The notes beneath the pieces were generated by a model, which was given only the letters and a program-made list of their open reading frames with translations, was not told where the DNA came from and searched no databases. A stretch of 51,814 nucleotides of DNA, taken from positions 1 to 51,814 of the forward strand of contig JAGGVJ010000015.1 in assembly GCA_021158055.1 (NCBI GenBank), in the 5' to 3' direction. This document shows positions 1-51,814 of the stretch, one piece after another. The stretch is from Candidatus Iainarchaeum sp. GTDB lineage: Archaea > Iainarchaeota > Iainarchaeia > JAGGVJ01. The position numbers were made by a program, and so were the translations under genes. The stretch's first letter is position 1. Each line of letters opens with the position of its first letter.

Positions 1-111
1 GAAAAGGTGTAAGATTGGAAAAGGTGTAAGATTGGAAAAGGTGTAAGATTGGAAAAGGTGTAAGATTGGAAAAGGTGTAAGATTGGAAAAGGTGTAAGAT
101 TGGAAAAGGTG
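1..111. repeat. 17-bp perfect tandem repeat (GAAAAGGTGTAAGATTG), about 6.5 copies, truncated by the window edge
   Basis: Direct reading: six identical 17-mers followed by a partial seventh (gaaaaggtgtgattg). Confidence 0.95.
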
Positions 112-163
112 TGATTGAGAGATAAAAACAGGCAGTAAACAGTAGTTGGGTTTGCTTTGCTTT

Positions 164-760
164 TTACTGTGCTTTTATTTTTTTGATCTGCTGAAGAAAA
201 TTTCGAAGCAGCAAGTGGCCGTTTGAGTTTTCAATTTTGAGTTCCGGGTGAAACTGGAATCCGTATATTTGTTTTTCTTTGTGTTTGACTACTTCTGTTC
301 CGTGTTCTGATTTTGCAAGGGTTTTGAGCCGGTTTCCTGTTTTTGTCACGGCGTGGTAGTGTGCTTCAACTACGTTTAGTTTTTGGTTTTTGATTCCTGT
401 AAATAAAGAGTCGTTTTCTAATAGTTCTATGTCAACGCATCCTTTGATTTTGTTCGGGTAATATGTTGTCATTTCACTTTTGTATTCTTCGCACAGCAAT
501 TGGAAACCAAGGCAGATTGCAAGAATGGGTGTGTTTGAGTTTTTTATGATTTCGCGTTGCTCGTCATAGATCCCGTAGTCTTTTCTTATGGATAAAAAGG
601 ATCCGCCTGAAAGTATGACTGCGTCAAAGTTTTCCGCGTCTCTTGCCTTGAAGTCTGTGCAGTGGATTGTTTCAGCATTTTCCCCTTGTTCTTTTACTGT
701 TTTTTCAAGTTCGTCTATGTGCTGCGAGAAGTTGTTTACGATAAGTATATTTATTTGAAC
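164..760 (-). CDS. Class I glutamine amidotransferase (GuaA N-terminal/GATase type); start uncertain
   Basis: Motifs ILSGG, ILAICLGFQLL (nucleophile Cys), FQFHPE. The ORF extends to 913 but the N-terminal extension looks non-coding. Confidence 0.8.
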   Translation of the reverse strand, partial: VQINILIVNNFSQHIDELEKTVKEQGENAETIHCTDFKARDAENFDAVILSGGSFLSIRKDYGIYDEQREIIKNSNTPILAICLGFQLLCEEYKSEMTTYYPNKIKGCVDIELLENDSLFTGIKNQKLNVVEAHYHAVTKTGNRLKTLAKSEHGTEVVKHKEKQIYGFQFHPELKIENSNGHLLLRNFLQQIKKIKAQ

Positions 761-985
761 ACCGGATGGTGGATTTTTGTTTTCATTTTTGTTTGCAATA
801 ATAATACAACAAACAACATATAAAAAAGTATTGCATGATTGCAGTGTGAAGTTGGCAAAACGGGATATATGGAAGATATGTGCAAAAACAGAACATACAA
901 AGGACATATGCAAAAAACACGTTCAAAACAGGATTCGAAAACAATTTATGCACCCACAAATATATGTTATACTGGTTGTGATAAT

Positions 986-1741
986 ATGAATGAAGCAATA
1001 TTGAACATTGGCGGTTTGACTGATTTTTCCACTGTTGACTTTCCGGGAAAGCTTGCATCAGTGCTTTTTTTGTGCGGGTGTCCTTTTAGGTGCCCGTGGT
1101 GCTACAACGGTGACCTGGCGCTTTCAAAGAACTGTTTTGAGCTCAGCGTGGGTGTTGTGTTTGAAAAGATTATGTCGTGGAGGGATATGATTGACGCGGT
1201 TGCGGTGACTGGTGGGGAGCCGGTGATGCAGGCAGATGCCTTGATTGACCTTTTTAAAAAACTGCGGGCGGAAGGATTGTCTTTGAAGATTGATTCTGAT
1301 TGCTTTTACCCGGAAAGCCTTGAAAAAATCATTCCTTTTTTGGATTATGTTGCAGTTGACGTGAAGACTTCCCCTGGCAGGCCGCTGGAATACGCGAAAG
1401 TGACCGGGTTTAAGGGGGATGCGGTTGACCTTGTGAAAAAGGTAAGGCAGAGCCTTGAAGTTTTGAGGAAGTCAGGGAAACCCATTGAAGTCAGGACCAC
1501 GATTGTTTCCGATATGAATGATTCAGCCCAGATAATAAAGGAGATTGCGAAAGAAGTCGGGTTTGCTGATTCTTACGTGCTCCAGCAGTTCGAGCCAAGA
1601 GAAGGGCTTTTGGACAAGTCGTTTGAGTCAAAGGAAGTTGTTGAAAGGAAGAAAATGCTTGAGCTTGGTAAAGCCGCAAAAGAAGCCGGCTTGAAGAAAG
1701 TGATTGTGCGGACAAAGGAAAACGGAAGCGAAGTGGTTTGA
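986..1741 (+). CDS. Anaerobic ribonucleotide reductase activating protein / radical SAM (NrdG-like)
   Basis: DFPGKLASVLFLCGCPFRCPWCYN Cys cluster and VTGGEP; start placed at internal ATG 986. Confidence 0.85.
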   Translation: MNEAILNIGGLTDFSTVDFPGKLASVLFLCGCPFRCPWCYNGDLALSKNCFELSVGVVFEKIMSWRDMIDAVAVTGGEPVMQADALIDLFKKLRAEGLSLKIDSDCFYPESLEKIIPFLDYVAVDVKTSPGRPLEYAKVTGFKGDAVDLVKKVRQSLEVLRKSGKPIEVRTTIVSDMNDSAQIIKEIAKEVGFADSYVLQQFEPREGLLDKSFESKEVVERKKMLELGKAAKEAGLKKVIVRTKENGSEVV

Positions 1742-1881
1742 TTTTTTATTTTTTAGTACTTGTTTAGCAAAAATAATTGACATGCTGAACTCTCACGGGT
1801 ATGAATAATGGCAAAAAGAAAGATAGAATTGCCAATCCCTTCGCTTGTTTTTTTCTGAATTTTATTTTACCCATATACTGG

Positions 1882-2019
1882 CTGTCTGACAATTCAACCC
1901 GCAATATTATAAATTGATTGCATGGTTGTGATTTTTGAATTTACCGTAAAAAACATAAAAAATCAGAAAACGTTATGCTTCACCATGATTCCATAATTTC
2001 TGAAATAATTGTCGGACAG
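1882..2019. repeat. Imperfect inverted repeat pair CTGTCTGACAATT / AATTGTCGGACAG (12/13) bounding ~138 bp; MITE-like
   Basis: Direct reading of arms at 1882-1894 and 2007-2019. Confidence 0.6.
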
Positions 2020-2069
2020 TCTATATAATTATATTTGATATAGCGTTGAGGAGAGGGGGCGGAATTGAA

Positions 2070-2160
2070 TATAACGGAATGAGGATAAAAGAAGTTTTCG
2101 TAGCGGAGAAAATTTGGGAAAATTGCGAGCCGAGCAATTTTCCTTTTATCCCTTGTTATA
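2070..2160. other. Nested inverted-repeat structure (attC-like/VCR-like candidate)
   Basis: TATAAC 2070-2075/GTTATA 2155-2160; GGATAAAAG 2083-2091/CTTTTATCC 2143-2151; GGAAAATTGC 2117-2126/GCAATTTTCC 2134-2143. Confidence 0.55.
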
Positions 2161-2166
2161 CGAGGG

Positions 2167-2187
2167 TAAAATTCTGAAAGAATTTTA
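2167..2187. repeat. Perfect hairpin TAAAATTCT-GAA-AGAATTTTA
   Basis: 9-bp perfect stem, 3-nt loop. Confidence 0.8.
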
Positions 2188-2247
2188 AGCGCAGCGTCCC
2201 CAAGCGGAATGAAATGGAGCACAGAGTCGGGCGGAGCAGTGGCGTGA

Positions 2248-2577
2248 TTATCTTTTCCACCTTTTTTCCTTTATGAATATTGATACACATGATAGAAAAT
2301 ACCACCAAATGGGTATTAGTACAATAACTATTTTAATAATAATTGGTGAAGTGAAATCACTATCAACAAAATTTAGTGGCAATAATATAAAATTGTAAAG
2401 ATATTCTTCAAATGCACAAATTGTATTGACAATTGTATTTCCACCTAACCCAAGAATTTCATCAAATACAAAGAAAGAAAAAAGGATTAAAATAACCATA
2501 ATAGGAAATATGATAGTTATAACTATCTTTTTCTTTGTTATTTTGAGAAAATTTTTGATTAGTATTTTCATATTCAT
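2248..2577 (-). CDS. Small hypothetical membrane protein (2-3 TM)
   Basis: 109-aa ORF with hydrophobic segments (IVITIIFPIMVILILFSFFVF; IIIKIVIVLIPIWWYFLSCVSIFI). Confidence 0.5.
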   Translation of the reverse strand: MNMKILIKNFLKITKKKIVITIIFPIMVILILFSFFVFDEILGLGGNTIVNTICAFEEYLYNFILLPLNFVDSDFTSPIIIKIVIVLIPIWWYFLSCVSIFIKEKRWKR

Positions 2578-2634
2578 ATTGTATCTCTTGTAAATTTATA
2601 AAAGTTTGGTTTGAGCCACTGCGTAGCACGATTT

Positions 2635-2687
2635 CGTATAACAACTTATATACGAACTTTTATATATAAAATTTGTTGTTAGTTACG
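2635..2687. promoter_or_regulatory. Palindromic element abutting the recombinase start codon (candidate att site or autoregulatory operator)
   Basis: CGTATAACAAC ... GTTGTTA(gt)TACG: 11-bp stem with a 2-nt bulge; inner palindrome TTTTATATATAAAA. Confidence 0.45.
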
Positions 2688-2688
2688 T

Positions 2689-3507
2689 ATGGACGAACTT
2701 GAAAGATTAAACATTGAATTGAATTCAAGGGGATTCAGCCATAAAACAAAAAAATCTTATTTGTTTTTCATTGCTGATTTTCTGAAATTCACTAAAAAGA
2801 AGCCTCGTGAGATTCAAAAGGAAGACATTAAAAAATACATATCTTACCTTATTGTCAATAAAAAATATACAAATATCACTGCGAATGTGGCAATAAGCTC
2901 TCTAAAATTCTTTTTCGGCAGGGTTTTGGAAAAAGATGTATGCAAAGGCATAGAGCGCCCGAAAAGGGAAAACAGGCTGCCTACGGTGTTGTCAAAAGGG
3001 GAAGTAAGGAAAATCATAGGTTCTGCAAGCAATATAAAACACAAATTGGTTCTGAAATGCATTTATGGAATGGGTTTAAGGGTTTCAGAAGTTGTCAACT
3101 TGAAATTAGCTGATTTTGATTTTGACAGAGACATGGTAAAGATATGTTCTGCCAAAGGAAACAAAGACAGGTATGTTATGCTGCCAAAGGGCTTGAAATC
3201 GAATTTGATCAGCTATATTGAACTTGAAAAACCGGAAAAATATTTGTTTTCAGGCAGAAAAGCAAAATACACAATCAAATCAGTCCAGAAAATATTTGCA
3301 AATTCATTAAGGAAAACAGGCATTAAAAAAAAAGCAAGCTGCCATACTTTAAGGCATTCTTTTGCAACTCATCTGCTGGAACAGGGAATTGATATCCGGT
3401 ATATTCAGTCTCTCCTTGGACATTCAAGGTTGCAGACAACCCAAATATATACTCATGTAGCAAATAATAAATTAAAAAACATACAAAGTCCTTTAGATAA
3501 TCTGTAG
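2689..3507 (+). CDS. Tyrosine recombinase/integrase (XerA/Xer-like, with IntI-like C-terminal SPLDNL)
   Basis: GMGLRVSEV, HTLRHSFATHLLEQG, LLGHSRLQTTQIYTHV: catalytic R...H-R...H...Y. Confidence 0.92.
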   Translation: MDELERLNIELNSRGFSHKTKKSYLFFIADFLKFTKKKPREIQKEDIKKYISYLIVNKKYTNITANVAISSLKFFFGRVLEKDVCKGIERPKRENRLPTVLSKGEVRKIIGSASNIKHKLVLKCIYGMGLRVSEVVNLKLADFDFDRDMVKICSAKGNKDRYVMLPKGLKSNLISYIELEKPEKYLFSGRKAKYTIKSVQKIFANSLRKTGIKKKASCHTLRHSFATHLLEQGIDIRYIQSLLGHSRLQTTQIYTHVANNKLKNIQSPLDNL

Positions 3508-3695
3508 TGTTAAAATTCAAGTTTGAGACTTAAGGCAGGAATGGAGGTGCTTGATACAGGTGATGTAGTAGCGTAACAAATTTTGTTGAAACTTTAATAA
3601 CGCATATGTTGCCTTTTTTATAAATATCTGTTTAATCTTTTTTTGAAGTATATTACGAATTGGTTTATGGCAGTGCTCCGATTATGTATAGGTAG

Positions 3696-3842
3696 AGTTC
3701 ATTTTTCGAACGTGTTCATGATGATCAGGTGCAGGATTTTTATCAGGGGGTTTTGCGTATGCTTCTGTTGAAATTTTCTATGGGTTCGTGGTGTAAAAAT
3801 AAGCCGCCGGATTTCAGGGAGATACTTGAAAAACGTGAATAA
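3696..3842 (+). pseudogene. Probable 3' remnant of a coding gene (SSFFERVHDDQVQDFYQGVLRMLLLKFSMGSWCKNKPPDFREILEKRE)
   Basis: Open, protein-like 48-aa reading frame with no start codon next to the upstream TAG, located beside the recombinase. Confidence 0.35.
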
Positions 3843-4009
3843 ATTTTGCCTGTTATTCTTCCAGCGTAACTTTTTTAATTTCTATCCTTCTATTATATAA
3901 TCAATGTTGTGTTTTGTTATTGATTAATGTTGGTTGATTATGGATTATTGCTTTGGCAATAAAGTTTTATTTTTGGGTTACTTGCATTTCAGTCTTTAAG
4001 GTGGTTTTT

Positions 4010-6733
4010 TTGGCACTTGACAAAAGTAAATTAAGGAAGAAGTTCGCCTCCGAGTGGGAAAAGCATTACAAGCTTGACTTCCTGCTGAAAGAAGGGTTTG
4101 TGAGGCGGACCTGCAGGAAATGCGGAATTAACTTTTGGACCCTTGACCCGGACCGTGATGTGTGCGGCGACGCTGCATGCGTCGGATACGAGTTTCTCGG
4201 AAACCCCCCCACAAAAAAAAGACTGGATTACATAGAGACGTGGAAGACTTTTGAGAACTTTTTTGAGAAACGTGGCCACAAGTCAATAAGCCGCTACCCT
4301 GTGATTTGCAGGTGGAGAAACGACCTGTTTTTTACAATGGCGTCGATCCAGGCTTTCCAGCCATACGTCACATCCGGAGAGGTTGACCCGCCTGGAAACC
4401 CTTTGATTATCCCTCAGCCGTGCCTCAGGTTCAATGACATTCCGAACGTGGGGGTTTCAGGACGCCACCTGACTTGTTTTACGATGATCGGCCAGCACGC
4501 TTTCAACAAGGACAAATTGTTTTACTGGAAGGAAGAGGCACTCGGCAACGATTATGATTACCTGCAGAAAGGTCTTGGCATAAAAAAAGAAGAAATCGTG
4601 TTCCACGAGGAAGTTTGGGCAGGCGGGGGAAATTTTGGCCCGTGCATTGAGTTTTTTGTGCAGGGAAACGAGATCGGAAACTGTGTGTTTATGCAGTTTG
4701 AAGAAACCGATTCAGGTTACAGGGAAATGGACATAAAAGTTGTGGACATGGGTTCGGGTTGGGAGCGCCAGGCATGGATTGTAAGCGAAGAGCCGAATGT
4801 TTACGAGATAGCTTTTAAGCCGGTAGTTGATTACCTGAAAAAACAGACGGGTGCGAAAGTGGACAAAAAACTTTTTTTGGATTATTCAAAGGTTGCGGGT
4901 TCTCTCAACGCAGACGAGACAGACCTTGTAAAAGCACGCATTGGCATTGCAGAACAGCTGGGGGTTGACAAGACACAGCTTTTTGATGAAATCGCCCCGC
5001 TTGAAGCGGTTTACGCAATTTCTGACCACACAAAGTCGCTTTTGTTCGCGGTGACTGACGGCCAGCTTCCCTCAAATTCGGGCGGCGGCTACAACCTGCG
5101 GTTGATTGCAAGGCGGGCTCTTGGTTTTGTCCAGGAGTACGGCTTTGATTTTGATTTTGAAAAGGTTCTTGAGCTTCACGCGTCTTTTCTTAAGCCGGTT
5201 TACCCGGGCCTTGACAATGGAGTCGAAACCACTGCTCTTGTGATTGAAGAGGAAAAGAAAAAATACCTTGAAACCATGCGAAGGGGCCGGGGAAAAGTTG
5301 TGTCTTTGCTTAGGAAGACAAAAGGAAAAATCCCCCGGGAAAAGCTTTTGGAGCTTTACGAGTCAGACGGTGTTTCCATTGAGATGGTTGAAGAAATCGC
5401 AACTGAAGAAAAAATCAGTGTTGAAACCCCCCCTGATTTTTACATGAAGGTTGCTGAAAAGCATTTGGGCAAAAAGGAAAAGAAAGAGAGGAAAGTTGAC
5501 ATTTCAGGCATTGAAAAAACAAAAATCCTTTTTTACGGGGATTCTTACAAAAAAGAGTTCAGTGCAAAAGTCCTCAAGGTCATCGGCAATTTTGTTGTGC
5601 TTGACAAGACCCTTTTCTATCCCGAGGGCGGGGGCCAGCCTGGGGACGCTGGAACAATTTCAGGTTCAAAAGTCCTTGATGTGCAAAAGGAAAATGGTGT
5701 TGTTCTTCACAAGGTTTCAAAACCAGCTGATTTTTCAGCCGGACAGAAGGTCAGGGGAGAGATTGACTGGAAACGCCGCCAAGACCTGATGCTTGCTCAC
5801 ACGGGAGCGCATATTTTGGGCGCTGCCTGCAGGAAAGTTCTTGGAAAGCATGTCTGGCAAAGCGGTTCGCAGAATGATGTCGGGTCGTCGAGGATTGATT
5901 TTTCTCATTTCAGGCACTTGACTTGGGAGCAGATAAACGAAATCGAACTTGAGGCAAACAACCTTATCCGCAGCGCAATTCCTGTTGAGTCAAGGTTTAT
6001 GCTGAAAAATGTTGCGGAAGAAAAATACGGTTTTGTGCTTTATCAGGTTGCAGCGATTCCGGGCCGCGAGATCAGGGTGGTTTCAATCGGTGAAGCTGAC
6101 CACCAGGCGTGCGGGGGAACGCATGTGAAAAACACAAGCGAGCTTGGTCTGCTGAAAATAATCGGTTCCGAGCGGATTGCAGACAACGTTGAAAGGCTTG
6201 AGTTTGCAGTGGGGCAGCAGGCATTGAAACTCATGCAGAAAAAAGAGCAGTCCTTGAGAAACGCAGCGGAAAACCTGGGTGTTCCGGAAAAAGAATTGGT
6301 TAATGCTTCAAAAAAGTTTTTTGACGAGTGGAAGAGTCAGAAAAAACAGATCGAGTCTTTAAAATCAAATATTGCTTCCCGGATTGTTGAAAACCTGGTT
6401 TCGGCCTCGCAGAAAAAAGAGGGTCTGCAATGGATTTTTTTAGAAGTAAAAGATGTTGATTCACTTACTTTGCAGTTGGTTGCAGCAGATCTTGCCAAAA
6501 AAGAGAAGTCGGTTGTGGCAGTGCTTTTGGGTGGCAGTGAAAAAAACAGGTCTGTTTTTGTGTTCGGCTCCGCGGGAAAAAAAGCAGTTGAAAAAGGAGT
6601 CGATGTTTCAAAATATGTGGCAAAAGTGGCCAAGGCAGCGGGCGGAAAAGGAGGGGGAAGGCCTGATTTTGCCCGGGGCGGCGGGTCTGACATGAAAAGC
6701 GCAAGAAAAGCACTTGAAGATGTTTTCAGGTAG
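4010..6733 (+). CDS. alaS: Alanyl-tRNA synthetase (archaeal type)
   Basis: N-terminal Cys-rich archaeal extension, GHKSISRYPVICRWRNDLFFTMASIQAFQPYVTSGE, HTGAHILGAACRKVLG, ACGGTHVKNTSELG; TTG start at 4010 likely. Confidence 0.95.
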   Translation: MALDKSKLRKKFASEWEKHYKLDFLLKEGFVRRTCRKCGINFWTLDPDRDVCGDAACVGYEFLGNPPTKKRLDYIETWKTFENFFEKRGHKSISRYPVICRWRNDLFFTMASIQAFQPYVTSGEVDPPGNPLIIPQPCLRFNDIPNVGVSGRHLTCFTMIGQHAFNKDKLFYWKEEALGNDYDYLQKGLGIKKEEIVFHEEVWAGGGNFGPCIEFFVQGNEIGNCVFMQFEETDSGYREMDIKVVDMGSGWERQAWIVSEEPNVYEIAFKPVVDYLKKQTGAKVDKKLFLDYSKVAGSLNADETDLVKARIGIAEQLGVDKTQLFDEIAPLEAVYAISDHTKSLLFAVTDGQLPSNSGGGYNLRLIARRALGFVQEYGFDFDFEKVLELHASFLKPVYPGLDNGVETTALVIEEEKKKYLETMRRGRGKVVSLLRKTKGKIPREKLLELYESDGVSIEMVEEIATEEKISVETPPDFYMKVAEKHLGKKEKKERKVDISGIEKTKILFYGDSYKKEFSAKVLKVIGNFVVLDKTLFYPEGGGQPGDAGTISGSKVLDVQKENGVVLHKVSKPADFSAGQKVRGEIDWKRRQDLMLAHTGAHILGAACRKVLGKHVWQSGSQNDVGSSRIDFSHFRHLTWEQINEIELEANNLIRSAIPVESRFMLKNVAEEKYGFVLYQVAAIPGREIRVVSIGEADHQACGGTHVKNTSELGLLKIIGSERIADNVERLEFAVGQQALKLMQKKEQSLRNAAENLGVPEKELVNASKKFFDEWKSQKKQIESLKSNIASRIVENLVSASQKKEGLQWIFLEVKDVDSLTLQLVAADLAKKEKSVVAVLLGGSEKNRSVFVFGSAGKKAVEKGVDVSKYVAKVAKAAGGKGGGRPDFARGGGSDMKSARKALEDVFR

Positions 6734-6806
6734 CGGAGATGATTTTTTAGTGGATAATTTTTAGTAAATAGCGGTTCATTCAGTTTATTTTTAGAGGAGA
6801 TGTCTT

Positions 6807-9713
6807 ATGGCAATTGATTTTGTTAAAGTTGCTGTCAAGTGGCAGGAGAAGTGGAAAAACGCAAGGGCGTTTGAGTCAGACCCGAGTTCTTCAAAGGAAG
6901 GATATTACATACAGACAGCGTACCCTTACCCTTCCGGAGCGATGCACATCGGCCACGGAAGAACTTACACTGTTCCGGACGCGATTTTGCGGTTCAGGCG
7001 AATGCAGGGCTTTAACACACTTTATCCGATGGGCTGGCACGTGACAGGCACTCCTGTGATTGCCCAGTGCGAGAAAGTGGCTTTGAAAGACAAAAAAACA
7101 ATTGACATAATGACAAGGGTTTTTAAAATCCCGAAGCAGGATCTCAAGATGCTTACAGAGCCGGTGAGCTTTGTGAATTATTTTGTGGACAAGGCTTCGA
7201 CGGGTTACAAGGCAGGGATGAAAAAGCTGGGGATCGGGATTGACTGGAGGCGCGAGTTGAAGACGATTGACCCGCATTACAGCAAGTTTATTTCATGGCA
7301 GTACAACACGCTCAGGAAAAAAGGCCTTGTGATTGCGGGAAAATTCCCGGTCAGGTACTGTCCGCACGACAAAAACGCTGTTGGCGACCACGATTTGAGC
7401 GAGGGGGAAGGGGTCGATATCGTGGAGTACATGGTGTACAGGTTCAGGTGCGGTGACGTGTTCCTTCCTGCCGCGACGCTTCGGCCGGAAACAGTTTTTG
7501 GGGTCACGAACATGTGGCTGAACCCGAAGGAAGATTACGTGGTGGCGTCTGTTTCAGGTGAGGACTGGGTGGTTTCAAGGACCGCTGCGGAAAAATTAAA
7601 GCACCAGCACCCGGAGTCTGAAGTCAAGGTTAAGTCGGATTTTGATGTTTCAAAGATTTTCGGAAAGACATGCAGGAACCCGGTTACAGGCGATGAGGTT
7701 CCGGTTCTTCCCGCGTCTTTTGTAAGCGGGGAGTTTGCAACGGGGGTTGTCATGTCTGTCCCTGCCCATGCCCCGCTTGATTTCATGGCTGTTGAGGATT
7801 TGAAAAAGGACTCTTCGCTGCTTGAAAAGTTCGGCGTTGACAAGAGTGTGGTTTTAGGGATCAAGCCGGTTGCGCTTATAAAAGTTGAGGGTTACGGCGA
7901 GTTTCCCGCAGTTGATGTGTGTATGCGTCTTAAGGTATTTTCGCAAGACGATCCCAGGTGTGAGGATGCGACAAACGAGATTTACAAAAAAGAGTTTCAC
8001 ACAGGTGTGCTGAATGAGCGGACCGGGAAGTTCAGGGATATTCCTGTTTCAAAGGCAAAGGCGGTGCTTTCAGCCGAGTTCAGGAAAGAAAATTTGATAG
8101 GTTCGTTTTTCGAGCTTTCGGCAAGGCCGGTGACTTGCAGGTGCGGCACTGAAGTGGTGGTCAAGATCCTTGACAACCAGTGGTTTGTGAAGTATTCTGA
8201 CGAAAAGTGGAAGAAAGAAGTCAGAGACCAGATTTCTTCAATGCAGTTTGTTCCGAAAGATTTCAAATCAAGCTTTGATTATACTGTCGGCTGGCTGGAG
8301 AACAAGCCTTGTGCAAGGCAGAAAGGGCTTGGAACTCCAATTCCCTGGGACCCTGATTGGATTGTAGAGCCCCTTGGTGATTCAACCATCTATATGGCTT
8401 ACTTTACCTTGTCTCACATAGTAAAAGAGCTGGATTCCGGGAAACTTGACGATACTGTGTTTGATTTCGTGTTCCTGAAAAAAGGGGATGCAGGTGAAAT
8501 CTCAAAAAGGACTTCAGTTCCGGCTGAAAAGCTTCTTGAGATGCAGGAATCGTTTGATTACTGGTACCCGCTCAGGTTTAATTGTTCTGCAAATGAGCTT
8601 GTGCAAAACCACATGTCTTACTCTATTTTCCAGCACACGGCAATTTTCCCGAAAGGAAAAAGGCAAAACGGGGAGCTTGTGCTTGGAATGGGTCTTTTGG
8701 AGGGAAAGAAGATGAGCTCTTCAAAGGGAAACGTAATTCTTATCGATGACATTGCCGGTTCAATGGGTGCTGACATGGTGCGGTTTTTCCTGTTGAATAT
8801 GGTTGAGCCGTGGCAGGATTTTGACTGGAGGCAAAGGGCTGTTGAGAAGTCAATGAGGGGTGTTCAGGCGTTTTTCAGCGAGGTGCATGAAATTGCTTTG
8901 TCTGTTTCGGATGCAAAAAAGATCGCTGAAGTCGACCTGGAAAGCGATGATTTGTGGATCCTTTCAAAAATCAACAGGAGCCTGAAAAACGCAACGGTGG
9001 CTTTTGAGGCGTTTGAGGTCAGGAAAGCGATTATGTCTGTGTTTTTTGATATGTCAAGGGATTTCAGGATTTACATGGAAAAATCAGTTTCAAGGTCAGA
9101 CACGGAAACTGTTCTGGCAGTGAAAAGATATTTTGCTGATGTTTGGGTTCGTGCCATTGCGCCGGTCACCCCTCACGTGTGCGAGGAGATATGGAGCGCT
9201 CTTGGAAACGATTCTTTTGTGATTGATGCCGCGTGGCCGGAATGCGAACAGGGCTTAATCAACGATGCGATTGAAAAAAGCGTTGAGCTTGTTGAAACTG
9301 TCATTAGTGACATCAAGAATATCTGTGAAATCACCGGCAACCAAAACTTGAAGAAAGCAGTTGTTTTTGTGTCCCAGAAATGGAAGTGGCTTGTGGTAAA
9401 GGAGGCAATGAAGCTTACGACTGAAAAGTTTGATTCGGGAAAGGTAATTTCAGAGGTGATGAAAAACCCTGTTGTGAGAGCCAACGGCAATCAGGTTCCA
9501 AAGTTTGTCCAGTTGATTGCAAAGTCGATTCACGAGTTAAAGGAAACTCTTGTTGAGGTCGACGAGTTTGAAGTCCTTTCAGGCCAGGCAGATTACATTT
9601 CAGAGCAAATCGGCTGCAAGCTAATCGTTGAGTCCGGCGAAAACCCGTCTTTTGATCCTCTTGGCAAAGCAAAGAACGCAAAACCCATGAAACCCGCGAT
9701 ATATCTTGAGTGA
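6807..9713 (+). CDS. leuS: Leucyl-tRNA synthetase (archaeal type)
   Basis: AYPYPSGAMHIGHGRTY (HIGH) and GKKMSSSKGNVI (KMSKS). Confidence 0.96.
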   Translation: MAIDFVKVAVKWQEKWKNARAFESDPSSSKEGYYIQTAYPYPSGAMHIGHGRTYTVPDAILRFRRMQGFNTLYPMGWHVTGTPVIAQCEKVALKDKKTIDIMTRVFKIPKQDLKMLTEPVSFVNYFVDKASTGYKAGMKKLGIGIDWRRELKTIDPHYSKFISWQYNTLRKKGLVIAGKFPVRYCPHDKNAVGDHDLSEGEGVDIVEYMVYRFRCGDVFLPAATLRPETVFGVTNMWLNPKEDYVVASVSGEDWVVSRTAAEKLKHQHPESEVKVKSDFDVSKIFGKTCRNPVTGDEVPVLPASFVSGEFATGVVMSVPAHAPLDFMAVEDLKKDSSLLEKFGVDKSVVLGIKPVALIKVEGYGEFPAVDVCMRLKVFSQDDPRCEDATNEIYKKEFHTGVLNERTGKFRDIPVSKAKAVLSAEFRKENLIGSFFELSARPVTCRCGTEVVVKILDNQWFVKYSDEKWKKEVRDQISSMQFVPKDFKSSFDYTVGWLENKPCARQKGLGTPIPWDPDWIVEPLGDSTIYMAYFTLSHIVKELDSGKLDDTVFDFVFLKKGDAGEISKRTSVPAEKLLEMQESFDYWYPLRFNCSANELVQNHMSYSIFQHTAIFPKGKRQNGELVLGMGLLEGKKMSSSKGNVILIDDIAGSMGADMVRFFLLNMVEPWQDFDWRQRAVEKSMRGVQAFFSEVHEIALSVSDAKKIAEVDLESDDLWILSKINRSLKNATVAFEAFEVRKAIMSVFFDMSRDFRIYMEKSVSRSDTETVLAVKRYFADVWVRAIAPVTPHVCEEIWSALGNDSFVIDAAWPECEQGLINDAIEKSVELVETVISDIKNICEITGNQNLKKAVVFVSQKWKWLVVKEAMKLTTEKFDSGKVISEVMKNPVVRANGNQVPKFVQLIAKSIHELKETLVEVDEFEVLSGQADYISEQIGCKLIVESGENPSFDPLGKAKNAKPMKPAIYLE

Positions 9714-9838
9714 AGCATGTATTGTGCCTGAAGTGGATTTTGTTTTTAGTAATTTGACTGCTTTTATGTTACTATCGGGCAGTTGCGACTTTATTTTTAA
9801 AGGTTACTTTTAAATAATCAAATTCATTTAACTTATCT

Positions 9839-11779
9839 ATGTTTGATTTATTCAAGTCGTCAGAGGAAAAGCCATTGCATTCTTTGCCGAAAAACAAAGA
9901 AAAACAGTTGAGCAAGGCAAGTTCTCTGGAGGAAAAGGCGGATGGTATTGAAAAGTCGCTTGAGTCGGATTTGATGAAGTTCAAGGGGATTGTAAAAAGC
10001 CTTGAAAAAGAACTTGACACGCGCAGTTCACGCATTAATTTTCTTGAGTCAAAAATTTCACGGATGGTTGAAAAAAAAGAGTTTAATTCAGCGCTTGCAA
10101 AGTTGAAGGCATTGAAAGGTGAACTTGATTCAACCAGTGCTTCTCTGGCTTCCAAAGAAGAAAAATTCAAAAAGCAGGTTGCAATGCTTAACAAGGCAGT
10201 TTCTGTCTTGAAAACCGAGAAGGTTGAATCGGAAGTTTCTTTGAAACAAGACCTTAAAGATTCAGGCAGTAAAGTAAAGAAGTTCAGTTCGGAACTGGAA
10301 GATCTTAAGTTGGAGTTTGATGAGTTGCAGGACAATTTCATGAAAACTTCTGAAAAGAACAGGGAGTTAAAGGAAAAACTTGACGAACTTAGCTCTTTGG
10401 TTTCGGTGAAGGAAAAAGAAACTTCTGATTTTAAAAAACAAAAGGAACGCGAGTTTAATCAGGCGAAAAATGCGTTGAGGTCTTCTTTTGAGGAGAGTTT
10501 TTCAAAGAAGGAAGGGCTTCTTGTTGAAAAGTTAGGGAATGAGAGAAAGCAGCTTGAAAGAGAAATGGAAGCGAAGAAGTCCAGGGTTGATTCTTTGCTT
10601 TTGTCTGAAAAAAAGCGTGTTTCTGAGTTGAAAGCGGAGTTGTCAAGGGTTGTCAGTGAAAAAGACGGGGAGATTTCCGCGATTCTCGAGGAAAAGGATA
10701 ATCTGGAAAAAGAGATTTCTGCAGGGTTAAATGAGAAGAACCGCAAAAAAATTGAAGGGTTAAACAGTAAAATTGATGAATTTGCCGGGTTAAAATCAGG
10801 GCTTGAGTCAAAAGTAAGCGAATTAAATAAACAGTTGAAATTTGCAGGGGATTCCCTTGAAAAGCAAAAACGCGCAATTACTTCTCATTACGAAAGCGAG
10901 TTGCATTTAGTGAACAGGCAGCTTGCAAAACTTTCCTCTGATTTTAATGCAGCGGATGAAAAGTCCGCTGAACTTGAAGAATTCAACAATTCCTTAAAAC
11001 AACAGGTCAGGGAATCTGCTTCCGCGTTAAACGATGCAAAATCCCACATGGCAAAAGTTGAAAAAGAAGCTGCGGAAAAAATCGCGTTGATTGAAAAGTC
11101 TTCAAAGTCAGAGCTTTTAAAGACAAAAAAAGCACTTGAAACAGAAAACAAAAGGCTTGTTTTCAGAAACCATGATGTTGAAAAACAGCTTGTTGAACTT
11201 GCTTCAAAGAACAGTGTTTTGATTTCTGAGCTTCAGAGAAAAAACGACAATTTGCAGTCCAGGCTTTCAAGCATGGCAAGTGAAGATTTTGCCCTGAAAA
11301 AACAGCTTTCAGACTTGCATTCGAGGTTTTCTGAGGAGAAAAATGAAAGCATGGTTTTTCACAGGGAATTTGATTCTTCAACTAGACAACTGCACGGTGA
11401 AATTGAAAATTTCCGCGCGAAATGCACTGGGTTAAACAAAAAACTTGCCGCGGAAAAAGAATCATTCAGGCAGAAAGAGGCAAAGATTAGGCAGGAAGTA
11501 AGAAGCATTGTTGAAAGCGAGTTTGCTTCAAAAATAAATGCTCTCGAGAAACAAAAAACCAGGCTTTTGAATGGAAACTCAAACATTGCTGAAAAATTAA
11601 CGGAAAGTGAAAACAATCTTTTGAAAAGCAAATTAAAGATAAAAGAAACCAAGGTTCTTCTTGGAGAAACAGCAAAAGAAAACGATTCGTTGAGAAATCT
11701 TCTTGATGAAAAGGACGCGACGATTGGAAGGATAGAAAAACAAATTGAGATGATCGAAAACCATCTCAACCAGCTTTAA
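9839..11779 (+). CDS. Long coiled-coil protein of unknown function
   Basis: 646 aa of nearly uninterrupted K/E/S/L heptad-like sequence; no Walker motifs seen. Confidence 0.75.
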   Translation: MFDLFKSSEEKPLHSLPKNKEKQLSKASSLEEKADGIEKSLESDLMKFKGIVKSLEKELDTRSSRINFLESKISRMVEKKEFNSALAKLKALKGELDSTSASLASKEEKFKKQVAMLNKAVSVLKTEKVESEVSLKQDLKDSGSKVKKFSSELEDLKLEFDELQDNFMKTSEKNRELKEKLDELSSLVSVKEKETSDFKKQKEREFNQAKNALRSSFEESFSKKEGLLVEKLGNERKQLEREMEAKKSRVDSLLLSEKKRVSELKAELSRVVSEKDGEISAILEEKDNLEKEISAGLNEKNRKKIEGLNSKIDEFAGLKSGLESKVSELNKQLKFAGDSLEKQKRAITSHYESELHLVNRQLAKLSSDFNAADEKSAELEEFNNSLKQQVRESASALNDAKSHMAKVEKEAAEKIALIEKSSKSELLKTKKALETENKRLVFRNHDVEKQLVELASKNSVLISELQRKNDNLQSRLSSMASEDFALKKQLSDLHSRFSEEKNESMVFHREFDSSTRQLHGEIENFRAKCTGLNKKLAAEKESFRQKEAKIRQEVRSIVESEFASKINALEKQKTRLLNGNSNIAEKLTESENNLLKSKLKIKETKVLLGETAKENDSLRNLLDEKDATIGRIEKQIEMIENHLNQL

Positions 11780-11831
11780 TATTTTTACACAGCACCTGCG
11801 CTTGCTCTGGGATTTTTAACTGCCCTGTATG

Positions 11832-12842
11832 TTATTTTGGGTATTTGATCAGCTGGTTGTCGAGGAATATCTTTGGTCTGTTCACTATCATGTCCGCGTG
11901 AATCGGCGAAGAGTTCTGCCCCCCGAAAGCAGTGTTGTTCCCGAGTGCAAAGTGGCAGGTTCCAAGCACTTTTTCATCAATCAGCGTGTTCCCGATGATG
12001 TTTGCCTTTTCATTGAGGCCGATTCCGAGCTCTGCTATGCAATAAACCGACTTGTCGTTGTTTCCCCCTGCTTTTTCAAGCTCGCCTGCAAGGAGCTGCG
12101 CGTCGGACCCGCCTGAAATGTCAACTACAAAACCGTCTTTTACTGTGAATTCCACGGGTTCGCTGACTCTTTTTCTCCCGGACAGGTAATTTATTGTTGT
12201 GTCAATCACTATTTTTCCGTTTGTTTTTGTTTCAAGCGGGGCGATGTATGCTTCTCCGCCGGGCAGGTTTGTGCCTGCGTTGAACGTTTTCACAAGCCCG
12301 CTTGAAACAAAGCCGTTTCTTCCTGAAATGTCAAGCGACACGTCTGTCCCGCAATCTGTTTTTACGTGTGCTGAATCCGCCTTTGTGAGCTGTTCCGCAA
12401 CATGCACGCAGTTTTCGTGCATTTTGCTGTGGTCGATGTCAATTGCTTCAAAAAACGCATTTGTTTTTCCAAAGTAGTAGTCAAGGCTTGTGATGCTTAA
12501 AAAAATCTTGTGTCTGTTGTAAAGGTAGGTTTTGATCCCGTCTCCAAGCGCACTTTTTATTTTCCCGATTGAGTTTGACATGAGCGATATAACGATGTCA
12601 TGGTTTTTTTGCACTGCGTCTACAACCTGAACCTCTGTTTTTTCATATGGTTTTTTTGCTGTCTGGCTTGTGGTTTCAATGCTTTTGACCTTGGTTGAGA
12701 CGGTTGAGCAGAACAGTTCGCAGAGCTCTTTTGAAAAGTCGCCGTTGTCGCTGATTATCAGCGCGTTTGTGTCTTTGGTCAACCCGCAGCATTCGTCAAT
12801 TACGTTGTTTATGATTTTTTGCTTTGATTCCATTGAAATCAC
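11832..12842 (-). CDS. M29-like aminopeptidase (leucyl aminopeptidase/aminopeptidase T family)
   Basis: FNAGTNLPGGEAYIAP, IAELGIGLNEKA, DEKVLGTCHFALGNN, HADMI metal-ligand motifs. Confidence 0.8.
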   Translation of the reverse strand: MISMESKQKIINNVIDECCGLTKDTNALIISDNGDFSKELCELFCSTVSTKVKSIETTSQTAKKPYEKTEVQVVDAVQKNHDIVISLMSNSIGKIKSALGDGIKTYLYNRHKIFLSITSLDYYFGKTNAFFEAIDIDHSKMHENCVHVAEQLTKADSAHVKTDCGTDVSLDISGRNGFVSSGLVKTFNAGTNLPGGEAYIAPLETKTNGKIVIDTTINYLSGRKRVSEPVEFTVKDGFVVDISGGSDAQLLAGELEKAGGNNDKSVYCIAELGIGLNEKANIIGNTLIDEKVLGTCHFALGNNTAFGGQNSSPIHADMIVNRPKIFLDNQLIKYPK

Positions 12843-12848
12843 CTTTTT

Positions 12849-13838
12849 TTAAAAGAGTTTTTTGGCGTGTTTGTAATCTGTTTTTGTGTTCGATCTTAAG
12901 CTTGTGCTTGATATCTTTTGTCCGTCTTTGTCGGTGGTGTAAGGCAAAATGATGTATGTGAGTTCAAAAAGGTTGTTTTTTTTCCTGATTTCGTTTATTT
13001 TTACTGCGTTTTCAAGGGTTTCTTCGGTCACAACAATGGCATCCCCTGTTTCTGCAGACGGCCCTTTAAAGTCAGCAAGTTCAACTATTTCAAAGTTTGC
13101 CTTGATAGAGTTCAGGTAATCAAAGACGTGTTTTTTCCTGGTTTCAAATTCTTCAATTGATTCTCCGAACTGCTTTTTTCCGGCCATTTTGTTGTTTGTG
13201 ATTCCGACCAAGAGCTTTTTTCCGTAGTAACTGCTTTTTTTCAGGAAAAACTCGTGTCCTTTGTGCAGGCGGTCAAAAGTGCCGCCGATTGTGACGAGGT
13301 CAAAGCGTTCTTTTTTCATTTTTGAAAAAATGCCCCTGCATTTTTCTTTGGTGTTTTTGTCTGCGAAAAGGTAGCTTATTCCCCTGCCGGGAAGCCCGTA
13401 GACGATTATGTCCTGTTTGTCTGCAAGAATGACTGCTGGTATCACAAGCAGATCTTCTTCGCCGTGAACGAAAACGGATTCGTTTTTGCCGCTGTTTATT
13501 GCTTTTTCAAGAACATTCCATGTTTCTTCCGTGATGCTTGCGGGCGGGTTTTCCAGTTCCAGGGTAAAGGGAAGCGAGTTTTTTGCTTTGTTCCTTGCGG
13601 TTCTTCCGTCAAACACCTTGACTTGCCCGTCAAAAGCGCCGCTTACTTCGTCTCCGATGCAGATGAGTTTTCTGTAAGCTGTCTTTGAAAGAATTTTTTT
13701 GAATTTTTCAGTGACTTCTTTTTCGCTTCCTTCAATGATGTGCCCTATTGATTCTTTCAGGCTGCTCCGAAGCTCGTTTGTAAGAAAGCGTGTTTGTTTC
13801 CCGCTGGTTTTGCTTTGTTGTTCCATCGGTTTCATCAT
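12849..13838 (-). CDS. Fusion: DUF359 (GTP-dependent dephospho-CoA kinase-like) + archaeal phosphopantetheine adenylyltransferase
   Basis: N-term: CIGDEVSGAF, VFDGRTAR, NPPASITEE, VHGEEDLLVIPAV, VYGLPGRG; C-term: TIGGTFDRLHKGHEFFL and ISSTSLR. Confidence 0.85.
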   Translation of the reverse strand: MMKPMEQQSKTSGKQTRFLTNELRSSLKESIGHIIEGSEKEVTEKFKKILSKTAYRKLICIGDEVSGAFDGQVKVFDGRTARNKAKNSLPFTLELENPPASITEETWNVLEKAINSGKNESVFVHGEEDLLVIPAVILADKQDIIVYGLPGRGISYLFADKNTKEKCRGIFSKMKKERFDLVTIGGTFDRLHKGHEFFLKKSSYYGKKLLVGITNNKMAGKKQFGESIEEFETRKKHVFDYLNSIKANFEIVELADFKGPSAETGDAIVVTEETLENAVKINEIRKKNNLFELTYIILPYTTDKDGQKISSTSLRSNTKTDYKHAKKLF

Positions 13839-13926
13839 ATGTAAATTACCCGTGATTGTTTAAATATTTCGTGATTTTCGGTGCAGTGAAAGAGGCATTG
13901 GGGCGAGTGCGGGTTTTAGAAGAAGA

Positions 13927-13999
13927 GCCTCGAGGGAGATTCGAACTCCCGACCTGCTGATTACGAGTCAGCCGCTATACCGAGCTAAGCTATCGAGGC
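13927..13999 (-). tRNA. tRNA-Thr (anticodon CGT)
   Basis: Cloverleaf read on the minus strand; anticodon loop CTCGTAA within GCTGA/TCAGC stem; GCCTCGA/TCGAGGC acceptor. Confidence 0.92.
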
Positions 14000-14065
14000 A
14001 TAGTGTCTAATTGGTAAGGATTGTTTATTATTTTTTCGATATTTGATTGTTATATGCCTTGTTTT

Positions 14066-16081
14066 TCATTCCGCGTAGTAGCAGACGGAATAGCGGTATC
14101 CTTTGTCAAACAGTTCGTTTAAGTAGTTTTCAAGGGCTTTGGGGGTGACCACCGCTTTTATTTCCATTGATTCTTTTTGCCCTTCGTCTTTGATTTTTGT
14201 TGTCTTGAATTCTGAGAACATGTGTGCTGAAGGTGAGTAGTATTCAAGGTCGCCTATTTTTTCAGTTGATATCAGGTTTTTTTCTGCGAGTTCTTTTATT
14301 GAATCTTCAAATTCTTTGTCTTCCAGTTCCGCTAACAGGCGCAAGGTTTTTTCTGAGAGCCCGTCGTTTTTTATCAAAAGGGAAAAGATTGTTCTTGAGT
14401 TTTTTTCAAGCGATGCCACAACGCTGCTTTTTATTTTTCCTTCTTTGAAGACGAGTTCTCCGCTGCATGCGTCGACCAGGAATATTTTTTCGTTTAGCTC
14501 AACTTTAAAAAACGGTTTGAGTTTTGTGTAGTTTTTCGGGGTTTCTTTGTTTATGAGAGAGATTGTTTTTGAAGAAGGTGTTTTGTCTCCCTGTTTTCCC
14601 CCTTTCTTTGGTTTTTGCAGTTTTTCAGGAACAAAGTGCATGTTGAGCATTTTTACTGCTGCTCCCCCGTGCTCGGTTTTTCTTGTCCGCACGTTTACGG
14701 TCAAAGGTATTTCAACTATTTCCCCCGCAAGTATCGCGTTTCCCACAGAAAGCGATTTTATCCTGTCCATCAGGTCGCTTGAGAACCCTTCAAGTGACTG
14801 GGAAACTGCTTTCAGGTCGTTTGGGTTTCGCATTTTGAGTATGAACTGGGAGTTGCATTGCGAAAGCACGTTTTTGTCGATTCTTGCAGGCCTTTGCGTG
14901 ATCACTGCAAGGCCCAGCCCGAATTTTCTCCCTTCGCTTGCGATGTTCCGGATTATTGTGGAAGAGCACACTTCCCCGAAGCTTCTTTCAGGGCAGAAGT
15001 TGTGGGCTTCTTCAATCACGAGAAGCATCGGCGGTATTATTCCTTGTTTTCTTAGCAGGAATATCTGGTTGAGCAATTTGTAGGCGATTATCTGCTGTAT
15101 TTGAGGCCTTTCCCCTTTGAGGTTCAGGACAGTCATTTGTTTTGGTTTTATGATTTCTTCCATCGGGGTGGGTTTTGTTGAGAAGAACCCGAGGTCTTCT
15201 ATTTCCTGGATTGCGCCGATTAAGCTCCATTTTATGGATGATTCGTTTTCCTCGATTCGTTTCAGCACGTCGTTTAATGAGTAGTCGTTTGGCTCTTTTT
15301 TGAGGTCGTTTATTGCCTCGTAAAGCATCCCTATCTGGTTGTTGCTCATTTTAATTGGGAGCATGTCAAGTATTTCTTTTGAGGAAAGGTTTTTGCCGTC
15401 AATGTTCAGCTGTTCACCGCTTCCCATTGAAAAACAGTATTCTTTGATCCCTTTGTATGCTTTTCTGCTCACTCCGTATCTTTTCATCTGGATGTTTTCG
15501 TTTTTGTCATTGTTTTCCATTGAAAGGGAAGTGTATTCGCCGTGCGGGTCAATGACCACTATTGGGATTCCTTTGTCCATTATTTCTTCGAGAATGACTC
15601 CTGAAAGGTATGACTTGCCTGAACCGCTCATTGCAAGTATTGAAAAATGTTTGGTGATCAGTTTTTCTGCTTCCAGGAATACTTGTATGTCGTTGTGCCC
15701 TTCAAGGAGCCCGATGTACAGGCTGTCGTTTTTTTGTTTTGAGAGACCGAGAATTGATATTATGAGTTCCCTGTTTGCTTTGTAAGTGGTTGATCCGGGT
15801 TTGAACGGGACAAGCGGTTTTTTGAGGAGGTTTCTTTCGTCGCGGTAGCCGATTATTTTTGCAGTGCATGTTACGTCGTCGCTTGAGTTCAAGGTGCTTG
15901 AAGCTGTTCTGGTTATGTCTTTTACTTGGCACAGCACCCACCCGCAGTCTTCGGAGTGCACTTTCAGAAAGTCGTTTTGTTTTATTTTGCTGTCGCAGTG
16001 TATTTTTACTGTGAAGTCATTTCCGGTTACTTTGCTTGTAACCTCTCCGATTTCACCCGGCAAAGAAGTCAGTTTTTGCAT
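14066..16081 (-). CDS. HerA-like bipolar DNA helicase/translocase (DUF87, HAS-barrel)
   Basis: LAMSGSGKSYLSGVILEEI, IPIVVIDPHGEY, PPMLLVIEEAHNF, AVITQRPARIDKNVLSQCNSQFILKMRNPNDL. Confidence 0.9.
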   Translation of the reverse strand: MQKLTSLPGEIGEVTSKVTGNDFTVKIHCDSKIKQNDFLKVHSEDCGWVLCQVKDITRTASSTLNSSDDVTCTAKIIGYRDERNLLKKPLVPFKPGSTTYKANRELIISILGLSKQKNDSLYIGLLEGHNDIQVFLEAEKLITKHFSILAMSGSGKSYLSGVILEEIMDKGIPIVVIDPHGEYTSLSMENNDKNENIQMKRYGVSRKAYKGIKEYCFSMGSGEQLNIDGKNLSSKEILDMLPIKMSNNQIGMLYEAINDLKKEPNDYSLNDVLKRIEENESSIKWSLIGAIQEIEDLGFFSTKPTPMEEIIKPKQMTVLNLKGERPQIQQIIAYKLLNQIFLLRKQGIIPPMLLVIEEAHNFCPERSFGEVCSSTIIRNIASEGRKFGLGLAVITQRPARIDKNVLSQCNSQFILKMRNPNDLKAVSQSLEGFSSDLMDRIKSLSVGNAILAGEIVEIPLTVNVRTRKTEHGGAAVKMLNMHFVPEKLQKPKKGGKQGDKTPSSKTISLINKETPKNYTKLKPFFKVELNEKIFLVDACSGELVFKEGKIKSSVVASLEKNSRTIFSLLIKNDGLSEKTLRLLAELEDKEFEDSIKELAEKNLISTEKIGDLEYYSPSAHMFSEFKTTKIKDEGQKESMEIKAVVTPKALENYLNELFDKGYRYSVCYYAE

Positions 16082-16437
16082 GTTATTTTCCTTTATAAAT
16101 TTTATTTTCTTTTATAAATTAGTCTGCTTAAATGCAGTTTTAGTTTTATTGATTAAGTTGCTGGTTTCGGCCTGTCGCGTGCAAATCTGTTAGTTAAAGT
16201 TTGTGTTGTTCATATGTTTGCACTATACTCATATGTTGGCGTTCCTTATTTAATATTTAGTTTTGTTTTTTATAAACTGTTTGTTTTTTATTGGTTAATA
16301 AGGTGTGTTGACGTGGTTTTTGTCGCCTTTATCTGCCTGTAAAATGCCTGTGAAGTGGCGGGATTTAAAAGGACAGGCAATAAGTTATTATTTTTTGGCG
16401 TTGTATTTTTTAAGATGTTTTTGTTTGGGGTGGTTTT

Positions 16438-16692
16438 TTGAAGTTGATAGACGGAATGAAAATGGTTGAAGTTTTGAAAAAGTTTATGCAAAGCAAAGTT
16501 CATGAAGTTGATATTTCGCTTTCTGACGGCCAGAATCTCAGGTTAGTGAATGTTTCAAATTACTGGTTTTTAGATGATGCTTTTGTTTACGAGTCCAGGA
16601 TGGACCGTGAGATAAACTGGCTTTATATGGTCCCATACAATCATATTGTTTTTGTAAGGGCAACGGAAAGCAAGCCAATACGAAAGAAGTAA
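16438..16692 (+). CDS. Small conserved-looking hypothetical protein
   Basis: 84-aa ORF with protein-like composition, TTG start. Confidence 0.5.
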   Translation: MKLIDGMKMVEVLKKFMQSKVHEVDISLSDGQNLRLVNVSNYWFLDDAFVYESRMDREINWLYMVPYNHIVFVRATESKPIRKK

Positions 16693-16728
16693 TTTTGGGT
16701 TTGTTTTTTATATTCTTAAAAAAAGAGT

Positions 16729-16757
16729 GAAGGGGGGCTTAAAGCCCCCTTCTTTTT
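16729..16757. terminator. Bidirectional GC hairpin terminator between convergent genes
   Basis: GAAGGGGGGCTTAAAGCCCCCTTCTTTTT between a + ORF ending at 16692 and a - ORF ending at 16761. Confidence 0.7.
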
Positions 16758-16760
16758 AGT

Positions 16761-17843
16761 TTATGCGACAGTGCAGTTGCACCATTGCCCGATTGTTGAA
16801 CAAGTTGCTGCCGGGCAGTTGTATGTTCCTTCCCGGTTGAATCCTGTTACCGGGTTTCCGGATGCGTCCCTTGACCTGATTTTCAGTGCATAGTTTGTGT
16901 CAAGGTCAATTACTACAGACAGCACCTCTCCTTCTGGGATGTTGTCGCCGATTGAATGGGTTAGTTCAAGTGTTGCATCAGAACCGCTTGCTATTGAACC
17001 GCCTTTGTATGTTGCTTCTGTGTATGAGTCGGAGTTTTCATTTGTGTCCCAGCTGACTTTTAAGTTACCTTGCTTGTTTCCGAAAGCATCATTACCTGAG
17101 TAATAGAATTCAGCACCTACGTTTGAGACCACTGGGTCAGTTATGTCTGAAGTGGTGGTAAACAAGTAGTAACTTCCGCCATTGTCGTCGGTTGTTGTCC
17201 CTATTGTGTTTGTTGACACGACTTCAAAGTAGTAATCTGTTGACGGGTCCAGTCCGGTGAGGGTTATTTCATGGCCGGTCACAAGCGCTGATTCTGTTTC
17301 CGTTGAACCGAGGCCTGTTGTTTTCCCGTAGTTTACGGTTGAGTCGGCGATTGTGTCTGTTGTCCACGTGATTGTTGCGCTGTTTCCGCCTGGGCTGAAT
17401 GAAACATTGCTTATGGTCGGGGCATACTGCAGTCCGAAGGTTTCAAGCCCTTTGACCATCAGCCCTGTGCTGGTGGTCAGTTTTACTTCGTGTTTTCCGT
17501 AAGCTATGTTGAATGCGAATGTTCCTGTTTCATCTGTGTTCAGTTCGTCCGGCCCGCTTGTGTAAGGATAGTATACTTTGTCAAGGTAAAATGCAAACCC
17601 GTCTGCTTTTTTGCTCCCGTAATTTTTGATAAATAATGTGTTTCCGCTTGAGCCTTCAATTGAAAGGGTCATTCCTTCCTGCAATGGTGATGTTTCCAGT
17701 TTATCGCTTACTTTGCTTGTTACTCCCTGTCCCATTTGAGTGTATTGATAAAAAGCCACTACTGCAATCAGTGCAGTAATTGCAACTACCAAAACAACTG
17801 ATTCAACTTCGCTTAAACCACGTTTCATGTATTCACCGCTCAT
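16761..17843 (-). CDS. Type IV pilin-like secreted protein with fibronectin type III domain
   Basis: MKRGLSEVESVVLVVAITALIAVVAFYQYTQ class III signal/pilin helix; PTISNVSFSPGGNSATITWTTD...TLTGLDPSTDYYFEVVSTN FN3 pattern. Confidence 0.75.
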   Translation of the reverse strand: MSGEYMKRGLSEVESVVLVVAITALIAVVAFYQYTQMGQGVTSKVSDKLETSPLQEGMTLSIEGSSGNTLFIKNYGSKKADGFAFYLDKVYYPYTSGPDELNTDETGTFAFNIAYGKHEVKLTTSTGLMVKGLETFGLQYAPTISNVSFSPGGNSATITWTTDTIADSTVNYGKTTGLGSTETESALVTGHEITLTGLDPSTDYYFEVVSTNTIGTTTDDNGGSYYLFTTTSDITDPVVSNVGAEFYYSGNDAFGNKQGNLKVSWDTNENSDSYTEATYKGGSIASGSDATLELTHSIGDNIPEGEVLSVVIDLDTNYALKIRSRDASGNPVTGFNREGTYNCPAATCSTIGQWCNCTVA

Positions 17844-18012
17844 TTTTTTGGATTTTTAATAGTTATTATGTAATAATTTAATATTAATCAATGACTATAT
17901 ATCTTAAACGAAAGAATAAGTATATATTTAAATCAATAAGGTTTTAATTAACCACTTGATAGTGGTTCTTTGACTCTTGTTTTGTTTTTCGGCAGTTTTT
18001 GGTGGAAAGTTT

Positions 18013-18984
18013 ATGAAGTCGCTTAGTTTGTGTGTTGTTGGTTCCGGTGAAGAGGACAGGAAAAAAGTGTGCTCCATGCTTGGAAAAAAAGGAACGGTAA
18101 GTGATGTTTCTTTTTACAATTTCAAGGAAGACGATGTGATATTGACAACGATTGAGTCAAGTTCTTTTCCAAAAAAGCTTTCATCGCTTTTTCAGTCAGT
18201 TGCATTGGCTGAGTTTGCGGTGCTTGCGGTCAGCAGGGATTCTTTGGACAGCGGTGCGGGGGAGTGTATTTTGGCCCTTGAGCTTTTCGGGAAGGAAAAA
18301 GGGTTTATTGTGACTGATTATGAAGTGCGTGAGCAGGTGGAGAAAATAGTTTCTTCAAGCAAGGCTCTTTGCGGGTATGAATTTTTTTATTTTGACGAGC
18401 TTGATTCTTTGAAGACCAGGGTTCTTGAACTGCAGCCAGACCACCGGAATCCGGAGGAGGGCTTTTTGATGGTCGGGGATCATTTTTTTGATGTCAAAGG
18501 AATTGGCACGGTTTTTTTGGGCATGGCGCGTTCAGGCAGGGTTTCAAAGCACGACAAGCTTTTGGTCAGCCCCATTGGAAAAGAGCTTATTGTGCGCTCG
18601 ATCCAGATGCAGGGAAAAGACGTTGACGAAGCGGTTTCCCCTGCAAGGCTGGGGCTTGCCGTGCGGGGCGTGTCTGTTGATGATATGAAGCGGGGGTTTC
18701 TTGTGGCAAGTAAAGAGGTGGAGTCAGTTCACTCTGCAAAGATTTCTTTTTCAAAGAGCGCTTTTTATAAAAAAGAGTTTGTTTTCCCGAAAAAAGTAAT
18801 GGCTGCGGTTGACTGCCAGTTTGTGGAGGCGGAAATGGACTCGCTTGAAGAAGGCGTGGCAAGTGTTGTGTTTTCAAAAAAAGTTGCGTTTTCCGGGGGG
18901 CAGTTGGTTGTGTTGTGCGATTTGGATTCAAATGTCAGGATAATCGGCCACGGAAACGTTTTACAGCCAGATGAAAACAGGTAA
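18013..18984 (+). CDS. SelB/EF-Tu-like protein with degenerate GTPase domain
   Basis: Domain-2-like segment VGDHFFDVKGIGTVFLGMARSGRVSKHDKLLVSPIGKELIVRSIQMQGKDVDEAVSPARLGLAVRGV; no GxxxxGK[ST] or NKxD. Confidence 0.7.
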   Translation: MKSLSLCVVGSGEEDRKKVCSMLGKKGTVSDVSFYNFKEDDVILTTIESSSFPKKLSSLFQSVALAEFAVLAVSRDSLDSGAGECILALELFGKEKGFIVTDYEVREQVEKIVSSSKALCGYEFFYFDELDSLKTRVLELQPDHRNPEEGFLMVGDHFFDVKGIGTVFLGMARSGRVSKHDKLLVSPIGKELIVRSIQMQGKDVDEAVSPARLGLAVRGVSVDDMKRGFLVASKEVESVHSAKISFSKSAFYKKEFVFPKKVMAAVDCQFVEAEMDSLEEGVASVVFSKKVAFSGGQLVVLCDLDSNVRIIGHGNVLQPDENR

Positions 18985-19008
18985 AGACAGATAAAAACAG
19001 GTGAAAAA

Positions 19009-19578
19009 ATGAGAAAAGAGCTTTCAAGAAAATCAGTTCACATTCTTTTAGGGGCTTTTTTGTTTGCCCCGCTTTTTTTGCTTTCGTTTTTGGAGTTTGT
19101 TTTTTTTATGTTTTTTTTCACGGTTTTTTCTGCTCTTTTTTTCCTTGCAGTTGAAATTAAAGCTGTTCCTGTGTTTGTTTTCAGGTTTGTTCATTTTTTT
19201 GAGCGCGAAAATCATTTTGTCGGGAAAGGGGCTTTGCTTTTCATGGTGGGTGTTTTTCTTTCCGCTGTTTTGATTTTGTTTTTGGGCGCTTCCGGAAAAG
19301 GGCCGGTGATTCTTGCAGCGGCAATCATTTCTCTTTCGCTTGGCGATGCCTTTGCAGCGGTTTTCGGAAGGGCGTTTGGAAAGACAAGGGTGTTTGGAGG
19401 CAGGACTGTTGAGGGTTCTCTTGCGTTTTTCCTGTCGGTTTTTTCTGTTGTTTTCCTGTTGTTCGGCTTTGAGTTTGCCGTTGTCTGTGCTTTTGCAGGT
19501 TCTGTTACAGAGTTGTTGTTTGAAGAAGATAATTTATTAATTCCTTTGTTCATTAGTTTATTGTTGATTTTTATCTGA
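19009..19578 (+). CDS. Dolichol kinase/CTP-dependent lipid kinase family membrane protein (SEC59/DGK1/VTE5-like)
   Basis: RKSVHILLGAF, SLGDAFAAVFGRAFGKTRVFGGRTVEGSLAFF. Confidence 0.75.
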   Translation: MRKELSRKSVHILLGAFLFAPLFLLSFLEFVFFMFFFTVFSALFFLAVEIKAVPVFVFRFVHFFERENHFVGKGALLFMVGVFLSAVLILFLGASGKGPVILAAAIISLSLGDAFAAVFGRAFGKTRVFGGRTVEGSLAFFLSVFSVVFLLFGFEFAVVCAFAGSVTELLFEEDNLLIPLFISLLLIFI

Positions 19579-19623
19579 GTTGAAAAGTAAAACAATTAAA
19601 AAATAGGGCAGTTAGTGGGGGAT

Positions 19624-20322
19624 TTCATGAGCAACTTTGAGGAAAACAGGTTTAAGATAAAAGAACTTCTTAGGACGTCTGAAAAGACGGGTTACAGGCT
19701 TCAGGCTCTTTTGATGGAGGCAGGCAAGCTTAAGGGTGTAACTGATGAGTTTTTGTCATCGCTTTTGACTGTGAGGCTTTTGTTGAGCGATCACCCCGAG
19801 CAAAAGGAATATGTTGAGGAGATAGTCCAGGATAAAGAGTCTTTGGCGATGTTTCGTGAGATAAAAAAGAACATCGATGACTTGTCAAAGGCAATTGATG
19901 GTTTTGAAGACAGTCTTTTGGCGTCGGAAGTGTTTCTTGAAAATTTCAGGGACTATGTTTTTTACAGGAACACCAATAAGGCATTGTGTTCAACGTTTGT
20001 GACGGCTGTTGCAAAAGAGTTTTCTGTTGACAATTGTTTGCTGAATCCCGAGTTTGTCGGTGATTTTAACGTTGCGAAGGTTGCGGCGGATCTTGGCATA
20101 GAACATGAGAAAAGGCAGTTTTTGGTTGTTCCTTTTGAATCGCTCAGCGATACATTGAGTTATTTTGAGGAAAATTTACCCAAGAAATTGTTTTTCATTG
20201 ACTGCGGCGGACTGAAGATTTCCATGAAAAAAAACAACCTTGTGGTTCGCGGAAGCGCGCCCAAGATAAAGCAGGTTGAAAAAGTGGCTTCAAAGGTCGG
20301 CCTGCCGACTTTGTCTCTTTGA
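19624..20322 (+). CDS. Hypothetical protein
   Basis: Long ORF in a collinear run with flanking genes. Confidence 0.6.
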   Translation, partial: FMSNFEENRFKIKELLRTSEKTGYRLQALLMEAGKLKGVTDEFLSSLLTVRLLLSDHPEQKEYVEEIVQDKESLAMFREIKKNIDDLSKAIDGFEDSLLASEVFLENFRDYVFYRNTNKALCSTFVTAVAKEFSVDNCLLNPEFVGDFNVAKVAADLGIEHEKRQFLVVPFESLSDTLSYFEENLPKKLFFIDCGGLKISMKKNNLVVRGSAPKIKQVEKVASKVGLPTLSL

Positions 20323-20511
20323 GTCTGATTGACCTGACAGGTTTGATGACTTGACCGGTTTGGTTGATTTGATGGGTTTGATTGGTTTGACAGGTTGTAT
20401 TATTAATGTTTGAGCACATATCTTGTTTGAGCATGTCTTTTGACAGGTAATTTTAACAGGTAAAATAGACAAAATAAAATAAATAAATTATTGACTTTTT
20501 AGGGTGTTTGA

Positions 20512-20814
20512 TTGAAAGAATTTAAGGTTTTTAAGGTTCCGCAAAACAAGCAGTCAGAGCTTAGCACTGTTTTGGACGACGAGTTTTTCAAAAGAAACGG
20601 TTACAACCAGGTGAACGGTAAGGTAAACAACTTGGGGGACAACATTTTTGTTTACGTGGAGGGAGACAAAAAAGCCCTTGAGGAAGCAAAGCTTAAGATT
20701 GCCTTGGTTGAGGGTTCTTCGCAGGCCAGTGAACAGGAAGCTGAAAAAGTAAAAAAAGTTGTTGAAAGCGCGTCTGAAGGGATAGGAAGCGGAATCGGAA
20801 GCATGTTCGGTTAA
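20512..20814 (+). CDS. Small hypothetical protein with Gly-rich C-terminus
   Basis: 100-aa ORF, TTG start, protein-like composition. Confidence 0.55.
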   Translation: MKEFKVFKVPQNKQSELSTVLDDEFFKRNGYNQVNGKVNNLGDNIFVYVEGDKKALEEAKLKIALVEGSSQASEQEAEKVKKVVESASEGIGSGIGSMFG

Positions 20815-20850
20815 ACTGCATTGCTGCATACCTTTTAGTGTCTGCTTTTT

Positions 20851-20951
20851 GCGGGGGTCCCAGAGTCTGGTCAAATGGGATGGACTCAAGATCTTTTGAT
20901 AGGAAATCCATTGGCCTAGCGCCTACGCAGGTTCGAATCCTGCCCCCCGCA
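20851..20951 (+). tRNA. tRNA-Leu (anticodon CAA) with ~15-nt intron
   Basis: GCGGGGG/CCCCCGC acceptor; T-arm GCAGGTTCGAATCCTGC; class II variable arm GGC-CTAGC-GCC; anticodon stem ATGGA(20880-20884)/TCCAT(20907-20911) is interrupted by TCTTTTGATAGGAAA after loop CTCAAGA. Confidence 0.88.
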
Positions 20952-21035
20952 CTCTTTTTTTGGGATATATAATACAAAAAAATTTAAATACCTAGCTTAC
21001 GGAAATTTAATCAATTTTTTAAAGGATGTGATTAA

Positions 21036-21641
21036 TTGGATCATATAACAAATTTCAAAGAGACAATAGTTGAATTGAGTGAAAAAGACAGATTAAAGGA
21101 AATTTCAGTGCATTTATTTTATGAAATTGATATGTTAAATATTTCTGCAGTTAAAGCAAATAATATGGTTAGCAAAATTTTACATGCAAAAATTAATGAT
21201 TGTGATGACAGTATCATCTGGAAATATCAAGCAAATTTAAATTGTTATTTAGATTCGTATGCAGTTCATGCGCGAAGTTTAACCGAATTTTTAAAATTTA
21301 AAATTAAGAAAGAGGATATTACGTCTGTAAGAGCAGAACATTTTCTTAATGAGAAAAAAAATAATGAATTTAAAAAAATTTGTGATAACGAGTCAAAATT
21401 ATTAAATAATATAGTAAGAAAAGCAAATAAACAAGTCACGCACCTTACATACAATAGAATTCAACCTGAATTTCAAAATGAAAATAAAGGGTGGGAAATG
21501 AGGGATATTTATCGATTTAATGAACTGTTTAAAAATTTTCTTGAGTTAGTTAATGAGGATTTAATCTGTAAAAACCTTATTGACTGGAAAGAAAAGGACA
21601 ATATTTCTAGGCATTATATTTCAAGATATATAGAACGTTAA
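21036..21641 (+). CDS. Accessory protein of unknown function (all-helical, possibly HEPN-like)
   Basis: 201-aa AT-rich ORF; CYLDSYAVHARSLTEFL...RAEHFL pattern. Confidence 0.55.
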   Translation: MDHITNFKETIVELSEKDRLKEISVHLFYEIDMLNISAVKANNMVSKILHAKINDCDDSIIWKYQANLNCYLDSYAVHARSLTEFLKFKIKKEDITSVRAEHFLNEKKNNEFKKICDNESKLLNNIVRKANKQVTHLTYNRIQPEFQNENKGWEMRDIYRFNELFKNFLELVNEDLICKNLIDWKEKDNISRHYISRYIER

Positions 21642-21667
21642 TTTTTTATTTTAAACGGTAATTAGTA

Positions 21668-22189
21668 ATGGGTAATTATGTAGAGCAGTATGAACGAATG
21701 ATGCGTTGGTATGGGCGTTTTAAACAAATAAACACTGGAATACCACATAAACGTTCTTCTGATTATTATTTAGATGATATTTATGCGTTTTTTTTAAATT
21801 GTTATAATTTAAAAGATTGGATACTAAATGACGATAGTATTAAGGTGGATAAAAAAATCCTTGAAGATAAAATAACCAAAAATAACTATTTACGGGTGTG
21901 TGCTGATTTAGCTAATTGGTTAAAACATTTATATTTAAAAAAAACTCGTAAAGAGAAAAAAGAACATGATAATATTGAAAAAAGAAAAGACATTACACCA
22001 AAGATTAGGCGAAATGTTACTTTAAATTTAGGTTCAAATGAACCAACCATAGAATTTAAGATTGATATTCGTTCAAAAGAAGATATTATGGCACAAGTGG
22101 AAGTATGCGATGCATTTAAAGTTGCAACTAAATGTGTTGAAGCATGGGATAAATTTATTGACGAGAATATTAAACCCCTTAAAAAATAA
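21668..22189 (+). CDS. Accessory protein of unknown function (all-helical, possibly HEPN-like)
   Basis: 173-aa AT-rich ORF; DIYAFFLNCYNLKDWILND...LRVCADLANWLKHLYL pattern. Confidence 0.55.
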   Translation: MGNYVEQYERMMRWYGRFKQINTGIPHKRSSDYYLDDIYAFFLNCYNLKDWILNDDSIKVDKKILEDKITKNNYLRVCADLANWLKHLYLKKTRKEKKEHDNIEKRKDITPKIRRNVTLNLGSNEPTIEFKIDIRSKEDIMAQVEVCDAFKVATKCVEAWDKFIDENIKPLKK

Positions 22190-22318
22190 AATCAAGAAAA
22201 TAAGGCAAATTAATTTAAAAACTAATGTTGTGATGAAGTTAATTTCTAGCACATAATGAATGTTTTTAAACTAAAATATTTATAATAAATTGTTTATAGG
22301 TTTTTAGGGTGTGAATAA

Positions 22319-23233
22319 ATGAAAAAAGAGATTATGTTGTTATCTGTATTGGTTATTTGCGTGTTTTTGGTTTCAGGTTGCGTGAATAATGCTGAAAAAG
22401 AATCTGGCGAAAAAGTGGATGTTATCGTAAGCATTTTGCCTCAAAAGGCCTTTGTAAAAGCAGTCGGCGGCGAACATGTAAATGTAAAAGCGTTGATTCC
22501 GCCCGGGGGAAGCCCGGCTACATATGAGCCAAGACCAAGTGATTTGGCAAATGTTGAAAAAGCTGAGTTGTATTTTAGGATCGGGCATATCCCGTTCGAG
22601 AAATCTCATGTTGATAAGTTTGCAGGCCTGAACCCGGATATGAAAGTGGTTGATACTTCAAGGGATGTTCCGTTAAGGTACTTTGGGGAACATGAAGAGC
22701 ACACGCATGAAAATGAGCACAGGGAAGAAGAGCACCGTCATGAAGGAGTCGATCCGCATATCTGGCTTTCTCCGATGCAGGTGAAAAAACAGGTTGATGT
22801 GATTGCAGATGCCCTTTCAGAAGTTGATCCAAACAATTCTGCAGAGTATATGAGGAATGCAGAGGCCTTCAAGAAAGAATTGGACGGCCTGCATAGTGAA
22901 TTGAAGTCAATATTCAAAGAATTAAAGACAGGCAAGCTTATGGTCTTCCATCCCGCATGGGGTTATTTTGCAGATGAATATGACTTGGAGCAGATTGCAA
23001 TAGAGCGGGATGGAAAAGAACCCACAGCGATCCAGTTGCAGAACTTGATAGGTGTGGCAAGGGAAGAGGATATCAAGGTGATTTTTATACAATCCCAGTT
23101 CAACAAAAAAATCGCAGAGTCTGTCGCTGAAGAGATCGGTGCCGTGGTGGTCCCTGTTGATGCTCTTTCTGAGGATTATGTCAATAATCTGAGAAATGTG
23201 GCGATGACGATTTCAGAACATCTAAATAAGTGA
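22319..23233 (+). CDS. znuA: Zinc/manganese ABC transporter substrate-binding lipoprotein
   Basis: Lipobox VSGC, His/Glu-rich loop EHEEHTHENEHREEEHRHEGVDPHIWLSP, FHPAWGYFADEYDL. Confidence 0.9.
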   Translation: MKKEIMLLSVLVICVFLVSGCVNNAEKESGEKVDVIVSILPQKAFVKAVGGEHVNVKALIPPGGSPATYEPRPSDLANVEKAELYFRIGHIPFEKSHVDKFAGLNPDMKVVDTSRDVPLRYFGEHEEHTHENEHREEEHRHEGVDPHIWLSPMQVKKQVDVIADALSEVDPNNSAEYMRNAEAFKKELDGLHSELKSIFKELKTGKLMVFHPAWGYFADEYDLEQIAIERDGKEPTAIQLQNLIGVAREEDIKVIFIQSQFNKKIAESVAEEIGAVVVPVDALSEDYVNNLRNVAMTISEHLNK

Positions 23234-23250
23234 GTTATCTATTGATTGAT

Positions 23251-23955
23251 ATGGTCCGGGAAGAAATAATCAGATTAGAGAATGTGTCTTTTAGCTATGG
23301 TCAAAAAGAATTTCTTAAAGATATCAATCTTTCAATATATAAAGACGATTTTTTAGGGATAATCGGCCCTAACGGCGGCGGCAAGACTACGCTGTTAAAG
23401 CTGGTTCTTGGATTATTGAAACCGAAAAAAGGCAAAATCCGTGTATTTGGAAAAACCCCGAAAGAGGGCAGGGAGTCAATCGGTTATTTTTCCCAGTTCA
23501 AGGATATTGATTTTGATTTCCCGATAACTGCTTTTGAGATTGTGCTGTTGAGCAGGGTGGGAAAAAAACTATTCAAGAGGTATACCAGGCAAGACAAGGA
23601 AGCAGCTGAAAAAGCGCTTAAAGATTTAGGGATCTGGCATTTAAGGGATAATAAGCTCAGTGAGCTTTCAGGAGGGGAAAAACAAAGGGTCTTTATTGCA
23701 AGGGCATTGGCCAATGAGCCCGAAGTTCTTTTGTTGGACGAACCGATGTCAAATCTTGATATGCATATTCAGGAGGAGTTTTATGGGATTTTGAGGCAGC
23801 TGAACAAAAAAATATCCATTGTGCTTGTTGACCATGACCTGGAAATGCTTTCTAAACATGCTAAAGAGATCGTATGCGTCAATAAATGTAACACGCACAC
23901 GATAAGGTATCATGATATTGATGAACTTAAAATGAGGGAGATATGCAATGTTTGA
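23251..23955 (+). CDS. znuC: Zinc/manganese ABC transporter ATPase
   Basis: GPNGGGKTTLLKLVLG, LSGGEKQRVFIARALA, VLLLDEPMSNLD. Confidence 0.92.
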   Translation: MVREEIIRLENVSFSYGQKEFLKDINLSIYKDDFLGIIGPNGGGKTTLLKLVLGLLKPKKGKIRVFGKTPKEGRESIGYFSQFKDIDFDFPITAFEIVLLSRVGKKLFKRYTRQDKEAAEKALKDLGIWHLRDNKLSELSGGEKQRVFIARALANEPEVLLLDEPMSNLDMHIQEEFYGILRQLNKKISIVLVDHDLEMLSKHAKEIVCVNKCNTHTIRYHDIDELKMREICNV

Positions 23956-24802
23956 GATACTCCAATACCAGTTTTTTCAGAATGCTTTGATTATTTCAGT
24001 GCTTGCGTCTTTGGCGGCGGGAATTATCGGAACGTACATTGTTGTAAAACGGATGTCTTTGATTTCAGGAAGCATAGCGCACGCTGCATTCGGCGGATTG
24101 GGAATAAGCTATTTTCTTGGCATAAATCCCCTTGCGGGAGGCACGGTTTTCAGTTTGCTTTCAGCATTCAGTATTGCCTTTTTCAGAAAAAGCGCAGGAA
24201 ACAGGCTGGATACTCTGCTTAGCTTTTTGTGGGCTACGGGAATGGCGATAGGCCTGGTTTTTATTTTCCTTACTCCCGGTTATGCAACGGACTTATTTAC
24301 TTATTTATTTGGAAATATACTTCTTGTTTCAGAAGTTGACCTTTTTATGATTTTATTGTTAGATATGGTCATATTATCCACTGTTTTTTTAATGTTCAAT
24401 TCATTTCTTTCAGTCACTTTTGATGAGGAATATTCTGAAACAAGAAATATGCCGGTTACTCTGGTTGATATGATTTTGTTTGGATTGATAGCGTTGACTG
24501 TTGTCGCAACCATAAGGGTGGTGGGGATAGTTCTTATGATAGCGATCCTGACGATTCCTGCTGCAAGCGCGCAGCTTTTTCATAAGACTGTGAAGGGGAT
24601 TATGATTACTTCTTCAGCGATAACTTTGTTTGCGACAGTCACCGGATTATTTGTTTCATATTATTTTGATTTTACTGCGGGGCCGATAATAGTCCTTATA
24701 ATCTCATTTATTTATTTGCTTTCCATTTTGGTGTCAAGGCCTGGTGTTTTTTCTTTTTTTTCATCACATTTTTCATTTCATGTTGATCAAAAGGTTAAAT
24801 GA
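23948..24802 (+). CDS. znuB: Zinc/manganese ABC transporter permease
   Basis: ABC-3 family multi-TM pattern; RMSLISGSIAHAAFGGLGISYFLGINPLAG. Confidence 0.9.
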   Translation: MFEILQYQFFQNALIISVLASLAAGIIGTYIVVKRMSLISGSIAHAAFGGLGISYFLGINPLAGGTVFSLLSAFSIAFFRKSAGNRLDTLLSFLWATGMAIGLVFIFLTPGYATDLFTYLFGNILLVSEVDLFMILLLDMVILSTVFLMFNSFLSVTFDEEYSETRNMPVTLVDMILFGLIALTVVATIRVVGIVLMIAILTIPAASAQLFHKTVKGIMITSSAITLFATVTGLFVSYYFDFTAGPIIVLIISFIYLLSILVSRPGVFSFFSSHFSFHVDQKVK

Positions 24803-24857
24803 GGCTGTTGTGTGGCCTGGAAAAATGAGCGGGTGTTGGAAATCGTATTTTGTTGTG

Positions 24858-26015
24858 TCATTTGAGCGCTGGATACAAAAGTGTGAATGTTGCCGCAATG
24901 ATAAATGTGTAAAAAAACGGGTCTGACCCGGCTGAAAACACAAGCATCAGCACAGGCAGTATCAGCACCCTGCTCATGTTGAAGGTTATTTACCGCCCGA
25001 CGATGAAGTTGAAGTAGTTCTCTTTGGCTGCTATGTCATATGATTTTGCAGACCATGGGATCTGAAGTATTTTTGAGGACAGGTTTTTGTAGGAGTCGAC
25101 CAAGACAACTTTAAGCGAATTGTTTGCAAACAGTCTTGCGATCCATCCGAAAAAATAAAGCGCGGTCCCGATTTTCAGGAGTTTTGCTTTGTCGTGCTTG
25201 TCTGCGAGTTTTCCGATGAAGTAAAAGGCGCTTATTGACAAGACAAAGCTCATTGTAACAATGAACCCGACTTTTTCTGTTGTCAGGAGGAGGTTTATCA
25301 AAAAAATCGGCCAGATCACCCTGTCGATTATTGATTCGATTGCGTAGCCTGAAAAACTCAGTATTTTAGGCATGTGTTTTTTGTCAAGTGCTTTTGAAAA
25401 AGCGTTTTTCAGGTTTAGACGGGGGGTTTTGTAGTTGTCTTTCATGAAAAACAGCGGAACAGTTGCAGTGAAAAGCAGGACGGAGCCGAGGAAAAACAGC
25501 CCTTCGAAGCTGAAGAAGAAAATCACGAGCCCGGCAATGAACGGGGCAAGTATTGTTGCGGTGGTTGCCGATATCCCGATCAGGGACAGTTCTTTTCCGC
25601 GGTGTGAATTGTCGCAGTGCTCAATGTAGTTCAAGTGAAACCCGTAGTTGTAAAAAACCATTCTCAGTGACAAAAGCGCGGGAAGCACGAAGAACAGTAA
25701 GGGGATGTCAGCGATGTATCTTAAGCCGATGTAGTAGAATATGAGAAAAGGCCCTGACAGGAGAATAGAATGCTTTACTCCTATTCTTGAAACTATTTTT
25801 GCCCCGGCAAGCGAGAAGCACACGAAAAAAGCGCTTGCAAGAAAGTAAAAGAAGATGATGTCAGATATCGGAAAACCGAGTCTGAAAAAGTATATGGGCA
25901 CAAAGAGGCTTATAAGCGCCTCTGAAAAAGTCATTAAAAACACGGACACGTAAATGTGGTTTATTTGTTTTTGGTGAAAAAAAGTGTGGATCAGGTGGAA
26001 GTTGTGGTGTGACAT
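24858..26015 (-). pseudogene. MFS transporter interrupted by an in-frame TAA at 24990-24992
   Basis: ORF 24990-26015 has an MFS-like TM pattern; the same frame continues after TAA as ITFNMSRVLILPVLMLVFSAGSDPFFYTFIIAATFTLLYPALK, ending in TGA at 24858-24860. Confidence 0.7.
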
Positions 26016-26065
26016 TGTATGAAGGTAGTTTGTTTTGGTATTTAAATCATTTTTCAGATAAAAAG

Positions 26066-26095
26066 AAAAACCCGGCGAGTGCCGGGCTTTTACCG
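26066..26095 (-). terminator. GC hairpin plus U-run terminator
   Basis: Minus strand reads GCCCGGCACTCGCCGGGTTTTTCTTTTT just past the gene ending at 26114. Confidence 0.65.
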
Positions 26096-26113
26096 GAGAT
26101 AATAATCATTTTT

Positions 26114-27897
26114 TTAGAGCGTGTATTTTCCTTTTTTTATTATTTTTTTGCCGTCCGCGAAAACAGTGGGTTTGAGTATTATTGCATCCATGTGCAGTTT
26201 GCTTTTCCATTTGGTGCCGGTCAGGCTTCCGTGCGGATCCCCAAACGCGACGTGAACGCTTGGAAATTTTTCGTCTTGCGTGAGGTTTCCGCAAAGCTTT
26301 TTTAGGAAGAGATTTGTTCCGAATGCAAATTCCCCGATTTTGCTTGAGTTTTTATCCGAGCCGAAAACGAGTTTGATGAATTTTTCTTCTGTTTTTTTGT
26401 CACTGCAATAAATGCTGTTTTTTTGCGCAACATTGTTTTTTATTTCTACTGTTAAAGGGTTTTTTGTAAGTACGCCGAGAAATTCAGCGACTCCGTCAAT
26501 CACTATTTTTCCGTTCAGTCCTGTCGGGGCAGTGAGCACTTCGCCGTCAGGAAGGTTGACCCATTTTCCGGGTGTTGGAAACCCGTCAAGTATCGCCCAG
26601 TTGTGCCTGCATTTGAGTGAAAAGTCAGTTCCAAGCTCGGTTGTTACCTGTATTTCCTTTGAATCCTTTACAGCGTTGAAGACTTGTTTTGAAAACTCGC
26701 GTATTTTTTCATAGTCCGCGTTCATGCCTTCGCTTAACAGCTGTTTGTTTAGCTCGACCATTGAAGCCATTATCAGCTTGTTTTTTTCAACGCATTCGTT
26801 TAACGGCCTGTAAAACGTCGGGATTTCTCCGAATACGTAGTCCGCAATCACGAAAACTGCGTCCGAGTTTTTTAGTTTTTCAAGGATAACGTCCGGCACC
26901 TGAAAAGGTCGTTTTCCGTAGTCTTCAAGCACGAGCACTTCAAGGTTTTCAGTGACTTTTTTGATTTCCTTAATCACAAGGTCTGCGGCGTTTTTTGTCT
27001 TGTTATCAGTGATGACTATAATTTTGTCGCCTGGTTTTACTTTGACGCAAACATTTACTGCTTGTTTTGCGCCGTATGCAAGTTTGTCCAAGGCAAAGGC
27101 GGTTCCCAGAAACTTTGTGGAAAAACCCAGTTTTTTGTAGAATTTTTCGTTTGTGCTTTTGTGTTCTGTCTGTAAAAATATGATATCTGCTTTTTTTTCA
27201 ATTGCTTCAGAAACAGTGTTCAGACTCATTGCAGAGCCAAGGTTTTTTCCGCGGTGCTCTTGAAGAACTGCAATATTTGTAACGAGCCCGAATCTTTTTG
27301 AAACCACAAGGGTTGCTATTCCAACTGGTTTTCCGTTAAGCATTCCAAGGTAGTTGGTAATTTTCCATTTGTTTTCCGGGTTTTTGAATGCTTCAAAAAG
27401 GCATTCGCCGTATTCTTTCGGTAGCCCCTAATATGTGTCATCAGTGCTTGTGGCGCCGTAAACCTTGTTGAAAACGTTGATGAAGGTTGACATGTTGTTT
27501 TCTGTTTTGACTTCTTTCATTTTAAATCTGGTTGTTTTTGGGGTCTCAACTGTTTCTTTTTCATAAAACATCCACGCGTCTGTGAATTTGACTTTGAATC
27601 CTTCGTTTTCAAGAATGTCTGAAAAGTTTTTTGGTTTTGCAAAGTCAGTGATGTAAAATTCAGGAATGCAGTTTTTTTATTGTAAAAAGAAATGACTTTT
27701 TTGATGAGGCCTTTAACATCGCTTTCTTTTACGTTCATTTTTGCAGTGAAGTTCCAGTAAACGTCTTTTATCTTGTCGTTCCAGAAAAGAGTTGCGCCGT
27801 TGATTTGTTTTTGCCCCGAGAAGTAGTAATTCATCTGGAGGGTCTGAAGGTATTGTTCCAGTGCTTCTTTCAAGATTTCTTCACTGAGTTTAGCCAT
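26114..27897 (-). pseudogene. GNAT acetyltransferase - M29-like aminopeptidase fusion, disrupted by one frameshift and one in-frame TAG
   Basis: 27517-27897 (GNAT N-term) joins by -1 shift at the A7 run 27672-27678 to NCIPEFYITDFAKPKNFSDILENEGFKVKFTDAWMFYEKE...TSTDDTY, then TAG (27428-27430), GLPKEYGECLFEAF..., then the 409-aa ORF. Confidence 0.75.
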
Positions 27898-27998
27898 GAA
27901 TTTTATAGGTGGAATCCGTATATTAATCCTTATATAATTTGTTCTCTTTGAACCGGCTGTTGCTTTCCCATGGCATTTCCATTGTTGATTGCTTGTTC

Positions 27999-29054
27999 CT
28001 AAAAAAGCCCCGTGCTTAAGTATTTTAAGCCGTTGTCAGGGAATATTGTGATTATCCTGTTCCCGCGTCCAAGCTCGATTGCTTTTTTTCTTGCAATGTA
28101 CATTGCGGCTCCCGAACTCATTCCTACCAGAAGGCCTTCTTTTTTTGCAAGTTCCCGTGCCACGTCAAATGTTTTTGGAATTTCGTCTTTTTTTAGTTCT
28201 ATTATTTCGTCAAAGTGTTTGTTTTCGTAAAGCTGTGTTGCATATGCGTCGTTTGGGTGCCTGAGTCCCTGGATTGTTGCACCGATTTCGGGTATTACGC
28301 CGACAATTTGTATTCTGGGATTGAATTCCTTTAACTTTTTTGATATTCCGACGCCTGTTCCTGCGGTTCCAACTCCCATCACAACCATGTCCAGTTCTCC
28401 GTTTGTCTGGACGAGTATTTCGCTTGCAGTTGTATTGAAGTGGGCTTCGATGTTTGCCGGGTCTTTGAACTGGTTTATGTCGATGTATTTTTCCGGGTTT
28501 CTCTGGATCATCCTGCATTTCATTTCTATTGCTCCGCCTGTTCCTTTTTCTCCAGCTGAGAGCGTGAGTTTTGCGCCGTATGCCTTGATTATTTTTCGTC
28601 TTTCAATGCTTGCGCTTTCAGGCATCACGATTTCTATAGGGTATCCTTTGGCGGCCGCAATCATGGCAAGCGCGATTCCTGTGTTTCCCGAGGTTGCTTC
28701 AAGAATTGTTTTCCCTTCTTCAATTTTCCCTTCTTCTTCTGCTTTTTCAATGATCCGAAACGCCACCCTGTCTTTTATGGATGAGCCGATGTTGTACCAT
28801 TCAAGCTTGGCGTAGACGTCGGCAGTGTTTTTGGGGAGTATTTTGTTGATTCTTATCAGCGGCGTGTTTCCGATTAAACTTGTTATGTCCTGTTTTGCGT
28901 CAAAGTAAGGTATGCGCATGTTTTGTTGCATTTTTTCTTTGGTATCATCCCTGATTTGCGCTGTTGATTTATGCATCAGTGTTTCCTGAACTTCTTTTTC
29001 AAATATTGTTTCACTATTTTTTTTGTTATAGTTTGTTGCCGGTTTTATCTTCAT
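27999..29054 (-). CDS. cysK: Cysteine synthase / PLP-dependent beta-replacing enzyme
   Basis: IGNTPLIRI, SSIKDRVA (PLP Lys), EATSGNTGIALAMIAAAKGY, GVGTAGTGVGISKKLKE. Confidence 0.88.
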   Translation of the reverse strand: MKIKPATNYNKKNSETIFEKEVQETLMHKSTAQIRDDTKEKMQQNMRIPYFDAKQDITSLIGNTPLIRINKILPKNTADVYAKLEWYNIGSSIKDRVAFRIIEKAEEEGKIEEGKTILEATSGNTGIALAMIAAAKGYPIEIVMPESASIERRKIIKAYGAKLTLSAGEKGTGGAIEMKCRMIQRNPEKYIDINQFKDPANIEAHFNTTASEILVQTNGELDMVVMGVGTAGTGVGISKKLKEFNPRIQIVGVIPEIGATIQGLRHPNDAYATQLYENKHFDEIIELKKDEIPKTFDVARELAKKEGLLVGMSSGAAMYIARKKAIELGRGNRIITIFPDNGLKYLSTGLF

Positions 29055-29568
29055 TTTATGCTCTCCAATAGATTATATCAAAATTATATCAAAAAATGTT
29101 GTCGGCTGCCCCTCAAAGTCAGCAGTTGAATGAACCCCGGTTGGAAAAACAGGTGTTTGGTTGCTTTAAAAAAAAGCAGGTATGGGGAAGTATTCTTAGG
29201 GTGTGAGAAAATATTTTTAGAACTTGTTTTTGAATTGGTTGTCTTTCTGAAAAAGCAAAAGTGATCGGTTTGCGAATTGATTTTGTTTTGAATTCGCCAA
29301 GCGTATATTCATAAATTTGTTTGAAGCTTCTTTGCATTTCCTGAAATTGTGTTGTTATAATTTCTAAAAGTAGATTGTTTATATCAGCTTTGACAAAGGC
29401 CTTCACTATTCATTTAATCGCTCCTAGTTTTGCTTTAGTTAATAAAATTTAAAGGGGCATGATTATATTTAAATGTTAGCATATGGGCAGTTGTTTTTGT
29501 TATGGTGGTGCTTTCAGCCGGTGTGTTGTAACTTTGACTGATTTTTCAATTTTGACTTCTTGTTTATT

Positions 29569-30141
29569 TTAATCGATTTGTTTGACTATTTCTTTCCAGG
29601 AGTTTACCCTGTAGATGTTCTCGGGAAGTTTTTCTTGGTTCCAGGGGTAATCAAGCAGTATTACTTTTGTGCCGTTGAAAGAGCAGTTTATTGCATATTC
29701 CGCGCGGTCTTCTATGAGAATATTCACACCCAGGTTAGAGCACACCTCTGCTTTTGTTTTCTTTTTTCCTTTTTTTGAGTAGTTGTTTGTGAAGTAAATG
29801 TCTGAAAAAGTGTTTGGGAAATAGTGTTCAACCCATTTTTTTGTGGGTTCTTTGATGTCGTTCTGCCTTGCTGTCAGGATCACAAGCTCGTGGTTTTTTT
29901 CCAGTTCACTGATTCCTTTTATTGCCCCGGGCACCGGTTTTATGTTTTTGAAGTAAGGTGTTTTGTAAAACGCGTACAGTTTTTCAATGAGTTCTTTTTC
30001 TGTGCCTTCAAGTAATTCGTGAAAGGCCTGGTTTTGCATGTTTTTTATTGAAAGGCATGTTTTGTATGTGTCGTTGTGAAACTCAAGAAAGGCAGATAAA
30101 TAACCTGCAAGCACTTCGTCCAAGTCTGTCGCTATAAGCAT
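29569..30141 (-). CDS. HAD-superfamily 5'(3')-deoxyribonucleotidase-like protein
   Basis: ATDLDEVLAGY (motif I), VILTARQ (motif II), LIEDRAEYA (motif IV). Confidence 0.7.
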   Translation of the reverse strand: MLIATDLDEVLAGYLSAFLEFHNDTYKTCLSIKNMQNQAFHELLEGTEKELIEKLYAFYKTPYFKNIKPVPGAIKGISELEKNHELVILTARQNDIKEPTKKWVEHYFPNTFSDIYFTNNYSKKGKKKTKAEVCSNLGVNILIEDRAEYAINCSFNGTKVILLDYPWNQEKLPENIYRVNSWKEIVKQID

Positions 30142-30196
30142 GTGATTTCCCCTGGTTTTTATTTTTAAGCAGTTGAATCTGTTTCTTTTTATTTTT

Positions 30197-30781
30197 TCAG
30201 TACTTTTCGCATTTTATTTCAAAGTATTTTTGAGGGTGGTCGCATGAAGGGCATTTTTCAGGCGCGGTTTCGCTTTCGTGGACATACCCGCATTTTCTGC
30301 ATACCCAGGAGACCGTTGATTCTTTTTTGAACAGTGTTTTCCCTTCAATTTCTTTGAGCAGTTTTGAGAACCTCTCTTTGTGGTGCTTTTCAGCTTCTGC
30401 TATTGCCTTAAGGCGTCTTGAAATGTCAGGCAGCCCTTCTTTGTCTGCAGTGTCTGCGAATTCAGGGTACATTTCCGCGTATTCATGTGTTTCCCCTGCA
30501 ATTGATGCTTTCAGGTTTTCTGCAGTGTTTTCCAGAGCGATTGGAACACCTGTTTCAATCTTGATTTCCGGTTTTGGATCTGCGCTTTTTTTGTTTAATT
30601 CATTGATTAGCCTGAACAGCCATTTGGCGTGTTCCTGTTCGTTTTCTGCTGTCAGGAGAAAGATTTCGGAAATTTGTTCAAAGCCTTCTTTTTTCGCGAT
30701 TTTTGCATAAAACGAGTATCTGTTTCTTGCCTGGCTTTCTCCGACGAATGCCTTGCATAGGTTTTCAATTGTTTTTTCCAT
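30197..30781 (-). CDS. Rubrerythrin
   Basis: AFVGESQARNRYSFYAKIAKKEG, AENEQEHAKWLF, C-terminal rubredoxin CRKCGYVHE...CPSCDHPQKYFE. Confidence 0.94.
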   Translation of the reverse strand: MEKTIENLCKAFVGESQARNRYSFYAKIAKKEGFEQISEIFLLTAENEQEHAKWLFRLINELNKKSADPKPEIKIETGVPIALENTAENLKASIAGETHEYAEMYPEFADTADKEGLPDISRRLKAIAEAEKHHKERFSKLLKEIEGKTLFKKESTVSWVCRKCGYVHESETAPEKCPSCDHPQKYFEIKCEKY

Positions 30782-30931
30782 TGCATTTCACTCCGTTGTT
30801 TTTCAGTTGCGCTTGTGGTTTTGCATTGTTTGCATGTAATATACTAATATCTTGAATCTTAAGTCATTTAATACTTTTTTATCTGATGCGGTTGTTGGGG
30901 GGTTGTTTGGCGCAGTTCCCGGTTTTTGCGC

Positions 30932-31660
30932 TCACAGGCTTTTCAGGGTTTTTGCAACCCGGGATTTTATTTCTTTTGCAAATCGTGTTTCAAGCAGTTT
31001 TTCCGCGTTTCCGACTGCGTCTTCCAGTTTCGGGTCAAAGTTTATCTGTCCGATGAACGGGATGTCAAATTTTTCTGCAAGTTCTCTCGAGGCACTCGGT
31101 TCACCGCGGCTCATGTTTTCCAGGACACCGATTATCTGTGCGTTTGACTGTCTGAGCACTTCAATGTGTTTTTTTGCGATCTCAACAGTTGTTTTTGAGG
31201 GCGTGGTCATCACAAGAAAATTGCTTTTCATAAGGTTTATTGTGTCAAGGAGTGTGTCACCCAGCCCGGGGGGCATGTCAATCACCAGGAAATCAAGGTC
31301 GCCCCATAAGGTGATTGCAAGCAGTTCTGTGATTGCGTTTGTGATGTCTGTTCCGCGCATGGGGGTGGCTGTCTCTTGCGTGAAGCAAGTGATTGACATG
31401 AACTTTACGCCGTTGATTGTGATCGGGACTGCCCCGTTTTCTTCTTTCGGAAAAGTGTTTTTCGCGCCGAGTATGGTTTGTGTTGATGCCCCGCAAAAGT
31501 CAAGGTCAAGCAACCCGGTTTTGTAGCCTGCGTCTGCCAGGACAAGCGAAAGCACGGTTGAAGTTACGCTTTTTCCTATGCCTCCTTTTCCGCCTGAAAC
31601 AGCGATGGTTTGCTTGATGCTTTTGAGCCTTTCTTTAATTATTCCTGGTCGCGGGTCCAT
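30932..31660 (-). CDS. Mrp/NBP35-family P-loop ATPase (Fe-S carrier/MinD-like)
   Basis: VSGGKGGIGKSVTSTVLSLVLAD deviant Walker A; LVIDMPPGLGDTLLD. Confidence 0.9.
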   Translation of the reverse strand: MDPRPGIIKERLKSIKQTIAVSGGKGGIGKSVTSTVLSLVLADAGYKTGLLDLDFCGASTQTILGAKNTFPKEENGAVPITINGVKFMSITCFTQETATPMRGTDITNAITELLAITLWGDLDFLVIDMPPGLGDTLLDTINLMKSNFLVMTTPSKTTVEIAKKHIEVLRQSNAQIIGVLENMSRGEPSASRELAEKFDIPFIGQINFDPKLEDAVGNAEKLLETRFAKEIKSRVAKTLKSL

Positions 31661-31704
31661 TCAATCACTTTTGTGTTGCTTTTTGCATTTAATTTTCCAC
31701 TGGT

Positions 31705-32118
31705 TTATTTGCCGATGATGTTGTTGATCCATACTCCCCGCCCGTTTGTTATTTCAAAGTCGGGGCTGTTGCATTTCGGGCATTTGATGAAAGCGTGTGA
31801 TACTTCGGGAACAAAGTGGATTGATTCGACTTTTTCTTCGTCAAGCTCGTTTAACGCGTTGAGATAATCCCATTCGTGCTTGCAGGATTTGCATTTGAGG
31901 ATTGCGTTTTCTTTTTCAAGCGTGATTTTTGTGTTTTTGTCTACTGGTTTACTTTTTTCTTTGAGCATTTCTTCAAGCGCAAACAAAAACGGGTCTTCTT
32001 CAATTTGCTGGAGCTCTCCGATTGATATTTCAATTTCCGTAATGTGCTCAAAACCGGTTTTTTCCGCAAATTCAACTGCTGTTGAAATAACTGCTTCTGC
32101 CAGTGCCCATTCGTGCAT
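31705..32118 (-). CDS. hypA: Hydrogenase/nickel maturation protein HypA
   Basis: MHEWALAEAV, IEISIGELQQIEEDPFLFALEEM, zinc site CKSCKHEW...CPKCNSPDFEI; start set at 32118. Confidence 0.88.
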   Translation of the reverse strand: MHEWALAEAVISTAVEFAEKTGFEHITEIEISIGELQQIEEDPFLFALEEMLKEKSKPVDKNTKITLEKENAILKCKSCKHEWDYLNALNELDEEKVESIHFVPEVSHAFIKCPKCNSPDFEITNGRGVWINNIIGK

Positions 32119-32167
32119 GAAATCCCTTGTTTTTGTTTTGAATCTTTTTTTAACTGACTGTTTTAGA

Positions 32168-32683
32168 TTAACTGTTGTAATTGTTGTCTGCCTGGTTGAT
32201 GGCTTTTTTGAATGCGTCGTGCATGTCTTGATCAAAAGCCACAAAGACCACTTTTTTGACTGTTTTTGACCTGAATTCTTTTGCCGTTGAAACCATTGCT
32301 TCTGCTGCCTTGTCGGCCGGGACCCGTCCGGTGCCTGTTCCAAGCCCGGGAACAGCGATTTCTGCAATCTTGTTTTTTTGCGCGCATTCAAGCACTGCTT
32401 TCATCGCAAGCAAGGTGTTTTCCACGCTGACTTTTTCAGTGGGCTTTTCCATTGTCGGCGCGTGAATCACATATTTTGCAGGCAGTTTTCCTGCTTTTGT
32501 GATAACTGCTTTCCCGACTTTTACCGGGATGTATTTTTGAGCTTTGTTTTTTATTTCCTGCCCGCCTACCTTGAGGATTGCCCCTGCAAGACCGCCTCCC
32601 ATGGTGATGTTTGAGTTTGCTGGGTTGACGATGGCTTCAAGACAGAGTTTTGTGATGTCTGCCCTGACGGTTTCTGTTTGCAT
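32168..32683 (-). CDS. Macro-domain (ADP-ribose binding/hydrolase) protein
   Basis: DITKLCLEAIVNPANSNITMGGGLAGAI, AVPGLGTGTGRVPADKAAEAM. Confidence 0.9.
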   Translation of the reverse strand: MQTETVRADITKLCLEAIVNPANSNITMGGGLAGAILKVGGQEIKNKAQKYIPVKVGKAVITKAGKLPAKYVIHAPTMEKPTEKVSVENTLLAMKAVLECAQKNKIAEIAVPGLGTGTGRVPADKAAEAMVSTAKEFRSKTVKKVVFVAFDQDMHDAFKKAINQADNNYNS

Positions 32684-32774
32684 AAAAGATTATTGTCAAA
32701 GAAGTGATTTATAGTTATTGGACCACAAAAGCACAAGATTGGTTTTATGAATATTTTTATAGTCTGCAATTGAC

Positions 32775-33758
32775 TTGTTATTTGTGAAAGGGATATCTGA
32801 ATATGCTTCTAATCTATTGACTGTTTTTCCGGATTTTGAACCGGGTTCAGAAGATGCTGGATTTATTGAAAAAAACGGAAAAGCACAGTGGATAACAAAG
32901 ATGCTTTTGAGGAAAAGATTCAGGAAAACAAGAGTGTTTGAGGAAAACAAAGCGGATGTCCTGAAAAAAGTTGAGTTGAGCATAAAAGAGAACAAGGCCC
33001 TGCATTTTATGGCTGAATTGTTTGCCCCTGTTTTAAAGGTGCATGAACCGGGAGCCGTATTGGATTATGGTTCCGAAGACGTGATAATGACTTTGATGGA
33101 TAACTATCCGAAAGCTGATCTGGACAGGTATGCAAAAAGTTTTGAGCGGTTGATAAAAGTTTATTCAGATTGCATTCCAAGCAATTTCACCATTGATTAT
33201 GTCCGGACAGGGGAAAAATATGACAGCGGGAAACTTAAGCAAATGGTTGTGAGCAGGATCCCTGAAAAGAAAAAGGAATGGGAAGGTTTATCCGAAGATG
33301 AAAGAAACATTCATCTGCATCGGAGCAGACGCTCGATCTTGTGGGCCGGGCAGGAGGACTGGACGCATTTAAGCAATGGAGAAAGAGAAGAAAAAATTGA
33401 GGAATCCAAAATAATTGAGGACACGTTTTACGAGGTTGAAGCTGATTTTCTGGGTGATTATTTCACGGGCGGCAATCGCATTCCCCTTGTTTTTTCTTGG
33501 GGGCTGTGTGATGAGAATTTTGAGCACTGGCTTACCTTGGGGTCTGTTTCTTCGTCTTCAGTTGATTTTTGGATCGGAAAAGGCGTTATTGAATTCAGGG
33601 CTGACGGAAAGATGGTTCTAAGGGTTGTTTCAAAAGAACAATACGAATCAATAAAGGAAAAGCTTGAGGAAGTAAAGATTGAGCTGGATGCCCTGGAACA
33701 GTTAAAGAATTTTAAATCTGTTGAAGTGTATGAGGGTGTGCTTGAGTTTAAAAAGTGA
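32775..33758 (+). CDS. Hypothetical protein
   Basis: 327-aa well-formed ORF with mixed secondary-structure pattern. Confidence 0.65.
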   Translation: MLFVKGISEYASNLLTVFPDFEPGSEDAGFIEKNGKAQWITKMLLRKRFRKTRVFEENKADVLKKVELSIKENKALHFMAELFAPVLKVHEPGAVLDYGSEDVIMTLMDNYPKADLDRYAKSFERLIKVYSDCIPSNFTIDYVRTGEKYDSGKLKQMVVSRIPEKKKEWEGLSEDERNIHLHRSRRSILWAGQEDWTHLSNGEREEKIEESKIIEDTFYEVEADFLGDYFTGGNRIPLVFSWGLCDENFEHWLTLGSVSSSSVDFWIGKGVIEFRADGKMVLRVVSKEQYESIKEKLEEVKIELDALEQLKNFKSVEVYEGVLEFKK

Positions 33759-33903
33759 TGTGCTGTCAATGTTTGATTGTAAAACAAATTAATACTACTT
33801 TGAACCAATGTTATATGTATTTTTAGTTTTTTTCAAGGGATTTTGCTTTGGATTGCCTTGAATTGCCTTGAAAACAAAGCAAAATTTTAAAACTTTATTG
33901 CAA

Positions 33904-33981
33904 GCTCCTGTAGTCTAGTCCGGTCAAGGATACTGCCCTCTCGAGGCAGCGACTCGGGTTCAAATCCCGGCGGGAGCACCA
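33904..33981 (+). tRNA. tRNA-Glu (anticodon CTC), CCA encoded
   Basis: Anticodon stem-loop CTGCC-CTCTCGA-GGCAG; GCTCCTG/CGGGAGC acceptor; T-loop GGTTCAAATCC; genomic ACCA. Confidence 0.93.
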
Positions 33982-34033
33982 TTTAACTTTTTTTGCACAT
34001 ACTTTTTTATGTTTCTGTTTTGATTTTTTAGTC

Positions 34034-34783
34034 ATGGAAAAAGTGTTTTTCAGCAATTCAAGGGGAATAAAGTTGTCGGGGGTAATCCACGCGGGCAATT
34101 TGGACTGCTGCGTGTTGATATCCCATGGTAGTTTCGCAAACAAAAACCGCGAGAGGCTGGTCAGATTAGCCGGTGCCTTGAACGAGTGCGGTTTTTCGGT
34201 TTTTCGCTTTGATTTCAGCGGTTGCGGTGAAAGCCAGGATTTGCCGATAACTGTTTTTCAGGAAGTCGATGACCTGAAGTCCGCAATTGCCTTTATGAAA
34301 GCCAGGGGTTGCACGAGGTTTGGCTTGATGGGTGAGAGTCTTGGCGGGCTTGTGTCCTTGCTGGCCTGTGACAGCAGCGTTTACTCAATGGTTTTGTGGG
34401 TCCCGTTTACAGATGCCAAGAAGTTATCCATGCTTGAAGACCCGAAAGTCAAAGAGGAACTTGAACGTGAAGGAAAAATTGTTTTTCAGAAGGACGGAAA
34501 AGCACTGGTTGTCCCAAGACAGTACTTTGTTGAAAGAGAGCGCGTGAATCAAAAAGATCTGCTTGCAGGCATCAGAATCCCTGTGCTGATTATTCATGGG
34601 ACAGACGATGGCACTGTTCCGTTGGCCCAGTCAAGGCAGGCCGTAAAACTGCTTCCGAAAGGCTCTGAATTGTTTGAAGTCAGGGGAGGCTCGCATACTT
34701 TGGATAAGTCAATGGATTTACTCAGTAAGGTAATTGAAAAAACAGTTGATTGGATGGCAGGTCATTTAAATTGTAAGACTTGA
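34034..34783 (+). CDS. Alpha/beta hydrolase
   Basis: ISHGSFANK, RFDFSGCGES, LMGESLGGLVSLL, IHGTDDGTVP, SHTLD triad pattern. Confidence 0.85.
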   Translation: MEKVFFSNSRGIKLSGVIHAGNLDCCVLISHGSFANKNRERLVRLAGALNECGFSVFRFDFSGCGESQDLPITVFQEVDDLKSAIAFMKARGCTRFGLMGESLGGLVSLLACDSSVYSMVLWVPFTDAKKLSMLEDPKVKEELEREGKIVFQKDGKALVVPRQYFVERERVNQKDLLAGIRIPVLIIHGTDDGTVPLAQSRQAVKLLPKGSELFEVRGGSHTLDKSMDLLSKVIEKTVDWMAGHLNCKT

Positions 34784-34830
34784 GAAGGGCTTTGTTTTGA
34801 ATTTGAAAACTTGAAGTTTTGAGTGGTTTT

Positions 34831-35607
34831 ATGAGAATTTTGTCTTGGAACGTGAACGGGATTCGCTCGGTTTACAGCAAGGGATTTTTGGACTGGTTTA
34901 AACAAGAAAACCCGGATATCTTGTGCGTTCAGGAAACAAAAGCACAGCCGGATCAAGTTCCAGCTGAGTTGTTGGATTTTGACGATTATTTTTCTTTCTG
35001 GAACTCAGCGCAAAAAAAGGGTTACAGCGGAGTTGGGGTGTTTTCAAAACAAGAGCCGCTTGAAGTAAAAGACAAGCTGGGCTTCAGGGATTTTGACAGC
35101 GAGGGGCGTTTCCTTGTTTTGAAGTATCCCAAATTCACTTTGGTAAATGTGTATATGCCTCAGGGCGGGCGCACAAAAGAAAAAATTCCCTTCAAGCTTG
35201 AGTCATACTCTTTTTTTCTTGAGTTTCTGGACAGTTTTGAAAAAGAAGAACCCATTTTGCTTTGCGGTGACTTCAACATCGCTCACACTGAAGTTGATTT
35301 GGCAAGGCCGAAGCAGAATCAGAACAATACAATGTTCACACTAGGGGAACGGAAGCAAATTGATGCGATTGCAGAAAAAGGGTTTGTGGACACTTTCAGG
35401 AAATTTCACAGCGAAGGCGGGAATTACACCTGGTGGCCGTATTTTGCAAATGCAAGGCCGCGAAATATCGGCTGGAGAATTGATTACTGTTTTGCTTCAA
35501 AATCGCTTTCTGAAAGCGTGAAAGATGCGTTTATTCTTCCCAAAGTGATGGGCTCGGACCATTGCCCTGTCGGGGTTGAGCTTGAAGATTTTAATAAAAA
35601 TTTGTGA
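34831..35607 (+). CDS. xth: Exodeoxyribonuclease III / AP endonuclease
   Basis: RILSWNVNGIRS, CVQETKAQ, LVNVYMPQGG, LCGDFNIAHTEVDLARPK, RIDYCFAS, SDHCPVG. Confidence 0.93.
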   Translation: MRILSWNVNGIRSVYSKGFLDWFKQENPDILCVQETKAQPDQVPAELLDFDDYFSFWNSAQKKGYSGVGVFSKQEPLEVKDKLGFRDFDSEGRFLVLKYPKFTLVNVYMPQGGRTKEKIPFKLESYSFFLEFLDSFEKEEPILLCGDFNIAHTEVDLARPKQNQNNTMFTLGERKQIDAIAEKGFVDTFRKFHSEGGNYTWWPYFANARPRNIGWRIDYCFASKSLSESVKDAFILPKVMGSDHCPVGVELEDFNKNL

Positions 35608-35673
35608 TAATTGTGATAAATTAGAGTTTATTAAAATACTTGTTTTCCTTTATTTGTGTGTATTGAAATAAAG

Positions 35674-36519
35674 ATGAGTTTTATGCAACGTATAAATGGC
35701 ACTATTGAAACTCCCACTTTTGTTAAGTGGGCAGGTGGAAAGTCTCAGCTTCTTAAGCAGTTTGATCAATTTTTCCCTGAAAAAATAAATTTTTACATTG
35801 AACCGTTTTTAGGAAGCGGGGCGGTGTTTTTTTATATAAAAAGAAAATTTAATCCCAAAAAAGTTATCCTTTCTGATGTAAATGAAGAATTAATAAACGC
35901 GTTTGTTATGGTTAGGGATAATGTTGAAGAACTTATTGATTTATTAAAAAAACATAAAGAATTGCATTGTAAAGAGTATTTTTATAAAATAAGAGCGCAG
36001 GAGCCAAAGGGTTTAAATAATGTTGAATCTGCAGCTAGATTTATTTATTTAAATAAAACGTGTTTTAACGGACTTTATCGGGTAAACAAATCAGGTAAGT
36101 TTAATGTTCCAATTGGGAGTTATAAAAACCCGGGTATTTTAAAAGAAGATGTTTTGAAAGAAGCAAACAAACTTCTTCAGTGTGTGGATATAAGAGTTGC
36201 ATCTTTTGAAAAAGTAGTTGATTTAGCAAAAAAACACGCTTTTGTTTATTTTGATCCACCTTATTACCCGTTAAAAAGAACTTCCTTTACGACCTACACA
36301 AAAGAGGTTTTTTTGGAAGATGAACAAAAAAAACTTTTGAGTGTAGTTAATGAACTTCATAAAAAAGGCTGCAAAGTAATGTTAAGTAATAGTGATCATC
36401 CATTTATCAAATCACTTTATTCTGAATTTAAACTAAGTGAAGTTTCTGCGCGCAGAATGATAAATTGCAATGCAACAAAAAGAGGGCCGATAACAGAGTT
36501 AGTTGTGTTGAATTATTAG
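35674..36519 (+). CDS. dpnM: DNA adenine methyltransferase, Dam/DpnM family (D12 class, probable GATC)
   Basis: FVKWAGGKSQLLKQF, YIEPFLGSGAVFF, FVYFDPPYYPL. Confidence 0.88.
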   Translation: MSFMQRINGTIETPTFVKWAGGKSQLLKQFDQFFPEKINFYIEPFLGSGAVFFYIKRKFNPKKVILSDVNEELINAFVMVRDNVEELIDLLKKHKELHCKEYFYKIRAQEPKGLNNVESAARFIYLNKTCFNGLYRVNKSGKFNVPIGSYKNPGILKEDVLKEANKLLQCVDIRVASFEKVVDLAKKHAFVYFDPPYYPLKRTSFTTYTKEVFLEDEQKKLLSVVNELHKKGCKVMLSNSDHPFIKSLYSEFKLSEVSARRMINCNATKRGPITELVVLNY

Positions 36520-36528
36520 GTGTTATTT

Positions 36529-37461
36529 ATGAAATATCTGCAACATTATAAGGAGATTGGGTTGGAAAATAATAGTAATTTGATATTTGATTATTTTATG
36601 AGTAGTTTAACAGAATCAATTGTTACGTGGGATTATTTTGTTGATTTTGAAAAAGTAAAGAAAAATGTGGTTGCAGTAGAGAAAGAATTGAATCTTCTTA
36701 ATGTGTTAATTGGAAAAAAAGATATTGAAAGGGAATTTATTGATTTAATTATGGAATATCCAAAAGTAAGGAATGTATTACCAATACTCATTGCAATAAG
36801 GAATAATAAACTCAAAGATTTAAAGATAACAACTGATTTAGAAAATTTGACTTCAGAAGATGTGCATGTTTTATTTGATCCAAAAATTAATGTTGCGGGA
36901 AAAAACCAACAATTACTTCTTAAATTTTTTAGGGATTCTGGTTTAAAAGAAATTTTAATGGATAAAACAGTAAAGAATTTGGTGGACTACTGCTTTGGGG
37001 TAGAAGTGGGCATGGACACAAATGCAAGGAAAAATAGAACCGGGAGCTTAATGGAAAAAATTGTTGAAGGGCAAATAGGAAAGTTTTGTAAAAAAAATGG
37101 AATTCAATATTGTCCTCAGGCAACAAAGTCAAAAATCAAAAGTTTGTGGGGTGTTGATGTTGAATTAGATAAAACAAACCGCATATTTGATTTGGCAGCC
37201 TATAATAATACAACTCACAAATTATTCTTGTTTGAAACAAATTTTTATGGTGGCGGGGGTTCAAAACTCAAATCAACTGCCGGTGAATACCAGTATCTAA
37301 ATGATTTTTTAGGCAAACAGGGGATTTCGTTGATATGGATAACCGATGGTTTAGGGTGGACTGCTGCAAAAAAACCATTACAAGAAACATTTGTTCATAA
37401 TGAATATGTGTTTAATTTGGATTTGATTAAAAAAGGCGTTTTAAAAGAAGTTCTTTTGTAA
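36529..37461 (+). CDS. DpnII/MboI-family type II restriction endonuclease (probable GATC)
   Basis: DVHVLFDPKINVAGK..YCFGVEVGMDTNARKNRTGSLMEKIVE, RIFDLAAYN...KLFLFETNFYGGGGSKLKSTAGEYQYLNDFL; adjacent to DpnM. Confidence 0.85.
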   Translation: MKYLQHYKEIGLENNSNLIFDYFMSSLTESIVTWDYFVDFEKVKKNVVAVEKELNLLNVLIGKKDIEREFIDLIMEYPKVRNVLPILIAIRNNKLKDLKITTDLENLTSEDVHVLFDPKINVAGKNQQLLLKFFRDSGLKEILMDKTVKNLVDYCFGVEVGMDTNARKNRTGSLMEKIVEGQIGKFCKKNGIQYCPQATKSKIKSLWGVDVELDKTNRIFDLAAYNNTTHKLFLFETNFYGGGGSKLKSTAGEYQYLNDFLGKQGISLIWITDGLGWTAAKKPLQETFVHNEYVFNLDLIKKGVLKEVLL

Positions 37462-37532
37462 ATAAATTAAGTTTTATATTTAAAGCTATTTTTTAAAAGT
37501 TCATTATTTTTATGTGTTGTGTTGCAAAACTG

Positions 37533-38146
37533 TCATTCAAAATACCATAGCATTTCAAGATTTTTTTCATATTTTTTGTGTTTTTTGTTTTCTTTTATGG
37601 TATACTGTGCTTTTGGCGGTTGTCCTCTGCAGACACTCATGCACAGATTGTCTATTTCCTTTGGATTGTCTATGAATTCCCTAATCCATCCCTGGAGAAA
37701 CAAGGTCTTGGGCTCAAAGTTACTTTCGCGATTGTAATTGAATTTCTGTTCAATTAAAAACAACTGGGATAGTGTTGCAATTGTATTCAAAGAATTAAGA
37801 TAATGCTCAAAAGATTCATTTTTCAAAACAAGTGTTTCACTTTCGGGATCCGCGCCATAAAAAACGTTATCAAAGACAGATGACATTTGCCGTTTTAAGT
37901 CGGGTCTGGAACGTATTCTAAGATTTAAGTCAATCATTATTCTCAAGTGGTTTGGCCTGAATTCCCGGGTTCCTTCTTTCAGCCAAATCTGAAAGTTTTT
38001 TTGACATCATACTTGTTTTTCAAATTTTTAGGTAAAACTGAAGGACGTAAAACATAAATCTCTGTACCATTTTCATCTGTAAAAACAACTTTTTTTGCGT
38101 CAAAGTCAAGTTCTTTTATTATTTTTAGCATTTCTTTGTGTTTCAT
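37533..38146 (-). pseudogene. Hypothetical protein split by an apparent -1 frameshift at A7 (37996-38002)
   Basis: ATG at 38144-38146: MKHKEMLKIIKELDFDAKKVVFTDENGTEIYVLRPSVLPKNLKNKYDVKK, then -1 to NFQIWLKEGTREFRPNHLRIMIDLNLRIRSRP... which is in frame with ORF 37533-37946. Confidence 0.65.
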
Positions 38147-38390
38147 TTAAGATCTCCCTGCCTTTTGAAGTAATTTTGTATAACCTGCCAATTTTATCCA
38201 ATGGGTTGAGGCATTCAACAAGTTTTTTTCCATGTAATTCTTTAATTGTAAATGATGCCTGTGAAATAGCAATATTCAGATTTCTGGAAATATCATTTGC
38301 AGCCAGTGGCTCTTTAGAGACATGCAACTCAAATAATACAGTCTTCCTGCGAGAACCCCTTTTTAGCCAAGCGTAAAGTACCCAATCCAT
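38106..38390 (-). CDS. Winged-helix transcriptional regulator
   Basis: LFELHVSKEPLAANDISRNLNIAISQASFTIKELHGKKLVECLNPLDKIGRLYKITSKGREIL wHTH pattern. Confidence 0.75.
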   Translation of the reverse strand: MDWVLYAWLKRGSRRKTVLFELHVSKEPLAANDISRNLNIAISQASFTIKELHGKKLVECLNPLDKIGRLYKITSKGREILNETQRNAKNNKRT

Positions 38391-38481
38391 GCAAAAAGAT
38401 AGGTATATAAAGTTTAAATAACTAAAATGTTAATAATAAGTTAAGAATATATTAAGAATTACAATAGAAAAGGGTGGTATT

Positions 38482-38625
38482 GTGGATAAATATGCAAAAA
38501 AATACCTGAAAATGATAAAACAGGCAAAAACCGACGAAGAATTAATTGGCATAATCAATAAGGTATATGAAAATGGTTTTGAAGACGGGTGCAACGAAGG
38601 TAAGAATACAACCAATGATGAGTAA
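38482..38625 (+). CDS. 47-aa micro-ORF divergent from the wHTH gene (not in the supplied ORF track)
   Basis: GTG start: VDKYAKKYLKMIKQAKTDEELIGIINKVYENGFEDGCNEGKNTTNDE*. Confidence 0.45.
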   Translation: MDKYAKKYLKMIKQAKTDEELIGIINKVYENGFEDGCNEGKNTTNDE

Positions 38626-38746
38626 TGGATAAAGCATTAAAATAATAGGCATTCAACGCTTAAGATTGTTAAAATTGGTAATTTGTTGTTTACCGGCATT
38701 GTACTTACATAAGTTATTTTAGTGGCTATTCATTTAAATTTTATTT

Positions 38747-39595
38747 ATGTCATTTGGCGGGATTTGTATTGAAGATTGTAAACGATATTATTTTGATGAA
38801 AACATAACGTTATTTCAGGGAGACTGTCTTGAAGTCCTTCAAAAGTTAGATGAAAATTCAGTTGATTTAATCTTTGCAGACCCACCATACAATTTGTCTA
38901 ATGGTGGTTTGACTTGCAAGGCGGGAAAATTTGTTTCAGTAAATAAAGGCAACTGGGATAAATCCCGGGGAGTAATGGGTGATTTTAATTTCACAGTTCT
39001 TTGGCTTAAAGAATGTCGCAGGGTATTGAAACCAAATGGGACGATTTGGGTTTCAGGAACACACCACAATATTCATCAAGTGGGGTTTGCATTGCAGACC
39101 TTGAAGTTTCACTTGATGAATGAGATTGTCTGGTTTAAACCAAATGCAAGTCCCAATTTATCATGCCGTTATTTTACTCACAGCCACGAAACATTGATTT
39201 GGGCAAAAAAAGAAAAATCTGAAAAACACAAATTTAATTATCCCCTCATGCGTTTTTGGGATTCAGACCTTTTGAATAAAAAAGGAAAACAAATGCGCAG
39301 TGTTTGGACAATCCCTTTAACACCTTTAAAGGAAAAAACCGCTGGAAAGCACCCGACTCAAAAGCCTATTGAACTTTTAAAAAGGATTATTACAGCAAGC
39401 ACGGATGAAGGCGCAGTGGTTTTGGATCCTTTCAATGGCTCTGGAACCACGGGTGTTGTTGCAAACATGCTTGGGAGAAAATATATTGGTATTGAAAAAG
39501 AAAAGGAGTACCTTGATTTAACTCTTAAGCGATTGAATGCCCAAAAAGAGCAAGCAGTTTGCTCTTTAGAATCATTCAGCGTTAGTACGCCTTAG
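38747..39595 (+). CDS. DNA adenine methyltransferase, M.DpnA-like (N-4/N-6 MTase)
   Basis: LIFADPPYNLSNGGLTC, VWFKPNASPNLSCRYFTHSHETLIWAKK, KPIELLKRIITASTDEGAVVLDPFNGSGTTG. Confidence 0.85.
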   Translation: MSFGGICIEDCKRYYFDENITLFQGDCLEVLQKLDENSVDLIFADPPYNLSNGGLTCKAGKFVSVNKGNWDKSRGVMGDFNFTVLWLKECRRVLKPNGTIWVSGTHHNIHQVGFALQTLKFHLMNEIVWFKPNASPNLSCRYFTHSHETLIWAKKEKSEKHKFNYPLMRFWDSDLLNKKGKQMRSVWTIPLTPLKEKTAGKHPTQKPIELLKRIITASTDEGAVVLDPFNGSGTTGVVANMLGRKYIGIEKEKEYLDLTLKRLNAQKEQAVCSLESFSVSTP

Positions 39596-41021
39596 CCAGA
39601 TAAGTAACCTTTTTTGCTTCTTTTCCGCACATTGCACACTTGCCGTTTGGTTTTTCGCTTTGCCTTGCAAGGGTTCCGCGCACTTCAAGACCTGTCATGT
39701 CCTGTATTTTGTCTGCGCATTCCTGGCTTCCGCAAAAGTTTATCCGCACAATCCCCCCGAGCTTTGCTTTTGCCAGGAGTTCTTCAGTGGTTTTTGCGTT
39801 GTGAAGGTTGTCTTTAAGTGCTTTGTCTGCTTTTTTGCGCATGTTGTCGGCGATTGATTCTTTTTGCCTTGTGATTTCCTCGAACAGTTTTTCAAGTTTA
39901 ACGTTCTTTTTTTCTTTTGTGTCGCGGCGTACAACCACGGCGGATTTGTTTTTGATGTCTCTTGGCCCAAGCTCTACCCTGATCGGCACTCCTTTCATTT
40001 CCCATTCGCTGAATTTCCAGCCGGGAGTGTTTTCGCTGTCGTCGACGTGAACCCGAAGTCCGTTGGAGCGGAGCTCTTCAAGCAGTTGCGTTGCTTTTTC
40101 AAGAACGTGTTTTTTGGTTTCTGAAGAGTAAATCGGGACAATTATCACCTGGTAAGGCGCGATTTCCCACGGCATTATGAGGCCGTGGTTGTCCCCGTGG
40201 ACGCTTACGATCGCCGCGAGGATTCTCCAGATTCCGGGACCGTAACAGGTCTGGTAGGCAAATTCTTCTTTTTCGCTTTCGTTTTTGAATTTTATGTCAA
40301 AGGGTTTCGAGAATTTTTGCCCCAGGTTGTGAGTGGAGGACAACTGCATGACTTTCAGGTCAGGCATGAGTGTGTCTGTTGCGTGACTGTATTCGGCGCC
40401 GGGAAACTTGTCCCATTCAGGCCGCTTGAACACCAGGAAAGGAAGCCCGAGTTTTTTGTGAAGCACTTCCTCAGATATTTCCATGTCTTCCTTTAACCGG
40501 TTGTCAGCGTCTTCCATGCTTTTGAAAACGCAGTGGGTTTCAATGAACAGAAACTCGCGCCCGCGGATAAGGGGCCTTGTCGCTTTTGTCTCGTGCCTGT
40601 ATACTGCGACGCTTTGGTAGTATTTGATCGGCAGGTCGCGGTAAGAGCGCACCCAAAGCGAGTAAAGTGAATAAAACGCGGTTTCACTTGTCGGCCGAAG
40701 GCACATGCGCTCGGCAAGCTTGTTTTCTCCGCCGTGTGTCACCCAGAATACTTCTTTTTCAAATGCCTTGACGTGTTCTCCTTCAAGCTTCAGCAGCGAT
40801 TCGGGAATGACTACCGGGAAAAGCACGGGCTGGTGATCGTTTGCTTCAAGCTGTTCTTCAAATGTCCTGAAAAGTTGTTTCAATGCGATGGTTGCCCACG
40901 GCCTGTGGACAATAAACCCTTTTACGCCGTATCGCTGGTCGACCATTTCGGTTTGTTTTATTATTTCGTTGTACCATTCGCTGAAATCTTTGTTTTTGTC
41001 TATTTCGAATTTTTTTCTCAT
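39582..41021 (-). CDS. proS: Prolyl-tRNA synthetase (archaeal type)
   Basis: LRPTSETAFYSLYSLWVRSYRDLPIKYYQ, RGREFLFIETHCVF, PWEIAPYQVIIVPI, C-terminal zinc domain; internal ATG at 41021 preferred. Confidence 0.94.
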   Translation of the reverse strand: MRKKFEIDKNKDFSEWYNEIIKQTEMVDQRYGVKGFIVHRPWATIALKQLFRTFEEQLEANDHQPVLFPVVIPESLLKLEGEHVKAFEKEVFWVTHGGENKLAERMCLRPTSETAFYSLYSLWVRSYRDLPIKYYQSVAVYRHETKATRPLIRGREFLFIETHCVFKSMEDADNRLKEDMEISEEVLHKKLGLPFLVFKRPEWDKFPGAEYSHATDTLMPDLKVMQLSSTHNLGQKFSKPFDIKFKNESEKEEFAYQTCYGPGIWRILAAIVSVHGDNHGLIMPWEIAPYQVIIVPIYSSETKKHVLEKATQLLEELRSNGLRVHVDDSENTPGWKFSEWEMKGVPIRVELGPRDIKNKSAVVVRRDTKEKKNVKLEKLFEEITRQKESIADNMRKKADKALKDNLHNAKTTEELLAKAKLGGIVRINFCGSQECADKIQDMTGLEVRGTLARQSEKPNGKCAMCGKEAKKVTYLAKAY

Positions 41022-41306
41022 GCTTTCACCAAAAATCATTTCCGTGACATAAAATATACACTGCTGGTTTTTATTTTTAAGTGATTTGATTATCTTAAGC
41101 GGTTTGATTTGCTTGAAGTGTTTTTCAACAATTGTCAATAAAAGTGTTTTTAGTGAACTTTTTTAGTAAACTTATTATTTCATGGAAAGTAAATTATGTG
41201 TATTGTATAATATGCAGTATGTATTTTGTATGTGTGTGTTGTGTGTTGTACACATGTGTTGCACTTATGTGATGTGTATTATGTATCTTAAACAGTAAGT
41301 GGTTTA

Positions 41307-41909
41307 ATGGCAAAGAAGAAAAAGCACTCAAAAGATGAAAATAAAAAAGTCTTGGACGACACAGGTTCAGATGGCAAAGCCGCGCAGGAAAAGAGTGCGA
41401 AGCATGGTGAAGATAAACCCGGGCAGGTTGTCGGCAAAGAGGATTCGCTTCTTTCAAGCCGGTCAAAAACTGTAATGGACAAGGAAGAGGATTTTCTTTT
41501 CAAGGTTCTTGTTGCGGCGTTTTTAGTGGTGCTTGTTTTTTTGGTTTACTCGGTCGCAACCCAAAAACCTGTCTATTATTCCCAGCTTTATTTCAATGAA
41601 CAGTCCCTTCCAGGTGAAGTTGATGCAAATTCAAGTTTTTCGTTTTCGTTCGTGATTGAAAACCACGAGAAAGAAGCGTTTCAGTATCTTTACATGCTGA
41701 CAATAAACAATGAAACTTCGGATCAGTTTACATACATGGTTCCAAGCGAAGTTGAACAGGGGGACAGGATAGAGCAGAACATAAAAATGGCTTTGGGTCC
41801 GTCAGACGAACCTGTTAAAGTCGGGATAAAAGTGCCTACCCCGAGTTCGGATGAGCCTCTTGAAATTCATTTTTGGGTTGACGTGGTTGATGAAGCAAGT
41901 GAAAATTGA
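41307..41909 (+). CDS. Single-TM membrane protein, DUF1616-like extracellular domain
   Basis: Lys-rich N-tail, TM KVLVAAFLVVLVFLVYSVA, extracellular beta-rich SFSFVIENHEKEAFQYLYMLTIN. Confidence 0.6.
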   Translation: MAKKKKHSKDENKKVLDDTGSDGKAAQEKSAKHGEDKPGQVVGKEDSLLSSRSKTVMDKEEDFLFKVLVAAFLVVLVFLVYSVATQKPVYYSQLYFNEQSLPGEVDANSSFSFSFVIENHEKEAFQYLYMLTINNETSDQFTYMVPSEVEQGDRIEQNIKMALGPSDEPVKVGIKVPTPSSDEPLEIHFWVDVVDEASEN

Positions 41910-41986
41910 CAGGTCTGCACTTGAGGGTGTTGAAATCTTGAGGGCGTTGAAATTGCGTGATTGCAGTGAAATGATTTGGTGAAAAA

Positions 41987-42463
41987 ATGCTTTTTGGAAT
42001 TGTTGACAGTGCAGATATTTTGATTGACTTTGCCCCTGCTATTGAACAAAAGCTCAGGGAAGAAGTGATTAATTTTCAGTTTGTCCGCAGGACTGCCATA
42101 AACAAGCTTGGTCTTCCGGCAGCAGTTAAAGAAGTGTTGTCGCAGGAAGTGGACGCGGTAATAGTTATGGCCACCGTGACTGAAGAAGAGTCAAAGAAAA
42201 GCTCTTTCAAGTCAGTTATTGATGCGATCATATCAATTGAGCTTGAGTGCGAAAAAGACATTTTCAAGGTTTTTGTTTTTTCTGACGAGTTAAGATCCGA
42301 TGTGTCTTTTGAAGAAAAGAAAAAAGAGGTTGCAGAAACCTGGAGCAGGCTTATCCTTGACAAGTTGTTTAACCCGGACAAACTCGCTGAAAAAAAAGGC
42401 AGCATGGAAGCCGAGTCAGATGTTGAAATCAAGTTCGGGGATTTGCTTTCACCGGATAAGTGA
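41987..42463 (+). CDS. Divergent lumazine synthase/archaeal riboflavin synthase-like protein
   Basis: RRTAINKLGLPAAVKEVLSQEVDAVIVMATVTEEE...ECEKDIFKVFVF...RLILDKLFNPDKLAEKKG resembles the fold family. Confidence 0.45.
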   Translation: MLFGIVDSADILIDFAPAIEQKLREEVINFQFVRRTAINKLGLPAAVKEVLSQEVDAVIVMATVTEEESKKSSFKSVIDAIISIELECEKDIFKVFVFSDELRSDVSFEEKKKEVAETWSRLILDKLFNPDKLAEKKGSMEAESDVEIKFGDLLSPDK

Positions 42464-42514
42464 CGTGGTTTTTGCTTAAGCCGTTGTCGAGATTATTGTT
42501 GAGATTATATACGA

Positions 42515-43468
42515 TTATATCTGTTTCACAAATTTGCCTGCGTTTAACGCGGCCACTGCCCCGTCTGCTGTTGATGTTGCAATCTGCTTGGTTTTTCCTC
42601 TTATGTCTCCGGCTGCAAAAATGCCTTTCACGTTTGTTTCCATGGATTCGTCTGTCAAAATGTGCCCTGTTTCGTCGAGTTTTACTCCTGTCCCTTCAAG
42701 CATTTCGTTTGAAGGCACTGTTCCGACGTAAATGAAAACGCCGTTTACTTCAATTGTTTTTGTCTCGTTTGTTTTCACGTTTTCAACAACAATCGAGTTG
42801 ACAAGCCCTTCTCCTTTCACTTCTTTAAGGACAGAGTCCCATATGACAGTTATTTTCGGGTTTTGCACGGCTTTTTCTGCCAAAATTTTTTCTGCGCGAA
42901 GTTCGTCTCTCCTGTGGACAATGTATACTTTTGAACTTGTGCCTGCAAGAAATATGGCTTCTGTTATTGCCGCGTTGCCTCCTCCGATGACTGCAACTGC
43001 CTTGTCTTTGAAGAACGCGCCGTCGCACACTGCGCAATATGAGATTCCTCTTCCGAAAAATTCTTTTCCCCCTTTTACATTGAGTTTCCGGCTTTTTGCC
43101 CCGGACGCGATTATGACTGCCTTGCATGTGATTTTGCTTCCGTCGGACAATACAAGGGTTTTTTCATCTGAGCCGTTTTCTATTGTTACCACGGTTTTTT
43201 CAGTGATTTTCACTCCGAATGATTCTGCCTGTGTTTTCATTTTTTCAGCCAGTTCCATTCCGCTCACGGGTCCGGGAACCCCGGGGTAGTTTTCGATGTG
43301 GGGGGTGAGTGCCATTTGCCCGCCTGTGACCGCGCCTTCAAATATGGCTGTTTCAAAGCCCAGTCTTGCAGAGTAAATGCCTGCGGTCATCCCGGCAGGT
43401 CCCGCGCCGATTATTGCAATGTCGCATTTTGTCTGGTTTTCGTTTTTTATGTTTTCCATGTGAATCAC
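42515..43468 (-). CDS. trxB: Thioredoxin-disulfide reductase
   Basis: IIGAGPAGMTAGIYSARLG, CAVCDGAFF redox site, VIGGGNAAITEAIFL, GIFAAGDIRG. Confidence 0.93.
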   Translation of the reverse strand: MIHMENIKNENQTKCDIAIIGAGPAGMTAGIYSARLGFETAIFEGAVTGGQMALTPHIENYPGVPGPVSGMELAEKMKTQAESFGVKITEKTVVTIENGSDEKTLVLSDGSKITCKAVIIASGAKSRKLNVKGGKEFFGRGISYCAVCDGAFFKDKAVAVIGGGNAAITEAIFLAGTSSKVYIVHRRDELRAEKILAEKAVQNPKITVIWDSVLKEVKGEGLVNSIVVENVKTNETKTIEVNGVFIYVGTVPSNEMLEGTGVKLDETGHILTDESMETNVKGIFAAGDIRGKTKQIATSTADGAVAALNAGKFVKQI

Positions 43469-43559
43469 TTTGTGTTTTTATTAGATTTGTATATGATTAA
43501 TTGATTTAAACATATTAAGTAATTAAGTAGTTTAATTATTTTTTTATATGTAAGAAGAA

Positions 43560-44609
43560 GTGTGTCTGGAAGTGTGTTGCGTGGATGTTTTTGATTCCGG
43601 GGGAATAAATGTTGGTGTCGGCCGGAAAAATATTCTTTTTGACCCCCATAGGAAAAACAAGGGCAGTGATTTTGTTTTTGTCTCTCACGGCCACCTTGAC
43701 CACGCGAACGTGAATTCAGAGGGAAAGTATCTGATGAGCGCGGAGACGGCGCAAGTTGTAAAAGCACGCCTTGGAAAAGAACCGGGTTCGGTTCAGCTTG
43801 TTGACACAAGCACAAGATTAAAAGTTGATGATTCTACAACAATGCGTTTTTTTGACGCGGGGCACATTCTTGGATCTTTCCAGGCCATGGTTGAAAACTC
43901 GACTTCTGTTCTTTACACCGGTGATTTCAAGCTGCAGGAAAGTGTGCTTTTTGGCCGCGCGGAGACCCCGAGCGCAGACGTGCTGGTGATGGAAACCACT
44001 TTTGCCACCCCTGGCTGCAGTTTTCCTGACAGGAACGAGGTTTATTCTGAAATGGAGTCGTGGATAAAGACAAACCTCGCCCATGACAGAAACGTTATTC
44101 TTGGAGGTTATGCGCTTGGGAAAAGCCAGGAGCTCACAAGGATTGCAAGCGATTGCCTGGGCGGGGACGCGGTTGTAGTGCACCCACAGGTTGCAGGGCT
44201 GAACAGGATTTATGAGGATTTCGGAGTCAAGCTCGGGAATTTCATTGACTCGTCAGGTCCGGAGGCGAGAAAGTATTGCAAAAGCGGTCCGTTTGTCGGA
44301 GTTGTCCCGTCAACCATTCTCGGGAAAGGCCTGAAGCAGGGCATCCGGATTGACACGAAAAGAAAAACAGTTGCGGCAGTTGCTTCCGGTTGGGCGCGTT
44401 TTTCGAATTATCTGAAGAGGTTTGGTGCAGAGCGCGGCTTTGTGTTAAGCGACCACTGTGATTTCAATCAGTTGCTTGAGTTTGTGGAAGAAGTGAACCC
44501 GAGAAAGGTTTTTACGCATCACGGAAACAGCGCGGTGTTTGCAAAAGAAATCCGGCAAAGGTTTGGAATTGAGGCGTCGGAGATTCCGAAAAAGGTTTTG
44601 GGTTCTTAA
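43560..44609 (+). CDS. MBL-fold (beta-CASP-like) nuclease/RNA-processing exonuclease
   Basis: FVSHGHLDHANVN, FFDAGHILGSFQAMVE, LYTGDFKLQES, FVLSDHCDF, VFTHHGN. Confidence 0.82.
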   Translation: MCLEVCCVDVFDSGGINVGVGRKNILFDPHRKNKGSDFVFVSHGHLDHANVNSEGKYLMSAETAQVVKARLGKEPGSVQLVDTSTRLKVDDSTTMRFFDAGHILGSFQAMVENSTSVLYTGDFKLQESVLFGRAETPSADVLVMETTFATPGCSFPDRNEVYSEMESWIKTNLAHDRNVILGGYALGKSQELTRIASDCLGGDAVVVHPQVAGLNRIYEDFGVKLGNFIDSSGPEARKYCKSGPFVGVVPSTILGKGLKQGIRIDTKRKTVAAVASGWARFSNYLKRFGAERGFVLSDHCDFNQLLEFVEEVNPRKVFTHHGNSAVFAKEIRQRFGIEASEIPKKVLGS

Positions 44610-44666
44610 ATGAACAAGTTAAATAAACAAAGTTAAATGAAGAAAAAAGCAGTTTGCAAAAAGTTT

Positions 44667-46028
44667 TTATTTTTCAAGTCCTTTTTTGACTGCTTCGATG
44701 CATTGCTTTGGCTCAAGCCGCCCTTTGGTTTTTGCCATCACTTTCCCGACAAGGAAGTTAAGCGACTCGGTTTTTCCCGCGCGGTAGTCTTCGGCTGCTT
44801 TTTTGTTTTCAAGCATGACTTCTTTTGCTATTGAGTCGACGTCAAACCCTGCTTTTCCCCCGTGTTCTTCAAGGATTGCTTTTGCCGAAACCTGTTCGTC
44901 AAGCATTTTTCTCAGTATGTCGACTCCCGTGTGCTTTGTAATGCTGCGTTTTTCAAGCGCAGTCAAAAGCTTGGTTATTTCTTTGGTTGAAAGTTTGCTT
45001 TCAATGAATGTTTTTGTCCTGAAGTTGAGTTCGCGTTTCAGGTGGTTCACAAACCATTTTGAGGCAAATTTAGCGTTTACCTTGCCTGCGACTTTTTCAA
45101 ATGCGTCTGCAAGGTCGCGTTCGCTTGCGATCGTGTCTGCTTCAAGTTTGGGGATCCTGTATTCTTCCTTCAGTCTTTTTGCTTTGGTTGTCGGGGTTTC
45201 CGGAAGGTCTTGTTTTAGTTTTTCAACAGATTCAGCTGATATTTCAAGCGGGGGGATGTCCGGATCCGGCAAGAACCGGTAGTCATCTCCGGTTTCTTTT
45301 TCCCGGAGAAACGTGGTTATCATTTGGGTGTCTTCAAAGTGCCTTGTTTCCATTTTTTTTATGGGGGTCCCTTGTCTTGCAAGGTTTTTTTGCCGTATTT
45401 CCTCAAAGCACAGTGCTTTTAAGACTCCTTTGATTGAATTTATGTTTTTGACTTCCACTCTTTCGTTTCCGTCAGTTGAAATGTTTGCGTCGACCTTGAA
45501 GAGCCCTCCTTCCGGTTTTGCCGCGTCAAGGTATTCGATGACTGTTTTCATTTTCTTGAGGAAGTCCCGCGCTTCTTTAGGTGTTTTCATGTCGGGTTCT
45601 GTGACTATTTCTATGAGGGGTATTCCGCTTCTGTTGTAGTCGACTTCCCCTGTCCGGAGTTCGTAGCGCCCCGGGTCTTCTTCAAAGTGAACTTCGCGTA
45701 TCCTGACTCCGTAAAGCTCTCCTTCAACCGCGAATGGGCGGGAGGTTCTCTGATAGTTTGCGGGAAGGTCAGGGTAAAAGTAGTGTTTTCTTTCCACAAA
45801 AAGTTCTTTTCCGGTGTTTATTTTGCACCCCAGGAGCAAAGCGGTTTTCAGTGCAAGTTCAAGTGCGCGCTCGTTTATTCCCATCGGTTTTGATCCTGGT
45901 TGCGCTGTGCAGATCGGGCAGATGAGCGTGTTTGGTTTCGCGTCAAGGAAGTTTGTGTTGCATTCGCAGAACATTTTTGTGTTTGTCTTTAGCTGAACGT
46001 GGATTTCAAGACCTATTTTTGTGGCCAT
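44667..46028 (-). CDS. gatB: Asp/Glu-tRNA amidotransferase subunit B
   Basis: KIGLEIHVQLKTNTKMFCEC, KHYFYPDLPANYQ, EVDYNRSGIPLIEIVTEPD. Confidence 0.95.
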   Translation of the reverse strand: MATKIGLEIHVQLKTNTKMFCECNTNFLDAKPNTLICPICTAQPGSKPMGINERALELALKTALLLGCKINTGKELFVERKHYFYPDLPANYQRTSRPFAVEGELYGVRIREVHFEEDPGRYELRTGEVDYNRSGIPLIEIVTEPDMKTPKEARDFLKKMKTVIEYLDAAKPEGGLFKVDANISTDGNERVEVKNINSIKGVLKALCFEEIRQKNLARQGTPIKKMETRHFEDTQMITTFLREKETGDDYRFLPDPDIPPLEISAESVEKLKQDLPETPTTKAKRLKEEYRIPKLEADTIASERDLADAFEKVAGKVNAKFASKWFVNHLKRELNFRTKTFIESKLSTKEITKLLTALEKRSITKHTGVDILRKMLDEQVSAKAILEEHGGKAGFDVDSIAKEVMLENKKAAEDYRAGKTESLNFLVGKVMAKTKGRLEPKQCIEAVKKGLEK

Positions 46029-47443
46029 TTGATTTCACCCCGCTTCAGTTCAAGAGTCTGCATTGCCTGCAAGACTTCAAGGTCTTTGTTTTGCCCGCCG
46101 GCTATCTGCACGCCCACCGGAAGGCCGTGAGAGAAACCGAACGGAACCACTCCGGCTGGTATTCCTGACAGGTTTGCAAAGCTGACAAGCGTGTCTGCAA
46201 GGTACATTGCAAGCGGGTCGTCTATCTTTTCTTTGATTTCAAACGCAGTGAACGGGGCGGCAGGGCTTACCATGAAGTCTGCTTTTGAGAATATTTTTTC
46301 GTATTTCTGCTTTATGATGTTTTTTGCCTGAAGCGCTTTTGAGTACCATTTTCCCTGGAATTCTTTCATGGAAATGAATGTCCCGAAAAGTATTCTTCGC
46401 TTGACTTCTTTTCCAAGCGACTGTTCCCTGTTGGCCGAGACTGTTTCGTTGAGTGTCGAGTCGGTTTCTGTCCTGAAACCGTATTTCAGCCCGTCGAATT
46501 TTTGCATTGCGCTTGCGAATTCCGCGTACATGTTCAGGTAGTATGTTGCAACGCAGAATTTTGTGTCAGGCACGCTTATTTCAATGCGGTCTGCGCCGCG
46601 GTCTTCCATTTCTTCCACTGCGTCGAGCACTATTTGCGAGACTGTTGTTTCGCTTCCTTCAAAGAACTCTTTTGGAACAGCGATTGTTTTTCCCTCAAAG
46701 GAAAAGTTGTCGAGTTTTGTTGTGAAGTCAAATTGTTTTTGTTTTGTGGAGACATTGTCTTTCGGGTCGTTGCCTGCCATTGACTCGAGAAGAATTGCCG
46801 CGCCGTAGACGTCTCTTGCCATCGGTCCCGGGGTTTCTATCCCCATTGTCATGTCTGACAGGCCGTACCTGCTTACAAGGCCGTAAGTGGGTTTGAATCC
46901 GACGACCCCGCAGAAAGTCGCGGGAGACCTGATGGAGCCCCCTGTGTCGCTGCCGATTGACAGGTCGCACAGCCCTGCTGCGAGCGCGGCCCCGGCTCCT
47001 GAAGAGCTTCCTCCGGGAACTCTTGAGTTGTTCCACGGGTTGAGGGTGGGGCCGAAAAAGCTTGTTTCTCCGCTTCCGCCGCAGGCAAATTCGTCCATGT
47101 TTGTTTTGCCGATGATAATTGCCTGTTCTTCAAGTACGCGTTCTGTAATTGTGGCGTTGTAGGGGGCAGTGTAGTTTTCAAGCATTTTTGAACCGCAGGT
47201 CATCCTGATGCCTTTGACTGCAATGTTGTCTTTTACCGAGACAAGCAGTCCTGCAAGTTTTCCTGCTTTTTGTTTTGAAATGTTTTCTTTGAGCTTTTTT
47301 GCTTTTTCAATGACTTGTTTTTCGTTTACCGTGATAAACGCGTTTATGTTTGAGTCGGTTATTTTTTGAAGAAACTTTTGGCTTTCTTCTTCGATGTCTA
47401 TTTCCTGGCTTTTTATTTTTTCAAGCTTTGTTTTTGTGTTCAT
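46013..47443 (-). CDS. gatA: Asp/Glu-tRNA amidotransferase subunit A
   Basis: GLLVSVKDNIAVKG, GGSSSGAGAALAAGLCDLSIGSDTGGSIRSPATFCGVVGFKPTYG. Confidence 0.96.
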   Translation of the reverse strand: MNTKTKLEKIKSQEIDIEEESQKFLQKITDSNINAFITVNEKQVIEKAKKLKENISKQKAGKLAGLLVSVKDNIAVKGIRMTCGSKMLENYTAPYNATITERVLEEQAIIIGKTNMDEFACGGSGETSFFGPTLNPWNNSRVPGGSSSGAGAALAAGLCDLSIGSDTGGSIRSPATFCGVVGFKPTYGLVSRYGLSDMTMGIETPGPMARDVYGAAILLESMAGNDPKDNVSTKQKQFDFTTKLDNFSFEGKTIAVPKEFFEGSETTVSQIVLDAVEEMEDRGADRIEISVPDTKFCVATYYLNMYAEFASAMQKFDGLKYGFRTETDSTLNETVSANREQSLGKEVKRRILFGTFISMKEFQGKWYSKALQAKNIIKQKYEKIFSKADFMVSPAAPFTAFEIKEKIDDPLAMYLADTLVSFANLSGIPAGVVPFGFSHGLPVGVQIAGGQNKDLEVLQAMQTLELKRGEIKWPQK

Positions 47444-47480
47444 CTAAACTGTCTCCGCCGGAATTTTTTCAGCTTTCAAT

Positions 47481-47768
47481 TCAGAGGTTTTTCGGAACTT
47501 TGAAGTAGTCTGCGCTTCGTTTCGGGGCAAGGTCCAGTATTGATTTTGCGCCTTCAAATGTTTTTGCTGTCCCGTCTTTCCGAAGCGGGTTCCTGTTCAG
47601 TGTGAGGTAAAGCGAAAGGTCTTTTGGCGCGTAGTCCTGGTTTATTTTTGAGAAAAAGGTAAACAGTTTTTCTGAGTCCAGTGAAAATTCCTTGAGTTCT
47701 CCTTGGCTTAGTTTCAGCCTGCAGACCTCTGATACTCTTTTGAGGGTTTTTTCGTCGATTTTGTTCAT
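47481..47768 (-). CDS. gatC: Asp/Glu-tRNA amidotransferase subunit C
   Basis: Small gene upstream of gatA; VSEVCRLKLSQGELKEF...LNRNPLRKDGTAKTFEGAKSILDLAPKRSADYFKVPKNL; start at 47768. Confidence 0.85.
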   Translation of the reverse strand: MNKIDEKTLKRVSEVCRLKLSQGELKEFSLDSEKLFTFFSKINQDYAPKDLSLYLTLNRNPLRKDGTAKTFEGAKSILDLAPKRSADYFKVPKNL

Positions 47769-47827
47769 TTTTTCACCTGCATGAAATAATTGTTGATTGT
47801 CGTTTCGCGTGTAATTGTGCGGTTTGG

Positions 47828-47900
47828 TGGGCCCGGCCAGAATTGAACTGGCGATCTCCGCCATGTGAAGGCGGCATCATAGCCACTAGACCACGGGCCC
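47828..47900 (-). tRNA. tRNA-Val (anticodon CAC)
   Basis: Minus strand CCGCC-TTCACAT-GGCGG; GGGCCCG/CGGGCCC acceptor; T-arm GCCAGTTCAATTCTGGC. Confidence 0.93.
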
Positions 47901-47909
47901 GTTATCGGT

Positions 47910-48254
47910 TTAGTGAATGTATGTTGACTGGTGTTTTTTGGACTTGTCTGATTTTTTTTCTTTGATTTCAGGTGCTTGATTCGGGTCATCCGGTATTTTT
48001 CCGAATTTTTCCTCATATTTTTCCATGTTTTCGTTGAGCATTTTTGTGAAATTTTTCATTATCTGTGGGTTCATTATGAGCCTTGAAAACACGTACATCC
48101 GGAATTCTGCCATTCCTGTCTGGTCGGGAAGCATTTGCCCGAGCTCTATAAGGAACTCGTGTTGACCATGGCTTGCTGTGAAGCTGTTTGGACTGAGGGC
48201 TATTTTTGCTGACCCTCCGATTTCTTTTACGGCTTTTTTTTTGTCTTCTTCCAT
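47910..48254 (-). CDS. DUF3467-like small protein
   Basis: LSPNSFTASHGQHEFLIELGQMLP...VFSRLIMNPQIMKNFTKMLNENMEKYEEKFG. Confidence 0.65.
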   Translation of the reverse strand: MEEDKKKAVKEIGGSAKIALSPNSFTASHGQHEFLIELGQMLPDQTGMAEFRMYVFSRLIMNPQIMKNFTKMLNENMEKYEEKFGKIPDDPNQAPEIKEKKSDKSKKHQSTYIH

Positions 48255-48293
48255 TGTTTTCACTTTCTGTATTTTTTGCATTAAACGTTTTAG

Positions 48294-48366
48294 TAGCCCC
48301 GGAGAGATTCGAACTCCCGTCAACAGGTCCAGAACCTGTCATCCTTGGCCGCTAGACTACGGGGCT
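48294..48366 (-). tRNA. tRNA-Gln (anticodon CTG)
   Basis: Minus strand ACAGG-TTCTGGA-CCTGT; AGCCCCG/CGGGGCT acceptor. Confidence 0.92.
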
Positions 48367-48490
48367 TTTAAAAACAGCTTGGTGTAAATATTGGTATATA
48401 ATTATGCATAAAACAGATTAATATTAGTATTAGTTGTATGTGACTGGATTTAAACTTTAACTTTTTTTGTTTGAAATGAGTCCTTTGCGG

Positions 48491-50329
48491 TTATCCGTTA
48501 AGGTTCACATTGTATTTCCAGTTGCATTTTTCAACAGTGTCGATTGTGAGGCATGCTTTTATGTCGTATGTTCCGGGTTCTACCGGAAGGAATGCGTGTC
48601 CGTCGCTGTCGGTTTCCACTGTTTGTATGAGTTGCCCGTTCTGGTAGGCGTAGACTGTTGCGGGCGGGTTGGTTGGTTTTCCAAGGCATTCGGTTACGTA
48701 GATGCTGTAGCCCCCTGTGAATTCCTGGATTGTGTCAAGGGTTATTGTCAGGGCCGGGTTTTCGTTGGTTGGCGGTGCGCTGATCCCCATTATTAATGCT
48801 CTTGAGTTCCCGTGCCTGTCTACTGCTCCGAGGTCAACGTATGCGCCGAAGGTTCCGTCTCCGTTTCCGGGCATGTAGTATGCGTGTTCTCCGTTGTAGT
48901 TTGTGAAGACGAGGTCCTGGTGGCCGTCATGGTCAAAGTCAAAGTTGTCTCCAGGGCAGTGGTGGTTGATGTCGAACGGCGTTCCGTTTGTCAAGAGTTG
49001 TGTTCTTGGCTGGAATGTTCCGTCCCCGTTTCCTTTGTGGAACCACATTCTTCCTCCGCCTCCCTCGCAGCTTACGATGTCCGGGTTGGTGTCTTCGTCA
49101 AAGTCTGCTGCTGTCGCCTGGTACGGGTCGTCTCCGATGTCTTCAATGTAGTGCGTGGTGAAGCTGCCTGTCCCGTCCCCGAGCATTACGTAAAGGTATC
49201 CGCTGTTGTATCTTGTTATTGCAAAGTCCATGTTTCCGTCTTTGTTGAAGTCAGCAGTGTCTTTCGCCCGCAGGTATGACCCGGGTCCGGGTATTGCAGT
49301 GTCTGTGAAGTTTCCTGTTCCGTCTCCCGTGAATAAGTGGAGGTTGTTGTCGTTTCCTGATGCGATGAAGTCGGCGTGTGTGTCGTTGTTGAAGTCTGCT
49401 GTTGCCATGTCCATTGCACCCCAGTCGGAGTTGATTGTTCCGATTTGAACCGGCGCGTCAAAAGTGTTGCCTGCGTTTTGCAGGTGGATTTTGATTGCTG
49501 TTGTTGAACCCAGGTCTTCGCCGCTTACAAAGTCCATTAATCCGTCTTCGTTGAAGTCATTTATTGCAAGCCCCCATCCTCTTGGCCCGAACCTTCCCAC
49601 GTATTCTGTTAAAAAAGTCCCGTCCCCATTGCTCTTGAACATGGTGATGTCTCCCTGGTCGTGGGTGGATATAAGGAAAAACTCGTTTGGACCTGTGATC
49701 AGGGGTATGGAGTAGCTTGGCTGTAGCATTTCCCCGTCTTCCAGGTCATCAAAGTATATCAAAAAATATTTTGTTGTGCCTGCGGAGATGTCACCTTCTA
49801 TCAGCCACTTGACATTGTGTGCAAATCTGCTTTTGTCGCTTGGGCTGGTGGTTGCGTCAGTTGCAATGTTTGGAGGGGTTTGGGGGGTGATGCTCATTGT
49901 ATATTCCATGCCAAGAACATAAAAATTGGTTTCCGCAATGTTTGAGGGGTTTCCTGTCGGGTCGAGGTGTGTTGTGGTTGGTGTTGATGTGGTGTTTAGT
50001 TTTATTGTGTGTTCTGCTCCGGTTTGGTAGTATGTGTTGTTTGCTTTTCCGCTTGGTGCGCTTGTTGGGTCGAGGTGTGTTGTGGTTGGTGTTGTGGTGT
50101 TTAGTTTTATTGTGTGTTCTGCTCCGGTTTGGTAGTATGTGTTTGTTGCCTGCCCGCTTGGGTTCCCTGTCGGGTCCAGCGGTGTTGAACCGGGGTCGGA
50201 CAGGTTTGTGATGCTTATTGAGTATTCGGATGACTCCACAGTGTAGTCTGCCAGTGCAAGGGGTGTGAGCAGGAATGCAAAGGCAATTGTCAGGATTGAA
50301 CTTATGTTGAAGAGCGTGGATTTTTTCAT
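48491..50329 (-). CDS. Secreted FG-GAP/VCBS beta-propeller protein with N-terminal ~33-aa tandem repeats
   Basis: Signal peptide; HLDPTxxPSxxAxxxYYQTGAEHTIKLN repeats; about five DFNxDGxxDFxxx...GDGTGxF repeats. Confidence 0.85.
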   Translation of the reverse strand: MKKSTLFNISSILTIAFAFLLTPLALADYTVESSEYSISITNLSDPGSTPLDPTGNPSGQATNTYYQTGAEHTIKLNTTTPTTTHLDPTSAPSGKANNTYYQTGAEHTIKLNTTSTPTTTHLDPTGNPSNIAETNFYVLGMEYTMSITPQTPPNIATDATTSPSDKSRFAHNVKWLIEGDISAGTTKYFLIYFDDLEDGEMLQPSYSIPLITGPNEFFLISTHDQGDITMFKSNGDGTFLTEYVGRFGPRGWGLAINDFNEDGLMDFVSGEDLGSTTAIKIHLQNAGNTFDAPVQIGTINSDWGAMDMATADFNNDTHADFIASGNDNNLHLFTGDGTGNFTDTAIPGPGSYLRAKDTADFNKDGNMDFAITRYNSGYLYVMLGDGTGSFTTHYIEDIGDDPYQATAADFDEDTNPDIVSCEGGGGRMWFHKGNGDGTFQPRTQLLTNGTPFDINHHCPGDNFDFDHDGHQDLVFTNYNGEHAYYMPGNGDGTFGAYVDLGAVDRHGNSRALIMGISAPPTNENPALTITLDTIQEFTGGYSIYVTECLGKPTNPPATVYAYQNGQLIQTVETDSDGHAFLPVEPGTYDIKACLTIDTVEKCNWKYNVNLNG

Positions 50330-51363
50330 TTTGGAGTTACCTCGCTTACATTTTCATTTATTACTCTTCCTTGCGCGTCTACTTCAACTATCCGGACAGA
50401 GTTTTCGTCGAAAGTGGTTGTTTTGCCGAGTGTTTCAAGGTATTCCATGAAGTTGATTTCTTTTTTGACCCACAGGTCTTTTGCGTCACTTTCAATGGTT
50501 ATGCTTATTGGTATCTGGTATTTCCATTTTTCGTTTGCCCACATGTTGCCTGAAAGATTGTTTATTGTTATGTTTATGGGGGTGGGGTCAAGCGGAGCTC
50601 CGGTGTACCCTTCAGGAACCAGGTCCATTGAGTAAGTTGATTTCAGTATATTGAAAAAATCCAGCCGGTACTCATCTGTGCTGTTATTGAAAGATACAAG
50701 CATTCCGCCGCTTGAATTGGTTATGGATCGGGTTTCAATTTCACTTGTGTTTTCGTTTGATGCGTCAGCCTGCACGTTTTCTACGGGTTGTCCGGAAGAG
50801 TTGGTAATATAAAATTTTTTTATGTTTTTCGGACTGCTTAGACTTGGTTGTATTTTGTATTCCTGGGATTGAACATAAAATGTTTTCGATGCGCTTTGTT
50901 CGGTTGCCTGTGACGGGTCAAGGTGGGTTGACTGTGGTGCTTGAATCACCGGCAGTATTTTGTATTCGTAGGAGTGGGTGTAAAATGTGGTGTCTGCCTG
51001 CGCGCTCGGGGCGCTTGCCGGGTTCAGGTGTGCTGAAGCAGGTGCTGAGATAACAGGTTCCATCTTGAATTCGTGCGAGGCAGTGTAAAAGTTGTTTGCT
51101 GCTTGTCCCAGTGGTGCCCCGCTCGGGTTCAGGTAACCTGGCATAGGCGCCGGGAGTGCCGGCTGCATTTTGTATTCGTAGGAGTGGGTGTAGAATGTGG
51201 TGTCTGCCTGCGCGCTCGGGGAGAACGAGGGGTCCAGGTGGGTGCTTGTCGGCGGCGTTTGAGTGTACTCGAAGTTAAACTCGGCTGACTCTATTGTGTG
51301 TTGTGCTGCCGAAAAGGCAGGGGCAAACATCAGCCAAGCAACTACTAAGACCCAAAAGCGCAA
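50326..51363 (-). CDS. Secreted protein with ~33-aa tandem repeats (paralogue of the downstream gene)
   Basis: Signal peptide MRFWVLVVAWLMFAPAFSAAQ; four or more repeats THLDPSxSPSAQADTTFYTHSYEYKMQP; 4-nt ATGA overlap with the downstream CDS. Confidence 0.8.
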   Translation of the reverse strand: MRFWVLVVAWLMFAPAFSAAQHTIESAEFNFEYTQTPPTSTHLDPSFSPSAQADTTFYTHSYEYKMQPALPAPMPGYLNPSGAPLGQAANNFYTASHEFKMEPVISAPASAHLNPASAPSAQADTTFYTHSYEYKILPVIQAPQSTHLDPSQATEQSASKTFYVQSQEYKIQPSLSSPKNIKKFYITNSSGQPVENVQADASNENTSEIETRSITNSSGGMLVSFNNSTDEYRLDFFNILKSTYSMDLVPEGYTGAPLDPTPINITINNLSGNMWANEKWKYQIPISITIESDAKDLWVKKEINFMEYLETLGKTTTFDENSVRIVEVDAQGRVINENVSEVTPK

Positions 51364-51399
51364 ACAGATTATCTCCTATTTGTTGTGTTGCCTGCGTTT

Positions 51400-51814
51400 C
51401 TAGCTGTAGAAGCTTATGAAAGCCGTTTTAATATATCCATAGTAGGATACATAAGCATGTACACGGTATTTTTGGTTATTTTCCATGGATGTGGTTGTAT
51501 TTGTGCATAATATTTGAGTTACATTTGTTGCAACATTTACATTGGGGTCAGTTGTCTTGTTCCATTGCACATAACTAGATTTATAACTTGGGTGCAGGTA
51601 ACCGCTGTAACAGAGGGCTGAGTTGTAGGTAGTTACATCGTGTTTTGTCACGAACCATTCTGTGCCCCTGTTATTATAGTCATAGCTTCCGGTTACAATC
51701 AATCCTGTTGCGCTCGGGTAAAACCCTGAGTAGTAAGCAACATCACTTTTTGAGTAAGTGTAAGGTGATGCCTCAACTGTGCAGCTTTTGTGCCCTGCTC
51801 TCGTAATTATCCTA
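51400..51814 (-). CDS. 3' part of a secreted/surface protein, open through the window edge
   Basis: Frame remains open upstream of the listed ATG: RIITRAGHKSCTVEASPYTYSKSDVAYYSGFYPSATGLIVTGSYDYNNRG...; Asn/Thr/Tyr-rich. Confidence 0.65.
   Translation of the reverse strand, partial: RIITRAGHKSCTVEASPYTYSKSDVAYYSGFYPSATGLIVTGSYDYNNRGTEWFVTKHDVTTYNSALCYSGYLHPSYKSSYVQWNKTTDPNVNVATNVTQILCTNTTTSMENNQKYRVHAYVSYYGYIKTAFISFYS

Follow-up and report, generated by a model that had tools for sequence, protein, structure and literature searches.

A probable one-cassette integron with an Xer-like recombinase lacking the I2 domain in a Candidatus Iainarchaeum genome

A folded inverted repeat at positions 2070-2160 of a 51,814-nucleotide contig of Candidatus Iainarchaeum sp. 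(the whole of which is referred to here as the window) lies upstream of a tyrosine recombinase gene, raising the question of whether the two belong to one gene-capture system and, if so, of which kind. Integron theory attributes the conversion of a double-strand Xer-type recombinase into a single-strand cassette integrase to gain of the I2 helix, and the I2 domain is the mark by which surveys recognise integrons. Integrons reported from 75 archaeal MAGs, including Nanoarchaeota, were mostly integrase-less attC clusters, with IntI defined by its specific domain (Ghaly et al., 2022, PMC9668308, with 539 archaeal attCs), and the I2 helix has been described as necessary for cassette capture (PMC7790495), which counts against an integron lacking I2 in the window. 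We nevertheless assign a probability of about 0.88 to the reading that the window holds a small integron, in which the recombinase acts on an adjacent dif-like attI and on attC-like sites.

The first-pass annotation had described the repeat as three nested inverted pairs resembling attC sites, Vibrio VCRs among them. All three pairs are present, TATAAC/GTTATA outermost (2070-2075 and 2155-2160), GGATAAAA(G)/(C)TTTTATCC in the middle (2083-2091 and 2143-2151) and GGAAAATTGC/GCAATTTTCC innermost (2117-2126 and 2134-2143), but a fourth helix, AAGTTTTC/GAAAATTT (2092-2099 and 2108-2115), had been overlooked, and the hairpin is therefore a three-way junction and no simple nest. This fourth helix is the P2 stem (2092-2115, plus strand), which contains a conserved G.T pair and forms part of an AAGTTT...AAATTTGGG junction motif, while the P3 stem-loop, GGAAAATTGC-GAGCCGA-GCAATTTTCC (2117-2143, plus strand), is a variable terminal structure. 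Folded as DNA, the hairpin reaches -16 kcal/mol, compared with -8.3 +/- 2.15 kcal/mol for dinucleotide shuffles (z -3.6, 0/200). With its boxes the attC-like site spans 2067-2163, its minus strand being the sense strand of the cassette ORF and its plus strand the predicted recombinogenic (bottom) strand. On the minus strand, the R'' (inverse core) box is TCGTATAAC (2155-2163) and the R' (core) box is G^TTATATTC (2067-2075), the linear R' of the cassette reading GTTATATTC; the point of strand exchange is presumed to fall between 2075 and 2074, a position analogous to G^TT of known cassettes. The window boxes GTATAAC/GTTATAT deviate from RYYYAAC/GTTRRRY, to which several relatives conform (GCCTAAC/GTTAGGT in genome G081).

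Beside the recombinase start lies an attI-like, dif-like site, TTCGTATA-TAAGTTG^T-TATACGAA (2633-2657, minus strand), an exact palindrome with 8-bp arms and a spacer of 8 that reads TAAGTTGT on the minus strand. Similar blocks occur upstream of related recombinases (L102, L104, G016, G081 and CPR loci; the example at L172 reads CATATAACAAGTTATATACGAACTTATT), and none was seen in the scanned upstream regions of XerA genes of the window's class. Its sequence and location make it a putative adjacent attI with insertion at G^TT.

In integron arrays, R'' must complement the first bases of its own cassette, because both ends are joined in the circular cassette. The window follows this rule exactly: the cassette start GTTATACGA (2642-2634, minus strand) pairs at 9/9 bases with R'' TCGTATAAC (2163-2155, minus strand), and the 11-mer TCGTATAACAA occurs exactly in the window at 2153-2163 and 2634-2644 only. 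From this complementarity we deduce a single cassette of 567 bp (2075-2641, minus strand), which begins TTATACGA... and ends with the G of R'. Its ORF (2248-2577, minus strand) encodes 109 hydrophobic amino acids, probably a membrane protein, without a match in Pfam or PADLOC, and is flanked by a CAGTGGC/GCCACTG inverted repeat. An apparent likeness between the cassette ORFs of the window and of G042 was not significant. The earlier suggestion of a non-canonical cassette system is supported, with its layout corrected: on the minus strand (2657-2070) the dif-like attI is followed by the 109-aa ORF and the attC-like site, and the recombinase adjoins the cassette and is divergent from it, as in integrons. 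R'' likewise agrees with the cassette start at three sites of G083 and in Falkowbacteria. Among 68 sites, the window's included, a 9-mer complementary to R'' lies upstream on the same strand in 26, compared with 1, 1 and 2 in three controls and a chance expectation of 0.43; 26/68 is a floor, since flanks are often too short to reach the cassette start. The match stops sharply at nine bases, with ten in 2 sites.

Direct DNA searches with the hairpin recovered another copy from the window's own genome (86%, solitary on contig C43, with a changed R'' box) and one in G045, from another family of the window's class; no copies were found in phages. The matches from an initial DNA search of relatives were mostly due to chance, and one at L016, within a tRNA insert, was set aside; at that locus (1440-1620) a tRNA-like gene apparently has a long insert holding a GAAAATTGCGCAGCAATTTTCC hairpin. 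Covariance models R1, R2 and R3 were then built from the window hairpin, each extending the search for copies. R1 yielded further sites in G081, G042 and G083, its weak matches at L068, L070 and L071 looking like chance, and R3 matched 124/334 genomes of the CPR class of a Candidatus Falkowbacteria genome and 74/327 genomes of Nanobdellota, the phylum of L102. Most of the genomes compared are metagenome-assembled. An attC-like folded site is borne out by these many copies, by their covariance-model scores and by their array context. The likeness to Vibrio VCRs was not upheld: the closest relatives found form a family of three-way junctions with strongly conserved AAGTTT...AAATTTGGG in DPANN archaea and CPR bacteria.

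At the 19 loci with at least two sites, every further copy (30/30) is on the same strand. The order ORF then attC, on one strand, holds in the window and at L002, L015, L080, L081 (two) and L104 (three). L104 is a complete example, with a recombinase, an attI-like block and ORFs of 293, 530 and 376 aa each followed by a site, and with more sites spread over 16 kb. Site-recombinase pairs were tabulated by hand for sites on the same contig and nearby; among the matches listed, the site lies on the 5' side of the recombinase in constant relative orientation in 74/78 pairs at 36 loci, the exceptions including G211 and one G725 site. R1 found no site beside XerA genes of the class, which at first pointed to a recombinase unrelated to the hairpin; a scan of genome contigs reversed that reading. 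The first-pass annotation had proposed a search for copies next to unrelated small ORFs; many genomes have copies that adjoin unrelated ORFs, arrayed on one strand beside this type of recombinase.

Among the cassette cargo in G083 (L080, 121-2889, and L088, 1142-4021) are a candidate defence protein of 922 aa resembling sacsin/TmtA and a type II restriction enzyme together with its methylase. In two different genomes, an attC lies beside the same gene set (L002, 1498-2888, and L079, 6692-7882), comprising a DUF5320-like gene and an ArsP-like permease, with an additional DUF134 gene in L002; the two sets have opposite orientations relative to the attC.

Within the integron reading, a sub-case is that the anatomy is right and the system is inactive, a decayed integron with one cassette left. 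Surveys have called integrons by at least two attCs in 4 kb or by an IntI, and the window has one attC; at least two within 4 kb were found in relatives, G042, G083 and G089 among them. Decay is also suggested by the altered R'' box of the solitary copy on C43 and by related loci: at L102, the nearest relative, the attI is kept and the attC persists only as truncated, broken pieces, and at L066 in G081 the recombinase next to the site is truncated and the attC strand carries no ORF. Against this, the window's recombinase ORF is intact, its attI is a perfect palindrome and its R'' matches the cassette start exactly, and we regard decay as a possible but rather unlikely state of this locus.

The remaining alternatives turn largely on the recombinase, a XerA/IntI-like tyrosine recombinase of 272 aa (2689-3507, plus strand). 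If it were an ordinary IntI with an I2 domain acting on ordinary attCs, the window would hold a canonical integron, a view that draws on TIGR02249 as second-best NCBIfam model (237.5 bits), on IntI4 as second PDB match and on sites, such as those in G081, that fit RYYYAAC/GTTRRRY. The TIGR02249 score is, however, below the cut-off of 265, and the patch II-III segment measures 64 aa compared with 107 in the reference, a canonical IntI from CPR genome G295. This shortfall of 43 residues, which all array-linked relatives aligned share, means that the IntI-specific (I2) domain is lacking and confirms what had been noticed from the sequence at first pass. IntI above cut-off was found in 0/87 genomes of the window's class, in 0/34 Nanobdellota and in 1/31 of a mostly CPR set (1/65 over both mostly array-rich sets). 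The window protein is no canonical IntI, although an undetected IntI could still act in trans, and a canonical integron is accordingly highly improbable. The single canonical IntI is L152 (G295:C17:2627-3577), full-length at 435.6 bits; its CPR genome also carries many sites of the family and a recombinase without I2.

Equally hard to sustain is the proposal that the protein is a housekeeping XerA with its dif site, lying beside an unrelated hairpin that is perhaps an Xer-dependent MITE-like element. The protein does score above the cut-off of NF040815 (recomb_XerA_Arch), and it shares protein length, domain plan and dif-like inverted arms with archaeal XerA/dif (PDB 5hxy, 4a8e). It is also the sole Phage_integrase match in its genome, where a search found no other Xer-like gene, so that it might double as XerA, and XerA homologues occur in 64/87 genomes of the class. 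Those homologues are only about 40% identical to it and lack the upstream site, whereas L102, a 73% identical homologue, coexists in genome G087 with another, separate XerA-like gene, which makes it probable that the window recombinase differs from housekeeping XerA. Many Nanobdellota genomes likewise have two XerA-like genes. In the tree, the window recombinase pairs with L102 (100/100) within a clade that also holds IntI and the array recombinases, and the XerA of the class falls outside it; the forks that separate the clade, and several inner ones, have 90-94% support, IntI being a long branch. Among the matches listed, moreover, recombinases related to it occur in linkage with arrays of the site family. 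An XerD-like gene in G083 adjoins uvrC and looks like bacterial contamination.

We return to the integron reading and to the sites themselves. In 71 aligned copies, two-sided changes affect 27/30 pairs, and the covariation score is 0.504, compared with 0.133 for shuffled and at most 0.085 for slid alignments. The 71-site alignment was fitted to the covariance model, which favours structure, but both controls and the covariation already seen in three unfitted aligned copies argue that the signal is real. Of the helices, the outer TATAAC/GTTATA pair is kept least strictly, with 84% of cells paired, because a linear array takes part of the R' box from neighbouring DNA, as integron logic predicts. 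A check on folding of the bottom strand had been proposed: by predicted energies, 69/71 sites are more stable when folded from the strand opposite the ORF (mean -2.5 kcal/mol), and the G.T pair in P2, which the opposite strand would replace with a C.A mismatch, is kept in 68/71. These energies and the conserved G.T would fit integron-like use of the bottom strand and argue against function in a sense transcript. That the hairpin is a structured RNA, or a terminator of the cassette ORF, as a strongly covarying fold 3' of ORFs might suggest, is scarcely credible given the less stable sense strand with its C.A mismatch, the agreement of site ends with cassette starts, the lack of an Rfam match for the hairpin and the varied genes beside the copies, which also dispose of the idea of a 3' UTR conserved with a fixed neighbour.

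We infer catalysis, single-strand use and the exact cut point as follows. A cassette would consist of an ORF and its attC, and in the excised circle its joined ends would form the R''/R' box. The bottom strand of the attC (plus strand of the window) would fold into the three-way junction, the paired R''/R' and P1 arms imitating a double-stranded site of the dif type. The recombinase would swap one strand at G^TT with attI. An incoming cassette would land first in the array, divergent from the recombinase, and an attI emptied by cassette loss would read TTCGTATATAAGTTG joined to TTATATTC. For an integrase without the I2 helix, strand choice and the block to a second exchange must differ from those of known integrons; the conserved junction and the G.T pair are candidate determinants of both.

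Known integrons share with the window system a divergent tyrosine recombinase, an attI, cassettes of ORF plus attC in one orientation, cassette ends complementary to R'' and, by prediction here, folded bottom-strand sites. They differ in that IntI has the I2 domain, and in that the family described here has a common three-way junction with conserved AAGTTT...AAATTTGGG. Archaeal XerA/dif differs in its place in the tree and in lacking the adjacent attI and the array-linked relatives. In pdif/Xer modules and IMEX elements, Xer-type recombination moves modules between short inverted boxes, whereas here modules end in a long covarying hairpin, in one orientation, and window-type arrays have a dedicated linked recombinase.

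We think it reasonably likely that these loci represent a widespread DPANN/CPR integron lineage, with I2-less Xer-like integrases and another attC architecture selecting the strand, which may be, or descend from, the pre-I2 stage that gave rise to IntI. Our search of the open-access literature found no report of CPR integrons or of I2-less integrons or integrases. If the lineage is real, cassette capture needs no I2, array-linked I2-less integrases provide a missing comparison point for integron origin, and the oversight of such integrons by domain-based searches is explained. It would also be a general gene-capture system for very small genomes; the cargo observed in such arrays includes the restriction-modification pair and the sacsin-like protein described above.

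Other features of the window were recorded alongside. Its AlaRS and LeuRS are archaeal. A MITE-like element lies directly to the left of the attC (1874-2027), with terminal inverted repeats of 21 nt (81%) separated by 112 nt. The contig end (1-112) consists of a 17-bp tandem repeat, GAAAAGGTGTAAGATTG, in 6.6 perfect copies, and a 101-nt tRNA at 20851-20951, detected by Rfam and not by ARAGORN, probably contains an intron.
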